From NCBI GenBank assembly GCA_018813765.1, contig JAHJBC010000001.1, forward strand, positions 310,001 to 374,000: a stretch of 64,000 nt of DNA, given 5' to 3'. The stretch's first letter is position 1, and the number at the start of each line of letters is the position of its first letter. The notes below the pieces were generated by a model. That model saw nothing but the letters and a program-made list of their open reading frames with translations, made no database searches and had not been told where the DNA came from. Positions 1-64,000 of the stretch are shown here, piece after piece. This stretch comes from Gammaproteobacteria bacterium (lineage in GTDB: Bacteria > Pseudomonadota > Gammaproteobacteria > Burkholderiales > Gallionellaceae). The translations under genes were made by a program, and so were the position numbers.

Positions 1-861
<861 letters not shown>

Positions 862-892
862 CGGAGTCGATGGCGGATTGGACAGGGTTCGC

Positions 893-1291
893 CTAACTGC
901 AGCCACATGTCGACACGGTTTGTGCAGTGACAACATCCCCGTCCGTGGGATGGCCGTCGCGTTTCCACCAGTCAAGGCCGCCCATCAGTTCTTTGACGCG
1001 GAAACCAAGTTTCGTCATGTTCAACGCACCCTTGGTCGATGCATTGCAGCCGATACCGTCGCAATAGGTGACGACAAGGGCAGTTCGATCAAGGGATGCC
1101 GTCAATTCGGCATTCATAGTTCGATGCGGGAGGGAAATGGCACCGGAGATGTGCTCTGCAGCATAAGCTTGCGTTGAACGGGTATCGATCACGATGACAT
1201 TCTCCTTGTTCGCAAGCGCCTGTCGCAGGTCCCATGAATCTATTTCATAAGCGAGTTTGTTCGAATAGTGTCGCAGTTGTTCATCGTCCAT
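893..1291 (-). CDS. Rhodanese-like domain protein
   Basis: A 132-residue single-domain rhodanese, probably a cytoplasmic sulfurtransferase. Family landmarks are VIVIDTRSTQAYAAEHISGA in the N-terminal half and the active-site loop YCDGIGCNAS, whose first Cys would carry the persulfide. GGLDWWKRDGHP near the end is the usual closing motif. The tail ends CGCS, giving an extra Cys pair that could accept sulfur or bind metal. The ATG at 1291 has GGAGACCGAG in front of it. The substrate is not predictable. It lies tail-to-tail with ntrC and upstream of a secreted phosphoesterase gene, which says little about its role. Confidence 0.85.
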   Translation of the reverse strand: MDDEQLRHYSNKLAYEIDSWDLRQALANKENVIVIDTRSTQAYAAEHISGAISLPHRTMNAELTASLDRTALVVTYCDGIGCNASTKGALNMTKLGFRVKELMGGLDWWKRDGHPTDGDVVTAQTVSTCGCS

Positions 1292-1330
1292 CTCGGTCTC
1301 CTGTGATCCGGCAATTCAACTTGGCCGGGT

Positions 1331-2137
1331 TCATTTCACCCAAACTCCCTTGATTGTTCGCGCCTTCGCGCTTTCATTCAGCAGCGGCAACCCATACAAC
1401 TCCTCGACCATGCGCAGCAAACCATAATGATCGATGCGCTGCACGTACTGCCCCGGTTTGACCCTCTGGCCCACAAAGATGGTGGCGATGCGATTTTTCT
1501 CTGAGCCATCATCCTCATCGAAGGTGACGATGAGCAGGCTGTTGTGCGTCATCGCCCACTGCGCATAGCTTTCGAGATTTTTCTTCAGCCAGGCATCGCC
1601 CTGCGCGATGCTGCCGTCGTGCATGTCGTTGCGTTGGTCGGGTACGACGAATGAGACCGTAGGCAGTTGCGCGAAGTCAGTTGGGAAGGCGCTGAACGGC
1701 TGGTTATTTGCAGCGAGTTCCTTCCAGTTTGCAACCGGGTTGTGCTTGCGCCGGTAGGCGCCCCAGATGCAGCCATCGTGGCCCGGCTCGAGCATGGATT
1801 CGGAATAACTCGCGAAGCTCAGGCCTTTTGCGATCAACTGACTGGCGAGGTTGTCGCCGGAAAGATCGAGCGGGCAGGTGTTGCTGCGGATGCCGCGTGT
1901 ACTGCCGGAGAACAATGCCAGATAGTTGGGCTGGCTGGGATGGGTGATGCCGTAGGACTGGGTGAACAGTGCGCCGCGTCTGGCGAGTTCGTTGATGTAT
2001 GGCGCATCCTCGTTGCCGATGATCTGCGCGAACGACTTGTTCTCTTCGATGACGATGACGATGTGGTCGGGGCGGGGTAGCTCGCTGCTATGTGCGAGAT
2101 GGGCGATTAATAGAAATAACCAACATAGTTTCTTCAT
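1331..2137 (-). CDS. Secreted phosphoesterase family protein (acid phosphatase-like)
   Basis: A 268-residue protein starting with a Sec signal peptide (MKKLCWLFLLIAHLAHS), so it is expected in the periplasm or outside the cell. HIVIVIEENKSFAQIIGN is the metal-binding opening of the phosphoesterase family that includes acid phosphatase AcpA and phospholipase C (PF04185-type). Further family motifs are the nucleophile-region segment GITHPSQPNYLALFSGS and the late metal site LLIVTFDEDDG. It probably hydrolyses phosphomonoesters or phosphodiesters; the substrate is unknown. The ATG is preceded by AAAGGAC at good spacing. A palindromic REP pair separates it from xthA upstream. Confidence 0.82.
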   Translation of the reverse strand: MKKLCWLFLLIAHLAHSSELPRPDHIVIVIEENKSFAQIIGNEDAPYINELARRGALFTQSYGITHPSQPNYLALFSGSTRGIRSNTCPLDLSGDNLASQLIAKGLSFASYSESMLEPGHDGCIWGAYRRKHNPVANWKELAANNQPFSAFPTDFAQLPTVSFVVPDQRNDMHDGSIAQGDAWLKKNLESYAQWAMTHNSLLIVTFDEDDGSEKNRIATIFVGQRVKPGQYVQRIDHYGLLRMVEELYGLPLLNESAKARTIKGVWVK

Positions 2138-2160
2138 TTCGAATAGTCCTTTGGACTTGA

Positions 2161-2220
2161 TGTAGGAGCCAGCTTGCTGGCGAATGTATTGAAAAATTCG
2201 CCAGCAAGCTGGCTCCTACA
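2161..2220. repeat. REP-type inverted pair (REPIN-like element)
   Basis: Two perfect 25-bp arms (2161-2185 and 2196-2220) face each other across a 10-base spacer. Each arm is itself a small hairpin (GCCAGC-TT-GCTGGC) headed by GTAGGAGC and ending CGAAT. That is the architecture of Pseudomonas-type REP sequences mobilised in pairs by RAYT transposases. It fills most of the gap between xthA and the phosphoesterase gene. It could also slow transcription or decay between the two genes. There is no T-run, so it is not a classical terminator. Confidence 0.85.
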
Positions 2221-2238
2221 ATGAACCGCAATCTGTGG

Positions 2239-2997
2239 TTACTCTACCTCGGCGACCACGATGGTATGGTCCGACGGCCGCTCCAGTTTGCGCGGCGCCT
2301 TGTCGATGACGCATGAAGCGCATTGCAGCGCTCCGCTCACGAGGATGTGATCAATGCGCAGCCCCATGTTGCGGCGGAAGGCCATCATGCGGTAATCCCA
2401 CCATGAATAGAACTTCTCGCCCGGCTCGTGCTCGCGGAAGGCGTCGCGCAAGCCGAGTGCGAGCAAGCCCTTGAAGGCATCGCGCTCCGGCCCGCTGACC
2501 AGCACCACATCTTTCCACGCTGTCGGGTCATACACGTCGCGGTCTTCGGGCGCGATGTTGTAGTCGCCCAGCAGCGCGAGCCGGGGATATTTTGTCAGCT
2601 CGACTTTAAGCCACGCGGTGAGTGCGGCCAACCATTTGAGTTTGTACTGGTATTTGTCGGAGCCGACTTCCTGGCCGTTGGGGATGTACACGCAGACGAT
2701 GCGCACGCCGTTGACGGTGGCGGCGATGACGCGCTTCTGTTCGTCTGCGAAATTCGGTATGCCGCATTGCACGTCGCTGGCGGCTTCACGGCTCAGGATG
2801 GCGACGCCGTTGTAGGTCTTCTGGCCGCTGAATACGCTGTGGTAGCCAACCGCCTCAAGCTCGGCCTGCGGGTAGTTCTTGTCTTCGCTCTTGGTTTCCT
2901 GCAGGCACACCACGTCCACCGGGTTGGCCGCCAGCCACTCCAGCAGGTGCGGCAATCGCACCTTGAGCGAGTTGACGTTCCAGGTGGCGATCTTCAC
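2239..2997 (-). CDS. xthA: Exodeoxyribonuclease III
   Basis: A 252-residue exonuclease/endonuclease/phosphatase-fold protein acting in base-excision repair (AP endonuclease and 3' repair activities). Diagnostic segments run from MKIATWNVNSLKVRLPHLLEW at the N terminus, through LQETKSED (metal-binding Glu) and LLGDYNIAPEDRDVYDP (catalytic Asp/Asn), to RIDHILVS and the C-terminal SDHTIVVAEVE (catalytic His). The length matches ExoIII/ExoA of other proteobacteria. The start is GTG at 2997 and overlaps the stop of the upstream DUF4124 gene as GTGA, implying translational coupling. Confidence 0.95.
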   Translation of the reverse strand: MKIATWNVNSLKVRLPHLLEWLAANPVDVVCLQETKSEDKNYPQAELEAVGYHSVFSGQKTYNGVAILSREAASDVQCGIPNFADEQKRVIAATVNGVRIVCVYIPNGQEVGSDKYQYKLKWLAALTAWLKVELTKYPRLALLGDYNIAPEDRDVYDPTAWKDVVLVSGPERDAFKGLLALGLRDAFREHEPGEKFYSWWDYRMMAFRRNMGLRIDHILVSGALQCASCVIDKAPRKLERPSDHTIVVAEVE

Positions 2998-3536
2998 TGC
3001 GCAGGCGGGGTTTGCTCGGGTTGTGCTGGCTCTTCACCGTTGGATTCCGGTTTGGGAGCGGGACGCGGCCGGTACGGCGCGGTCTTGGGATAGCCTGCGA
3101 AATCCAGTTCCTTGTTCCATTGCTCTGCCAGGAAACCCTTGAGCCAGCTCTTGCCGACCAGCAGTTTGGGCACCTCGATGCCGCCGGATGCCTTGCTGAA
3201 TTCGTCGATGTCTTCCGACTTGACCAGGCTCTTTTCGGTGAACGGAATGCCGCGCTTGACCAGCAAGTCTCGCCCCAGCCCGCAAGGTGCACCGCAACCC
3301 GGAAAGGTATACAAGGTCACGGGAAAGCTTTGTTTGGCGCGCAAGGTCTCGTACGGCAGGCCTTCATCGGGATCGGGGAGGATGTCCGATTTGAGTTTTT
3401 CCACGTCCTCGGATTCGGGCAGCGGCGTATCGCTGTAGTGCACCTTGCCGTCCTTGTCGATGGATCGATACAGGTCAACCGCCTGCACATTCGCCATCAC
3501 CAGCAGGCTCACCAGCAACATCAGTCGTTTCATCAT
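2994..3536 (-). CDS. DUF4124 and glutaredoxin-like domain protein, exported
   Basis: A 180-residue protein with a signal peptide (MMKRLMLLVSLLVMANVQA), then a DUF4124 segment (VDLYRSIDKDGKVHYSDTPLP) and a glutaredoxin-like domain from about residue 70 (FPVTLYTFPGCGAPCGLGRDLLVKRGIPFTEK). It ends in a Pro/Glu-rich tail. The active-site cysteines are spaced C-x3-C (CGAPC) rather than the classical C-x2-C; I believe this is usual for this two-domain family. It probably performs thiol chemistry in the periplasm. ATG codons lie at 3536 and 3533; AAAGGAGG sits only two bases before the first, so 3533 may be used. It is coupled to xthA by GTGA. Confidence 0.8.
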   Translation of the reverse strand: MMKRLMLLVSLLVMANVQAVDLYRSIDKDGKVHYSDTPLPESEDVEKLKSDILPDPDEGLPYETLRAKQSFPVTLYTFPGCGAPCGLGRDLLVKRGIPFTEKSLVKSEDIDEFSKASGGIEVPKLLVGKSWLKGFLAEQWNKELDFAGYPKTAPYRPRPAPKPESNGEEPAQPEQTPPAQ

Positions 3537-3551
3537 CGCCTCCTTTGCTTG

Positions 3552-5579
3552 CTATGCAGTCAAGCCGTTGTGCCGCAGCAGCGCATCGATCTTTGGTTCG
3601 CGGCCGCGGAACGCCCTGAACGAATCCATCGCATCGCGGCTGCCGCCCACCGCCAGGATCTGTGCGCGGAAATGCTGGCCGGTCGCGGCATCCAGTATGC
3701 CATTATCCTCGAACAGGCTGTAGGCGTCCGCCGACAGCACCTCGGCCCACTTGTAACTGTAATAGCCCGCCGCATAGCCGCCCGCGAAGATGTGCGAAAA
3801 GCTGTTCTGGAAGCGGTTGAACACGGGCGGGATGAGTACGGCGACCTCGTCGCGCACCTCATCCAGCAACTGTTGCACGGTTTTCTTTCCATGGGCATCG
3901 TAGTCCCAGTGCAGGCGCAGGTCGAACAGCGAGAACTCGATCTGGCGCAGCATCGCGAGACCGCTCTGGAAGTTCTTCGCCGCGATCATCTTGTCGTACA
4001 GCTCGCGCGGCAGTCTGGCGCCGGTCTCGGCGTGGCGCGTCATGCCCTGCAGCACGTCCCATTCCCAGCAGAAGTTCTCCATGAACTGGCTGGGCAGTTC
4101 GACCGCATCCCATTCCACGCCGCTGATGCCGGACACGCCCAGCTCTTCCACTTCGGTGAGCAGGTGGTGCAGGCCGTGGCCGAATTCGTGGAACAGGGTA
4201 TTCACCTCGTCGTGGGTGAACAGGGCCGGGCGGCCATTCACCGGAGAGGCGAAGTTGCAGTTGAGGTACGCCACCGGCGTCTGGATGCCGGTGACCGTGC
4301 GCCGCCGCGTGATGGCGTCGTCCATCCACGCACCGCCGCGCTTGCTCGCGCGCGCATACAGGTCGAGATAGAACTGGCCGACCAGCGCGCCGCTGCGGTC
4401 CCTGATGTCGAAGAAGCGCACCGACTCGTGCCATACCGGCGCGGTCGAATGCTCGATCCTCAGGCCGAACAGGGTCTCGACCAGGCCGAACAGTCCGGAC
4501 AGCACGGCATCCTCGGGAAAATACTGCTTCACTTCCTGTTCGGAGAAAGCATATCGCTGCTGGCGCAGTTTCTCGCCCGCGTAGCTCACATCCCAAGCCT
4601 GCAAATCCGTTAAACCAAGTTGCGATGCGGCAAATTCACGCAGCTCGGACAAATCCTTTTCCGCAAAGGGTCGCGCGCGTTGCGCGAGTTCGCGCAGAAA
4701 GTCGGCTACATGCTGCGGCGATTCCGCCATCTTGCTCGCCAGCGACAGCTCGGCATAATTGGCGAAGCCCAGCATGTGCGCCTCTTCCGTGCGCAGTTTC
4801 AGTATCCGCGTCATCAGCGGCGTGTTGTTAAGGTTCTCGTCGCCCGCCTCGCTGGCGCGCGTGACATAAGCACGGTATATCTCCTCGCGCAGTTCGCGCT
4901 TGTCGGCATATTGCATCACCGGTCCGTAGGACGGCGCCTTCAGTGTGAACAGCCAGCCCTGCTTGCCCGCTTGTTGCGCTGCTTCGGCCGCGACCTGACG
5001 CTCGTCCTCGGGGATACCCGCGATGTCGCGCTCGTTCTCGACCACGCGCGTCCAGGCATTGGTCGCGTCCAGCAGGTTGTCGGAGAAGCGGGATGTCAGC
5101 GAGGACAGCTCGTCCTGTATCGCCATGAAGCGCGCCTTCTTGTCCTGCGGCAGTTCGGCGCCGCCGAGGCGGAAGTCGCGCAACTCGTTCTCGATGATCT
5201 TCTTGCGCGCGGCGCTGAGCGCGGGATAGTCGGCGGCAGCGCGGATCGCCTTGAACTTTTCGTATAGCGCGAGGTTTTGCGACAGCTCGGCGTAATACTG
5301 GGTGACCTTGGGCAGGTTGGCGTTGTAGACCTCGCGCAGCTCGGGCGAATTCATCACCATGTTGAGATGGCCGACCTGCCCCCAGGCGCGCGCCAGATGC
5401 TCGTTGGCATCCTCCAGCGGCTGCACGAAATTGTCCCAGGTCGGTTCGGCGCGGTCGGCCAGCAGTCTTTCCGTCAGTTCGCGGTTGCGTCGCAGCAACT
5501 CTTCGACGGCAGAGGTGACATGTTCGGTTTTGATCTCCGCGAAGCGCGGCAGACCGGAGAAGTCTAGTAAAGGATTCAT
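3552..5579 (-). CDS. prlC: Oligopeptidase A (M3 family metallopeptidase)
   Basis: A 675-residue cytosolic zinc oligopeptidase that degrades short peptides, including cleaved signal peptides. The zinc motif HEFGH is at about residues 464-468 within LFHEFGHGLHHLL, and the third ligand region (GVEWDAVELPSQFMENFCWE) follows about 30 residues later. The C-terminal IFAGGYAAGYYSYKWAEVLSAD is the typical M3 substrate-binding segment. Length and start (MNPLLDFSGLPRF) match PrlC/OpdA. It begins 13 bases after the end of the pseudo-dihydroorotase gene and may be co-transcribed with the pyr string. Confidence 0.95.
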   Translation of the reverse strand: MNPLLDFSGLPRFAEIKTEHVTSAVEELLRRNRELTERLLADRAEPTWDNFVQPLEDANEHLARAWGQVGHLNMVMNSPELREVYNANLPKVTQYYAELSQNLALYEKFKAIRAAADYPALSAARKKIIENELRDFRLGGAELPQDKKARFMAIQDELSSLTSRFSDNLLDATNAWTRVVENERDIAGIPEDERQVAAEAAQQAGKQGWLFTLKAPSYGPVMQYADKRELREEIYRAYVTRASEAGDENLNNTPLMTRILKLRTEEAHMLGFANYAELSLASKMAESPQHVADFLRELAQRARPFAEKDLSELREFAASQLGLTDLQAWDVSYAGEKLRQQRYAFSEQEVKQYFPEDAVLSGLFGLVETLFGLRIEHSTAPVWHESVRFFDIRDRSGALVGQFYLDLYARASKRGGAWMDDAITRRRTVTGIQTPVAYLNCNFASPVNGRPALFTHDEVNTLFHEFGHGLHHLLTEVEELGVSGISGVEWDAVELPSQFMENFCWEWDVLQGMTRHAETGARLPRELYDKMIAAKNFQSGLAMLRQIEFSLFDLRLHWDYDAHGKKTVQQLLDEVRDEVAVLIPPVFNRFQNSFSHIFAGGYAAGYYSYKWAEVLSADAYSLFEDNGILDAATGQHFRAQILAVGGSRDAMDSFRAFRGREPKIDALLRHNGLTA

Positions 5580-5592
5580 CTGTACAACCGGT

Positions 5593-6867
5593 TTAAAGTG
5601 AATAGGCGAGCTTGCCCTCGACGATGGTGTGGCGCACCCGTCCCTGCATGGTGTAGCCGTTGAACGGTGTGTTCTTGCCCTGGCTCTTCAACGCGGCCGG
5701 CTCGACCTTCCAGGTGGCGGCGGGATCGAACACGCACACATCGGCGTGCGCGCCGGCCGACAGGTGGCCCATCTTCACGCCCAGCAACTGCGCGGGATTG
5801 ATGGTGATGCGTGTCAGCGCATCCGGCAGCGCGATCTTTTCTTCCGCCGCCCATTTCAGCACCAGCGGCAGCAGCAGCTCCATCCCGGTCGCGCCCGCCT
5901 CGGCTTCGGCGAAGGGCAATTGCTTGGCATCGTCGTCCACCGGTGAATGGTTGGAACAGATCGCATCGATGGTGCCGTCGAGCAGACCGGCACGCAGCGC
6001 GGCGCGGTCGCGCTGGCTGCGCAACGGCGGCATCAGGCGGCAATTGGCGTCGAAGAAGCCGATGTCGATGTCGGTCAGGTGCACATGGTTCATCGATACA
6101 TCGCAGGTCACAGCCAGTCCATCGCGCTTGGCGTTGCGCACCATTTCCACGCCATCCGCGCTGGAAATGCGGCAGACATGCAGTTTCGCGCCGGTCTCGC
6201 GTGCCAGTTGCAGCATGGTGGACAGTGCGATGGTCTCGGCGACCACCGGAATCCCCGGCAAGCCCAGGCGCGTCGCCACTTCGCCGTCGTGCGCCACGCC
6301 GTCCCTGGCAAGGAAGGCATCCAGCGGACGCAACCACACGCGGAAGCCGAAGGTCGCCGCATATTGCATGGCACGCAGCAGCACGCGCGTGTCGGTGAGC
6401 GCCGCGTCGGCCTGGCTGAAGGCCTTGCAGCCCGCGTCGGTCAGTTCGGCCATCTCGGTCAGTTCAGCGCCTTCCAGCCTGCGCGTGAGCGCGCCGACCG
6501 GGAACACGCGCGCCTGATTGAGCAGGCGTGCGCGGTGCTTGAGCATCTCCACCAGGCCGGGTTCGTCCAGCGGCGGGTCGGTATCGGGCGGGCAGGACAG
6601 CGAGGTCACGCCCCCGGCCATCGCCGCTTCCATTTCCGATTCCAGCGTGGCGCGATACTCGTAGCCCGGCTCGCGCAGGCGCGCGGCGACATCGACCAGG
6701 CCGGGGATGACGATCATGCCGGTCGCGTCGATCGTCTGCTCTGCCACGAACCCCTGCGGCGCCTTGCCGATCGCGGCGACATGTTTGTCGGCGATGAACA
6801 CGTCCTGTTTTGCGTCGATGTTGTTGTGCGGGTCGATCAGGCGACCGTTCTTGATATGGATGTTCAT
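5593..6867 (-). CDS. pyrX: Dihydroorotase-like protein lacking metal ligands (PyrC', PyrX)
   Basis: A 424-residue amidohydrolase-fold protein of the multidomain (class I) dihydroorotase family. Where active enzymes have DxHxHLREPG, this one reads [11 protein letters not shown]: the two metal-binding histidines are replaced by Ala61 and Arg63. A later ligand is also changed (HVCRIS instead of HVCHVS). It is therefore expected to be inactive. In Pseudomonas and other bacteria such pseudo-dihydroorotases are structural partners that aspartate transcarbamoylase needs for assembly. Its start overlaps the pyrB stop as ATGA, which fits that role. The working dihydroorotase is encoded separately at 30858-31892. 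Confidence 0.9.
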
Positions 6868-7820
6868 TGATCGCTCCCTGCCAGCATACTCATCACCGCC
6901 ATGCGTACCGCGATACCGAAAGTGACCTGCGGCAGGATGACCGAATGGGTGCCGTCGGCCACGCTGGAATCGATCTCCACGCCGCGGTTCATCGGACCCG
7001 GGTGCATCACGATGGCATCTTCTTTGGCCAGCGCCAGCCGTTCCTGCGTGAGTCCGTAGTATTTGAAATATTCCTGCGCCGAAGGCAGCAGCGCACCTTG
7101 CATGCGTTCGTTCTGCAGGCGCAGCATCATCACGACATCGACGTCCTTCAGCCCCTGTGCCATGTCGTGATGAACCTGCACACCCAGTTTCTCGACCATG
7201 GTCGGCAGCAGAGTCTTGGGCGCGACCACGCGCACTTCGGGCACGCCCAGCGTGGTCAGCGCGTGGATCTGCGAGCGCGCCACGCGCGAATGCAACACGT
7301 CGCCGACAATGGCGACGCGCAGGTTGTGGAATTCCTTCTTGTAGTGGCGGATGGTGAACATGTCGAGCAAGGCCTGCGTGGGATGCGCATGGCGGCCGTC
7401 GCCGGCGTTGATCACGTGGATGGTCGGCGCGACATGTTTGGCGATCAGGTGAGCAGCACCGCCGGTGGAATGGCGTACCACGAACATGTCGGCATGCATG
7501 GCGCAGAGGTTGTCCACGGTGTCGAGCAGCGTCTCGCCCTTGCTGGTGGAAGATGATCCGATGTTGAGGTTGACCACGTCGGCCGAGAGTTTCTTGGCGG
7601 CGATCTCGAAGGTGGTGCGGGTGCGGGTGCTGTTCTCGAAGAAGATGTTGAACACCGACTTGCCGTGCAGCAGCGGGACCTTCCTGATCTCGCGCCCTTC
7701 GGCGACATTCACGAACTCGCCGGCCTTGTCGAGGATGTTACGCAGGATGCGCACGGGCAGGCCTTCGGTGGTCAGCAGGTGCTGGAGCTCGCCGTCTTTG
7801 TTTAACTGAGGATTATTCAT
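6864..7820 (-). CDS. pyrB: Aspartate carbamoyltransferase catalytic chain
   Basis: A 318-residue enzyme joining carbamoyl phosphate and aspartate in the second step of pyrimidine synthesis. The carbamoyl-phosphate loop is NSTRTRTTF at residues 63-71. HPTQALLD and MHPGPMNRG are the second carbamoyl-phosphate segment and the C-terminal active-site loop. The C-terminal two residues read DQ. No pyrI (regulatory chain) is present; the pseudo-dihydroorotase immediately downstream fits the dodecameric class of this enzyme. It overlaps ruvX upstream by ATGA and pyrX downstream by ATGA, so the three are probably co-translated. Confidence 0.96.
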
Positions 7821-8335
7821 GCATGGATCCCTGAGCTGGGTTCATCGAAATACGCTTGCAGTATCTGCTGCGCGGCATACTGGTCGATCAGGGTTTTCTG
7901 CTTCCTGCCATGCACCCCTTCCTCGGTCAGCACAGAGCTCGCGGCGGCGGAAGTATACCGCTCATCCACCAGTAGCGTGGGCAGATTGAAGCGTCCTTTG
8001 AGGCGGTTGGCAAAGCGGCGGCAAAGCGCGGTCATCTCGTGCGGGGTACCGTCGTCGTTGCACGGCAACCCGACCACCAGCGCCGCCGGTTGCCACTCGG
8101 CGATTAGTTCGGCGATGCGCGCAAAACGCACATCGTTCTTTTCGTCATTGATGGTAGCCAGCGGCCGCGCACTGGCGGTGAGGGTGTTGCCGACCGCGAT
8201 GCCGATGCGCCTGGTGCCGAAATCGAAAGCGAGCAGCGTGCCGGATGGAGAATCAAGGATAGCGGATCGGGGACTGGGGTAAGAGGCGGCGTCTTTGCTA
8301 TTGGGGTCTGGCATCTGCATTCCAGCGTCAAGCAT
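7817..8335 (-). CDS. ruvX: Putative pre-16S rRNA nuclease / Holliday junction resolvase RuvX (YqgF)
   Basis: An RNase H-fold protein of the YqgF/RuvX family. [16 protein letters not shown] carries the first catalytic Asp, [18 protein letters not shown] the second motif, and [11 protein letters not shown] the third. The family usually starts a few residues before LLAFDFG; here about 30 extra residues precede it. I chose ATG 8335 because it overlaps the yqgE stop (8328-8330); ATGs at 8320, 8314 and 8362 are alternatives. It sits between yqgE and pyrB, the standard yqgE-ruvX arrangement of proteobacteria. Confidence 0.9.
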
Positions 8336-8888
8336 GTCCCGCTTCATCCGAAAGGGAGGCAAAGTCTATTCCAAGCAGCTTCATCGCCGCCGGCAGCTTC
8401 TCGTCGGCCGGCAGGTCGAACAGGATATGTTCGTCGGCCGGTACGCTGAGCCAGGCGTTGGCTGCCAGTTCCTGTTCCAGTTGGCCTTCCGACCAGCCCG
8501 CGTAACCCAGTGTCACCAGCATGTGTTGCGGGCCCTGCCCTTCGCCGACCGCCTGCAAAATATCCTTGGAGGTGGTGAGGCCGATGTGGTCGTTGACCTG
8601 CAGGGTGGATTGCCAGTTGCCGACGGTGTCGTGCAGCACGAAACCGCGGTCGGTTTGCACCGGCCCGCCGAAGTGCACCAGCACATCCTCGAGTTCGGAC
8701 GGCTTGAGTTGCATGTTGATCTGTGCGAACAGCTCGCTGAGCGTCAGGCTGATGGGGCGGTTGACCACGATACCCATGGCGCCCTGCTCGTTGTGCTCGC
8801 ACACATAGGTCAGGGATTTGGCAAAGAAGGGATCGGTCATCGCCGGCATGGCGATCAGGAAGTGGTTCGTGAGGTTGAACTCGGGCAT
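8328..8888 (-). CDS. yqgE: YqgE/AlgH family protein (DUF179)
   Basis: A 186-residue protein of the conserved YqgE/AlgH family, whose molecular function is not settled (AlgH was linked to alginate regulation in Pseudomonas). Family motifs are [17 protein letters not shown] at the N terminus, [42 protein letters not shown] and the C-terminal [14 protein letters not shown]. It is first in the yqgE-ruvX-pyrB-pyrX run, overlapping ruvX. A 42-base gap separates it from the end of chpA. Confidence 0.93.
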
Positions 8889-8930
8889 GGCGGCATTGTA
8901 ATCCGTTGGCGTGCGGCGCTCAACGGATGT

Positions 8931-11900
8931 TCAGGCGATATGGGCGGTGAAGCGCGCGATATGCTCCAGCAATTCCTCTTCCTGGAAGGGTTTTCCCATG
9001 TATTCGTTCACGCCGAGTTCGAGCGCGAACTGGCGGTGTTTCTCGGCAGTGCGCGAGGTGATCATGATGATCGGCAGATCCTTCGTCCGTTTGTCCTGGC
9101 GCATGCGCTTGGCCAGTTCGAAGCCGTCCATGCGCGGCATCTCGACGTCGAGCAGCATCACATCCGGCAACATGTCGCCGAGTTGTTCCAGCGCATCCAG
9201 GCCGTCCTTGGCGGTGACCACCTGATAGCCGGAGCGCGCCAGCAGTCGGCCGGTGATCTTGCGCACGGTGAGCGAATCGTCCACCACCATGACCACGGGT
9301 ACGCGGCGCACCTCTTCGACCGGAGCCTTTTCTTCCTTGTCGACCTTGTGACGCGTCACGCCGATGCGCTGGGTGAAGGCGATCGGATCGAGGATGAGGA
9401 TGACCTTGCCGCTGCCGGACACCGTCGCGCCGGCGATGCCGGGCATGCGCGCGAGTTGCGGCCCGATGTTCTTCACCACGGCTTCCTGGTTGCCCAGCAA
9501 TTGCTCGACATGCAGCGCGACACGATGTTCGCCGCTGTGCACCAGCAGCACCGCGTTATGCGGCTGGCTCACCACCTCGGCCTCGTCGTCGCCCAGCAGG
9601 CGCGACAGGTGGTGCATCGGATAGCGTTTACCCTGCCAGTCCACGTACTGCTGCTGATAGACCGCTTCCAGTGCGGCCGGCTTCAGTTGCTGCACGTTCT
9701 CGATCATGATGGAAGGCAATGCATACACGGTGTGCCCGGCACGTACCATCAGCACTTTGGTCACTGCCAGCGTCAGCGGCAGGTGGATGGTGAAACGCAC
9801 GCCGAGTCCGGCCTCGGAGTTGACGTCGATGCGCCCGCCCAGTGCGGTGATCTCGCTGCGCACCACATCCATGCCGACGCCGCGCCCGGAGATCTCGGTC
9901 ACTTCCGCCGCCGTCGAGATGCCGGAAGTGAACGCGAGTTGCATGATCTGTTCGTCGCCGACTTCTTCGTCGGCCTGCAGCACGCCCTTTTCAATCGCTT
10001 TTTCGCGGATGCGCTGCAGATCCAGGCCGGCGCCGTCGTCGCTGAATTCGAACACCACTTCGTTGCTTTCCTGGCGCAACGCCAGGCGAATCTCGCCGAT
10101 GGGCGCCTTGTGCGCAAGTTCGCGCTGCTCCGGCGACTCCAGTCCGTGCGCAATGGAATTGCGCAACAGGTGTTCGAACGGCGCCGTCATCTTTTCCAGC
10201 ACGCTGCGGTCCAGTTCGACCTCGGTGCCGGACAATTCCAGGTTGGCGCGCTTGCCCAGTTCCTTGCCGGTCTGGCGCACGATACGGTACAGGCGCTCGC
10301 TGACGCTGGAGAACGGCACCATGCGGATGGCCATCAGTCCCTGCTGCAGGTCGCGGTTGAGGTTGGCCTGCGCGCTGAGCGCGGCTTCGGTCTCGGCCAG
10401 GTTCTTCAGCAAGGTCTGCTGCACGGTCTGCACGTCGTGCACGCTTTCGTTCATGAAGCGGGTCAGTTCCTGGAAGCGGGTGAAGCGGTCGAACTCCAGC
10501 GGATCGAATTTCTCGGCACTTTCTCCGCTGACGTTGACGCGCGCCTGCATCTGGCCTTCCGCGTGGATCTCAATCTCGCGCAGTTGCTTGCGCAGGCGGT
10601 GCACGCTCTCGGTCAGTTCGTGCACGCTGTTCTTGAAGTCTCCCAGTTCGGTCTCCGCGCGCGAACGCGCCACGCTGACTTCGCCGGCCTCGTTGACCAG
10701 CCGGTCGACCGTGTCGGAACGCACGCGCAACAGGGCCGACTGCATGGCGCGCTCGGCGCCGATCTCCAGATTCTGCTTTTGTACGGGCATGCTCTGGGTG
10801 GTTTCGAGCTGCTGTTGCACTTCTGCCGAGGGCGAAGACCGGACCGGTACTGCGACATCCTTTTGCGGATGCTGCAACTGTTCGATGGAACTGGCGATGC
10901 GGTCCAGATAATTGTCCAACTCGGCCCACAGCGCCGGGTCGAATCTGGCATCGTCCATCGCCTGTTCCACGCGCCCTTCGACGCGGTGGGTCAATTCGCC
11001 CAGACGCATCGCGCCCGCCATGCGCGCGCTGCCCTTGAGTGTGTGCAGGCTGCGCTTGAGGTTGCGCGCCAATTTCTCGTCCTCCGGCTTTTCGCGCCAG
11101 GCGCGCAGCGTGCTGCCGATCTGCGGGTAGAGTTCATGCGCCTCTTCCATGAAGATGGGCAGCAATTGCTCATCTATCTCGTCGTGAACCGAGCGCTCGC
11201 GCGGTTGTGGCGCCGATTGCGCTTCCACTTCTTCCTGTGCAGAGGCAGTCACCTCCGGCGGCATCTCCTCCGGCATCGGCTCGATCACGAAGGCGGGGGC
11301 CGGTTCCGGCTCTGCAAAGTCGAGCGGTGCCAACTCGATCTCGGCGGCAGGTTCGGGCATCGCAACCGCCGCAGTCTGTTCTGCCGCTTGCGACGCCTTG
11401 TCTGCTTGCAACTGTGCGATCAATTCGGGCTGGGCCTGCGGCTCGCTGAGCTCGCGTACGGCCGCGCACATCTCGTCCAGACGTTGCACCACCCGGTCGA
11501 TGAGGGCGATCTGCTGGTCGTTGACCGCATGCGGCTTGTCGATGCGGTCTTCCAGCCAGAGTTCCAGCGCGTAGGCCAGATCCGCGATCTGCTTGAACCC
11601 CATGGTGCGGTTGACACCGGCCAGGGTATGCGCGGCGCGCATGAAATCGTAGGTGACGATGTGCGAATCCGTCTCATGCATGACCTTGTGCTGGTCTTCC
11701 AGCGCGGTCACATGTTGGGCGGCTTCTTCGGTGGCGATATTGAACAGCACCGGCGACAGGCTGACCGACCCGATCCTGATGTTGCCTTCTTCCTCGCTTT
11801 CGGCCGGTTCCGGCTCGCTGATTACCGCCTCGGGAACTACTGCCTCAATAGCTTGAGGTTCAGGTTCAGGTTCGGGTTCGGATTCGGATTCCGGATGCCT

Positions 11901-14048
11901 TGCTTCGATCTTGGGCTGCGGGATGGGCTTGCCGTTCTCGATGCAGTCCGCCACCGTGACCAGGTGCGTGGTATCGATCACTGCGTTGCTGTTGCCGCTG
12001 ATCAGCATGTCCACCCAGTGCTGGAACAGCACCTCGGCGTCGCCGATCATGTCGAGCAGTTCCGGGCTTGCCGGCTTGTTCTCCTGCAGCCATTTGTTCA
12101 TGGCGCGTTCGACCGCCCAGGCGACTTCGCCCAGTTCGGTCAACCCGACCATGCGGCCGCTGCCCTTGAGTGTGTGGAAACCGCGCCGCATGGTCACCAG
12201 CGGTTCGCGGCTGTCCATGTGCAGGCGGCTGATCTCCAGATTCTCGCGCAGGGTCTCCATGACGCCGCGCGCCTCTTCGAGGAAAACTTCCAGCAGTTCC
12301 TCGTCCTCGCTGCCGCTGCGCACCGTCACACCGACCGGCGCAATTTCTTCGACTGCAGGCATTTCGCTGCCGGAGGATTCGCGCAATTCGGAGATGTCGT
12401 GCAGCACCGCGCTGAGCGCGGCCGGGTCCGGTTTCTGGCCGTGCGCCAAGCCACCGACATAATCTTCCAGCGCGCTGATAGTCGCCGCGACCGCGCGCAT
12501 CTCGGCGGCGGAAGGCGTGGCGCCCTGCGAGTAACGCTCGGTCACCTGGCGCAAGGTGCCCAGCAGTTGTTCGGCGATGTCCAGCGACAGGATGCGCATG
12601 CCGCCCTGCACCTGGCTCATGAGGCGGTTGATCTGGGTGAGTTCGCTGCGCTTGGCCGCATTGTTGAAGAAGGCGTTCAGGCTCTGCTCGACATGCTGCA
12701 GGTTGCCCTGCATCTCGGTCGCCAGCGGCCCCATCACTTCGCGTTGTTCCATCTGGCAATACAGCGAGATCAGGCTGGCCAGCTTGCTCACGTCTTCCGG
12801 CATGTGCATCAGGCCGGCCTGCAAACGGGCGCTGAGGATGCGCGCCTGCTCGTGGAAGCCGCTGCCCAGATGCTGATAGTGCGTTATGCCGCTGCCCAGC
12901 AGCAGCAGCGCCATCGCCATGTCCATGGAGATGCGCTGTGCGCGCTCCGGGTCCTCGATCTGCGCGGCTGCGGCATGCATCTGCTTGCACAGGAATTGCA
13001 GGGTATTGCGGTCGAGCTGCTCGGACTGGGCGTGCAACTGTTCCATGTTTTCGGCGAAGCGCTTGCAGGCCCCCGCCTCGTCCAGCACACAATGCTCCCA
13101 GGCTTCTTCGGCAGTGCGCAGCTGCGCGCCCATGTTGTCGAGCAATGCGGCCATTTCGCTCGGGGGCAAGGGCATGTCCTCCGGCAGATAGGCCTCCAGC
13201 GCGTAGACCTCTTTGATCGCCTCGACCATATCGCTCACGGTGTGGCTGCGCGCGATCATGTAGAGCATCTCGCTGAGCGGCACTTCTTCGAAGTAGGGGG
13301 TGCCCTCTATCGTCGCCCGCATCCTGCGGTCGATGCGGCTGAATGACTTCTTGTAGTTGAGTTCGGGAGGGATGCCGTCGTGCGCGATGCAGTCTATCAG
13401 TCCGGAGGCGGCCCACCAGAAACCGCGTTGGCTGTTCTGCGGCACACACAGCATCACATTGCGTATAGCCTCGTTCATCTGGCGCAGCGCGTCGGACGGA
13501 TCTTCCTTGCGGAACCATTTCAGCAGCGCCATCTGGTACTTCCTGCGGGCCGCCTTGGTGCGGATCACCGGTGTTGCCATCTGCGGCGGCGCCAGCACGG
13601 CGTCCGGCAAGTCGACCTGGAGCGAGGGATAGAACAGGTCGATATCGAAAGCCATCTCCAGCCCGCGCGCCTGTAGCAGTTCCTGGTATTCGTGGAACAG
13701 GCGCAGGGTGGCATTGGAGGCGCCGTCGGCCAGCGCGTCGAGATAATGGGTCAGCCCGAACAGGGCGCGACGGATGGCATCGCGTCGCAATTGCGGCACT
13801 TCCTGGGATTCCCCGAGTTCCTGCAGCAGCTTTTCCAGTTCGGAGCAGAACACGACCAGACCGGTCAGCGACAGCATGCGCAGCACGCCGCCCATGCGAT
13901 GCAGTTCTTCCAGTGCGGTCTTCAGCGCATGCAGATCGTTGCCGCCGCTGGAAAAGAACTCTTCCAGCTCGCGGCTGATATTGGCCAGCGAACTGTCCAG
14001 CCCGCTTTTAACCGACAGCAGGGGCAGCGAATTGAATGGTGCCTGCAC
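8931..14048 (-). CDS. chpA: Hybrid chemotaxis histidine kinase of the Pil-Chp system (ChpA/PilL)
   Basis: A 1705-residue CheA-type kinase for type IV pilus motility. The N-terminal half contains several phosphotransfer (Hpt) modules. His-bearing cores occur near residue 50 (EELHRMGGVL), 625 (HTLKGSGRMVG), 807 (HTLAGVNRTMG) and 1002 (HTLKGSARMAG); another Hpt-like segment (VQGGMRILS) lacks the His. An acidic Pro-Glu-rich linker occurs around 11,800-11,900. The kinase core follows (LLRNSIAHGLES, FSDDGAGLDL, ISGRGVGMDVV), then a CheW-like domain, then a C-terminal receiver (VMVVDDSLTVRK, DVMLLDVEMPRMDG, KPF). It is smaller than Pseudomonas ChpA, which has more Hpt modules. It is the last gene of pilGHIJ-chpA, 9 bases after pilJ. 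Confidence 0.95.
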   Translation of the reverse strand: MQAPFNSLPLLSVKSGLDSSLANISRELEEFFSSGGNDLHALKTALEELHRMGGVLRMLSLTGLVVFCSELEKLLQELGESQEVPQLRRDAIRRALFGLTHYLDALADGASNATLRLFHEYQELLQARGLEMAFDIDLFYPSLQVDLPDAVLAPPQMATPVIRTKAARRKYQMALLKWFRKEDPSDALRQMNEAIRNVMLCVPQNSQRGFWWAASGLIDCIAHDGIPPELNYKKSFSRIDRRMRATIEGTPYFEEVPLSEMLYMIARSHTVSDMVEAIKEVYALEAYLPEDMPLPPSEMAALLDNMGAQLRTAEEAWEHCVLDEAGACKRFAENMEQLHAQSEQLDRNTLQFLCKQMHAAAAQIEDPERAQRISMDMAMALLLLGSGITHYQHLGSGFHEQARILSARLQAGLMHMPEDVSKLASLISLYCQMEQREVMGPLATEMQGNLQHVEQSLNAFFNNAAKRSELTQINRLMSQVQGGMRILSLDIAEQLLGTLRQVTERYSQGATPSAAEMRAVAATISALEDYVGGLAHGQKPDPAALSAVLHDISELRESSGSEMPAVEEIAPVGVTVRSGSEDEELLEVFLEEARGVMETLRENLEISRLHMDSREPLVTMRRGFHTLKGSGRMVGLTELGEVAWAVERAMNKWLQENKPASPELLDMIGDAEVLFQHWVDMLISGNSNAVIDTTHLVTVADCIENGKPIPQPKIEARHPESESEPEPEPEPQAIEAVVPEAVISEPEPAESEEEGNIRIGSVSLSPVLFNIATEEAAQHVTALEDQHKVMHETDSHIVTYDFMRAAHTLAGVNRTMGFKQIADLAYALELWLEDRIDKPHAVNDQQIALIDRVVQRLDEMCAAVRELSEPQAQPELIAQLQADKASQAAEQTAAVAMPEPAAEIELAPLDFAEPEPAPAFVIEPMPEEMPPEVTASAQEEVEAQSAPQPRERSVHDEIDEQLLPIFMEEAHELYPQIGSTLRAWREKPEDEKLARNLKRSLHTLKGSARMAGAMRLGELTHRVEGRVEQAMDDARFDPALWAELDNYLDRIASSIEQLQHPQKDVAVPVRSSPSAEVQQQLETTQSMPVQKQNLEIGAERAMQSALLRVRSDTVDRLVNEAGEVSVARSRAETELGDFKNSVHELTESVHRLRKQLREIEIHAEGQMQARVNVSGESAEKFDPLEFDRFTRFQELTRFMNESVHDVQTVQQTLLKNLAETEAALSAQANLNRDLQQGLMAIRMVPFSSVSERLYRIVRQTGKELGKRANLELSGTEVELDRSVLEKMTAPFEHLLRNSIAHGLESPEQRELAHKAPIGEIRLALRQESNEVVFEFSDDGAGLDLQRIREKAIEKGVLQADEEVGDEQIMQLAFTSGISTAAEVTEISGRGVGMDVVRSEITALGGRIDVNSEAGLGVRFTIHLPLTLAVTKVLMVRAGHTVYALPSIMIENVQQLKPAALEAVYQQQYVDWQGKRYPMHHLSRLLGDDEAEVVSQPHNAVLLVHSGEHRVALHVEQLLGNQEAVVKNIGPQLARMPGIAGATVSGSGKVILILDPIAFTQRIGVTRHKVDKEEKAPVEEVRRVPVVMVVDDSLTVRKITGRLLARSGYQVVTAKDGLDALEQLGDMLPDVMLLDVEMPRMDGFELAKRMRQDKRTKDLPIIMITSRTAEKHRQFALELGVNEYMGKPFQEEELLEHIARFTAHIA

Positions 14049-14057
14049 CTTCGTCCT

Positions 14058-16082
14058 TTACAGTTTGAAGCCCGCGACCGAGCTGCTCAGTTCCGAAGCC
14101 AGCGTCTCAAGCTGGTTGACGGAAGCATTGGTGCGCTGCGTGCTTTGCGAGGTCTGTTCGGTGATCTTGAGGATATCCTCCATGACGCTCGTCACTTCGC
14201 GCGCCATGTCGGTCTGTACTTGCGTCGACACCGAGATGCTGTTCACAAGGTCGGTAAGTTCCTGCGTGGACTGCTCAATCTCGCGCAGCGCCTGACCGGC
14301 TGCATCGGAAAGTTTGGCACCGTCGACCACACCCTGTGTGCTCTTTTCCATAGCGGCCACCGCATCCTGCGTGTCGCTCTGAATGGTCTTCACCAGCGTG
14401 CCGATCTGCTTGGTCGCCTCGGCGGAACGTTCCGCGAGGCGCTGCACTTCTTCCGCCACCACCGCGAAGCCTCGTCCGGCCTCGCCCGCCGATGCCGCCT
14501 GGATGGCGGCATTCAACGCCAGCACGTTGGTCTGTTCGGTAATGTCCGAGATCAGGTCCACGATCTCGCCGATCTCCTGCGAGCTCTCGCCCAGCCGCTT
14601 GATACGCTTGGAAGTGTCCTGGATCTGCTCGCGGATGCCGTCCATGCCGGTCACCGAGTTGCGCACCGCCTGGGCGCCGCGTTCGGTCACCTCCAGCGTA
14701 CGCCGCGCCACTTCGGAGGACTGCGCCGCACTGCTGTCGACCTCCTGAATGGACTTGGACATCAGTTCCACCGCGCCGCCCGCATCGCGGATCTCGTCCG
14801 CCTGTTTCTGCGTCGCACCCAACAGCTCCTTGGTCACCGCACCGGCTTCGCTCGTCGCCCGCGCCACTTCCTCGGAAGCGTTACTCACACCGGCAACCAG
14901 TTTACGCAGTTCGTCGGTGGTGTAATTGACCGAGTCGGCGATGGCGCCGGTGATGTCTTCCGACACCGTCGCGCGCACCGTCAGGTCGCCGTCGGCAAGG
15001 TCGGACAGTTCGTTCATCAGGCGCAGAATCGCCTGCTGGTTCTGGCGGTTGGTGCGTTCCGCCTCGATCGCGCGGCGGCGCGACTCGGCGATGTATTCCT
15101 TGGACAGCAGCAGCAGCATCAGCAGCGTCAAGCCGGCCGCCAGCGGCGCGACCGCACCGGTGATGCGCGAAGTCAGCGTGGTCTGATAGGACGCCATCAG
15201 CAGTTGGGTCTTGTCCAGCAGGACGTTGGCATTCGCATTGATCGAACGGGCGGCTTCCTTGGCGCCGACCAGGTTGCGCGACTGCGACACCAGGATCTCG
15301 ACGCTGGTGCGATAGGGTTCGAACAACTTGGTGGCAGCACGCACATTGGGGTCGTCCTGCGGCAGGGAGGCCAGTGCCTCCTCGGCAGCAATCGAGTCTT
15401 CAGCCAACTGCCCCAACTGTTGCATGGTCACATCGCTGGCCAGGATGCGCGTAGCATCCTTGGCGGTACGCTCCACGGCCAGTGCCAGTCGGATCGCAGA
15501 GACTTTCTGCGCCCCCCCGAAATTGTCGATCATGTGCTGGGTCACATTGCGCAGTTCGTCGCCTGCCGCCTCGATGACCGAGATCGCGCTATACAGCGTC
15601 ACCAGACCGGAACGGCCTGCCTCCAACGTCTTCACGTCTTCCATTTGCTGGTTCAGCGAGACCATTACGGTCTCCAGCGCCCCCCGCGCACCGCCGGAGG
15701 TCGGGGGCAGGCTACCGTCGCCCTGATCCAGCAAGGAAGTGATCCGGGGTATCTCCTGACGGAGGCGCGCCAGATTGTCGAACGAGGCGCTGTCTCCACC
15801 CAGGCTGCGCTGCACGTCGCGGGTCAATTCATGCAGAGACACCAGCAATTTGGACGACTCGGCGGCATAGCGGGCGCTGTGCCCGGAGTCGCGGTTGTTG
15901 ATGAAAACGGCTGCACCGGCGATGAGCAGGCATATCGCCGCCGCCGCACCCAGTACGTTCAGCCGCTGTCCGACCGGCAAACGCCCGATCAAAGGCAGCC
16001 TGGTTTCAGCCTTTTTCATCACGTCATCGGTGACGATCTTGGCGAACTTGGCTGCGCCGGATTTTCCTAGTTTGAATGCCAT
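14058..16082 (-). CDS. pilJ: Type IV pilus methyl-accepting chemotaxis protein PilJ
   Basis: A 674-residue inner-membrane chemoreceptor. One transmembrane helix lies near residues 40-62 ([20 protein letters not shown]) and a second near 305-325 ([17 protein letters not shown]). Between them are periplasmic PilJ-type repeats. After the second helix come a HAMP-like linker and the signalling coiled coil with the conserved hairpin ([18 protein letters not shown], then [21 protein letters not shown]). The neighbours pilI (CheW) and chpA (CheA) show that it signals in the Pil-Chp pathway, which in Pseudomonas senses surface contact through pili. Confidence 0.95.
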
Positions 16083-16125
16083 GCTGTAATTCCTCCCCCT
16101 GACGGGACTGCCGTTACGGAAATTG

Positions 16126-16623
16126 TTATACGCCTATCTGCAGAAACTCCGCTTGTTCCAGCAGTCCGGAAATATCCAGTTTGCGCCATACCTGGCCGCT
16201 GCCGTCCTGCAGGCGGATCTCGCCGTCCTGCTCGGTGCTCTGCCAATCGCTTGCGTTGCGCAGGCCGAGTACGCGCGATACCAGCAACCCGGCATTGAAC
16301 GCGTATTTCCCCCCCACCAGCAGCACCCGGCTCTGTCCCTCGCGCGGCGCGGGTTTGCCACCAGTGAAGACGCCGAGATCGACGATGCTATAGAGGTTGC
16401 CGCGCACGTTGGCGACGCCACAGAACCACGGTTTGGTCAGCGGCACCGGCGTCAGCGTCGGTAGCGGCAGCACTTCGCTGATGTCGGCCATCTCGACCAG
16501 CCAGTATTCATCGCCCACCGTCACGCCCAGCGTGGTCGCGCGATTGCCGCCGCCCGCCACTTGGGCTTGCAGGCGATCCAGCACGCTTTGCTGGAACTCG
16601 CGCAGGTTGAAACGCTTGGACAT
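16126..16623 (-). CDS. pilI: CheW-like adaptor PilI
   Basis: A 165-residue single CheW domain that couples the PilJ receptor to the ChpA kinase in the cytoplasm. Landmarks are [48 protein letters not shown] (the central CheW core) and [20 protein letters not shown]. It lies between pilH and pilJ on the same strand, with gaps of 12 and 43 bases, in the canonical pilG-pilH-pilI-pilJ order. Confidence 0.93.
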
Positions 16624-16635
16624 TCAGCCCGCCGC

Positions 16636-17001
16636 TCAGCCTAATGCGGCGATCTTGCCGAGCAATTCTTCGGCGTTGATTGGCTTGGTGACATAGTCCT
16701 TCGCGCCCTGGCGCAGGCCCCAGATCTTGTCGGTCTCCTGCCCCTTGCTGGTACAGATGATGACCGGGATATGCTGGGTCGCCGGGTCGCGCGTGATCGC
16801 CTTGGTGGCCTGGAAGCCGTTCAAGCCAGGCATCACCACGTCCATCAGGATGAGGTCGGGCAGTTCGGTCTTGGAACTTTCCACCGCCTGTGCGCCGCCT
16901 TCGGCATAAACGACCAGAAAACCTTTCTTGCCCAGAATGTCGCCCAACACATGACGCTCCGTTGCGGAGTCGTCTACGACCATTACTTTCCTGATTGCCA
17001 T
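16636..17001 (-). CDS. pilH: Response regulator PilH
   Basis: A 121-residue stand-alone receiver domain, the CheY-like output of the Pil-Chp system. KVMVVDDSATERHVLGDIL holds the acidic pocket, LPDLILMDVVMPGLNGFQ the phospho-accepting Asp, VIICTSKGQETD the Thr/Ser switch and YVTKPINAEELL the conserved Lys. The start is ATG 17001, with GAGGGGGCAGATT directly in front; that ribosome site overlaps the pilG stop. PilH generally counteracts PilG to tune pilus retraction. Confidence 0.94.
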   Translation of the reverse strand: MAIRKVMVVDDSATERHVLGDILGKKGFLVVYAEGGAQAVESSKTELPDLILMDVVMPGLNGFQATKAITRDPATQHIPVIICTSKGQETDKIWGLRQGAKDYVTKPINAEELLGKIAALG

Positions 17002-17012
17002 AATCTGCCCCC

Positions 17013-17402
17013 TCAATATTGTTTTGTTGTGTGCATGGTGACCGCCTCGATCAGACTTTTTTTGCTGAACGGTTTGGTCAGGTACTGGTCGGCGCCGACC
17101 AGTTTTCCGCGCGCGCGGTCGAACAGGCTGTCCTTGCTGGTCAGCATGACTACCGGCGTGTCCTTGAATTCATTGTGACTCTTGATGAGTGCGCAGGTCT
17201 GGTAACCGTCCAGACGCGGCATCATGACATCGACAAAGATGATGTCGGGCTTGTTGTCGACCACTTTGGAGAGGCCGTCGAAACCGTCTTCGGCCAGCAC
17301 CACCTTGCAGCCCGCCTGAGACAGGAATATCTCACCGCTGCGACGGATGGTGTTGCTGTCGTCGATGAGTACTACCCGGACTCCTTCCAGACCCTCGCCC
17401 AC
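17013..17402 (-). CDS. pilG: Response regulator PilG
   Basis: A 129-residue single receiver domain. VRVVLIDDSNTIRRSGEIFL is characteristic of PilG, with the phospho-Asp in IIFVDVMMPRLDGYQ, the switch at VVMLTSKDSLFDRARGKL and the Lys in YLTKPFSKKSL. It begins with GTG at 17402, about 7-10 bases after AGGAAAGG. It is the first gene of the pilGHIJ-chpA unit, so the promoter should lie upstream within 17403-17513. Phosphorylated PilG promotes pilus extension in Pseudomonas. Confidence 0.94.
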   Translation of the reverse strand: MGEGLEGVRVVLIDDSNTIRRSGEIFLSQAGCKVVLAEDGFDGLSKVVDNKPDIIFVDVMMPRLDGYQTCALIKSHNEFKDTPVVMLTSKDSLFDRARGKLVGADQYLTKPFSKKSLIEAVTMHTTKQY

Positions 17403-17513
17403 GTTGCTGCCCTTTCCTGATTGACCGACCGCCTCGGTGGCGGTGGTTTTTTGCCCACTCGGGATGCTACCGCATTTGTCCTTGTACGTTCAACGTTTTC
17501 GCGCCATTGCGCC

Positions 17514-18974
17514 TCAACGTTTCCAGAATGCCGGAGTAAACAGGATCAGCACGGTAAAGATTTCCAGCCGCCCGACCAGCATGCCGAAGGTACATACCCA
17601 AGTCTGGAAGTCGGTCAAACCCTGAAAATTTCCGGCCGGTCCGACCGAACCCAGCCCGGGGCCGATGTTGTTCACGGAAGCCAGCGCTGCGGTAAAGCCG
17701 GTGATGAAATCCAGCCCGCTGATCCAGAGCGCGAAGGCCAGCGTGGCGATGGTCATGAAATACAGGAAGATGAAACCCAGCACGGCGAACACGATGTTGT
17801 TGGCCACCACATGGCCGCCGATCTTCATCGGGTTGACCACCGCCGGATGCAGCAGCATGAGGAACTCGCGCCCGGCCTGCTTGATCAGCACCAGCGTGCG
17901 TATCATCTTGATGCCGCCGCCGGTGGAACCGGAACTGGCGCAGATGCAGGCCAGGAAGAACATCCACATCGGCGCGAAGATCGGCCATTGCGCAAAGTCC
18001 ACGCTGGCATAGCCGCTGTCGGTCGCGATGGAGACCAGGTTGAAGCTGGCATGGCGCAAGGCCGTCAGGAAATCGGGATAGACCTGATTCCACCACAGGA
18101 ACAACGCAATGCCGAAACAGCTGGCAACGATCAGCCCCACCGCCGCGACCGCCTCGGCATCGCGCAGGTAGATGCGCAGCGACTTGCCGCGCAAGGCCAG
18201 GAAGTGGGTGGCGAAGTTCATGACGGCGAACAGCATGAACACGATCAGCACGAACTCGATCAGCGGCGAGTCGAAATAGCCGACGCTGGAATCATGGGTG
18301 GAAAAACCGCCCAGACCCATGGCCGAAAACGCATGACACACCGCATCCAGCCAACTCATTCCTGCCCATTTCAGGGCACCGATACAAGCCAGCGTGATCG
18401 CCACATAGATAATCCATAAGTTACGCGCGGTATCGGCGATGCGCGGGGTCAACGCGTTGTCCTTCATCGGCCCCGGTGTCTCGGCCTTGAACAGCTGGCG
18501 CCCGCCGATGCCCAGCAGCGGCAGCACCGCCACCGCCAGCACGATCACGCCCAGACCGCCTATCCACTGCAACTCGTGGCGCCAGACGTTGATGGCCGGC
18601 GGCATGCTGTCCAGTCCGGTCAGCACTGTCGCACCCGTGGTGGTCATGGCCGACATGGTCTCGAAATAGGCATCAGTGAACGACAGGTTGGGGATCATCA
18701 TCAGCAGGGGGATGGTGCCGAAGGCGGGCATCGCCGTCCACATCGCCACCACCAGCAGGTAGCCGTGACGAATGGACAATTCACCTTTATATCGCCGGGT
18801 CAGCAGCCACATCAACACGCCGGCACTGAATGTCCACAGCATGGTGAGCAGGAAGTCCCACAGCATGATGTAATCATCGTAGATCAGCGCGGTCAGGACG
18901 GGCAGCAGGTAGGCGAAACTGAAGACCACCAGCAGCAGGCCGAGGGCATGGAAGACGGTGAACAGGCGATGCAT
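17514..18974 (-). CDS. trkH: Trk system potassium uptake protein TrkH
   Basis: A 486-residue polytopic membrane protein forming the K+ channel subunit. Four pore-loop repeats are visible: MTTTGATVLTGLDSMP, FSAMGLGGFSTHDSS, VSIATDSGYASVDF and the final ASVNNIGPGLGSVGP. SSGSTGGGIKMIRTLVLIKQ is the strongly conserved segment before the last part. It starts at ATG 18974, sharing one base with the trkA stop (TGATG), so the regulator TrkA and channel TrkH are made from one message. Confidence 0.95.
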   Translation of the reverse strand: MHRLFTVFHALGLLLVVFSFAYLLPVLTALIYDDYIMLWDFLLTMLWTFSAGVLMWLLTRRYKGELSIRHGYLLVVAMWTAMPAFGTIPLLMMIPNLSFTDAYFETMSAMTTTGATVLTGLDSMPPAINVWRHELQWIGGLGVIVLAVAVLPLLGIGGRQLFKAETPGPMKDNALTPRIADTARNLWIIYVAITLACIGALKWAGMSWLDAVCHAFSAMGLGGFSTHDSSVGYFDSPLIEFVLIVFMLFAVMNFATHFLALRGKSLRIYLRDAEAVAAVGLIVASCFGIALFLWWNQVYPDFLTALRHASFNLVSIATDSGYASVDFAQWPIFAPMWMFFLACICASSGSTGGGIKMIRTLVLIKQAGREFLMLLHPAVVNPMKIGGHVVANNIVFAVLGFIFLYFMTIATLAFALWISGLDFITGFTAALASVNNIGPGLGSVGPAGNFQGLTDFQTWVCTFGMLVGRLEIFTVLILFTPAFWKR

Positions 18975-20347
18975 CAGAAGAATCCGAGCCTGACCTGGAA
19001 CAGCTTCTCGACCTTCTTCACCATTCTCTTCTCGGTGACGAAGACGATGACATGGTCTTCCGCCTCAATGACCGTGTCGTGATGGCCCATGTGCACTTCG
19101 TCGCCGCGCACCAGCGCGCCTATGGTCGCCCCCCTGGGCAGGTCGACTTCGGCGATGCGGCGGCCGACCACATGCGAGGATTCGCGGTCGCCGTGGGCCA
19201 CCAGCTCCAGCGCTTCCGCCGCGCCGCGCCGCAGCGAGTGCACCACCGCGACGTCACCCTGGCGCACGTAGGCCAGCAGCGAGCCGATGGTGACATGCGC
19301 CGGCGACAGCGCGATGTCGATCTTGCCGCCCTGCACCAGGTCGACATAGGCGCTGCGATTGATCAGCGACAGCACTTTGCGCGCGCCGCCCTGCTTGGCC
19401 AGCAGCGCCGACATGATGTTGTTCTCGTCGTCGTTGGTGAGCGCGCAGAACACGTCCACTTCGCCGACGTTCTCCTGCTGCATGAGTTTCTCGTCGGTAC
19501 CATCGCCGTTCAGCACCAGCGTGTTGGTGAGTTCTTCCGCCAGCCTCTTGCAGGATTTCTTGTTGAACTCGATGAGCTTGACGTTGTAGTCGCGTTCCAG
19601 CGCCTTGGCCAGCCGCCGCCCGATGTTGCCGCCGCCCACGATCATCACGCGTTTGGTCGGCTTGTCCATGCGGCGCATCTCGTTCAGCACGCGGCGGATA
19701 TGGTTGCTGTCGGCAATGAAGAAGATCTCGTCTCCCGTCTGCACCACCGTACCCCCTTCGGGAATGATCGCGCGATCCTGGCGGAAGATCGCCGCCACGC
19801 GCGTCTCCACCTGGGGCATGTGCGACCGCAGGTAGCTCAGCGGTTTGCCCACCAGCGGCCCGCCCTCGAACACCTTGACCGCAACCAGCGACACCTTGCC
19901 GTCGGCGAACTCCAGCACCTGCAAGGCTTCGGGAAACTCGATCAGCTTGGTGATGTAGTCGGTAAGGATCTGCTCCGGACAGATGGAGAAGTTGACGCAG
20001 AAGTTCTCGGTGTTGAACAGTTCTTCGCGCTTGAGGTAGTCCGCCGTGCGGATGCGGGCGATGCGGGTGGGGGTGTTGTAGAGGCTGGCCGCCAGTTTGC
20101 ATGCGACCAGGTTGACCTCATCGCTCAGCGTCACTGCCAGCAACATGTCGGCATCGGCGATGCCTGCCTGCTCCAGCGTCGAAGGGTGGGCGGCGTTGCC
20201 GGTCACGGTGCGCAGATCCAACCGGTCCTGCAACTGGGCCAGCTTGTCGCCGTCCATATCGACGACGGTGATGTCGTTGGCTTCTCCGACCAAGTTCTCC
20301 GCCACCGTCGAGCCGACTTGCCCGGCTCCCAGAATCAGTATCTTCAC
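18974..20347 (-). CDS. trkA: Trk system potassium transport regulator TrkA
   Basis: A 457-residue cytoplasmic protein with two NAD-binding/RCK halves. The first begins MKILILGAGQVGSTVAENL and the second RVMIVGGGNIGRRLAKALE at about residue 235; each is followed by a TrkA-C domain. It gates TrkH in response to nucleotides. The start is GTG 20347, overlapping the stop of the upstream redoxin gene as GTGA. The gene order redoxin-trkA-trkH suggests one transcript. Confidence 0.96.
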   Translation of the reverse strand: MKILILGAGQVGSTVAENLVGEANDITVVDMDGDKLAQLQDRLDLRTVTGNAAHPSTLEQAGIADADMLLAVTLSDEVNLVACKLAASLYNTPTRIARIRTADYLKREELFNTENFCVNFSICPEQILTDYITKLIEFPEALQVLEFADGKVSLVAVKVFEGGPLVGKPLSYLRSHMPQVETRVAAIFRQDRAIIPEGGTVVQTGDEIFFIADSNHIRRVLNEMRRMDKPTKRVMIVGGGNIGRRLAKALERDYNVKLIEFNKKSCKRLAEELTNTLVLNGDGTDEKLMQQENVGEVDVFCALTNDDENNIMSALLAKQGGARKVLSLINRSAYVDLVQGGKIDIALSPAHVTIGSLLAYVRQGDVAVVHSLRRGAAEALELVAHGDRESSHVVGRRIAEVDLPRGATIGALVRGDEVHMGHHDTVIEAEDHVIVFVTEKRMVKKVEKLFQVRLGFF

Positions 20348-20901
20348 ACTTCACCTTTCCATTTTATGGAGCAGCCCATGCTGGCGAGCTGCTCGCGCGG
20401 GCCCTGCCCGGTCTTCGCCACCTGCAGCATGGCATCGAACAGGTCGCGCGGCGCGTCCGCCACCGCTTCCTTGCGCGAGGCGTCGAGGCGTCCGCGGTAT
20501 TGCAATTCCAGATTGGCATTGAAGCCGAAGAAATCCGGCGTGCATACTGCACCAAAGTCCCTTGCTGTCTGTTGGGTTTCGTCCCACACATAGGGGAAAG
20601 GATAGTTGTACTGCTGCGCGACCAGTTTCATATTGTCGAAGCTGTCTTCGGCATAATCGGCGGGATCGTTGGACATGATGGCGATGCTGTTGATGCCGTG
20701 TTGCTGCAGTTCGCGCGTGTCGCGGATGATGCGGTCGCGGATGGATTTGACGTAGGGACAGTGGTTGCAGATGAACATGACCAGCAAGCCTTTGGGGCCG
20801 CGTGCGCTTTCCAGCGTATGCCGCTTGCCGTCGACGCCCGGCAGGTCGAACGGGCGCGCCTTCCAGCCGAAGTCGCACAGCGGGGGTTGCAGACTGACCA
20901 T
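20344..20901 (-). CDS. Thioredoxin-family / peroxiredoxin-like protein
   Basis: A 185-residue redoxin without a signal peptide. The redox motif is CNHCPYVKSI (CxxC) after LLVMFICNH, and a third conserved Cys occurs in GAVCTPDFFGF with the cis-Pro-type CTP motif. This matches the peroxiredoxin-like group of thioredoxin-fold proteins (AhpC/TSA relatives) of unassigned substrate. The C terminus is coupled to trkA (GTGA). It diverges from rsmE across a 79-base gap containing the AT-rich stretch GATATATTAT, a plausible promoter for either direction. Confidence 0.85.
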   Translation of the reverse strand: MVSLQPPLCDFGWKARPFDLPGVDGKRHTLESARGPKGLLVMFICNHCPYVKSIRDRIIRDTRELQQHGINSIAIMSNDPADYAEDSFDNMKLVAQQYNYPFPYVWDETQQTARDFGAVCTPDFFGFNANLELQYRGRLDASRKEAVADAPRDLFDAMLQVAKTGQGPREQLASMGCSIKWKGEV

Positions 20902-20980
20902 CTTGTTATCGCTCCCAAACTCAAACGTTCTTTTTCGCGGCGATATATTATCACGCCCATAAATACGCCATTTGCCGACT

Positions 20981-21718
20981 ATGTCCTCCCCGCGCTTCTA
21001 CTGCCCGCCGCCATTACCCCAGAGCGCACACGCCGAACTGCCGCCCGAGGCCGCGCATCATGCCAGCCGTGTGCTGCGCCTGCGCGTGGGCGATGCCGTG
21101 CAGATCTTCGACGGGCTGGGTAACGCGCTGGATGCCACCATCAACGCCATCAACGGCAAGCGCGTACTGCTCGGCAACCTGCAGACCTGCATGGGGCAAC
21201 AGGAATCCGGCCTGCAGATCATGCTGGCACAAGCCATGTGTACCAGCGACAAGATGGATTGGGTGGTGCAGAAGGCGACCGAACTGGGCGCGGCCGGGAT
21301 AGCCCCGGTGCAGACGCAGCGCAGCGTGGCGAAGCTCTCAGGCCCGCGCGCCGACAAACGCACCGAGCACTGGCGCAACGTGACCGTCTCCGCCTGCGAG
21401 CAGTGCGGGCGCAACACCCTGCCGCAACTGCATGCGCCGCAAGACTTGGGCGACTGGCTCAACGAACAGCGCAACGTGCCCGGCGCCAAATTCATTCTGC
21501 TACCAGGCGGCGCCAGCAACCTGCATTCTCAACCGAAGCCGCAAGGCCGCGCCACGCTGCTCATCGGCCCCGAGGGCGGCTTCACCGCCGACGAAGCCAA
21601 CGTCGCCCAACAGGCCGGTTTCGCCCCCATCCTGCTCGGCCCGCGCGTACTGCGTACCGAAACGGCTGCCATCGCCGGCATCGCCGCGTTGCAGACGCTG
21701 TGGGGGGATTTCAACTAA
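20981..21718 (+). CDS. rsmE: 16S rRNA (uracil1498-N3)-methyltransferase RsmE
   Basis: A 245-residue SPOUT-fold methyltransferase modifying U1498 of 16S rRNA. MSSPRFYCPPPLPQ and HHASRVLRLRVGD form the N-terminal PUA-like part, then MDWVVQKATELGAAGIAPV and the SAM-binding knot LLIGPEGGFTADE and LGPRVLRTETA. The ATG at 20981 is preferred over an in-frame TTG nine bases upstream. The tautomerase gene begins 10 bases after its stop. Confidence 0.95.
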   Translation: MSSPRFYCPPPLPQSAHAELPPEAAHHASRVLRLRVGDAVQIFDGLGNALDATINAINGKRVLLGNLQTCMGQQESGLQIMLAQAMCTSDKMDWVVQKATELGAAGIAPVQTQRSVAKLSGPRADKRTEHWRNVTVSACEQCGRNTLPQLHAPQDLGDWLNEQRNVPGAKFILLPGGASNLHSQPKPQGRATLLIGPEGGFTADEANVAQQAGFAPILLGPRVLRTETAAIAGIAALQTLWGDFN

Positions 21719-21728
21719 AGGAGGAAGC

Positions 21729-21914
21729 ATGCCCTATGTCAACATCCGCATCGCCGGAAAATTGAGTCGCGAACAGAAGGCGAAGATCGCCGAAGAGATC
21801 ACCGACACGCTGGAGCGCATCGCGTTCAAACCAAAATCCTATACATATATTGCTTTCGACGAACTGCCGGACGAGAACTGGGCCATCGCGGGCAAGCTAT
21901 TGGACGAGGAGTAA
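21729..21914 (+). CDS. 4-oxalocrotonate tautomerase-family protein
   Basis: A 61-residue protein beginning MPYVNIRIAGKLSREQ, so removal of Met would expose the catalytic Pro1 of the tautomerase superfamily. The helix KAKIAEEITDTLERI and the segment YTYIAFDELPDENWAIAG match small 4-OT subunits, which assemble as hexamers. The physiological substrate is unknown; no aromatic-degradation genes lie nearby. A strong ribosome site (AAAGGAGGAAGC) precedes the ATG. A decayed copy of its 3' end follows at 21973-22044. Confidence 0.9.
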   Translation: MPYVNIRIAGKLSREQKAKIAEEITDTLERIAFKPKSYTYIAFDELPDENWAIAGKLLDEE

Positions 21915-21916
21915 GG

Positions 21917-21937
21917 TATAGGAGCGCTTGCTCCCGC
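21917..21937. repeat. Possible degenerate single REP
   Basis: Directly after the tautomerase stop the sequence TATAGGAGCGCTTGCTCCCGC resembles the GTAGGAGC...GCTTGC...GC head-and-hairpin pattern of the REP arms at 2161-2220, with two bases missing from the stem. It forms a GGAGC-GCTT-GCTCC hairpin. It may be a REP remnant or a chance hairpin. Confidence 0.4.
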
Positions 21938-21972
21938 ACCGAGGGCTACGCCCCACCGTGTCACAAGCGCAT

Positions 21973-22044
21973 ACCTACATCGCCTTCGACGAACTGCCGG
22001 GCGAAAACCGGGCGATTGCATGCAAGTTGCTAGATGAGGAATAG
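21973..22044 (+). pseudogene. Relic 3' end of a 4-oxalocrotonate tautomerase gene
   Basis: Read in frame this stretch gives TYIAFDELPGENRAIACKL-LDEE and a stop: 20 of 23 residues match the C terminus of the intact gene at 21729-21914. Twelve codons differ synonymously and three residues differ (D to G, W to R, G to C). There is no start or 5' half; the homology fades near 21964 with a one-base slip. The many silent differences show it is not a recent slippage duplication: it evolved as a coding sequence before truncation. It is either an eroded tandem paralogue or the displaced gene end left by an integrated element. Confidence 0.85.
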
Positions 22045-22080
22045 CACGGCAAGATACGCCATCTACCCGAAAGGACAGTC

Positions 22081-23406
22081 ATGCCTGCCGTCACCTCACC
22101 CGCCGATTTCGTCTCCTGGTTTCGCTCCGTCGCGCCTTATATCAACGCGTTCCGCGGCAAGACCTTCGTCGTTGCCTTTGGCGGCGAGGTGGTGGCGGAC
22201 GGCAAGTTCGTCGAACTCACGCACGACTTCAATCTGCTGGCCGCACTGGGCATCCGGCTGGTGCTGGTGCACGGCGCGCGGCCGCAGATCGAGCAACGCC
22301 TGAAGCAGGAAAACCTGGAGGGCCGCTATCACCACGGCATCCGCCTGACCGATGCCGAGACCATGCTGTGCGTGAAAGAGGCGGTCGGACGGGTGCGGGT
22401 GGAGATCGAGGCGCTGCTGTCGGTGGGATTGGCGAACTCGCCCATGGCCAACGCGGACATCCGCGTGGCGGGCGGCAATTTCATCACCGCGCAACCCATC
22501 GGGGTCATCCACGGCGTGGACCTGCTGCATACCGGTTTCGTGCGCAAGGTGGACACGGCCGCACTGAACGACCGCATGGAGTTCGGCGAGGTGGTGCTGC
22601 TGTCGCCGCTCGGTTATTCGCCCACCGGCGAAGTGTTCAACCTCACGCTGGAGGACGTGGCGACGGCCACGGCCATTGCGCTGGACGCGGACAAACTGAT
22701 CTTCCTGATGGACACCGACGGCGTGCTGGGCAAGGACGGCAAGCTGCTGCAGGAGCTGACCGCCGTGGAAGCAGGCAAGATCCTTTCCGGCAAGCGCAAG
22801 CTGCCTGACGATGTCGGCCTGTTCCTGCCCTGTGCCGTGCGCGCCTGCGAGGGCGGCGTGGCGCGCACGCACCTGGTCAGCCGCCATACCGACGGCGCCC
22901 TGTTGCAGGAACTGTTCAGCGACGAGGGTATCGGCACCATGGTGGTGGAGAGCACGCTCAACACCCTGCGCGACGCGACCATTGAGGACGTCGGCGGCAT
23001 CCTGCAACTACTGCAACCGCTGGAAGCCGACGGCATCCTGGTGCGGCGTTCGCGCGAGTTGCTGGAGCGCGAGATCGGGCGTTTCGTGGTGCTCGAGCAC
23101 GACCACCGCATCGTCGGTTGCGCGGCGCTGTATCCCTTCGCCGACGAAAAGGCGGCGGAGCTGGCCTGTCTGGCGATCCAGCCCAGCCATCGCCGCCACG
23201 GCTATGGCGACGCTCTGCTCAAGCATATCGCCGACCGGGCAAAAGCGATGAAGCTGAACAAACTGTTCGTGCTGACCACGCGCACCGCGCACTGGTTCAT
23301 CGAGCGCGGCTTCAAGGAAGTCGATGTAGACCAGCTTCCTGCGCAAAAGAAATCGTTGTACAACTGGCAGCGGCGTTCCAAGGTGTTCGTGCGTTCGATC
23401 AAATAG
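22081..23406 (+). CDS. argA: N-acetylglutamate synthase (amino-acid N-acetyltransferase)
   Basis: A 441-residue fused enzyme for the first step of arginine synthesis. Residues 1 to about 290 form an amino-acid-kinase-like domain ([50 protein letters not shown]). The C-terminal about 150 residues form a GNAT acetyltransferase ([47 protein letters not shown]). The length matches classical proteobacterial ArgA. The ATG follows AAAGGACAGTC. This form is normally feedback-inhibited by arginine. Confidence 0.96.
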
Positions 23407-23503
23407 CCCTATCCGGCTGCAAGCATCGCGCTTGCGCTGGATTTGGGCGGGGATTCACGGTAATGTCACAATTCTCAAGCAAACTCACGGAGTAACTTCA
23501 ATC

Positions 23504-23776
23504 ATGGCAAGAACAGTGCAGTGCGTAAAATTGGGTCGCGAAGCGGAGGGGCTGGATCGCCCGCCATATCCCGGTGCGTTGGGTCAACGCATCTTCGAGA
23601 ACGTGTCGAAGGAAGCCTGGCAGGGCTGGATCAAGTTCCAGACCATGCTGGTGAACGAGAACCGCCTCAACTTGGCGGATGCTCAGGCACGCAAGTACCT
23701 GGCGCAGCAGATGGAGAACTACTTCTTCGGCGAAGGGACGCAGATGCCGGAAGGCTTTGTTCCGCCGAAACACTGA
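23504..23776 (+). CDS. yggX: Fe(2+)-trafficking protein YggX
   Basis: A 90-residue YggX-family protein: [24 protein letters not shown] at the N terminus with the single conserved Cys, then [27 protein letters not shown] and [10 protein letters not shown]. It is thought to limit Fe(II)-driven oxidative damage and help iron-sulfur repair. ATG 23504 is chosen over an upstream in-frame start because homologues begin at MARTV and GGAG precedes it. The gene lies 41 bases before ppk1. Confidence 0.95.
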
Positions 23777-23817
23777 GCGACGGCGACGGGCATCACCGGC
23801 GCAACCGATCCTCGCTT

Positions 23818-25905
23818 ATGGCAAAAAAATATCCCGCGCAGAACTTCCTCAACCGCGAACTCGGCCTGCTCGAATTCAACCGCCGCGTTCTCGCGCAGGC
23901 CGAGGATGCTTCGGTCCCGTTGCTGGAGCGGCTGAAGTATCTGTGCATCGTCAGCAGCAACCTGGATGAGTTCTTCGAGATCCGCGTCGCCGGCCTGAAA
24001 GAACAGGCCAAGCTGGGCGGCCTGGCCAGCGGCCCGGACGGGCTGGAGGCCACGCAGATTCTCAAACGCCTGCATGCACCGACGCACCAGATCATCGCGC
24101 GCCAATACCAGTTGTTCAACGAAGAGCTGGTCCCCGCGCTGGCCGAACAGGGCATCAAGTTCCTGCGCCGCACCAAATGGAACGAGGCGCAGAAGGAATG
24201 GGTCAGGGACTTCTTCCTGCGCGAGGTAATGCCGGTGCTCACGCCCATCGGCCTCGACCCGGCTCACCCCTTCCCGCGCGTGCTCAACAAGAGCCTGAAC
24301 TTCGCCGTCGAACTACAGGGCAAGGATGCCTTCGGCCGCAACTCGGCCAAGGCCATCGTACAGGCGCCGCGTGTGCTGCCGCGCGCCATCCTGCTACCAC
24401 CCGAGATATCCGGCTGCCCGCACGGTTTCGTATTCCTTTCCTCCATCCTGCACGCGCATGTAGGCGAGTTGTTTGCCGGCATGGAGGTGCTGGGCTGCTA
24501 CCAGTTCCGCGTGACCCGCAACAGCGACCTGTTCGTGGACGAGGAGGAGATGAAGAACCTGCGCGTCAGCCTGCAGGGCGAGTTGCCGCAGCGCCACTTC
24601 GGCGATGCCGTGCGGCTGGAGGTCGCCGACAATTGCACACCCGCCATGTCCGATTTCCTGCTGCAGCAGTTCGAGCTGAAGGCGGAAGACCTTTTCAGCG
24701 TGAAAGGCCCGGTCAACCTGGTACGCCTGATGCGCATCCCTGACCAGGTCGAGCGCGACGATCTCAAGTTCCCGCCCTTTTCGCCCGGCATGCCGACGCT
24801 GTTGCAGAAGAAGGGCGCCGACATGTTCAAGGCGATCCGCAAGAGCGACGTGCTGTTGCACCACCCTTATCAGTCGTTCAAGCCGGTGATCGACTTCATC
24901 CAGCAGGCCGCCGCCGACCCCGATGTCGTCGCCATCAAACAAACGGTGTACCGCACGGGATCAGATTCGGAACTGATGGAGGCGCTGATCAACGCCGCGC
25001 GCGGCGGCAAGGAAGTGACCGTGGTGGTCGAACTGCTGGCGCGCTTCGACGAGGAAGCCAACATCAATTGGGCCGGGCGGCTGGAGGCGGTCGGCGCGCA
25101 TGTGGTGTACGGCGTGGTCGGCCACAAGACCCATGCCAAGATGCTGATGGTGGTGCGGCGCGAGGACGGCAAACTGCGCCGCTACGTGCACCTCGGCACC
25201 GGCAACTACCATCCGCGCACCGCCAGGCTGTACACCGATTTCGGCATGTTCACCTGCAACGAAGAGGTCTGTGCCGACGCGAACGAGGTGTTCACCCAGC
25301 TCACCGGACTGGGCAAGGCCAGCAAGCTCAAACACTTGTGGCAATCGCCGTTCACCATGCATTCCAACATGTTGCTGGCGATCCGCAATGAAACCCGGCT
25401 GGCCCAGGAGGGCAAACGCGCGCAGATCATCGCCAAGATGAACTCGCTGCTGGAACCGGAGATCATCACCGCGTTGTACGAGGCCTCGCAGGCGGGCGTG
25501 AAGATCGACCTGATCGTGCGCGGCGTCTGCGCGTTGCGTCCCGGCGTGAAAGGCCTGTCCGAGAACATCAGCGTGCGCTCCATCATCGGGCGCTTCCTCG
25601 AACACACGCGCATCTTCTATTTCCGCAACGATATGGCGCACAACCTGTATCTGGCCAGCGCGGACTGGATGGATCGCAATTTCTTCCGCCGCATCGAGGT
25701 CTGCTTCCCGCTGCTCGACGAGAAGCTGAAGAAGCGCGTGCTCGACGAAGGGCTGAAGACCTATCTCAAGGACAACGTGCAGGCGTGGGAGATGGATTGC
25801 AACGGCTTCTGGCACCGCATGACACCGGGCCGCGGCAGCCCGGTCTGCGCCCAGACCGAGCTACTGCATGAATTGGGGCAACCGCTGGCGATCGCCGAGG
25901 ACTAG
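23818..25905 (+). CDS. ppk1: Polyphosphate kinase 1
   Basis: A 695-residue enzyme that polymerises the gamma-phosphate of ATP into polyphosphate. Domains in order: N-terminal (AQNFLNRELGLLEFNRRVL), head (SSNLDEFFEIRVAGL), then two phospholipase-D-like catalytic domains. The autophosphorylated His is His439 (GHKTHAKMLMV) and the second active-site His is His596 (EHTRIFYF), corresponding to His435 and His592 of E. coli. ATG 23818 is the first codon matching family N termini; an upstream in-frame reading through yggX is spurious. The 3' end overlaps by four bases (CTAG) the convergent lysine-rich gene. Confidence 0.97.
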   Translation: MAKKYPAQNFLNRELGLLEFNRRVLAQAEDASVPLLERLKYLCIVSSNLDEFFEIRVAGLKEQAKLGGLASGPDGLEATQILKRLHAPTHQIIARQYQLFNEELVPALAEQGIKFLRRTKWNEAQKEWVRDFFLREVMPVLTPIGLDPAHPFPRVLNKSLNFAVELQGKDAFGRNSAKAIVQAPRVLPRAILLPPEISGCPHGFVFLSSILHAHVGELFAGMEVLGCYQFRVTRNSDLFVDEEEMKNLRVSLQGELPQRHFGDAVRLEVADNCTPAMSDFLLQQFELKAEDLFSVKGPVNLVRLMRIPDQVERDDLKFPPFSPGMPTLLQKKGADMFKAIRKSDVLLHHPYQSFKPVIDFIQQAAADPDVVAIKQTVYRTGSDSELMEALINAARGGKEVTVVVELLARFDEEANINWAGRLEAVGAHVVYGVVGHKTHAKMLMVVRREDGKLRRYVHLGTGNYHPRTARLYTDFGMFTCNEEVCADANEVFTQLTGLGKASKLKHLWQSPFTMHSNMLLAIRNETRLAQEGKRAQIIAKMNSLLEPEIITALYEASQAGVKIDLIVRGVCALRPGVKGLSENISVRSIIGRFLEHTRIFYFRNDMAHNLYLASADWMDRNFFRRIEVCFPLLDEKLKKRVLDEGLKTYLKDNVQAWEMDCNGFWHRMTPGRGSPVCAQTELLHELGQPLAIAED

Positions 25906-26261
25906 TTCTTCTTGGGTCGCCCGGTCTTGATCTTCTCGAGACCTGCGACCGCGCGTTTCAGTTGCGCCACACTCAGTTTCGACAAAACCTGCAGGCTGGC
26001 ACGCAGCAGTTCGCTTTTTTTCACATGCAATCCGCCCTGCAGCGCCTTCTGCTTGAGCGCCGCGATCAGGTCGTAATCCGCCTGCGGCATGGAGAAGCTG
26101 TCGCGCACCACCTTCACCTTGCCGTCGGCTTTCTTTTCCTTCTTCAACTTCTTGGCCGGTTTGGCAACAGCCTTGGCCGGAGCGGCTTTGCGCACGGCGG
26201 GTTTTTTTGCAACAGCGGGTTTCCTTGCAACAGCGGATTTGCGGGTCGTCGTCGTGGTCAT
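25902..26261 (-). CDS. Lysine-rich histone H1-like protein with a C-terminal conserved domain
   Basis: A 119-residue basic protein. The first 50 or so residues are Ala/Lys/Pro repeats (for example ARKPAVAKKPAVRKAAPAK), as in histone H1-like or AlgP-type tails. The remaining part (VVRDSFSMPQADYDLIAALKQKA, then GLHVKKSELLRASLQVLSKL) looks like a compact helical, possibly ribbon-helix-helix-like, domain seen in betaproteobacterial hypothetical proteins. It ends GRPKKN. It probably binds DNA, RNA or polyanions. It converges on ppk1 and diverges from sixA across an 86-base AT-rich gap. Function is not known. Confidence 0.75.
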   Translation of the reverse strand: MTTTTTRKSAVARKPAVAKKPAVRKAAPAKAVAKPAKKLKKEKKADGKVKVVRDSFSMPQADYDLIAALKQKALQGGLHVKKSELLRASLQVLSKLSVAQLKRAVAGLEKIKTGRPKKN

Positions 26262-26347
26262 GTCATTCTCCGTGGATGAATGTGGCGGAAACAGTATATA
26301 CGGTATATTCTGGCTACTGATAGTGTAATAAATGGAGGTCGAGTGAG

Positions 26348-26809
26348 ATGGAACTGATCCTCTGGCGGCACGCAGAGGCCGCGGAAGGAACGCCGGACGA
26401 GATGCGCGCGCTCACCGACAAGGGGCGGCGCCAGGCTGAGCGCATGGCGCACTTCATCTCCGGGCGCCTGCCACCCAACACCCGCATCCTGGTCAGTCCC
26501 GCATTGCGCGCGCAACAGACAGTGGCCGCGCTCACTTCGCATTTCATCACTGCACCCAACGTCGGCACCCATGCCACGCCGCAGACCGCACTCGCCGCCG
26601 CCGGCTGGCCGATGGCAGGTGGCTCTGTGTTGTTGGTCGGTCACCAGCCGTGGATGGGCGAACTCGCCGCCACGCTGATGACCGAGCAACCCGCAGGCAC
26701 GAACATCTGGAGCATCAAGAAAGGTGCGATCTGGTGGTTCAGTCGGCGCGAGCGCGAGGGCGATTACCAGACCGTGTTGCGCCTGGTCATCTCGCCGGAT
26801 CAACTGTAA
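26348..26809 (+). CDS. sixA: Phosphohistidine phosphatase SixA
   Basis: A 153-residue histidine-phosphatase-family protein. MELILWRHAEAAEGTPDEMR has the catalytic RH motif, and LTDKGRRQAERMAHFI, RILVSPALRAQQTV and LLVGHQPWMGELAATL (second catalytic His) follow. SixA removes phosphate from phosphohistidine in phosphorelay or PTS proteins. The ribosome site GGAGG at about 26333 and ATG 26348 are well placed. Its position between ppk1 and a PPK2-type gene is notable because PPK1 works through phosphohistidine; a link is only a suggestion. Confidence 0.9.
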   Translation: MELILWRHAEAAEGTPDEMRALTDKGRRQAERMAHFISGRLPPNTRILVSPALRAQQTVAALTSHFITAPNVGTHATPQTALAAAGWPMAGGSVLLVGHQPWMGELAATLMTEQPAGTNIWSIKKGAIWWFSRREREGDYQTVLRLVISPDQL

Positions 26810-26826
26810 TCCTGAAAGGAGGCGCC

Positions 26827-28320
26827 ATGTTTGAATCTGCCGAACTCGGACACAAGATAGACAAGGCAACTTACGACAAGGAAGTGCCCGCCCTGCGCGA
26901 GGCGCTGCTGGATGCGCAGTTCGATCTGGCGGAAAAGGCGAAATTCCCGGTCATCATCCTCATCGGCGGCGTCGACGGCGCCGGGCGCGGCGAGACCGTG
27001 AACCTGCTCAACGAGTGGATGGACCCGCGCTTCATCCAGACCCACGGCATGGGAGAGCCCTCCGACGAAGAACTGGAGCGTCCCATGATGTGGCGCTTCT
27101 GGCGCGCTTTGCCGCCCAAGGGCAAGGTCGGCGTGTTCCTGGGCTCGTGGTACACCTGGCCCATTCTGAATCGCGCCATGGGTTATACCAAGGCCGCCGA
27201 ACTCGATCAGAGCCTGGAGCGCGCCAAGCGTCTGGAGAAGATGCTGACCGACGAGGGTGCGCTGATCATCAAGTTCTGGCTGCACCTGTCCAGGGACAAA
27301 CAGGAAAAGCGCCTGAAAGCGCTGGAGAAAAACCCCAAGACGCGCTGGCGCGTCACCAAACGCGACTGGGACCACTTCAAGCGCTACGACAAGTTCGTCG
27401 CCATCCATGAGAGCGTCATCCGCCACACCAGCACTGCCGAAGCGCCATGGATCGTAGTCGAGGGCGAGGATGCGCGCTATCGCGGACTGACCGTCGGCAA
27501 GGTCATCCTCGAGGCGATCCGCAAACGCCTGGCCGATACAGACAAGAAAAAAGACCTCACGGCCCGTGCCGCACCGCTGCTACCGCCCATCGACAAGCTC
27601 AACATCCTGGAGACGCTCGACCTCACGCAAAAACTGGACAAGAAAAAGTTCTCAGCCGATCTGGAAAAGTATCAGGGCAAACTGGCCATGCTCACGCGCG
27701 ACCCGCGTTTCAAACAAATCACCGTGGTGACCGTGTTCGAGGGTAACGACGCCGCCGGTAAGGGCGGCAGCATCCGCCGCATCACCGGCGCGCTCGAAGC
27801 GCGGCTTTATCAGGTCATCCCGATTGCCGCGCCGACCGAGGAAGAACGCGCGCAACCTTATCTGTGGCGTTTCTGGCGCCATGTGCCGCGCAAGGGTCGC
27901 GTCACCATTTTCGACCGTTCATGGTACGGCCGCGTGCTGGTGGAGCGAGTGGAAAAGTTCTGTTCCGAAACCGACTGGATGCGCGCCTACGGCGAGATCA
28001 ACGATTTCGAGGCGCAGCTCACGCGCCATGGCACCGTCGTCGTTAAATTCTGGCTGACCATCAGCAAGGAAGAACAACTGCGCCGCTTCAAGGCACGCGA
28101 GAAGATCGGCTTCAAGCGCTTCAAGATCACCGAGGAAGATTGGCGCAACCGCGAAAAATGGGACGCCTATGAGCAGGCCATCGGCGACATGGTTGACCGC
28201 ACCAGCACCGAAGCCGCGCCGTGGACGCTGGTGGAGGCCAACGACAAGAACTTCGCGCGCATCAAGATATTGAAGACGCTGTGCCAGCGGATCGAGTCGG
28301 CGATGAAAAAATTGAAATGA
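26827..28320 (+). CDS. pap: Two-domain PPK2: polyphosphate:AMP phosphotransferase
   Basis: A 497-residue tandem PPK2 protein. The N-terminal domain has the Walker A-like GGVDGAGRG with Arg54 where the catalytic Lys belongs. The C-terminal domain has an intact EGNDAAGKGG with Lys312, followed by DRSWYGRVLVERVE. One degenerate and one active module is typical of class II PPK2 (Acinetobacter PAP, PA3455 type), which use polyphosphate to make ADP from AMP. ATG 26827 follows AAAGGAGGCGCC. It is 17 bases after sixA, so they are likely co-transcribed. Confidence 0.93.
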   Translation: MFESAELGHKIDKATYDKEVPALREALLDAQFDLAEKAKFPVIILIGGVDGAGRGETVNLLNEWMDPRFIQTHGMGEPSDEELERPMMWRFWRALPPKGKVGVFLGSWYTWPILNRAMGYTKAAELDQSLERAKRLEKMLTDEGALIIKFWLHLSRDKQEKRLKALEKNPKTRWRVTKRDWDHFKRYDKFVAIHESVIRHTSTAEAPWIVVEGEDARYRGLTVGKVILEAIRKRLADTDKKKDLTARAAPLLPPIDKLNILETLDLTQKLDKKKFSADLEKYQGKLAMLTRDPRFKQITVVTVFEGNDAAGKGGSIRRITGALEARLYQVIPIAAPTEEERAQPYLWRFWRHVPRKGRVTIFDRSWYGRVLVERVEKFCSETDWMRAYGEINDFEAQLTRHGTVVVKFWLTISKEEQLRRFKAREKIGFKRFKITEEDWRNREKWDAYEQAIGDMVDRTSTEAAPWTLVEANDKNFARIKILKTLCQRIESAMKKLK

Positions 28321-28328
28321 AGTAGCTG

Positions 28329-28631
28329 TCAGCCCTTATTCTTTTCCTGCACCAGCACATAAGGCCTGGCCACCACCGCCCAGACCAGCGCATCCGCCTC
28401 ATACCAGGCCAGCGCCTGCTGGTCGGATACGCGGGCGATCAACCCGGCCTGCATCCACTGCGAAACCTGAGCGGCATTATCTTCGGATATCTGTAACGCC
28501 ACCTCGACCAGATCGAGTTCGGGGCTGACCGCGATGGCAGCGCCGCTGGCAAAAAAGACCTGCAATTCCCGCCAGGCGATCTGTGCGGTCTCCAGATTGA
28601 CGCTGGCGCGTTTGAATTCCTGCTCGTTCAT
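28329..28631 (-). CDS. DUF2288 family protein
   Basis: A 100-residue protein matching my memory of the DUF2288 pattern: ASVNLETAQIAWRELQVFFASGAAI, then SPELDLVEVALQISEDN, and the ending ALVWAVVARPYVLVQEK. Function is unknown; no transmembrane segment or catalytic motif is evident. It is last in a run with the 118-residue unknown gene and the gamma carbonic anhydrase gene (gap 19 bases upstream). It converges on pap. Confidence 0.78.
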   Translation of the reverse strand: MNEQEFKRASVNLETAQIAWRELQVFFASGAAIAVSPELDLVEVALQISEDNAAQVSQWMQAGLIARVSDQQALAWYEADALVWAVVARPYVLVQEKNKG

Positions 28632-28650
28632 CTTTCTAGTTCCACAACAT

Positions 28651-29007
28651 TCATTCCTCTTCCGGATTGCGGCTCTCCAGCTCGTCCCATAGCGCCTTGG
28701 CCAAAGCGGTCCAGGCCACCTCCTTCGAGGACATCGTATCGATCTCAGTTATGTATCCGGGACCAAAAGCCTTGATGTTCGCCTCGTGCAACATCATCAC
28801 CATGCTGAACAACTCCACCTTGGCTCTTGCCTTCCTGTCACCATGCTTGGCAGCGTCCTTGAATCGCTCCATGTTCTGCAGCACATCATGGGCGAACAGG
28901 CGTACCTGATACGCATCGGAATAATCAAGACCCAGCCCGATGCAGTGGCGTTCGATCTCCAGCTCCAGCTCATCGGCATCTTTCTGCAGGAACTCGTCGG
29001 AGTGCAT
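28651..29007 (-). CDS. Conserved-looking hypothetical protein
   Basis: I do not recognise this 118-residue acidic, mostly helical cytoplasmic protein (MHSDEFLQKDADELELEIERH ... GPGYITEIDTMSSKEVAW). There is no signal peptide or membrane segment. ATG 29007 is three bases after the gamma carbonic anhydrase stop, so the two are probably translated together; longer in-frame readings run through that gene and are spurious. Codon use resembles the neighbours, arguing for a resident gene. Confidence 0.7.
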   Translation of the reverse strand: MHSDEFLQKDADELELEIERHCIGLGLDYSDAYQVRLFAHDVLQNMERFKDAAKHGDRKARAKVELFSMVMMLHEANIKAFGPGYITEIDTMSSKEVAWTALAKALWDELESRNPEEE

Positions 29008-29009
29008 GG

Positions 29010-29546
29010 CTACCTGCTTCCGGCCAGGTAATCGTATTTCACATGGATGTAATGCTCGGCGGAATAGCGCAATTTTGCGATCTCCTCCGGCGTCAGATCG
29101 CGCACCAGCTTGGCCGGACGGCCGATGTACAACTTGCCGCTCTCCAGCACCTTGCCCGGCGACACCAGACTGCCCGCGCCTATCATCACATGGTCGGGGA
29201 TCACCACATCGTCCAATATGATCGAACCGATGCCGATCAGGCACTCGTTGCCGATGGTGCAGCCATGTAGCACCACAGAATGCCCCACCGTCACAAAGTC
29301 GCCGATGATGAGCGGCGAACCCTCCGGCTTGTCCTTGGACTTGTGCGTCACATGGCCCATGGTCAGATCCTGCACGTTCGTGCCGCGCCCGATCACGATG
29401 CGGTTCACATCGCCGCGCAGCACCGTGTTGCACCAGACGGAGCTGTCGTCGCCGATGGTCACATCGCCGATCACCTGGCAAGAGGGGTGCAGGTAGATGC
29501 GGGAGCCGAGGGTGGGGGTGGTGTTGAGGTAATTGGAGAGTGGCAT
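29010..29546 (-). CDS. Gamma carbonic anhydrase family protein
   Basis: A 178-residue left-handed beta-helix protein with hexapeptide repeats (GDVTIGDDSSVWCNTVLRGDVNRI, VIGRGTNVQDLTMGHV). The zinc-type histidines are in GHVTHKS and GHSVVLHG. It ends in a helix (LTPEEIAKLRYSAEHYI) typical of the YrdA/PaaY group. Enzyme activity in this group is variable. ATG 29546 is preferred to an upstream start because homologues begin close to NYLNTTPTLG. It lies 17 bases after the DUF2442 gene. Confidence 0.9.
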   Translation of the reverse strand: MPLSNYLNTTPTLGSRIYLHPSCQVIGDVTIGDDSSVWCNTVLRGDVNRIVIGRGTNVQDLTMGHVTHKSKDKPEGSPLIIGDFVTVGHSVVLHGCTIGNECLIGIGSIILDDVVIPDHVMIGAGSLVSPGKVLESGKLYIGRPAKLVRDLTPEEIAKLRYSAEHYIHVKYDYLAGSR

Positions 29547-29563
29547 GGTAATTGAATAGAACC

Positions 29564-29872
29564 TCAAATTTTTCGGGGTTTGTCACTACTGTAATCAGCG
29601 GGTGTTTCGGCAGCTTTGAGACCAACGACATCAGACTCGGATATTTGCAGACCCGCCAGCAAGGTCTCAGGCGCAATGTCCTGTTCATGCGGCCAAGTAA
29701 CCGCACCAAACTGGATGCCGACCTGATTGAAATAATGCTCATTCTTCAATTCACGGAAAACTCCAAAATCCAGATAGGGTTTCAAGTCAAAAACACCCTT
29801 GCGCCCGTCCTCCACTTCTACATAGATGCGGTGGTCCGGCAGCGGCTTAACGAGTTTCACATCCCAGTACAT
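29564..29872 (-). CDS. DUF2442 domain protein
   Basis: A 102-residue protein: MYWDVKLVKPLPDHRIYVEVEDGRKGVFDLKPYL is the DUF2442 pattern, with the following FRELKNEHYFNQVGIQFGAVTWPHEQDIAPETL. The start is ATG 29872, seven bases after the DUF4160 stop and with GAGG in front; an upstream in-frame start at 29914 overlaps that gene and is less likely. DUF4160-DUF2442 pairs recur widely in bacteria and are often suspected to be toxin-antitoxin-like modules, without proof that I know. Confidence 0.82.
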   Translation of the reverse strand: MYWDVKLVKPLPDHRIYVEVEDGRKGVFDLKPYLDFGVFRELKNEHYFNQVGIQFGAVTWPHEQDIAPETLLAGLQISESDVVGLKAAETPADYSSDKPRKI

Positions 29873-29879
29873 AGCGACC

Positions 29880-30146
29880 TCACAACGGAGCGATCTTGTA
29901 GGGGTTTTCACCATTGACCGCCAACTCCCAATCGGCCATCAACTCGTCGCGGTGCAGCTCAATCCATGCTTGCACCAGGCGCAACTGCTTGCGCGGCAAC
30001 TCGCCGGATAGAATCTCACCGTCAGCAATACTGATGGATGCTTCGAACTCGGCGTACTTCGCATGCAGATGCGGCAAATTGTGATGCTGATTGTCGATCA
30101 GATACAGGCGGATGATGATGCCGTAAAACATGGAGATGATGGGCAT
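29880..30146 (-). CDS. DUF4160 domain protein
   Basis: An 88-residue protein opening MPIISMFYGIIIRLYLIDNQHHNLPHLHAKYAEFEA, the DUF4160 hallmark (PHLHAKY), then ISIADGEILSGELPRKQLRLVQAWIELHRDELMADWELA. Histidine-rich but with no proven enzyme activity. A strong ribosome site (GGAGG, six bases before ATG 30146) is visible. It is transcribed with the DUF2442 gene downstream. The upstream 134 bases hold a repeated GACCC(C)TTTA motif and no gene. Confidence 0.83.
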   Translation of the reverse strand: MPIISMFYGIIIRLYLIDNQHHNLPHLHAKYAEFEASISIADGEILSGELPRKQLRLVQAWIELHRDELMADWELAVNGENPYKIAPL

Positions 30147-30198
30147 GTAAGACCTCCAGTGATACGAAGTTAAATCACATTACGGTCTTCCCCGAATT

Positions 30199-30256
30199 TA
30201 ATTCGAGTCTGACCCCTTTAGCTCTTTAGCTATTTACGAACATGACCCTTTAAGTT
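30199..30256. repeat. Short intergenic repeat-like stretch with GAGTCTGACCCC
   Basis: This gap contains AATTCGAGTCTGACCCCTTTAG followed by a second TGACCCTTTAA and two TAGCT(C)TTTAGCT units. I associate the GAGTCTGACCCC word with dispersed intergenic repeats near REP-associated (Y1) transposases, but that is memory only. No gene is visible between 30147 and 30280. Confidence 0.35.
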
Positions 30257-30280
30257 CGTTAGTTTCGATTGTGGTCCGTC

Positions 30281-30853
30281 TTATGAGCATGAAGATCTGA
30301 TGTCCAATTCATACTGTTTGAACATACTTTCATGGCCCTCAACAAATCTCAGCTCGGAGTAGCTCCAAAAATAGATCTGATTGTTCTTCACGTAATAGGC
30401 ATGTTCCGGAGAAAACTCACCCTGATTTATTACTGACCGGACGAAACTGTTAATACTGCTGCATTGTGGTTTGACTTTACCAATCTCAACCTCGATGAAC
30501 GCAAATTTGACAACATCCGCAACAACCAAAAATACAATGATGAATACGACATTGAATATCGCTGGCATATATTTTCGTTCTTCGATAAGAAGCTTTTTGT
30601 ATATGGATTTGGATAGCAGTATTGAAATGACGAGTGAAAGAATAGCAACAGGAAGCAGAAATGCAAAAAATTTGATACTAAATGCAATTAGTAGTGGAAG
30701 CAGAGGCAGAAGGAGAATCGGAAAGAGCAGACCCAGATTCAGAAATGAAAACATGCTCCAAACGATATATGTTTGGAAAAACGCGGAGCGGTAGCTTAAT
30801 TTCGCTACGTTAACACCTTGCCCATTGTCGACAGGCCTGTTGTCGGCTTTCAC
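30281..30853 (-). CDS. Predicted membrane protein, unknown function
   Basis: A 190-residue protein with about three hydrophobic helices: near residues 30-65 (SMFSFLNLGLLFPILLLPLL), 65-85 (FAFLLPVAILSLVISILL) and 98-118 (FNVVFIIVFLVVADVVKFAF). A hydrophilic C-terminal domain with two Cys follows. I do not recognise a family. It is visibly AT-richer than its neighbours, suggesting transfer. The frame-defining start is GTG 30853, four bases after the pyrC stop, so it may be expressed from the pyrC message. Confidence 0.6.
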   Translation of the reverse strand: MKADNRPVDNGQGVNVAKLSYRSAFFQTYIVWSMFSFLNLGLLFPILLLPLLPLLIAFSIKFFAFLLPVAILSLVISILLSKSIYKKLLIEERKYMPAIFNVVFIIVFLVVADVVKFAFIEVEIGKVKPQCSSINSFVRSVINQGEFSPEHAYYVKNNQIYFWSYSELRFVEGHESMFKQYELDIRSSCS

Positions 30854-30857
30854 GCCG

Positions 30858-31892
30858 TTACCCCACCAGCTTCCACTTCATCTTCTCCCCCGCCCTCAGC
30901 GGCACGAGCCGATGCTCGCCGAACCCGACCGACGCCGGAATCTCCCACTCTTCCTTGCGTAGCGTGGCCTTCTCCGTGTTGCGCGGCAGCCCGTAGTAGT
31001 CCGCACCGTAGAAGCTGGCGAAGGCCTCCAGCTTATCCAGCGCACCTGCTGCCTCGAACGCTTCGGCATACAGTTCAATGGCGCTGTGCGCGGTATAGCA
31101 ACCGGCGCAGCCGCAGGCGTTCTCTTTGGTGTGTTGCGCGTGCGGGGCGCTGTCGGTGCCGAGGAAGAATTTCTTGCTGCCGCTGGTGGCGGCTTTGACA
31201 AGGGCTTCGCGGTGCGTTTCGCGCTTGAGGATCGGCAGGCAATAGAAGTGCGGGCGGATGCCGCCGCCGAGCATGGCGTTGCGGTTGTAGAGCAGGTGTT
31301 GCGGGGTGAGGGTGGCGGCGATGGTGTCGGGTGCGCTAGTCACAAACTGTACAGCATCCTTGGTGGTGATGTGTTCGAACACCACGCGCAGTTCGGGCAG
31401 GTCTTTCAGCAACGGTTGCATGACGCGGTCGATGAACACGGCTTCGCGGTCGAAGATGTCGATGTCGGCGCTGGTGACTTCGCCGTGCACCAGCAGCGGC
31501 ATGCCGTAACGTTGCATCTCTTCCAGCACGGCGTAGGTCTTGCGCAGGTCGGTGACGCCTGCGTCCGAATTGGTGGTGGCGCCCGCCGGATACAGCTTCA
31601 CAGCGCGAACGTATTCGGTCATCCTTGCAGCAGCAATTTCAACTATGGAAGTATTGTCAGTAAGGTACAGAGTCATCAATGGCTCGAACTTCATTCCTGC
31701 TGGCAATGCCTTGAGGATGCGCTCGCGGTAATCCACGGCCTGCGCGGTGGTGGTGACGGGCGGGCGCAGATTGGGCATGACGATGGCGCGGGCGAATTGT
31801 CTGGCGGTGTCAGGCAGCACCGAGGCCATGAGTGCGTCGTCGCGCAGGTGGAGGTGCCAGTCGTCGGGGCGGGTGATGGTGAGGGTTTTCAT
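30858..31892 (-). CDS. pyrC: Dihydroorotase (catalytic, E. coli-type)
   Basis: A 344-residue zinc enzyme of pyrimidine synthesis. The metal motif [10 protein letters not shown] is intact near residue 11-20, followed by [11 protein letters not shown], the carbamylated-Lys region ([13 protein letters not shown]), [18 protein letters not shown] and [13 protein letters not shown]. It therefore supplies the activity missing from the pyrX product at 5593-6867. It lies apart from the other pyr genes, downstream of a C/G-run inverted repeat. Confidence 0.96.
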
Positions 31893-31935
31893 GGTGTCAT
31901 TTTAGCTTGGATAGCTGATTGATATGGCCTGCGCT

Positions 31936-32024
31936 CTTCCCCCCTTTAGAAAAGGGGGGCGGGGGGATTTGAGTTTCCCTGAGAAGCAAAATCCCCCTCA
32001 ATCCCCCTTTGTCAAAGGGGGAGG
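31936..32024. repeat. Inverted pair of C-run/G-run palindromes
   Basis: Two related palindromes face each other: 31936-31970 (CCCCCCTTT-agaa-AAGGGGGG plus GGGGGGATTT) and 31988-32024 (AAATCCCCCTCAATCCCCC-TTTGTCAAAGGGGGAGG). Seventeen bases separate them. This looks like a small non-autonomous mobile palindrome of the CCCCCTTTG-AAAGGGGG type found scattered in many genomes. It lies between pyrC and rsmI, where no gene is present. Confidence 0.75.
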
Positions 32025-32058
32025 TGTGTCGAACCCTTTGGCGTGCCGCTGGAATATC

Positions 32059-32904
32059 TCAGTCATTCGTTTCTTCCTTAAGCGCCAGCGCGCGCTGGTA
32101 CAACTCGTTCTTGTTGCCGCCGGTGATCTTTACCGCGAGCTGCACAGCCTGTTTGAGCGGCAGTTCTTCCAGCAGCAGGGCCAGCGTTCGTTCCGTATCG
32201 GCATCCAGCCCTTCGCGCGCCACCGCGCCCGACACCAGCAGCACGAATTCGCCGCGCTGGTTGTTGGGGTCGCTGTTGAGCCAGGCCATGGCTTTGCCCA
32301 GTTTGCAGCGGTGGATGCTCTCGAACAGTTTGGTGATCTCTCGCGCGAACACGATCTCGCGTTCGTCACCGAACACGGCCAACAGGTCTTCGGTGCATTC
32401 GAGGATGCGGTGCGGGGCTTCGTAGAACACGAGGGTGCAGGGATACTCGACCAGTGCTTGCAGCGCTGAGCGGCGCGCGCCGGATTTGTTGGGCAGGAAG
32501 CCGTAGAACAGGAAATGTGGCGCACTGAGACCAGAAGCTGATAACGCGGTGACTGCCGCACTCGCCCCGGGGATGGGGATGACGCGGAATCCCGCGTTGC
32601 GCACGGCTTCGACCAGCACCGCGCCGGGATCGCTCACCGCGGGGGTTCCGGCATCGGTCACCAGCGCGACGTTCTGCCCCTGCTGTAACAATGCGATGAC
32701 CTTTTCAGCCGCGCCGCGCTCGTTGTGCTGGTGCAGCGCGAGCAGCCTGGCATCACTGATGCCGTGATGTTGCAGCAGATGTTTTGTATTGCGCGTATCC
32801 TCGGCGGCGACGGTATCCGCCGCGCCCAGCACTTCCAGCGCGCGCAGTGTGATATCACTTAGATTTCCAATCGGGGTGGCGACTACATATAATGCGCACT
32901 CCAA
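32059..32904 (-). CDS. rsmI: 16S rRNA (cytidine1402-2'-O)-methyltransferase RsmI
   Basis: A roughly 281-residue SAM-dependent methyltransferase of the tetrapyrrole-methylase fold. LYVVATPIGNLSDITLRALEVL, AAEDTRNTKHLLQHHGI, ALVTDAGTPAVSDPGAVLV, FYEAPHRILECTEDLLAVFG and the C-terminal helix pair are diagnostic. No ATG lies upstream of the conserved start; TTG 32904 (MECALYVV) is chosen, with AGGGAAG upstream. TTG 32928 is the alternative. It diverges from lpoA with at most about 40 bases between starts, as in the E. coli yraL-yraM pair. Confidence 0.94.
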   Translation of the reverse strand: MECALYVVATPIGNLSDITLRALEVLGAADTVAAEDTRNTKHLLQHHGISDARLLALHQHNERGAAEKVIALLQQGQNVALVTDAGTPAVSDPGAVLVEAVRNAGFRVIPIPGASAAVTALSASGLSAPHFLFYGFLPNKSGARRSALQALVEYPCTLVFYEAPHRILECTEDLLAVFGDEREIVFAREITKLFESIHRCKLGKAMAWLNSDPNNQRGEFVLLVSGAVAREGLDADTERTLALLLEELPLKQAVQLAVKITGGNKNELYQRALALKEETND

Positions 32905-32943
32905 TTTTTGTACGGCTTCCCTATGCAAACTCTAGCCCCTGTG

Positions 32944-34109
32944 ATGAAGTGGACGCGCGGTCTATTGGTCGCGGCACTATACGTGAGCGTGTTTGGCTGC
33001 GCCACTCCGCCGGCTCCGCCTGTAGCCGCCCCCGAGATGGAGGCGGCACCGGCGGTCGAGGCGGCGCCAGCCGAGCAACTACCGCCCGCAGAGGAAGCTG
33101 TTCTCCCCGAGTATGAGCGACCCGCAATAAAGTTGCTGCCCGTCGAAGGTGCCGAGCCGCACATCGCGCTGATATTGCCGCTCAAGTCGCCGGTCTTTGC
33201 CAAGGCAGCAGAAGCGGTGCAACAGGGTTTCATGGCCGCCGCGAGCATCACGCCGAACAGCCTGCCCGTGATGGTCTATCCCTGCGCCGATGAAGCCACG
33301 GAAGTATCCGAACTTTACCTCCAGGCTTTGCTGGCCGGGGCGGTCGCGGTGGCCGGGCCGCTTACCCGCAACGGCGTCGCCGCACTGGCCGCGAGCGGCG
33401 ATCTGGCGACCCCGACGCTGGCTTTGAACATCCTCGACGAGCCGCGCGACGACCTGTTGTATTTCTTCGGCCTTCCGGCTGAAGTCGAAGCGCGCCAGAC
33501 CGCCCAGCGTGCTTCCGATATCGCCCTGTACAGCGTCAGCATCATCCATACGGGTTCGTCCTTTTCGAAGCGGCTGGCCCAGGCTTTTGCGGACGAATGG
33601 GTTCGGCTCGGCGGCTATATCCAGACCGAGATCCTGTACAAGGGCGATCCCGCAGAGATCCGCGCGTTGACGCCGCAACTGGGCGCCTCCGTTTTCATCG
33701 CGGCCGAAGTGGAGAAGGCGCGCAGGCTGCGCCCCTTCATCGACCCCATGCTGCCGGTGTATTCCACGTCGCAGATCTTTTCCGGCAACGCCAACACGCT
33801 GGTCAACTTCGACATTTCCGATGTGCGTTTCGTCGACATGCCGTGGATGCTACAGCCCGATCATCCCGCAGTGATGATCTATCCGCGCGCGGAAACGCCG
33901 ATGGCGCCCGACATGGAACGCCTGTATGCGCTGGGCATCGATTCCTGGCGCTTGTTGCAGTTAATGTTCGATCAGAAGACCGCGCACACTCTGCCGCTGG
34001 ACGGCGTCACCGGCAAGATCACGTTGACCGGGCACCAGTTCCAGCGCGAGCCCTTGTTGGCAATCATGCGCGCAGGACAGGGCCTGCCCATGGGGAGCGT
34101 CATTCGTCC

Positions 34110-34113
<4 letters not shown>
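32944..34113 (+). CDS. lpoA: Penicillin-binding protein activator LpoA-like lipoprotein, short form
   Basis: A 389-residue outer-membrane lipoprotein precursor: MKWTRGLLVAALYVSVFGC ends in a lipobox Cys, followed by a Pro/Ala/Glu linker. The rest is a periplasmic-binding-protein-like fold (HIALILPLKSPVFAKAAEAVQQGF, GAVAVAGPLTRNGVAALAA, SVFIAAEVEKARRLRPFI, ALGIDSWRLLQLMF) of the LppC/LpoA family, which activates PBP1A. E. coli LpoA is far longer because of an N-terminal TPR domain absent here. ATG 32923 is an alternative start. Its stop overlaps yraN as ATGA. Confidence 0.86.
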
Positions 34114-35675
<1,562 letters not shown>

Positions 35676-35676
35676 A

Positions 35677-36165
35677 GTGAAATACCCCGCCCCCGATTTT
35701 GAGAGCAAGCTCTGCGCCCCCGGCGATTTTGCCGCACGGGTCGCCCTGCTGCCACGCGCGCTGGTGTTCACCAACGGCTGTTTCGACGTGCTGCACCGCG
35801 GCCATGTCACCTATCTGGCACAGGCGCGTGCGCTCGGTGCATCGCTCGTCGTCGGGGTGAACACCGATGCCTCGGTAAAGAAACAGGGCAAGGGCGACGA
35901 CCGCCCGATCAACTGCGAAACCGACCGCATGGCCGTGCTGGCCGCGCTGGAGTCCGTCAGCCTCGTGGTAGCATTCGACGAAGACACGCCGCTGAACCTG
36001 ATTCTGGCCTGCAAACCCGACATCCTGGTCAAAGGCGGCGACTGGAAGCCCAAAGACATCGTCGGCAGCAAGGAAGCCCAGATGTGGGGCGGCAAGGTCC
36101 ACAGCATCCCTTTCCTGCACGAACGCTCCACCTCATCCCTTTTGAAGAAAATCCGCTCACTATGA
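35677..36165 (+). CDS. rfaE2: D-glycero-beta-D-manno-heptose 1-phosphate adenylyltransferase (RfaE domain II)
   Basis: A 162-residue stand-alone nucleotidyltransferase activating heptose for LPS inner core. LVFTNGCFDVLHRGHVTYLAQA has the HxGH nucleotide site, then VGVNTDASVKKQGKG, RMAVLAALESVSLVV and DILVKGGDWKPKDIVG. The kinase half of HldE is absent, as usual in betaproteobacteria. The start is GTG 35677, one base after the dolP stop; its own stop overlaps the DUF971 gene as ATGA. Confidence 0.93.
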   Translation: MKYPAPDFESKLCAPGDFAARVALLPRALVFTNGCFDVLHRGHVTYLAQARALGASLVVGVNTDASVKKQGKGDDRPINCETDRMAVLAALESVSLVVAFDEDTPLNLILACKPDILVKGGDWKPKDIVGSKEAQMWGGKVHSIPFLHERSTSSLLKKIRSL

Positions 36166-36521
36166 CCATCGAAGTTCAGCCCACTGAAATCATCCTGCAC
36201 CAGCAATCGAAAACGCTGGAAATCGCATTCAACGACAACAAACGCTTCACGTTGCCGGCAGAGTTTTTGCGCGTATACACTCCCTCTGCCGAGGCGCGCG
36301 GACACAGCCCCGGACAGGAGACGCTGCAAGTTGGCAAGCGCCAGGTGGGCATCAAGGGCGTCGAGCCTGTCGGCACCTATGCGCTCAAGATCGACTTCGA
36401 CGACGGCCACGACAGCGGCCTGTACACCTGGGACTACCTGCACGAAATGGGCAGATACCAAGACGCTATGTGGCAGGAATACCTGAACAAGCTGGAAGCC
36501 GCAGGCGCGAGCCGCGATTAA
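36162..36521 (+). CDS. DUF971 (gamma-butyrobetaine hydroxylase-like N-terminal) protein
   Basis: A 119-residue protein with the DUF971 pattern: PTEIILHQQSKTLEIAFNDNKRFTLPAEFLRVYTPSAE, then VGTYALKIDFDDGHDSGLYTWDYL. In eukaryotes the fold is the N-terminal domain of gamma-butyrobetaine hydroxylase; the stand-alone bacterial protein has no established role but often neighbours ubiE, as it does here. ATG 36162 overlaps the upstream stop. Confidence 0.9.
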   Translation: MTIEVQPTEIILHQQSKTLEIAFNDNKRFTLPAEFLRVYTPSAEARGHSPGQETLQVGKRQVGIKGVEPVGTYALKIDFDDGHDSGLYTWDYLHEMGRYQDAMWQEYLNKLEAAGASRD

Positions 36522-36528
36522 TTATTGC

Positions 36529-36630
36529 CGTCACACCGGCGCAGGCCGGTGTCCAGTGTATTTATTGAACTGGATTCCCGCCTGAACGAAGATCAGCCTG
36601 TCCTGAGCCTGACGAAGGGCGGGAATGACG
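36529..36630. repeat. Composite intergenic repeat with terminal CGTCA/TGACG
   Basis: The stretch begins CGTCACACCGGC and ends GGCGGGAATGACG. It holds one hairpin (ACCGGC-GCAG-GCCGGT, near 36535-36550) and a 9-bp stem ATTCCCGCC (36574-36582) pairing with GGCGGGAAT (36618-36626). Inside that loop sits CAGCCTGTCCTGAGCCTGA (36594-36612), resembling a widespread short repeat (CCTGTCCTGAGC...GAAGG). So one repeat appears nested in another. It ends 18 bases before the ubiE start. Confidence 0.75.
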
Positions 36631-36648
36631 AAACCAAGGAGCATCACC

Positions 36649-37380
36649 ATGGCAAAGACCCATTTCGGTTTTGAGACCGTAGACGAAACAGAAAAGGCCA
36701 AGAAGGTCGCCGGCGTATTCACCTCCGTCGCCAGCAAATACGACATCATGAACGACCTCATGTCGGTCGGCCTGCACCGCATCTGGAAGCGCTTCGCCGT
36801 CGGACAGGCCAATGTGCATCAGGGCCAGCGTGTGCTGGACATCGCGGGCGGTTCCGGCGACCTGTCGCGTTTGTTCCTCGACAAGGTCGGCAGCAGCGGA
36901 CAAGTCGTCCTCACCGACATCAACAACGCCATGCTGCGTGTCGGCCGCGACCGCCTGCTCGACGAAGGCCTCGCCACGCCCACCGCGCAATGCGACGCCG
37001 AACACCTGCCCTTCCCCGACAACTATTTCGATGTGGTCAGCATTGCCTTTGGCCTGCGCAACGTGACGCACAAGGATGCCGCTCTGCGCGAGATGAAGCG
37101 CGTGCTCAAACCCGGCGGCCGCGTGATCGTGCTGGAATTCTCCAAGGTCGCCAAACCGCTGGAGAAGATGTACGACCTCTATTCATTCAAGATCCTGCCC
37201 AAGATGGGCGAGATCATCGCCAACGACCCCGACAGCTACCGCTACCTCGCCGAGTCCATCCGCATGCATCCGGGACAGGAGGAGTTGAAGAAGATGATGG
37301 AAGAAGCCGGGCTGGAGCGGGTGGAATATTTCAATATGACGGGTGGGGTGGTGGCGGTGCATCGGGGGTATAAGCTGTAA
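36649..37380 (+). CDS. ubiE: Ubiquinone/menaquinone biosynthesis C-methyltransferase UbiE
   Basis: A 243-residue SAM methyltransferase of quinone synthesis. [20 protein letters not shown] and [19 protein letters not shown] are UbiE signatures; [16 protein letters not shown] is the SAM motif and [23 protein letters not shown] follows. It ends [15 protein letters not shown] 36649 follows AAGGAGCATCACC; the ribosome site begins right beyond a composite repeat, so the promoter may lie in or before that repeat. Confidence 0.96.
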
Positions 37381-37450
37381 AACTTCAACTTGCTTGTCGT
37401 AAGAGTTAAGGGAAATTTGGCCATCAAGCAGACCATATTTTGGAGAAATT

Positions 37451-37927
37451 ATGGATATCGTATCAATTGGTGCTGCATATGAAGGCCTAAAAAATAGTAA
37501 GCAAATCCTAGGCGCTATTTTTGAAGCAAAAGTTGATGCAGAGGCAAAGCCGCGAGTGCTTGCTGCCCTTGAGCAACTTGGCGATGCACAAGATGCATTA
37601 TTTTCTTTGCGTGAAGAACTTTTCAGGCTTCAAACGGAGAATGATCTGCTTAGACGGCAACTCGCTGATGCGAATTCTTGGGATACACGTGCTGGACAAT
37701 ATCAACTCACACATACCGACGGTGGAGCCGTAGTTTTTAAGTTTAATGGGCAACCTGAGCATTTTGCGTGCCCCAGCTGCTTTAATAAGCATGAGATTCA
37801 CATACTCCAAGATAATCGGACAATGAGCGGAAAGTTCCGATGCACTGGCTGCACAGCCGAGTTTCCAATTAAACCGCATGAATCAGCTCCAGCGCCTGTC
37901 GTACATACGAGACGCCCATTTATTTAG
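37451..37927 (+). CDS. Hypothetical protein with coiled coil and zinc-ribbon-like C terminus
   Basis: I do not recognise this 158-residue protein as a whole. The first half is helical and probably coiled coil (ALEQLGDAQDALFSLREEL, FRLQTENDLLRRQLADAN). The second half has two CxxC knuckles 24 residues apart (ACPSC ... CTGC), as in a treble-clef or zinc-ribbon finger. The gene is AT-richer than ubiE and others nearby, suggesting recent acquisition. It has a weak ribosome site (GGAG, 37442-37445). Nucleic-acid binding is possible but unproven. Confidence 0.65.
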   Translation: MDIVSIGAAYEGLKNSKQILGAIFEAKVDAEAKPRVLAALEQLGDAQDALFSLREELFRLQTENDLLRRQLADANSWDTRAGQYQLTHTDGGAVVFKFNGQPEHFACPSCFNKHEIHILQDNRTMSGKFRCTGCTAEFPIKPHESAPAPVVHTRRPFI

Positions 37928-37983
37928 CCAAGTAGGGTGAGCACGTGGTTGTGCCCTCGCGGATAGAAAATGTAACCAACATT

Positions 37984-38283
37984 ATGCGTAAAGTTGCCCC
38001 TGTATCTTCCGGCGAAATGCTGGATGAAGAATTCCTGAAACCGTTGGGAATGACCAAGTATCGCCTTGCCAAGGAGATCGGTGTGCCGCCACAGCGTATC
38101 GGCGACATCATCTCAGGCAAACGCGGTATCACTGCAGATACCGATCTGCGACTCTGCCGTTTTTTCAGTTTGTCGGACGGCTGGTGGCTACGGCTTCAGG
38201 CGAAGTACGATACCGAAATGGCCAAGGATTCTCTGGCGGAAGTGTTGAAGAACATTCATCCGCTGGAACGAGCAGCAGCTTAA
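37984..38283 (+). CDS. higA: HigA-family addiction module antitoxin (no toxin seen)
   Basis: A 99-residue helix-turn-helix protein in the typical HigA/VapI format: VSSGEMLDEEFLKPLGMTKYRLAKEIGVPPQRIGDIISGKRGITADTDLRLCRFF, then WWLRLQAKYDTEMAKD. HigB toxin normally lies just upstream; here only 56 bases separate this gene from the unrelated zinc-ribbon gene, and neither side has a HigB-like frame. It may be an orphan antitoxin or a regulator. ATG 37984 is chosen; GTG 37945 would add 13 residues. Confidence 0.88.
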   Translation: MRKVAPVSSGEMLDEEFLKPLGMTKYRLAKEIGVPPQRIGDIISGKRGITADTDLRLCRFFSLSDGWWLRLQAKYDTEMAKDSLAEVLKNIHPLERAAA

Positions 38284-38316
38284 GAACACCACAATATTTC
38301 AATCACAGGAATCACC

Positions 38317-38658
38317 ATGACCGCTTTACCCAAATGCCCCAAATGCAGTTCCGAATACACCTACGAAGACGGCAGCAACTACGTCTGCCCCGAATGCGCG
38401 CATGAGTGGCCCAAGGACGCTCCTGCCGAGGCCGGTGAGCAGGCCAAGGTGTTCAAGGATGCCTTCGGTAACGTGTTGCAGGATGGCGATACCATTACGG
38501 TGATCAAAGACCTGAAGGTGAAGGGTTCGTCTGCGGTGGTGAAGGTGGGCACCAAGGTTAAGAACATCCGCCTGGTGGATGGCGACCATGACATCGACTG
38601 CAAGATCGACGGCATCGGGCCGATGTCGCTGAAGACCGAGTTTGTTAAGAAGGCTTGA
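38317..38658 (+). CDS. phnA: Zinc-ribbon protein PhnA/YjdM
   Basis: A 113-residue protein: [28 protein letters not shown] forms an N-terminal zinc ribbon, and [27 protein letters not shown] and [22 protein letters not shown] form the conserved C-terminal SH3-like part. Despite the old name it is not required for phosphonate use; the biochemical role is unclear. It lies 33 bases after higA. Confidence 0.93.
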
Positions 38659-38687
38659 AGCACCGCTTCTTCATTCGGGAGTGATCC

Positions 38688-38909
38688 GTGCCGCTCGGTG
38701 ACATTGCCGCTGGTTTGATCTCTGGTGCAGCACGTCTGGTCGCTCACATTTTTCTTGAAATCGTTATCGAAATTCTCGTGCGTGGGCCGGGTTATCTGAT
38801 CTGCCGAGTTTTCAGGAGGGACATTGATCCCGATGGGGGTTGGGTTGTTGTGGTCGGCCTGTCTTTCTGGTTCGCATTGTTATTTTTGGCTATAGTTTTT
38901 TTCGCTTGA
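38688..38909 (+). CDS. Small membrane protein, unknown
   Basis: A 73-residue protein read from GTG 38688 with two hydrophobic segments: AAGLISGAARLVAHIFLEIVIEIL and WVVVVGLSFWFALLFLAIVFFA, separated by a charged loop (CRVFRRDIDPDGG). I do not recognise a family. It sits between phnA and a small Cys-rich gene on the same strand. Support is the clean frame and plausible topology only. Confidence 0.5.
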   Translation: MPLGDIAAGLISGAARLVAHIFLEIVIEILVRGPGYLICRVFRRDIDPDGGWVVVVGLSFWFALLFLAIVFFA

Positions 38910-38922
38910 TGCTGGAGTGGTT

Positions 38923-39120
38923 ATGAGTGGCTGGGGATGTCCGCATGAGTTGGATGGCAAGTGCCAGAAGGTGTTGAACAAGCCGTGCGACATCGGCATG
39001 AAGGGTTGCGTGCTGGCGGGGCGTTTCCGCTTTGCCGATCCGAGCAAGAACCGGCCGAAGAAGAGCCCAGACCCATCTTCCGCAGAGCCGCCCTCTTCCG
39101 ACAATGACCAGCAGCAGTAA
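38923..39120 (+). CDS. Small cysteine-rich conserved-looking protein
   Basis: A 65-residue protein, MSGWGCPHELDGKCQKVLNK, then PCDIGMKGCVLAGRFRFAD and a hydrophilic Pro/Ser-rich tail ending DNDQQQ. Four Cys in the first 29 residues suggest metal binding. I recall similar short proteins in betaproteobacteria but not a function. CTGGAG lies before the ATG. Its last 17 bases overlap the start of the pseudouridine synthase gene in another frame, so the two are probably co-expressed. Confidence 0.68.
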   Translation: MSGWGCPHELDGKCQKVLNKPCDIGMKGCVLAGRFRFADPSKNRPKKSPDPSSAEPPSSDNDQQQ

Positions 39121-39733
39121 CACGCTTGATCTGATCTATTGCGATGATTCGCTGCTGGTCGTAAACAAGCCCGCCGGTTTGCTGGCAGTGCCGGGGCGCG
39201 GCGCGGACAAGCAGGATTGTCTTTCTGCCCGGCTGCTGCCGGATTTTCCCGATTCTCTCGTGGTGCATCGCCTGGATATGGCGACTTCCGGTCTGATGGT
39301 GTTCGCACGCGGGAAAGCGATGCAGCGTCGGCTTTCGCAAATATTCCGCGAGCGCGAGGTGAGCAAGCGCTACATCGCAGTCGTTTCGGGCAAGCCGGAA
39401 CAGGATGTCGGCGAGATAGCCTTGCCCCTGGTCTGCGACTGGCCGAACCGGCCAAAGCAGATGGTCGATCACGCACTGGGCAAGCCCTCGCTCACGCGCT
39501 ATTGCATGCTGGATATGGAGGGTGCCAACTCGCGCGTGGAGCTTGAGCCGGTCACCGGTCGCACCCACCAGCTCCGCCTGCATATGGCTGCCATCGGCCA
39601 CCCCATCCTCGGCGACGCCTTGTACGGCATTGAATCCAGTGCTCCACGTTTGCTGCTGCATGCCGTTTCGCTGGACTTTGCGCATCCGGCGGATGCTGCG
39701 CCCTTGTATTTTGAGAGTTCGGCTCCATTCTAG
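39104..39733 (+). CDS. rluA: RluA-family pseudouridine synthase
   Basis: A 209-residue pseudouridine synthase without an S4 domain. LDLIYCDDSLLVVNKPAGLLAVPG, the catalytic-Asp motif VVHRLDMATSGLMVFAR, KRYIAVVSG, ELEPVTGRTHQLRLHMAAIGHPILGD and the C-terminal RLLLHAVSLDFAHP are diagnostic. The size and lack of S4 fit RluA, which modifies 23S U746 and tRNA position 32. ATG 39104 starts 17 bases inside the preceding small gene. Confidence 0.9.
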   Translation: MTSSSNTLDLIYCDDSLLVVNKPAGLLAVPGRGADKQDCLSARLLPDFPDSLVVHRLDMATSGLMVFARGKAMQRRLSQIFREREVSKRYIAVVSGKPEQDVGEIALPLVCDWPNRPKQMVDHALGKPSLTRYCMLDMEGANSRVELEPVTGRTHQLRLHMAAIGHPILGDALYGIESSAPRLLLHAVSLDFAHPADAAPLYFESSAPF

Positions 39734-39792
39734 TGTCCGTGCTGCCTTTGACCGTCTTGAGCACATTGTTCGATCACACTACAAGGAACCCA

Positions 39793-40620
39793 ATGAAACG
39801 CTTCGCCGTCTTCCTGACCATTGTTCTGACCAGTCTTTCCCTGCTCGCTGCGAATGCCGAAGCCAAGCGCTTCGGTGGTGGCGGCAGTTTCGGCAAGCAG
39901 CGCACCTTGAGCGCCCCGGCACAGAAATCCACCGCCGCGCCCGCGCAGAATACCCCGGCACAACCCGCCGCCCCGCAGTCCACCGGCAACAAGTGGCTGG
40001 GACCGCTGGCGGGTATCGCCGCCGGTTTGGGACTGGCTGCCCTGTTCTCGCATCTGGGGCTGGGTGAAGGTATGGGCATGTTGCTGATGATCGTGCTGGC
40101 CGGTGTTGCCGTGATGTTCCTGATGTCGATGCTGCGCCGCAAACAGCAGCCCGCGATGCAATATGCCGGAGGCGCAGCCCAAGGCGGTTCTTACCAGCCC
40201 GCTGCGCAACCGCAAAGCGCCAGCTCAGCACCTTCGATAAACACCAGCATCCCCGCCGATTTCCCGGTGGAAAGTTTCCTGCGCGGCGCGAAGACCACCT
40301 TCATTCGCCTGCAGGCCGCCAATGACCGCAGGGATCTGGACGACATCCGCGAGTACACCACACCGGAGATGTTCGCCGAGGTCTCAATGCAGATCAGCGA
40401 ACGCGGCGATGCGCCGCAGAAGACCGATGTGGTTGCCATTAACACCGACCTGCTGGAAGTGGCGACCGAGGGCAACCTTGCCATCGCCAGTGTGCGCATG
40501 GTCGGGCAGATCCGCGAGAACGGCGGGGCTGCGGAAAGCTTCGACGAAGTCTGGCATGTGCAGAAAAACCTGAAGGACGACAAATCGGTCTGGTTGTTGG
40601 CCGGAATCCAGCAGCTTTAA
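39793..40620 (+). CDS. Tim44-like domain membrane protein
   Basis: A 275-residue protein: signal peptide MKRFAVFLTIVLTSLSLLAANAEA, a Gly/Ser/Ala/Pro-rich stretch (KRFGGGGSFGKQRT), a transmembrane region (ALFSHLGLGEGMGMLLMIVL) near residue 95-120 and a C-terminal Tim44-like domain (FLRGAKTTFIRLQAANDRRDLDDIREYTTPEMFAEV ... ESFDEVWHVQK). The family occurs in many proteobacteria with unproven function. AAGGAACCCA precedes the ATG. A strong terminator follows. Confidence 0.87.
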   Translation: MKRFAVFLTIVLTSLSLLAANAEAKRFGGGGSFGKQRTLSAPAQKSTAAPAQNTPAQPAAPQSTGNKWLGPLAGIAAGLGLAALFSHLGLGEGMGMLLMIVLAGVAVMFLMSMLRRKQQPAMQYAGGAAQGGSYQPAAQPQSASSAPSINTSIPADFPVESFLRGAKTTFIRLQAANDRRDLDDIREYTTPEMFAEVSMQISERGDAPQKTDVVAINTDLLEVATEGNLAIASVRMVGQIRENGGAAESFDEVWHVQKNLKDDKSVWLLAGIQQL

Positions 40621-40643
40621 GACACGGACTCAAGTAAACTAGC

Positions 40644-40673
40644 GGGCGCGGTGATTTCACCGCGCCCTTTTTT
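40644..40673 (+). terminator. Rho-independent terminator after the Tim44-like gene
   Basis: An 11-bp stem (40644-40654 with 40657-40667, GGGCGCGGTGA / TCACCGCGCCC) is followed by six T. It closes the upstream gene 24 bases after its stop and lies just before ubiB, so ubiB needs its own promoter or read-through. Confidence 0.9.
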
Positions 40674-40687
40674 CTGGATTTGTGGCG

Positions 40688-42211
40688 ATGCGTTTCTTAC
40701 GCTTGATCAAGATCATCTTCGTCGTCCTGCGTTTCGGCCTGGACGAGTTCCTGCTGGCCCATGCTCGCACGCGCTGGCTGCGCGGTCCGTTGAACCTGCT
40801 GCTGTTCTTCCGTAACGTTTCGCGTCCGCGCGCCGTGCGGCTGCGGCTGGCGCTGGAGACGCTGGGACCCATCTTCGTCAAGTTCGGGCAGATGCTGTCC
40901 ACACGCCGCGACCTAATCCCCACCGACATCGCCGACGAACTGGCAAAGTTGCAAGATCAGGTGCCTCCCTTCCCTTCCGACCAGGCAGTGGCGTTGCTGG
41001 AAGAGGCTTTTGGCAAACCTTTGTGCGAGGTGTTCAAGGAATTCGACGAGACGCCCGTGGCCAGCGCATCGGTGGCGCAGGTGCATTTTGCGGTGTTGCC
41101 GGATGGGCGCGAGGCGGCAGTCAAGGTTTTGCGTCCGGGCATTGAGCGCGTCATCGGACATGATGTGGCGTTGCTGGAGATTTGTGCGGGACTGATGGAA
41201 CGCTGGTGGGAAGACGGCAAGCGGCTGAAACCCAAACTGGTGGTCGCCGAGTTCGAGAAATACCTGCACGACGAGCTGGACATGATGCGCGAGGCGGCCA
41301 ATTGCAGCCAGTTGCGGCGCAATTTTGCCGATGCCCGTTTGCTGCTGGTACCCGAGGTCTATTGGGACTGGTGTTCAGAGTCGGTGATGGTGATGGAGCG
41401 CATGCAGGGCCTGCCTATCAGCAGCATCAGCGGTCTGCGCGCAGCCGGGATCGACTTGCCCAAGTTGGCTGCCAACGGTGTGGAGATCTTCTATACGCAG
41501 GTGTTCCGCGACGGTTTCTTCCATGCCGACATGCACCCCGGCAACATCCTGGTGACTCACGACGGCCGCTATGTGGCGATGGATTTCGGCATCGTCGGCA
41601 CGCTGACCGTTTCGGACAAGAGTTATCTGGCGCAGAATTTCATCGCGTTCTTCAACCGCGACTACAAGCGCGTGGCCGAGCTGCACATTGAATCGGGCTG
41701 GGCGCCTGCCAATACCCGCGTGGATGAGTTCGAGGCGGCGATACGCTCGGTGTGCGAGCCGATCTTCGACAAGCCGCTGCGCGAAGTGTCTTTCGGCAAG
41801 GTGTTGTTGCGCCTGTTCCAGACCTCGCGCCGGTTCGGCATCCAGGTGCAGCCGCAGTTGGTGTTGTTGCAGAAGACGCTGCTCAATATCGAAGGACTGG
41901 GCCTGCAACTCGATCCCGAACTCGACCTGTGGAAAACGGCCAAGCCCTGGCTGGAGCGCTGGATGGGCGAGCAGGTCGGCTGGCGCGGTTTCCTCAAAAA
42001 CCTGCGCGCCGAGGCCCCGCGCTATGCCAACCTGCTGCCGCAATTGCCGCGTTTGCTGCACCAGCGCCTGAATGTGGACCTCGTCGATGAGGCGGCGCCG
42101 ATGTTGCGCGAGATGCTGATACAACAAAAAAAGCGCAATGCCTTGTTGTCGGTCATCGCGCTTCTGCTGGGTGCTTCGGTGCTGCTCACTGCCTACATCT
42201 ATTTCGTCTAG
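40688..42211 (+). CDS. ubiB: Ubiquinone biosynthesis protein UbiB (ABC1/ADCK-type atypical kinase)
   Basis: A 507-residue membrane-associated protein of ubiquinone synthesis. [19 protein letters not shown] is the KxGQ motif, [25 protein letters not shown] the Ala-rich loop and Lys, [15 protein letters not shown] the catalytic loop and MDFGIVG the metal site. The C terminus ends in a membrane helix ([22 protein letters not shown]). ATG 40688 is preferred to GTG 40682. Its stop overlaps the convergent parA-like gene (CTAG). Confidence 0.96.
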
Positions 42212-42972
42212 ACGAATCCGCTGTCCATCAATTCCTTCGCCAGCGCCTTGTAGTCCGCCGCACCGGGGCTGTGCGGCGCGAACGCGAATACATCCAACCC
42301 ATGCATCGGACAGGTGGCCAGCGCCACGTTCTCGCCGATGCGCGTCTTGCACACCAGATTCCCGTAGCGTTCCTTGAGTTTGTCGTAAATGTCGTATGAC
42401 AGTTTGCGGCGCGAGTCGAAGCGCGTGACCACGACACGACGCTCGAACTTGCGATCCAGCTTCTTCTCCAGCACGTTCAGTGCGCTGTCGAGCCGGTGCA
42501 CGCCGTGCTGCGAAAGATAGTCCGCGGACACCGGGATCAGCACGCGATCAGCAGCCAGCAATGCGTTGAGTGTCAGCACCCCCAGCATCGGACAGCAATC
42601 GATGAGAATGGGCGCGCCAGTGAGCGCCAGCTCTTCGCCCAAGCCCTGCTTCAACAGCTTGGCCGCCTGCGGGTCTTTGCCGTAAAGGGCGTCGATCTTG
42701 GAGAGTTCCAGCGAAGCCGGGATGATCTGCCAGCCCGCCGGGGTGTTGTGCAACAGTTGGGCGAGCGGGACCTTGTCCCGGAAGAACGATGCGATGTTCT
42801 TTTCCTGGTGTGTGCCGTTCTTGAGTCCCGAGGAGATGGTCAGATGCCCCTGCGGATCCATGTCGATCGCAATGGGACTCTTCTGCGCCAGGGATAGCGC
42901 AGCTGTCAGGTTCAGGCAGGTGGTGGTTTTACCCACGCCCCCCTTCTGGTTGAAAACGGCGATCACCGCCAT
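42208..42972 (-). CDS. Orphan ParA-family ATPase
   Basis: A 254-residue deviant-Walker ATPase: [51 protein letters not shown] and [20 protein letters not shown]. It differs clearly from the chromosomal ParA at 54668-55441 and has no parB partner or parS nearby. Such orphans position cargo proteins or are remnants of plasmids and integrated elements. It lies just downstream of the glmS tail relics, which makes an element origin conceivable, though codon use looks native. Confidence 0.87.
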
Positions 42973-43006
42973 GGGTTACTCCGCGACTATTGTTGTCATT
43001 CAGGAA

Positions 43007-43079
43007 ATGCAGGAGCGCAGCTTCACCGCGCGACAATACAATCGGGGACTTATCGCGCAGCAAAGCTGCGCTCCTGCAT
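43007..43079. repeat. Second REP-type inverted pair (REPIN-like)
   Basis: A 17-bp perfect inverted repeat (43007-43023 with 43063-43079, ATGCAGGAGCGCAGCTT) encloses 39 bases. The right arm read on the minus strand continues as GCGCAGC-TTT-GCTGCGC followed by GATAAG, i.e. the REP hairpin plus tail; the left copy is less perfect. The GCAGGAGC head parallels GTAGGAGC of the pair at 2161-2220. It lies between the orphan parA start and the glmS tail relics. Confidence 0.78.
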
Positions 43080-43113
43080 GCCCTGTTCCATCATAAACCC
43101 ATCGCAAAACCAG

Positions 43114-43158
43114 TCACTCTTCAGTAACGGACTTTGCATGATCGGGAGGTTGTGGTTT
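43114..43158 (-). pseudogene. Relic glmS 3' tail, distal copy
   Basis: On the minus strand this reads KPQPPDHAKSVTEE and stop TGA, matching the GlmS ending [12 protein letters not shown] at the core residues AKSVT-E. The bases after the stop (CTGGTTTTGCGATGGGTTT) also resemble those after the true glmS stop (CCGGATTTGCGCGGGGTTT), so the copied unit spans the stop codon. It has no upstream coding part. Confidence 0.75.
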
Positions 43159-43199
43159 CGGCCGCCTTTTCGGGCTTAACTTGCCATCCAACTTCGGCT

Positions 43200-43238
43200 T
43201 TATTCCACCGTAACGGATTTGGCGAGATTCCTTGGCTT
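43200..43238 (-). pseudogene. Relic glmS 3' tail, proximal copy
   Basis: On the minus strand this reads [12 protein letters not shown] followed by TAA: all twelve last residues of GlmS are kept, but nine of the twelve codons differ from the functional gene (43318-43356), all silently. The preceding bases are not GlmS-like. Such silent divergence means the tail came from a separately evolving glmS, most simply carried in on an integrated element. It covers the segment that TnsD-type proteins recognise in attTn7. Confidence 0.85.
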
Positions 43239-43317
43239 GTAGCTTCGGCCGGGGCGTTGCCCCTTAACGCTCGCTACGCTCGCATTAGCCTTCGCCGCAA
43301 ACCCCGCGCAAATCCGG

Positions 43318-45141
43318 TCACTCGACCGTAACCGACTTTGCAAGATTGCGGGGTTTGTCCACATCCGTTCCCTTTTGCAACGCTACGTAATATGCCAACA
43401 GTTGCAGCGGGACGGTGTGCAGAATAGGGCTCAGAAAACCTGCGTGTTCGGGCATTTGCAGGATGTGGATGCCATCCGATTCGCGGATGTGGGTATTCGC
43501 GTCCGCGAAAACGAATAGTTCGCCGCCCCTTGCGCGTACTTCCTGCAAGTTGGATTTCAGCTTTTCCAGCAGGGCGTCGTTGGGGGCGACCGAGACCACC
43601 GGCATGTCCTTGTCCACCAGCGCCAGCGGGCCGTGCTTTAGCTCGCCCGCCGGATAGGCCTCGGCATGGATGTAGGAGATCTCCTTGAGTTTGAGCGCGC
43701 CTTCGAGGGCGATGGGGTAATGCATGCCGCGTCCCAGGAACAGTGCATGGTGCTTGTCGGCGAAGTGTTTCGATAGTTCGGCGATTTTGGGTTCCAGCGC
43801 CAGCACCTTTTGCACTGCGGCGGGCAAATGGCGCAGTTCGTGCAGGTACTGTTGCTCGCGGTTCGCATCGAGGCGACCGCGCAGTTTGGCCAGCACCAGC
43901 GTGAGCAGGAACAGGGCGGCAAGCTGAGTGGTGAAGGCCTTGGTCGAGGCAACGCCGATCTCGGGGCCGGCGCGGGTCAGCAGGCGCAGTTTCGACTGGC
44001 GGATGATGGCGCTTTCCGGCACGTTGCAAATGGCCAGCGTGTAGGGATGGCCGGTCGTCTTGGCATGATTGAGTGCTGCCAGCGTGTCCGCCGTCTCGCC
44101 GGATTGCGAGATAGTGACCACCAGCGCCTTCGGATTTACAACGCTGGTGCGATAGCGGTATTCGCTTGCTACTTCAACGCTGCACGAAATTCCGGCGATC
44201 TCTTCCAGCCAGTAACGGGCCACCTGCCCGGCGTGGTTGCTGGTGCCGCAGGCGAGGATGAGGATGTGCTCGATCTGCGGAAAGATGGTCGCTGCTTCGG
44301 CGCCGAAGATGCCTGGCACCAGCGACTGGCTGTTGCACACCGATTCCAGCGTATTGGCCAGCGCCTGCGGCTGCTCGTGGATCTCTTTCTGCATGTAGTG
44401 CTGGTACTCGCCCAGTTCCACGCTGTCGTTGTCCAGTTCGCTCACATGCATCTGGCGCTGTACGGCATTGCCCTGCGCATCGAATATGCGGTAATTGTTG
44501 AGGTTGACTTCGACCAGGTCGCCCTCTTCCAGATAGACCACGTTTTTCGTGACTTGCAGCAGTGCCGACATGTCGGATGCGACGAAATGCTCGCCTTCCC
44601 CCACGCCCAGCAGCAACGGGCTGCCCTTGCGCGCGGCGATGAACTGGTGCGGATTGTCCGCCGCCACCACGGCGATGGCATAGGCGCCGACCAGTTGCTG
44701 CAACGCCATCTGCGTGGCCACCAGCAGGCTGCCCTGCGCATAATGGCTGTGGATCAGGTGGGCGATGACTTCGGTGTCGGTGTCCGAGGTGAATTCGTAA
44801 CCGTGCGCAGTCAGTTCGGCGCGCAGTTCCTCGTAGTTCTCGATGATGCCGTTATGCACCACCGAGATCAGGTCGCGGCTGATGTGCGGGTGGGCGTTGC
44901 GTTCGCTCGGCACGCCGTGCGTGGCCCAGCGCGTGTGGGCAATGCCCAGTTCGCCGTGCGTATTAGCACTCTTCTGCGCCAGTTCGGAGACGCGCCCGGT
45001 GCTGCGCACGCGGTCCAGTTTACCGTCGTGCACCACCACCAGCCCGGCGGAATCGTAGCCGCGGTACTCCAGCCGCAGCAAACCGTTCACCAGGATGGGA
45101 ACGATGTTTCGTTTTGCAACTGCACCGACTATTCCGCACAT
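43318..45141 (-). CDS. glmS: Glutamine-fructose-6-phosphate aminotransferase (isomerizing)
   Basis: A 607-residue enzyme making glucosamine-6-phosphate for peptidoglycan and LPS. The N terminus [17 protein letters not shown] gives the catalytic Cys after Met removal (glutaminase domain, to about residue 240); two SIS isomerase domains follow ([55 protein letters not shown]). It ends [13 protein letters not shown], the coding part of attTn7. glmU ends one base upstream, so glmU-glmS are co-transcribed. Two relic copies of its 3' tail lie downstream. Confidence 0.97.
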
Positions 45142-45142
45142 C

Positions 45143-46507
45143 TTATTTTTTCCCTTTGACCGGACGCTGCCAGCCGGCGATGGTTATTTGTTTGCTGCGC
45201 GACAAGGTCAGTTCCCCGGCGGGCGTGTCCCTGGTAATGGTGGAGCCGGCACCGATGGTCGCGCCCTTGCCGACCGTAACCGGCGCGACGAGTTGGGTAT
45301 CGGAACCGATGAAAACGTCATCCTCGATGATGGTGCGGAATTTGTTCGCGCCGTCGTAGTTGCAGGTGATGGTACCCGCACCGATGTTGACGCGGCTGCC
45401 CACGGTGCTGTCGCCGATATAACTCAGGTGGTTGGCCTTGCTTCCCTTGCCGATCTCGCTGTTCTTGATCTCGACGAAGTTGCCGACGTGGGCATCGTCG
45501 TGCAGTTTGCTGCCAGGCCGCAGGCGCGCATATGGACCGATATGGCAGTTGGCGCCTACTTCGCTGCTGTCAATATGGCTGTAGGGTGCGATCTGCGTGC
45601 CATGCGCAATGCTCGCATGGCGGATGACGCTGTAAGCGCCAATCTTCACGTGATCGCCCAAGGTGACCTTGCCCTCGAAGATGCAGCCGACATCGATTTC
45701 GACATCGCGTCCGCACACCAGCTCCCCGCGCACATCGAGGCGCGCCGGATCGGCCAACGTCACGCCCTGCGCCATCAGTTTACTGGCTTGATTCTGTTGC
45801 CACACCCGTTCCAGCGTCGCGAGCTGCATCTTGTTGTTGATGCCCTCGACTTCCCATTGGTGCACGGGTTGCACGGTATGCACCGTCATTCCCTGCTGCA
45901 CGGCCATTGCCACGATGTCTGTGAGGTAGTACTCGCCCTGCGCGTTGTTGTTGCCCAGTTTGCCCAGCCATTCGCGCAGTTTCGCGGTTGGTACCAGCAT
46001 GATACCGGTGTTCACTTCCCTGATTTCAAGCTGTTCCGGATTCGCGTCCTTCTGTTCGACGATGCTCTGCACGTCGCCCTGCGGGTCGCGCACGATGCGG
46101 CCATATCCGGTGGGATTGTCGAGATTCACCGTTAGCAGCACCAGCCCTTTGCCTGCCTGCTGCATCTGGTGCAAGGTGCTGTGCTGGATCAGCGGCACAT
46201 CGCCGTAGAGCACCAGTGTGCTGCTGCCGTCCTCAAGATGCGGCATGGCCTGTTGCACCGCATGGCCGGTGCCAAGCTGCGGTTCCTGGATGACGAACTT
46301 TGCGCCGTACTGCTGCATTGCCTGCGGCACCGCTTCACCGCCGTGTCCGTATACCACGCAGACCTGTTGCGGCTGCAACGATGTCGCGCAATCCAGCACA
46401 TGCTGCACCAGCGGTTTCCCCGCCAGAGCATGCAACACTTTGGGTTTGTCGGAATACATGCGCGTGCCTTTGCCGGCAGCGAGGATGACGATGTTCAAGG
46501 AACTCAT
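45143..46507 (-). CDS. glmU: Bifunctional UDP-GlcNAc pyrophosphorylase / glucosamine-1-phosphate acetyltransferase
   Basis: A 454-residue two-domain enzyme. The N-terminal uridylyltransferase has [25 protein letters not shown] and VLYGDVPLI; the C-terminal left-handed beta-helix acetyltransferase has many hexapeptide repeats and ends with the [17 protein letters not shown] arm. It supplies UDP-GlcNAc using the GlmS product. Its promoter must lie in 46508-46617, between it and the atp terminator. Confidence 0.97.
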
Positions 46508-46617
46508 ATCGGCTCAAAGTCTTGGGATGGACGAGTATACCAAATCGTCTGTCCGATTTTGCTCGTACCAAAGGGAGTTTGCCAGCAGTTGGATTCTTTC
46601 CGTTTTCGTCCCTGCAT

Positions 46618-46651
46618 AAGCAAAAAAGCAGCCGAGGCTGCTTTTTTGCTT
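46618..46651 (-). terminator. Rho-independent terminator of the atp operon
   Basis: A 16-bp perfect stem (46618-46633 with 46636-46651) carries A6 and T6 runs inside its arms and a GCAGCC/GGCTGC core. It lies 20 bases after the atpC stop. Because of the symmetric A and T runs it could work on both strands, but only the minus strand has an incoming transcript. Confidence 0.88.
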
Positions 46652-46670
46652 GATTCCGAAACAGGACGAC

Positions 46671-47096
46671 TTAGTGCGTATGCTTGCGCAGTTGCTGAAT
46701 GGCCCGCAGTTGCGCGAGGGCTTCCAGCAATTCCGCCTGTGCTTGCGCGTAGTCGATGTCCGAAGTGCGATTCTTCATCGATTCTTCGGCCATCTGCTTG
46801 GCTTCCAATGCGCGAGCTTCGTCCAGATCGGCTCCGCGGATGGCGGTGTCGGCTAGAATGGTGACCACGCCGGGTTGCACTTCCAGCATGCCGCCGGAAA
46901 CGTAGATCAGTTCTTCCTGCTCCTGGTCCGGACGCTTGATGCGCACGGAACCCGGCTTGATGCGGGTCATCAGGGCGGTGTGGCGCGGATAGATGCCCAA
47001 CTCGCCCATCTCTCCCGGCACCACGACGACTTCGGCGAGGCCGGAGAAAATCTGCTCCTCCGCGCTCACCACGTCCACATGTACGGTTATTGCCAT
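46671..47096 (-). CDS. atpC: ATP synthase epsilon subunit
   Basis: A 141-residue F1 stalk subunit. [40 protein letters not shown] is the beta-sandwich domain, and [21 protein letters not shown] leads to the C-terminal helical pair ([33 protein letters not shown]) that can inhibit ATP hydrolysis. It is the last gene of the atp operon, followed by a terminator. Confidence 0.96.
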
Positions 47097-47111
47097 GGTT
47101 GTCCCCAGTAA

Positions 47112-48548
<1,437 letters not shown>

Positions 48549-48581
48549 CTAAATTAATTCTTCATTCACTGCCGCAGATCA

Positions 48582-49448
48582 CTAACCGATCGCCGCTGCT
48601 CCGCCCACAATCTCGGAGATCTCTTTGGTGATCGCCGCCTGGCGCGCCTTGTTGTAAACCAGCTTGAGTTCGTTGATGACGTTCTTCGCATTGTCGGATG
48701 CGGCTTTCATCGCCACCATGCGCGAACTCTGCTCGGATGCCATGTTTTCCACCACTGCCTGATATACGAGCGACTCGGTATAGCGCACCAGCAGCTCGTC
48801 GATGACTTTCTTGGCATCGGGTTCGTAGATGTAGTCCCAGCTTCCCGAGGCCGTACCTAGATGTTCGCCGGTCAGCGGTAGCAATTGTTCCATGCGCGGT
48901 TCCTGCTTCATCGTGTTGATGAAGTGGTTGTAGCTCAGGTAAACAGCGTCGATCTCGCCAGCGACATACGCATCCAGCATGATCTTGACGGCGCCGATCA
49001 GTTTTTCGATGTGCGGCGTGTCGCCCAGAGCGGTCATGTTCGATTTGACCTTGGCTCCGATGCGGTTCATGAAACCCAGTCCCTTGTTGCCGATCGGGCA
49101 AACCTGAAGGCCCTTGCCCTGGCCTTCCCAGGCCTTCATCTCGTGTAGTGCCAGACGCAGCAGGTTGGTGTTCAGGCCGCCGCACAGTCCCTTGTCGGAC
49201 GTGACGACGATCAGGCCAACGTTCTTGATGCTTTCGCGTTTGACCAGGAACGGGTGCTTGTATTCCGGGTTGGCGCGCGACAAGTGTGCCGCGACATTGC
49301 GGATCTTTTCGGCGTAGGGACGGGCTGCACGCATGCGTTCCTGCGCCTTGCGCATTTTCGCCGCGGCCACCATTTCCATCGCGCGCGTGATCTTGCGAGT
49401 GTTCTCGACACTCTTGATCTTCGTGCGGATCTCTTTGCTGCCTGCCAT
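48582..49448 (-). CDS. atpG: ATP synthase gamma subunit
   Basis: A 288-residue rotor shaft protein. [32 protein letters not shown] is the N-terminal coiled-coil helix and [17 protein letters not shown] the Rossmann-like part. The C-terminal helix contains [20 protein letters not shown] and ends IVGGAAAIG. Position between atpA and atpD is standard. Confidence 0.97.
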
Positions 49449-49467
49449 GGTTTAGCTCCTGCTTGAC

Positions 49468-51009
49468 TTAGTAGACTGCCGTTGCCTTGAATTCTTCGAT
49501 CGCGGCGGTCAGCAGCTTCTCGTTGTCGGCGGACAGATCCTTGCTGGACTCGATTGCTTCCATCAGCTCCTTGTTCTTCGATCCCAGATGCGCGTGCAGG
49601 CTGGATTCGAAAGCCAGTGCCTTGGCGACAGGAACATCGTCGAAGTAGCCCTTGTTGACGGCAAACAATGTCGAAGCCATCTTGGAGACGGACAGCGGCG
49701 AGTATTGCAATTGTTTCATCAGCTCGGTGACCAGACGGCCGCGCTCCAGCTGCTTGCGGGTCGACTCGTCGAGGTCGGAAGCGAACTGCGCGAACGCAGC
49801 CAGTTCACGATACTGGGCGAGCGCCAGACGCACACCGCCGCCCAGCTTCTTGATGACCTTGGTCTGCGCTGCGCCACCGACGCGCGACACCGATACACCG
49901 GCGTTGATCGCAGGGCGGATACCTGCGTTGAACAGGTCGGCTTCCAGGAATATCTGGCCGTCGGTGATGGAGATCACGTTGGTCGGCACGAACGCGGACA
50001 CGTCGCCGGCCTGGGTTTCGATCACCGGCAGCGCGGTCAGCGAACCGGTCTTGCCTTTGACTTCGCCGTTGGTGAATTTCTCGACATATTCGGCGTTGAC
50101 GCGGGCGGCGCGCTCCAGCAGGCGGGAGTGCAGATAGAACACGTCGCCGGGGTAAGCTTCGCGGCCGGGCGGGCGGCGCAGCAACAGGGAGATCTGACGA
50201 TACGCCCAGGCTTGCTTGGTCAGGTCGTCATAAACGATCAGCGCGTCTTCGCCGCGGTCGCGGAAGTATTCGCCCATGGTGCAGCCGGCGTACGGTGCTA
50301 GGAACTGCATCGCGGCGGAGTCGGAAGCGGTGGCAGCCACGACGATGGTGTATTCCATCGCGCCGTGCTCTTCCAGCTTGCGCACCACGTTGGCGACTGT
50401 CGAAGCCTTCTGGCCGACGGCGACGTAGATACAGGTCATGTTCTGACCCTTCTGGTTGATGATGGCGTCGACGGCAACGGCGGTCTTGCCGGTCTGACGG
50501 TCGCCGATGATCAGTTCGCGCTGGCCGCGGCCGATCGGCACCATGGAGTCGATGGACTTCAGGCCGGTTTGTACGGGTTGGTCAACAGACTTACGTGCGA
50601 TCACGCCGGGGGCGACCTTTTCGATCTTGTCGGTCATCTTGGCATTGATCGGGCCCTTGCCGTCGATGGGCTGACCCAGCGCGTTCACCACGCGGCCGCG
50701 CAGCTCGGGGCCGACCGGCACTTCGAGGATGCGGCCGGTGCACTTGACCGTGTCGCCTTCGGTGATGTGTTCGTATTCGCCCAGAACCACGGCGCCGACG
50801 GAGTCGCGTTCGAGGTTCAGCGCCAGACCGAATGTATTGCCGGGGAATTCCAGCATCTCGCCCTGCATCACATCGGACAAGCCGTGCACGCGAACGATAC
50901 CGTCGGTCACGCTGACCACCGTACCTTCGGTGCGCGCCTGGGTCAGTGCTTCGAAGTTCTCGATGCGACTGCGGATCAAATTGCTAATTTCGGAAGGGTT
51001 GAGCTTCAT
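49468..51009 (-). CDS. atpA: ATP synthase alpha subunit
   Basis: A 513-residue non-catalytic nucleotide-binding subunit of F1. [22 protein letters not shown] starts the protein; the Walker A loop is [32 protein letters not shown] is Walker B and [28 protein letters not shown] the conserved signature. Standard length and place in the operon. Confidence 0.98.
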
Positions 51010-51039
51010 CTGGATTTCCTCATTCTTGATAATTCTGTA

Positions 51040-51573
51040 TCAGGCTAGCGCGTTCGCCATTTCACCGAGTCGGGTGCGTGCGGAGCCGTCGATCACCTTG
51101 TCTCCGGCACGGATCACCACGCCACCCAGCAATTCCTTGTTGATCTGACACTCCAGCTTGACCTCGCGACCCATGCGCTTCTTCAGCGAACTGACGATCT
51201 TGTCTTTCTGGGCTGCGGACAGTTCGAATGCCGAGTCCACTACCACGTTGACGGACTTTTCCGCTTCCGCCTTTAGTGATTCGAACATTGCGGCGATCTC
51301 GGGCAATTCGCGCAGGCGCTGGTTATCGGCCAGGATGCGCACGAAATTCTTTTGCTGCGCACTGGCGCCGCTGCCAACGAACGCTTCCATCAGACCTTCG
51401 ACCTGTTTCCTGGATACGCGTGGATTGCTGATCAGCGCCTTGAATTCAGGATGCTCCGCAACCTCGGCCAAAGACAGCAACATCTCGGACCAGGGCTTCA
51501 GCGCATTCAGTTTCTGCGCCTCGTCGAATGCCGCCTGGGCATAGGGACGTGCTGTCGTTATGTTCTCGGACAT
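51040..51573 (-). CDS. atpH: ATP synthase delta subunit
   Basis: A 177-residue stator subunit linking F1 alpha to subunit b. TTARPYAQAAFDEAQKLNAL is the N-terminal helical domain start; the C-terminal part has DSAFELSAAQKDKIVSSLKKRMGREVKLECQINKELLGGVVIRAGDKVIDGSARTRL. It begins 5 bases after the atpF stop. Confidence 0.96.
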   Translation of the reverse strand: MSENITTARPYAQAAFDEAQKLNALKPWSEMLLSLAEVAEHPEFKALISNPRVSRKQVEGLMEAFVGSGASAQQKNFVRILADNQRLRELPEIAAMFESLKAEAEKSVNVVVDSAFELSAAQKDKIVSSLKKRMGREVKLECQINKELLGGVVIRAGDKVIDGSARTRLGEMANALA

Positions 51574-51578
51574 GGCGT

Positions 51579-52049
51579 TCAGATTTCCGCGACGAGTTTG
51601 TCGAGCAGGTCGTTATGTGCCTTGGCGTCGATCTCGCGACCGAGGATCTTGCCTGCGCCGGCCAGTGCGATCGCGGAGACCTGCGTACGCAGCTGTTCCT
51701 TGGCGCGGAACACTTCCTGATCGATCTCGGCCTTGGCGCCGGCGATGATACGGTCGCCTTCCACCTTGGCTTGGCCCTTGGCTTCTTCAACGATTTCGCT
51801 GGCGCGCTTTTCGCCGCCCGCCACGATGTCGCCGGCTTTTTCCTTGGCTTCGCGCAGGATGTCCGCGGCGCGCTTGGAGGCCAGTTCGAGGTCGTGCTTG
51901 GCGCGTTCTGCATCAGCCAGACCGTCGGCGATCTGCTTCTTGCGCGCGGCCAGTGCCGCCATGATCGGGGTCCACACGAATCTGGCGGTGAACCACCAGA
52001 ACAGCACGAACATGATCAGCTGGGCAATAAGAGTTGCATTGATGTTCAT
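51579..52049 (-). CDS. atpF: ATP synthase b subunit
   Basis: A 156-residue peripheral-stalk subunit: one N-terminal membrane helix ([21 protein letters not shown]) followed by a long charged helix ([20 protein letters not shown] onward) ending near DKLVAEI. Matches the length of E. coli subunit b. It lies 40 bases after atpE. Confidence 0.96.
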
Positions 52050-52089
52050 GCAAACATCCTTTCTAAGTTATGCGTTTCGCTTGCGCGGA

Positions 52090-52359
<270 letters not shown>

Positions 52360-52375
52360 TTAATGAAACTGTAAA

Positions 52376-53308
<933 letters not shown>

Positions 53309-53773
53309 TCAATCTTTGATCTTCAACAACAAGCGGGCCGCCAGAAGCGTCGCTTGCCCCAATGCAAAACCACCCAGAACTGCGAGAGGCGAAAACTTCA
53401 ATACCGCGAGGCAGATACCCAGCGTAGTGACGACTGCCAGAAAACGCTCGGCAGCGTAGAAATACATGAGCCGTAACTGTAGATGTGCGTCGTTGGAGGG
53501 ATTTACAGACGCTCGGGACATTCTCCAGGCCACTAATGCGCCATTGAGTACGGATGCCCCTCCTCCACCTAACACCGCGATCGCATATTGCGGCGAGCTT
53601 AACCAGCCATAGGCTGCGCCTGCGGCGGCCAGTGTAACCAGGGTTTGCAGCCCGGCCACCTTGCGCGCCATTATATTTTCTTGAACTTCGGCTCTGAAAA
53701 GCGCGGGGATTATAGTGGGGTCCAGCTTGGGTGTCAAACTTGCTTGAGGCTGCTCACCCTCGTTTTCGTCCAT
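53309..53773 (-). CDS. atpI: ATP synthase assembly protein AtpI
   Basis: A 154-residue membrane protein with four hydrophobic segments (LQTLVTLAAAGAAYGWL, YAIAVLGGGGASVLNGALVAW, FLAVVTTLGICLAVL, LAVLGGFALGQATLLAA), the AtpI topology. It begins at ATG 53773, one base beyond the parB stop, with AAAGGG upstream within parB. AtpI aids c-ring assembly and is not essential. Longer in-frame readings run into parB. Confidence 0.92.
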   Translation of the reverse strand: MDENEGEQPQASLTPKLDPTIIPALFRAEVQENIMARKVAGLQTLVTLAAAGAAYGWLSSPQYAIAVLGGGGASVLNGALVAWRMSRASVNPSNDAHLQLRLMYFYAAERFLAVVTTLGICLAVLKFSPLAVLGGFALGQATLLAARLLLKIKD

Positions 53774-53774
53774 T

Positions 53775-54644
53775 TCAACGCCCTTTGCGGAGCCCATTGA
53801 GAAGTTCCTCAAGGTGATCGTTGCTGGCATATTCGATGACCAACTTGCCACCGCCCTTGCTGTTCGACTTGATCTCTACGCGCGCACCCAAGTGCGAACT
53901 CATCTCTTCCTGCAATTGCTCGGTGTCGCGATCGATTTTTTGTGCCGTTTTGCCGACTGCCGCCTTGGCCGGTGTCGTATCGCCTTGTTGCTGCACCAGC
54001 TTTTCCGCTTCGCGTACCGACAGGCCTTCCAGCACGATCTTGTTGGCCAGCAACACTTGCTGCGCGCCTTCGAGTGAGAGCAGCGCGCGCGCATGGCCCA
54101 TGTCCAGCGAGCCCTCCATCAGCATCTCCTGCACCGCCTGCGGCAGCTTGAGCAGACGCAGCAGGTTACTTGCAGCGCTACGCGAACGGCCGACCGCATC
54201 GGCTGCAGCCTGGTGCGTCATCTGAAATTCATCGATAAGGCGCTGGATACCGATGGCTTCTTCCAGCGGGTTCAGATCTTCGCGCTGGATGTTCTCGATC
54301 AGAGCCATGGCCAGTGCCGCGTTGTCCGGTACCTTGCGCACGATGACCGGCACGATCTTCAGATCGGCCAGTTGCGCCGCGCGCCAGCGGCGTTCGCCGG
54401 CGATGATCTCGTAGCTGCCGTCCGGCAACTCACGCGCCAAGATTGGCTGCATCACACCCTGCACCCGGATTGAAGCCGCCAGTTCGTTCAGCGACGCTTC
54501 ATCCATGCGGCTGCGCGGCTGGTATTTGCCCGGTTTGAGTTGTTCGACTTTCAAGTCGCGCAGCGTGTCGTGCTGTTTCGAGGTGGAATTGCCGGAGAGC
54601 AGCGCATCGAGGCCGCGCCCCAGTCCCTTGATCGGTTTTGCCAT
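53775..54644 (-). CDS. parB: Chromosome partitioning protein ParB
   Basis: A 289-residue CTP-dependent DNA clamp. KGLGRGLDALLSGN is the usual N terminus; ILARELPDGSYEIIAGERRWRAAQLADL contains the CTP-binding GERRxRA box; QMTHQAAADAVGRSRSAASNLLRLLKLP is the helix-turn-helix that reads parS. The C-terminal dimerisation domain is present. A perfect parS site lies 3.4 kb upstream at 58022-58037. Confidence 0.97.
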   Translation of the reverse strand: MAKPIKGLGRGLDALLSGNSTSKQHDTLRDLKVEQLKPGKYQPRSRMDEASLNELAASIRVQGVMQPILARELPDGSYEIIAGERRWRAAQLADLKIVPVIVRKVPDNAALAMALIENIQREDLNPLEEAIGIQRLIDEFQMTHQAAADAVGRSRSAASNLLRLLKLPQAVQEMLMEGSLDMGHARALLSLEGAQQVLLANKIVLEGLSVREAEKLVQQQGDTTPAKAAVGKTAQKIDRDTEQLQEEMSSHLGARVEIKSNSKGGGKLVIEYASNDHLEELLNGLRKGR

Positions 54645-54667
54645 GATTTTCCCTTTGTTTGAACTTG

Positions 54668-55441
54668 TTATGCGTTCGCAGTCGCGTTGTTGAGCATCTC
54701 GCCTGCCAATGCCAGATAGGCCAGCGTCCCCTTGGACTGGCTGTCGTGATACAGCGCCGGGATGCCAAAGCTGGGTGCTTCGGCCAGGCGCACGTTGCGC
54801 GGAATGACGGTGCGGTAGACCTTTTCGCCGAAGTGCTGCTGCAATTGTTCCGATACCTGCTGCGCCAGCGCGTTGCGCGGATCGAACATGGTGCGCAGCA
54901 GACCCTCGATCTCGAGATCCGGATTCAGGTTCTCACGCACCTTGCGGATCGTGTTGACCAGATCGCTCAGGCCTTCCAGTGCATAGTATTCACACTGCAT
55001 CGGGATCATCACCGACTTGGCAGCGCACAATCCGTTCAGCGTGAGCAGGTTCAGTGCGGGCGGGCAATCGATCAGGATGTAGTCGTATTCGTGCAGGACA
55101 GGTTGCATCTCTTCCTTCAGGCGCATCTCGCGCCCTTCCACTTCAACCAGTTCGATCTCGGCGCCGGCCAGTTCGCGGTTGGCAGGCAGGATGTCGTACT
55201 TGCATGCGGCCGACTGGATGCGCGCCTCGAATATGGTCTTCTCGCCCAGCAACACGTCGTAGACGGTCGCTTCCAGATCGGCCTTGTTGATGCCGCTGCC
55301 CATGGTGGCGTTGCCCTGCGGATCGAGGTCGATCAGCAGCACCCGCTGTTTCGCCGCACCCAGGCTTGCCGCCAGGTTGACTGTGGTCGTGGTTTTGCCC
55401 ACGCCGCCCTTTTGATTGGTGACTGCCAGTATCTTGCTCAT
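54668..55441 (-). CDS. parA: Chromosome partitioning ATPase ParA (Soj)
   Basis: A 257-residue deviant-Walker ATPase: [21 protein letters not shown] (K11 and K16), LIDLDPQGNATMGSGI and YILIDCPPALNLLTLNGLCAA. It works with ParB and parS to segregate the origin region. It overlaps the rsmG stop as ATGA and is followed by parB after 23 bases, the common mnmG-rsmG-parA-parB arrangement. Confidence 0.97.
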   Translation of the reverse strand: MSKILAVTNQKGGVGKTTTTVNLAASLGAAKQRVLLIDLDPQGNATMGSGINKADLEATVYDVLLGEKTIFEARIQSAACKYDILPANRELAGAEIELVEVEGREMRLKEEMQPVLHEYDYILIDCPPALNLLTLNGLCAAKSVMIPMQCEYYALEGLSDLVNTIRKVRENLNPDLEIEGLLRTMFDPRNALAQQVSEQLQQHFGEKVYRTVIPRNVRLAEAPSFGIPALYHDSQSKGTLAYLALAGEMLNNATANA

Positions 55442-56064
55442 TTTTTTCTTTCCCCTAATACGACCAGACTGCGGGCCGCTTCCAGTTCAGGAACACGTAA
55501 CGTGATCACCTTCTCCACTTCTATCCCATCGGGCAGGCACTTCAACTCCTGCTCTGGCACGCCTTTCATCGCCGCCCATCTGCCACCGTCTGCCAGCAGA
55601 TGCCGAGTCAGCGAAACGAAATCCGACACGTCGGCAAACGCGCGCGAAATGATGCCGTCGAACTTCTGTCCCGGCTTCCACTGTTCCACACGCTCGCAGC
55701 GCACTTCCACGTTGTGCAGGCCCAGTTCGATGGCCGCCTGCTGCACGAACCCGGTCTTTTTGCTGTTGCTGTCCAGCAAGGTGAACGACCATTCCGGCTG
55801 CATCACCGCCAGCACGATGCCGGGCAATCCTCCTCCGCAACCCACATCCAGCCAACGTTGTGGCCACAGATGCGGCAGCACCGCCAAGCTATCGAGCAAA
55901 TGGTGGCTAACCATCTGCTCCGGCTGGCGTATCGCGGTGAGGTTGTACACCGCGTTCCACTTGTGCAACAGCGTCAGATAATCCAGCAGTTTCTGCTGTT
56001 GCTCCGGCGTGACGGGAATTCCCATCGCAGCGATGCCGTCGGACAGTTGCTGTGCCAGACTCAT
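55438..56064 (-). CDS. rsmG: 16S rRNA (guanine527-N7)-methyltransferase RsmG
   Basis: A 208-residue methyltransferase modifying G527. The SAM motif is [17 protein letters not shown], preceded by [27 protein letters not shown] and followed by [15 protein letters not shown] and [12 protein letters not shown]. Its start overlaps the mnmG stop (ATGA), as in most proteobacteria. Confidence 0.96.
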
Positions 56065-57947
56065 GCCGCTTTTTCTTGTTTGAAGCCCCGCTTCAGGTGC
56101 ACCAGCAACAGGGAGATCGCCGCCGGAGTCACGCCCGAGATGCGCGCCGCCTGGCCCAGCGTCTGCGGTTTGTGCTGGTTCAGTTTCTGCCTGACTTCGA
56201 TCGACAGCCCGCGCACTGCCGAATAATCCATGTCCAGCGGCAACTGCGTCGATTCATAACCTTCCTGACGCGCGATCTCGTCGCGCTGGCGTTCGATGTA
56301 GCCGTGGTACTTGGCATGGATCTCGACCTGCTCGGCAACCTCTGCTGCATCGACGCTCTGTACTCCCGGCAGCGTCATCAGGCTTTCGTATGTCACCTCC
56401 GGACGGCGCAGCAAGTCGTACAAGGAATACTCGCGCTCAATTTCCCTGCCCAGTACGCGCTCGGCATCGGCCTTGTCCAGCATGCGCGGATTGACCCAGG
56501 TAGATTTGAGGCGCTCCAGTTCGCGCGCGATCTTTTCGCGTTTTTGTTCGAAAGCCTGCCAGCGCATGTCATTGACCAGACCCAGCTTGCGACCGGTCTC
56601 GGTCAGGCGCATGTCGGCGTTGTCTTCGCGCAACTGCAAACGATATTCCGCGCGACTGGTGAACATACGGTACGGCTCGGACACGCCGCGCGTGATCAGG
56701 TCGTCCACCAGCACGCCCAGATAGGCTTCGTCACGGCGCGGACACCAGGTTTCTTTTTCCTGCGCCTGCAAGGCAGCGTTTGCTCCCGCCAGCAATCCCT
56801 GTGCGGCAGCTTCTTCGTAGCCGGTGGTGCCGTTGATCTGCCCGGCAAGAAACAGGCCGGCGATGGTCTTGCTTTCCAGCGACATCTTCAGATTGCGTGG
56901 GTCAAAGTAGTCATATTCGATCGCATAGCCGGGGCGTGTGATGTGCGCGCTCTCCAGCCCCTTGATCGAGCGCACCAGCGCAAGCTGGGTGTCGTAGGAA
57001 AGGCTGGTCGAGATGCCGTTTGGGTAGATCTCGTGCGTACTCAGTCCTTCCGGCTCTAGGAATATCTGGTGCGAATCTTTGCCCGCAAAACGAGTGATCT
57101 TGTCCTCGATAGAGGGACAATAGCGAGGGCCTACTCCCTCTATAACACCCGTGAATAATGGAGATTCTCCCAGACCGTTGCGGATGATCTCGTGCGTGCG
57201 CGCATTGGTCTGGGTGACCCAGCAGGGCAATTGGCGCGGATGCTGTTCCGCGCGGCCCATGAACGAGAACACCGGCACGGGTGTATCGCCATGCTGTTCC
57301 TGCATCACGGAAAAGTCGATGCTGCGCCCGTCGATGCGTGGCGGAGTGCCAGTCTTCAGGCGCCCGGTCGGCATGCCCAGTTCGCGCAGATTCTTTGCCA
57401 GCCCGACAGAAGGTGGATCTCCAGCGCGCCCGGCCGGATAGTTGGTCAGACCAACATGCACCAGTCCGGCCAGAAAAGTCCCTGTCGTGAGCACCACTGT
57501 CTTCGCGTGATAACTCAGGCCGAGCTGAGTCTGTACGCCAACGACACGCCCTTGTTCGAGCAGCAGTTTCTCGACGGGTTGCTGGAACAGGCTGAGATTG
57601 GGCTGGTTTTCCAGCCGCTTGCGGATCGCCTGTTTATAGAGTGCACGGTCAGCCTGTGCGCGCGTCGCGCGAACTGCCGGTCCTTTGGAAGCGTTGAGGA
57701 TGCGGAACTGGATGCCGCCTTCGTCGGTGGCAGCCGCCATGGCGCCGCCGAGCGCATCCAACTCCTTGACTAAATGACCTTTTCCTATTCCACCGATGGA
57801 CGGATTGCAGGACATCACGCCCAAGGTTTCAATGTTGTGGGTGAGCAGCAAGGTTTTGCAGCCCGCACGCGCGCTGGCCAGCGCGGCTTCCGTGCCTGCA
57901 TGGCCGCCACCGATCACAATGACATCGAATTGTTTCGGGTCGCGCAT
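56061..57947 (-). CDS. mnmG: tRNA uridine 5-carboxymethylaminomethyl modification enzyme MnmG (GidA)
   Basis: A 628-residue FAD enzyme that, with MnmE, modifies the wobble uridine of several tRNAs. [21 protein letters not shown] is the FAD site; [33 protein letters not shown] and [21 protein letters not shown] are GidA signatures. Its partner mnmE lies upstream, and the parS site is in the gap between them. Confidence 0.97.
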
Positions 57948-58021
57948 TCGTCACTCGCAAAAAAGAGGACGCGCATCATAACTCAATAGACAAATCCGGC
58001 GAAAGCTAAAACGGGAAAAAT

Positions 58022-58037
58022 TGTTTCACGTGAAACA
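58022..58037. promoter_or_regulatory. parS: parS centromere site
   Basis: TGTTTCACGTGAAACA is a perfect 16-bp palindrome identical to the consensus parS of Bacillus and most bacteria. It lies in the 98-base gap between mnmG and mnmE, about 5 kb from the dnaA-dnaN origin region and 3.4 kb from parB. ParB should load here and spread. Confidence 0.97.
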
Positions 58038-58045
58038 CTTTGCGG

Positions 58046-59389
58046 CTATTTTCCGATGCAGAAACGGCTGAATATCTCGCCCAGCAGGTCGTCCGCGCTG
58101 AATTCGCCCGTGATGCTGTTGAGCGCTTCCTGCGCCTGGCGCAGTTCTTCAGCGAAAAGCTCAGGGCGATCAAGTTGTTGTCCTGCATCAGCCAAGTGTT
58201 GTATTGCGGCGGTAAGTGCTTCGAGATGGCGTGCCCGCGCCATGAATACGCCGGTCTCCTGGTGCCAGCCGATGATCTCAAGCAGTCTTTCTTCCAGGAC
58301 GGGCATGCCTGCACCGGTCTTGGCGGACAAATAGAGGTGTGTCTCTATTCCTCGCTGTTCAACGCCAGGCTGATGCCCGCTGAGATCAATCTTGTTGTGC
58401 AGGTGCAGGCGCGGGGTTTTGGCCGGCAGTTGCGCCAGCACGGCTTGTTCTTCCGGTTCGGCGCGCGGCTGCGACTCGTCCAGCAACACCAGCACCACGT
58501 CGGCATGAGCCAGCGCCTGACGGGTGCGATCCATGCCCATATTCTCTACCGCATCGGTGCTTTCGCGCAGGCCGGCCGTATCGACCAGATGCAGCGGCAC
58601 TCCGCGCACTTGTAAGGATTGGCGTATTGCGTCGCGGGTGGTGCCGGGTATCTCACTCACCAGCGCCACCTCTTCCCCGGCGAAGCGGTTGAGCAGACTT
58701 GATTTGCCGGCATTGGGCGCTCCCACCAGCACCACCTGCGCTCCTTCGCGCAGGATGCTGCCCTGCCTCGCCAGACCCGCGATCCTGTCCAGCTCGCTAC
58801 TTAGCGCCGCCAGCTTGTCGGCGCTAAGCTCACGGTCGCTTGCCTCGATCTCTTCCTCGGGAAAATCCAGCGTCGCTTCCACCAACATGCGCAAGTCGAT
58901 CAATTTCTCCACCGCGCCGTAGATGGCTGCCGAGAACTCGCCCTGCAGGGAGCGCATGGCGCTGCGCGCCGCTTGTTCGGTAGTGGCATCGATCAGGTCG
59001 GCCACGCTTTCCGCTTGAGCGAGGTCCATTTTGTCGTTGAGGAAGGCGCGCTGGGTGAATTCGCCCGGCTGCGCCAGCCGCGCACCCAGTTCAAGGCAGC
59101 GATGCAGCACGGATTGCAGCACGGCCGGACCACCGTGGCCCTGTAGCTCCAGCACTTCTTCGCCTGTGTACGAATGGGGCGCAGGGAAATACAGGGCGAT
59201 ACCCTGATCCAGCGTGCTGCCGTCAGCAGCCAGGAAGGGGGTGTAAATCGCAGATCTGGGGGAGAGTTGGCGTCCGGTCAGTGTGGCGGCCATTGCGGCC
59301 AAACCCTGCCCGGATACCCGCACCACGCCGATGCCACCGCGCCCGGGGGCGGTGGCGATCGCCGCGATATTGTCAGGCTTTGGCGCCAC
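58046..59389 (-). CDS. mnmE: tRNA uridine-5-carboxymethylaminomethyl modification GTPase MnmE
   Basis: A 447-residue GTPase and partner of MnmG. The formyl-folate-binding N-terminal domain begins [22 protein letters not shown]; the G domain has [13 protein letters not shown] (G1), IPGTTRD (G2), DTAGL (G3) and NKID (G4); the C terminus ends with the catalytic CIGK. It starts with GTG 59389 and overlaps the yidC stop by 17 bases. Confidence 0.96.
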
Positions 59390-61010
59390 CTTTGCGCGCG
59401 GCTTCGGTACCGCGGTTGATGTACCACTGCTGGGCGATGGAAAGGATGTTGTTCACGATGGAATACAGCACCAATCCGGCAGGAAAGAAGAAGAACATCA
59501 CGCTGAATGCGATCGGCATGATTTGCATCATCTTTGCCTGCATGGGATCCGGAGGTACCGGGTTCAGCTTGGTCTGGATCAGCATGCTGATGCCCATAAC
59601 GATAGGCAAGACAAAATAGGGGTCGGTTGCCGACAGGTCGGTGATCCAGCCGGTGAATGGTGCGTGACGCATCTCCACGCTGGACAGAATGGCCCAGTAC
59701 AGCGCGATGAACACCGGGATCTGGATCAGCACCGGCAGGCAGCCGCCCAGCGGATTGATCTTCTCGGTCTTGTACAGATCCATCATGACCTTGTTCAGTC
59801 GCTCGCGGTCGTCGCCATATTGTTTCTTGATTAGCTCCAGCTTGGGCGCCACCACGCGCATCTTGGCCATGGAGCGGTAGCTGGCAGCCGACAACGGGAA
59901 GAACGCGAGCTTGATCAGCACGGTGAGCAGGATGATGGCCACACCCCAATTGCCCACCCAGTCGTTGATATGCGACATCAGCCAGAAGATGGGCGTCGCA
60001 AAGATCGTCAGCCAGCCGTAATCCACCGTCAGGCCAAGTCCGGAGGCAATCTCGTCCAGTCTGGATTGTGCGGGACCGACATAGAGCGGCGTGGTGATGC
60101 GGGCTGTCTGGCCGGGCTCTATGCTTGCTGTCGGAATAACCACCCCGGCGGAGAACAAGTTCCCGTCCAGCTTTTTCGTGTAGAACTCGCGCACTTCCTT
60201 GCCCTGCGGCAGCCAGGCTGCGACAAAATAGTGCTGCAGCATCGCAATCCAGCCGTTGTCGGGATTGCGCGGCAATTCGGCTTTGTTCTTCTCGATATTG
60301 GCAAACTCGATCTTCTGGAATTTCTCTGCGTCCGTGTACACGGCCGGGCCGGTATAGGTGGGCAGGAACTTCGAATCGCCTTCCGGGGGATTGGAATCCC
60401 TGACGAACTGGAAGTATGCCGATGGCGTCAGTGCAGAATTACCCTTGTTCTCGATCTCGAAGACGACGTCAACAAGATAGCTGTCGCGATGGAATACATA
60501 GGTTTTACTGACTTTTGCCTTACCCGCCGAAACAGCGCTCAGGCGTACCTCGACCGTATCCTTGCCCTCGGCCAGCTCAAAAGTCTCGCCTGGAGCGGTG
60601 TAGTCGCCATTATGGGTGGGCAGATCCTTGCCCAGCAAACCGGATTGGGCCAGGTAAGTGCCGCCTTCGCCTTGCTGGAACAGGGTGAGCGGCTTGGTCT
60701 GATCGGCGGAGCCTTTGTGTTTGAGCAGGTCGATATGTTGCAGATTGCCGCCGGCCGTATTGATCTCGGCACGCAGTGTATCGGTCGTAACGGTGATCTT
60801 TTTGCCTGCAGGCATCGCCAACGCTTCTACCGTCGCTGGCGCGGTTGCTTGTGGGGCTGACTTTGCGGGTATGGCAGGAACCGAAGGGTCGGTAGCGGCT
60901 GTAGCGGTCGTAGCAGGCGCGGGCGGCTGGTTCTGTCGCAGCCATTCGTTCCACAGCACGATCAGCGAAAAGGAGAAGATCAGAAACAAGAACAGCCGTT
61001 GAAAACCCAT
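59373..61010 (-). CDS. yidC: Membrane protein insertase YidC
   Basis: A 545-residue inner-membrane insertase. The N-terminal helix is [15 protein letters not shown], then a large periplasmic domain, then five helices including [20 protein letters not shown] (with the conserved Arg in the hydrophilic groove further on, SYRSMAKMR), [16 protein letters not shown] and [19 protein letters not shown]. It follows rpmH-rnpA-yidD as is typical. Confidence 0.97.
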
Positions 61011-61032
61011 TGCACTTTCACCTGTTAGTTAT

Positions 61033-61242
61033 TCATGGGACAGGATCGTATCCGCCCGGATGCCAAGGGTTGCATCGTGCAACCCGCTTGATGGTAAGCC
61101 AAAAACCCTTGAGCGCACCATGTTTGGTGATCGCTTCGATGGAATATTGGGAGCAGGAAGGATGGAAGCGGCAGGTAGGCGGAAGCAGTGGCCGTATCAG
61201 CCACTGATAACCCTTAACCAGCAACAACAGAAGGTGTTTCAT
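61033..61242 (-). CDS. yidD: Membrane protein insertion efficiency factor YidD
   Basis: A 69-residue protein: [38 protein letters not shown] with the family's Cys pattern (TCRFHPSCSQY) and KRVARCNPWHPGGYDPVP at the end. It assists YidC-dependent insertion. ATG 61242 overlaps the rnpA stop (ATGA); an upstream in-frame start lies inside rnpA and is rejected. Confidence 0.95.
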   Translation of the reverse strand: MKHLLLLLVKGYQWLIRPLLPPTCRFHPSCSQYSIEAITKHGALKGFWLTIKRVARCNPWHPGGYDPVP

Positions 61243-61601
61243 GCATTCACCGCAAGAATTCGTTCCAGTGCCGCTCTGAGCGCATCGACGGCCTCTCGCC
61301 ATTCCGCGCGGCCCGGCTGCTTGCGCAGCCTGATCACCACATCCCGACTCGATCCTTGTCGTGCAACCTTCCTGAATTGCTCTCGAATCAATCTCTTGAG
61401 TCGATTCCTGGCAACCGCAGTCGGTGCCACGCGCTTGCTGACCGTCGCACCCAAACGTGCATGACCGGCCCCACTATCGACCCAATGGATCGCAAACCAA
61501 CTCGTTATTTGCGCCCGGCTTTGCAGTACCCGGGAAAAACCCTCCCGGCGCAGCAAACGATAACGCCGGGGAAAAGTCTGTCTATCCCGATTACACGCCA
61601 A
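61239..61601 (-). CDS. rnpA: Ribonuclease P protein component
   Basis: The protein subunit of RNase [19 protein letters not shown] is the typical N-terminal part, [29 protein letters not shown] contains the RNR motif, and [14 protein letters not shown] follows. There is no ATG between the rpmH stop and the conserved start. TTG 61601, overlapping the rpmH end by 11 bases, would give a 120-residue protein ([14 protein letters not shown]). ATG 61643 lies deep inside rpmH and is less likely. Confidence 0.93.
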
Positions 61602-61725
61602 GACGCGCCCGGCCGCGGGCGCGGCGCGCAGCGATAACGGCACGGCCGCCCTTGGTTTTCATGCGTACCAGAAAACCATGGGTGCGTTTTCTTTTGGTGA
61701 CCGACGGTTGAAATGTGCGTTTCAT
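61591..61725 (-). CDS. rpmH: Large ribosomal subunit protein bL34
   Basis: A 44-residue basic ribosomal protein, [20 protein letters not shown] then [24 protein letters not shown], the invariant bL34 sequence type. ATG 61725 has CAGGAGCAAGC in front. It diverges from dnaA, the standard origin-proximal arrangement, and overlaps the likely rnpA start. Confidence 0.97.
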
Positions 61726-61741
61726 GCTTGCTCCTGACTGT

Positions 61742-61770
61742 TTTATCTATTGAAAAGCGCGCGATTACAA
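61742..61770 (-). promoter_or_regulatory. Candidate sigma-70 promoter of rpmH
   Basis: Reading the minus strand, TTGTAA (61765-61770) and GATAAA (61742-61747) are separated by 17 bases, about 17 bases before the rpmH start. This is a reasonable sigma-70 match, but it is based on inspection alone. Confidence 0.4.
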
Positions 61771-61804
61771 TCTCTTGAGCGCTTCCTGTCAAGTGTTTTT
61801 ATGC

Positions 61805-61813
61805 TGTGGATAA
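61805..61813 (-). promoter_or_regulatory. DnaA box in the dnaA leader
   Basis: TGTGGATAA is the exact complement of the consensus DnaA box TTATCCACA. It lies 59 bases before the dnaA start between divergent rpmH and dnaA, where DnaA binding could autoregulate dnaA transcription. Confidence 0.8.
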
Positions 61814-61871
61814 CTTTTGCCAGAGCTTGTAGAATGCAGCGCAACCTTTGCAATGCTAATTCCAACACTTT

Positions 61872-63215
61872 ATGTCTGCCATGAGCCTGTCTGGTAGCTG
61901 CCTTCGTTTTTTCAAGGAACAGCTTCCTCCACAACAATTCAATTCGTGGATCAAGCCGCTGGTCTTTGAGATCAACGGTGACAAACTCATTCTGACTGCT
62001 CCCAACAGCTTTACCTTGCGCATCATCCAGGACCGGTTCCTGCCGGAGATTTCCAAGCGGGCCCAGCCATATTTTTCCAGCCCGCCGCAGATCGAGTTGC
62101 GCATAGAAAAACGTGCCGCCAAGGCGACTACCACCCCTCCTCCGAATCCTGTGCCCACCAAAACGGTGGCTCCAGCCGCAAAGAACGGCAAGAATCCGAA
62201 CAAGCTGAACCCGGCACTGATCTTTGATACTTTCGTCACCGGTAAAGCCAATCAACTGGCACACGCCGCTGCAATCCAGGTTGCTGAAGCTCCGGGTGTG
62301 ACCTATAACCCATTGTTTATTTACGGCGGCGTTGGCTTGGGCAAGACCCACTTGCTTCAATCCATCGGCAACCTGGTCAACAAGCAGAACCCGCAGGCCA
62401 AGGTTTGTTATGTCCACGCCACCAACTACATATCTGGTGTCGTACGAGCATTTCAGACGAAAAATTTCGATGAATTCAAGCAATTCTACAATTCCCTGGA
62501 TCTGCTGTTGATCGACGATATCCAGTTCATCGCCGATAAACCCGGCACACAGCAGGAGTTCTTCTACACCCTTAACTCGTTGATTGACACTAATAAACAA
62601 GTTGTTATCACCTGCGATACTTTCCCGAAAGAGATTTCCGGCATTGAACCCCGCCTCACTTCCCGCTTCACTTGCGGGCTGACTGTAGCCATAGAGCCGC
62701 CTGGTCTGGAAATGCGCGTTGCCATCCTGCTGCAGAAATCATCTGCCAGCGGCTCCCCGATCACGGAAGATATTGCCTTCTTCATCGCTAAGCATGTGCG
62801 CTCCAATGTGCGCGAACTGGAAGGTGCTCTTAACCGTATCGAGGCGTATGCGCGCTTCCACAAGCGCCCCATCACCATCGAGCTGGCCAAGGAAGCCCTG
62901 AAAGACCTGCTGGCTGCACAGAACAAACAAGTTTCCATTGAAAACATCCAGAAAACAGTTGCTGATTTCTACCGCATCAAGATCGTTGACCTGCTTTCCA
63001 AAAAGCGCTCCAGAATCATTGCCCGACCGCGCCAGATCGCCATGACACTGGCCAGAGAGTTAACCCAGTTGAGTTTGCCTGAGATCGGCAATGCTTTTGG
63101 CGGCAGAGATCACTCAACCGTCCTGCATGCCTGCAAAACCATAGAATCCTTGAGAAACTCTGATTCGGCACTTGGCGCCGATTTCAGCCTGTTGAACCAG
63201 ACCTTGCGCGGATGA
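61872..63215 (+). CDS. dnaA: Chromosomal replication initiator protein DnaA
   Basis: A 447-residue AAA+ initiator. Domain I is CLRFFKEQLPPQQFNSWIKPL; domain II is a Pro/Ala/Lys linker around residues 85-115; domain III has Walker A GGVGLGKTH (K158), Walker B LLLIDDIQFIADK and the sensor segments; domain IV has the DnaA signature GRDHSTVLHACKTIE. ATG 61872 is used; ATG 61881 is possible. The preceding gap holds a DnaA box. Confidence 0.97.
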   Translation: MSAMSLSGSCLRFFKEQLPPQQFNSWIKPLVFEINGDKLILTAPNSFTLRIIQDRFLPEISKRAQPYFSSPPQIELRIEKRAAKATTTPPPNPVPTKTVAPAAKNGKNPNKLNPALIFDTFVTGKANQLAHAAAIQVAEAPGVTYNPLFIYGGVGLGKTHLLQSIGNLVNKQNPQAKVCYVHATNYISGVVRAFQTKNFDEFKQFYNSLDLLLIDDIQFIADKPGTQQEFFYTLNSLIDTNKQVVITCDTFPKEISGIEPRLTSRFTCGLTVAIEPPGLEMRVAILLQKSSASGSPITEDIAFFIAKHVRSNVRELEGALNRIEAYARFHKRPITIELAKEALKDLLAAQNKQVSIENIQKTVADFYRIKIVDLLSKKRSRIIARPRQIAMTLARELTQLSLPEIGNAFGGRDHSTVLHACKTIESLRNSDSALGADFSLLNQTLRG

Positions 63216-63418
63216 TCGTGTATGGCCTGTGTGTAGTTTGTTGATGAGACCAATAACAAGAAAATGGGAGAAGATTATGCACAAACAATTCACAGTTAAT
63301 GAAATAGTTATCCAGCACGTAGTTTATTCTTAACTTGTTAAAACAATAGGCAAAATCGATCTATCCACAATTTTTCTACATATTATTAAGATTATTAAGA
63401 ATTTAAAGAAAGAACCTT
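63216..63418. other. oriC: Probable replication origin (oriC) between dnaA and dnaN
   Basis: This 203-base gap has no gene. It is markedly AT-rich toward dnaN (63378-63412, with ATTAAGATTATTAAGAATTT), which could be the unwinding element. It contains one good DnaA box (63275-63283) and two weaker ones: TTATCCAGC at 63308-63316 and CTATCCACA at 63361-63369. Location beside dnaA and parS supports an origin, but strand-skew analysis would be needed to prove it. Confidence 0.7.
63275..63283 (+). promoter_or_regulatory. DnaA box
   Basis: TTATGCACA fits the relaxed DnaA-box consensus TTWTNCACA and lies in the dnaA-dnaN gap. A weaker match CTATCCACA (63361-63369) abuts the AT-rich stretch. Confidence 0.65.
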
Positions 63419-64000
63419 ATGTTCATCAAACAAATCGACCGAAACGAACTTCTGAAACCGCTACAGGCAGTCGTGGGCATCGTTGAACGCAAGCAACCAT
63501 TGCCTATCCTTTCGAATGTACTAATCAAGAAGAACAAGGAAGGTGCCAGATTCATCACCACAGATCTGGAGATACAGATCGAAGCCCAACTCAAAGCCGA
63601 TCTGGATGGCAGCGATAGTGCGATCACCATCTCAGCCAAGAAGCTGCAGGAGATACTGAGAGCCATACCGGACAACAGCAGCGTTTCCCTGGATGACCAG
63701 GAAAACAAACTGCTGGTCAAAGCGAACAAGAGCCGCTTCAGCTTGCAGACCCTGCCGGCGCAGGATTTCCCGATGTTATCCGAACAACTGGTCGGGGCAA
63801 GCAAGGTCGAGATCCAGCAAGGCACACTGCGCAGATTGCTCAGTTCTGTGCAGTACGCCATGGCGCAGCAGGATATTCGCTACTACCTGAATGGCGTATT
63901 GCTGGTTGTTGACGGCACAAGCATCAAGCTGATTGCTACTGACGGCCACCGTCTTGCCTTCATCAGCGAAGAATTACCCGAGAGCCACAAAAAACAGGAA
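63419..64000 (+). CDS. dnaN: DNA polymerase III beta subunit (sliding clamp), 3' end outside window
   Basis: The first 194 codons of the clamp gene, open to the window end. MFIKQIDRNELLKPLQAVVGIVERKQPLPILSNVLI is the typical beta-clamp opening; LPAQDFPMLSE and MAQQDIRYYLNGVLL, then IATDGHRLAFI, mark domains I-II. The family is about 370 residues, so roughly half is present. It follows dnaA in the standard dnaA-dnaN order. Confidence 0.97.
   Translation, partial: MFIKQIDRNELLKPLQAVVGIVERKQPLPILSNVLIKKNKEGARFITTDLEIQIEAQLKADLDGSDSAITISAKKLQEILRAIPDNSSVSLDDQENKLLVKANKSRFSLQTLPAQDFPMLSEQLVGASKVEIQQGTLRRLLSSVQYAMAQQDIRYYLNGVLLVVDGTSIKLIATDGHRLAFISEELPESHKKQE

Follow-up and report, generated by a model that had tools for sequence, protein, structure and literature searches.

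A small folded non-coding cassette as the probable source of repeated gene tails behind glmS and other genes of Betaproteobacteria

Three glmS tails and the parts between them

The window analysed here, a stretch of 64,000 nucleotides from a Gallionellaceae genome (G000), carries a glmS gene whose last codons are repeated twice behind it, which raises the question of which of the three tails is native and of what brought the others. In the preliminary description the repeats had been taken for foreign gene ends, marking the far edges of lost Tn7-like or integrase islands. Direct reading of the window sequence confirms that three glmS tails stand in tandem. Tail copy 1, said there to match the gene in residues and stop, does differ from the real tail at 9 of 12 codons, all of them silently, but its stop is TAA and not TGA; tail copy 2 reads as described, and its likeness to the gene extends past the stop, the 57 nt around it being 79% identical to the real tail region. 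The parts of the locus are the following.

43318 to 45141, minus strand: glmS, the host gene, 607 amino acids (from the list of open reading frames)
43318 to 43359, minus strand: functional glmS tail, read as having come in with the cassette, by inference from argF (sequence; tail switches in glmS pairs)
43298 to 43317, minus strand: antisense arm, complementary to part of the glmS tail (predicted fold of 43200-43360)
43234 to 43303, minus strand: element X, three-way-junction core plus closing helix (model R1, 69.7 bits, E 4.7e-13)
43200 to 43241, minus strand: tail copy 1, read as the displaced former glmS tail (sequence, tail-core and relic-only patterns)
43149 to 43214, minus strand: decayed second X, its right half clear by eye (R1 weak: 16.7 bits, E 0.17)
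43114 to 43158, minus strand: tail copy 2, read as an older displaced tail, KPQPPDHAKSVTEE-TGA (sequence, tail-core pattern)

The tail-core pattern has exactly three sites in the whole genome, all at this glmS locus, and the relic-only tail pattern has a single match in the window, with no match in 100 shuffles of that sequence. By eye, the spacers of 80 and 42 nt between the window tails hold neither a gene nor Tn7-type ends. Element X stands between the real glmS tail and tail copy 1, the decayed X between tail copies 1 and 2, and the arm directly 3' of the glmS stop pairs with the glmS tail in the predicted RNA fold. The locus is thus likely, in our judgement, to hold one intact and one decayed copy of a cassette. 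Separate from X, a 36-nt inverted repeat (83% complementary) lies at 43001-43085, between the last relic and a parA-like gene, and for this hairpin (43005-43081) Rfam returned sub-threshold miRNA-precursor matches only.

The reading preferred here is that a small, dispersed, non-coding mobile cassette swaps gene tails, entering at a gene end and leaving the native tail displaced behind X, and we consider this the probable origin of the repeats. As regards glmS itself, the tail core was matched at least twice in 15 of 158 Gallionellaceae genomes; four of the 15 (G057, G096, G114, G147) have two glmS genes, each on its own contig, which leaves 11 genomes. The window genome is one of the 11, and another is G034, where the glmS tails are 31 kb apart. 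Tails without the preceding glmS Asp codon were sought in 84,980 genomes, which gave 94 stretches, from which the frequency of tail decay is not readable, since the scan pattern requires an intact tail peptide. Model R1, built solely from glmS units, matches 46 of the 94 glmS loci at E<=0.01. Tail-to-tail units shorter than 300 nt, 73 of which were laid out, come mostly from Betaproteobacteria, with some from unresolved Proteobacteria or from entries named 'Gammaproteobacteria bacterium'; among them, those of Anaeromyxobacter (L129) and Melainabacteria (L137, L148) are without the architecture of tail, arm and X.

Element X, its arm and the genes it adjoins

In the core of X, of about 68 nt, the closing helix is separated by a 3x3 internal loop (GNA/GNA) from another, short helix, which leads to a three-way junction bearing two hairpins; the foot of the X hairpin is gene-specific, and the GNA triplet in the internal loop is variable. 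Covariation was assessed over 22 pairs in 23 units selected from relatives as being of the three-way-junction type, X being taken by reference. Within these chosen units, 96.8% of the cells are paired and both sides change in 14 of the 22 pairs, the covariation score being 0.363 as against 0.163 in shuffles, a value reached by 0 of 500 shuffles, and pairing falls to 23-47% when the partners are slid along the alignment; the measure of further pair types lies within the shuffle range (63/500). The closing helix, built from the end of the arm and the start of the next tail, is paired in 97.1% of the cells of the same units. A shorter form with one hairpin, which R1 misses or scores weakly, is present in many Polaromonas-type units. 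No Rfam match at the gathering score was obtained for the window and six loci.

Such strong covariation also suits a different explanation, in which X serves the 3' untranslated region as a functional RNA or terminator, is immobile in itself, spreads with the gene end by homologous recombination between orthologues and forms tandems by slippage. It would fit, moreover, with the many X that stand directly behind gene ends on the strand of the gene, that strand alone having been counted. The arm argues against it, being tailored to each gene. The arm matches the gene tail ahead of it as a reverse complement, and the predicted fold of the two is a long hairpin whose loop contains the stop codon. 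The 16-nt arm fits its own upstream tail at 11.5 of 16 positions and tails at other loci at 9.0 of 16 (P 1e-11), and when matched positions are compared the gene tail fits the arm better than the copy behind X does in 29 of 49 cases, equally well in 16 and worse in 4 (P 1.5e-5). Since the arm suits the tail that accompanies it better than the copy behind X, tail, arm and X can be regarded as one unit, to which the copy behind X is foreign.

The same core is found behind unrelated genes, at gene starts and beside tRNA genes, which is likewise hard to reconcile with an immobile RNA of the untranslated region. R1 has 8 matches in the window genome, at glmS, argF, smpB, ftsW, a class I aminotransferase gene (two in tandem), nrdA and beside tRNA-Leu, and further neighbours of X elsewhere are metK, proB, typA, accB, pstB and tRNA-Ser. 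At E<=0.01, X is present in 40 of 60 family genomes, with a maximum of 14 in one genome; across Pseudomonadota, with stricter filters, it is present in 5 of 299 at E<=1e-5, the window genome among them. Gene starts adjoin X at L270, L259, L231 and L275, where the start sequence is repeated across X; these genes are presumably nuoD, an MFS-type transporter gene and galU. X also lies beside tRNA-Leu or tRNA-Ser genes at L224, L258, L268, L274 and L286, the 5' half of the tRNA being duplicated in at least L224 and L274, with the joint at L224 near the anticodon loop.

The repeated ends were then counted over 82 copies, which are 82 of the 88 matches listed for G000, G001, G018, G123, G124, G135, G326, G343, G347 and G377, those omitted being the glmS matches of G000, G123, G124 and G135 and two contig-end matches of G135. 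A direct repeat across X scores at least 30 in 59 of the 82 (median 48), as against 5 of 82 in the controls, for each of which the best of five shuffles was taken (median 22, maximum 32). A set of 96 copies was formed by adding 14 from six loci picked as examples, the copies of both sets having been chosen by R1 and not by their tails. A gene end lies within 70 nt upstream of X in 57 of the 96 copies, a 'gene end' being counted wherever a stop-to-stop frame of 90 codons or more terminates, so that some of these ends are possibly spurious. Behind X, a copy of the tail of that gene is present in 40 of the 57; among the remaining 17, and among the 39 of the 96 with no gene end within 70 nt, some are the second units of tandems or lie at tRNAs or gene starts.

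Between gene and copy, 200 differences are silent and 82 non-silent, the silent share expected at random being 23%, and by codon position the differences number 56, 24 and 190. In L224, L270 and L274, which count among the 40, the frame runs over a tRNA or a gene start; when these three are set aside, the figures become 37 of 54 copies and 200 silent against 72 non-silent differences. As most differences are silent, gene tail and copy must, for most of their divergence, have served as the ends of working genes; the earlier claim to this effect for glmS is therefore borne out, with the same silent pattern at other genes. These counts bear in turn on another account of the repeats, in which the gene end was duplicated locally and then decayed, since silent divergence at many genes disfavours it. 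Neighbouring glmS tails are indeed identical in L116, L121, L132, L140 and L180, as that account would have it, but 200 silent against 82 replacement changes across many genes point the other way. Furthermore, the pattern named beforehand as favouring duplication, identical relics with no element in the relatives, is not what the relatives show, close ones holding different cassettes at this place. Duplication of the gene end is in consequence very unlikely, in our estimate, as the general origin of the tails.

Duplication of whole units is a separate matter. Near-identical tandem arrays occur in G377 (five units) and G347 (four units), and these arrays are what slippage of an immobile RNA would also produce. 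The five X matches of the G377 locus (L276, G377:C1:1736500-1739500) follow a single gene at intervals of about 145 nt, in tandem units that are almost the same, which shows that units are able to multiply into a small array; together with the identical neighbours in L121, this indicates that duplication of the unit also occurs.

Native and foreign tails, and the Tn7-like transposon

The origin of each tail was best resolved at argF, which was compared in 30 congeners. The site is empty in G151, G128, G134, G139 and G152, where tail and stop are followed by ATCGG and then by the next gene, which from its appearance we take to be argG; in the window genome the order is functional tail, arm, X and relic. 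When the closest empty-site congeners are ranked by the argF body (G151, G136, G135, G128), the window relic differs from them at 1, 4, 2 and 1 of 45 positions and the functional tail at 8, 9, 11 and 8. The flanks give a similar picture in two further genomes, the sequence behind the relic having 6 of 45 mismatches to the empty G135 in G124 and 7 of 45 to G133 in G129, versus 29 and 31, respectively, behind the functional tail. As for the tails themselves, only G000 is clear-cut, the relic in G124, G129, G141 and G150 not being clearly nearer to the empty congeners than the functional tail is. In G129 the functional end of argF reads VQ and the displaced one VA.

Most likely, then, the foreign tail is the functional one and the so-called relic is the displaced native tail, as is shown at argF of the window genome and, by extension, proposed for glmS. 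This reverses the polarity of the preliminary description, in which the relic had been the foreign end. It also weighs against local duplication, the window argF relic being nearer to the relatives than the functional tail is, and the occurrence of empty beside occupied sites within one genus weighs against an immobile functional RNA.

At glmS, pairs of genomes with near-identical gene bodies were compared, and in three of them the switch falls within the first codons of the tail. The pair L058/L062 has 0 mismatches in the last 54 nt before the tail and then 11 of 36, all silent (P 1.2e-5), and the tail jump is also abrupt in L074/L081 (P 1.8e-6) and in L119/L152, of Burkholderiales (P 2.2e-4). 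A jump with P<0.05 was found in 13 of 17 pairs, hand-picked from 32 with at least 93% identity and not independent, since pairs share genomes. It is absent from L055/L061, a control without X, and from L057/L078, which share the same cassette; it is present in L065/L079, despite no R1 match in either genome, and also in L062/L080 and L062/L075, whose cassettes were classed as similar. Mean divergence at third positions rises from 0.25 to 0.57 with different cassettes (61 pairs), from 0.25 to 0.54 with X in one genome only (49 pairs), from 0.15 to 0.35 with similar cassettes (6 pairs, the jump being strong in two) and from 0.26 to 0.37 with no X in either genome (22 pairs). The jump is larger for different cassettes than for genomes without X (61 and 22 pairs, P 1.7e-4, the pairs again not being independent).

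A functional RNA spreading with its gene end by homologous recombination would not be expected to behave in this way, since in the 13 of 17 pairs the change starts at the tail and not in the gene body; on the whole we hold that explanation to be improbable, though it is the most serious of the rivals. Empty argF sites and abrupt glmS tail switches together indicate that the mobile unit consists of foreign tail, arm and X, and that the relics are displaced native tails. Exact insertion, a restored gene end, a displaced old end and empty relatives, by which a site-specific integrative element is recognized, are found at argF of the window genome together with the glmS pairs. The earlier proposal that each tail copy is the far edge of something that entered at the gene 3' end, in layers, is supported by this; what entered was most likely a different thing.

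The intruder had been thought to be a Tn7-like or integrase island at attTn7, since lost from between the tails. Such an island does exist in one relative, G034, whose two glmS tails enclose a 31-kb Tn7-like transposon, but the relic there predates it. The transposon starts 24 nt past the glmS stop and has GCGGC on both sides; its Pfam matches (PF08722, PF13401, TniQ, TnsD) correspond to the TnsA, TniQ and TnsD families and an AAA protein, and a TnsB-like frame, with no Pfam match, is named from its position. Beyond its far end come the rest of an ordinary unit and then the relic. Lying within the first unit and having its own 5-bp target duplication, the transposon split a unit that was already present, as was the relic. 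By Pfam, it also carries an error-prone polymerase gene and an IS110-family transposase gene (L037/L038, G034:C5:27000-62500), together with what we take, by eye, to be a restriction-modification gene pair.

Apart from G034, element-like ends adjoining X in L158, L142 and L123, as judged by eye, speak for lost islands. X and tail copies are found, on the other hand, at genes other than attTn7, the intact-tail pattern had no match in IMG/VR viral contigs, and a non-coding unit of about 90-165 nt is still present where an island was supposed to have been lost. With viral contigs devoid of intact tail copies and the G034 transposon younger than the relic, the lost-island reading was dropped, and we now consider it highly improbable.

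A proposed mechanism and its relation to known systems

The unit, mostly of 90-165 nt, consists of a gene tail including the stop codon, an arm reverse-complementary to this tail, and X. According to the mechanism proposed, it would enter at a fixed point inside the end of the host gene, often GA|(C/A)AA..., so that the gene would run into the tail copy of the cassette and stay functional, and the original tail, no longer translated, would end up behind X and decay. A second entry would add a further layer and thus produce tandem relics, and layers could also arise by duplication of units. As the joint is the very place where arm and target pair, the movement is probably a homing into the matching gene of another genome, presumably by way of a folded single strand. 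The least certain step is the function of the arm, which might act as a guide selecting the target by pairing, in a manner like that of IS608. The movement itself would be carried out by a host enzyme or by one acting in trans. Plain homologous recombination between orthologues could move units as well.

We lean, by a modest degree, towards regarding these cassettes as an undescribed class of minimal homing elements of Betaproteobacteria: folded, non-coding, of about 100 nt, with a gene-specific replacement end and a complementary arm, gaining access through this match to the same gene of other genomes, and altering the coding ends of many housekeeping genes while leaving them functional. No description of such elements was found in a literature search that took in few of the subscription journals. 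A blastn search with the window glmS unit gave no match in plasmids and phages, a single sequence being a weak test for a family conserved in structure.

The unit, being non-coding, encodes no recombinase, and in 60 family genomes none of three enzyme families tracks X, a result that an immobile functional RNA would also predict. For Y1 transposases (PF01797) the correlation with the number of X gave rho -0.15 (P 0.24), G018 having 14 X and no PF01797; for reverse transcriptases (PF00078), with none found in the window genome, it gave rho -0.11 (P 0.42) over the same 60. Integron integrases (TIGR02249) likewise showed no association (P 0.74), X being present in 21 of 33 family genomes with and 19 of 27 without them. 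The TIGR02249 cut-off was passed in 33 of the 60 family genomes and in 0 of 14 control genomes. Action on X in trans by a Y1 enzyme encoded elsewhere is still compatible with these figures.

Several known systems share part of these features. Integrative elements at the 3' ends of tRNA genes and glmS enter the gene end, restore the gene and displace the old end to the far side; the X unit is similar in its entry at a gene end, in the new end supplied and in the old end displaced, but differs in that it carries no gene, measures mostly 90-165 nt and has one core serving many unrelated genes, the tail and arm of every copy being adapted to the gene at which it stands. The attC sites of integrons are folded recombination sites, conserved in structure above sequence, whose units form tandem arrays. 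X resembles integron cassettes in its folded, structure-conserved site and its tandem arrays, whereas it is without clear attC boxes (by eye), has its arrays at gene tails and shows no link to integron integrases.

PATE-like elements are derivatives of IS200/IS605. In IS608, as given in the accessible part of the source, the sequence at the 5' foot of a hairpin base-pairs with the joint at the 3' foot (PMC5934647). A hairpin whose 5'-foot sequence pairs at the 3' joint is the likeness between X and the IS200/IS605 and PATE-like elements, the pairing in X being that of the closing helix; unlike IS200/IS605, the X unit has no transposase, an arm of at least 10 nt instead of a tetranucleotide, a three-way-junction core and a host gene tail that it carries along. 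REP/BIME sequences with TnpA-REP are described, in the part of the source available, as small dispersed palindromic extragenic elements (PMC8266576). X is, like them, small, dispersed, palindromic, extragenic and near gene ends, but it lacks the conserved GTAG foot, is accompanied by gene-tail duplication and shows no link to Y1 counts.

If the reading is correct, the ends of this mobile element are copies of sequence in its target gene, and for this reason it can sit in essential genes, leaving a layered record of gene-end replacement. It would probably account for unusual differences that set the C termini of closely related genomes apart, such as the one at the G129 argF. Its target being apparently set by the complementary arm, it may represent a naturally programmable insertion system. 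At attTn7 the stacked units would form a landing zone, one used by the Tn7-like element in G034.

Repeated glmS ends are not confined to these units. Some glmS loci in other phyla have 0.7-2.2 kb with unrelated genes between the tails. At L104, L125, L130, L139, L155, L175 and L186, duplicated tails flank 0.7-1.5 kb, with no R1 match at any of the seven; the genes in these inserts, judged by eye, presumably resemble small toxin-antitoxin genes or an ATPase gene. In Chitinophaga pinensis (L173), with no R1 match, a decayed glmS-like end lies 2.2 kb behind glmS. The duplicated tails in other phyla possibly represent another kind of insertion at the glmS end.
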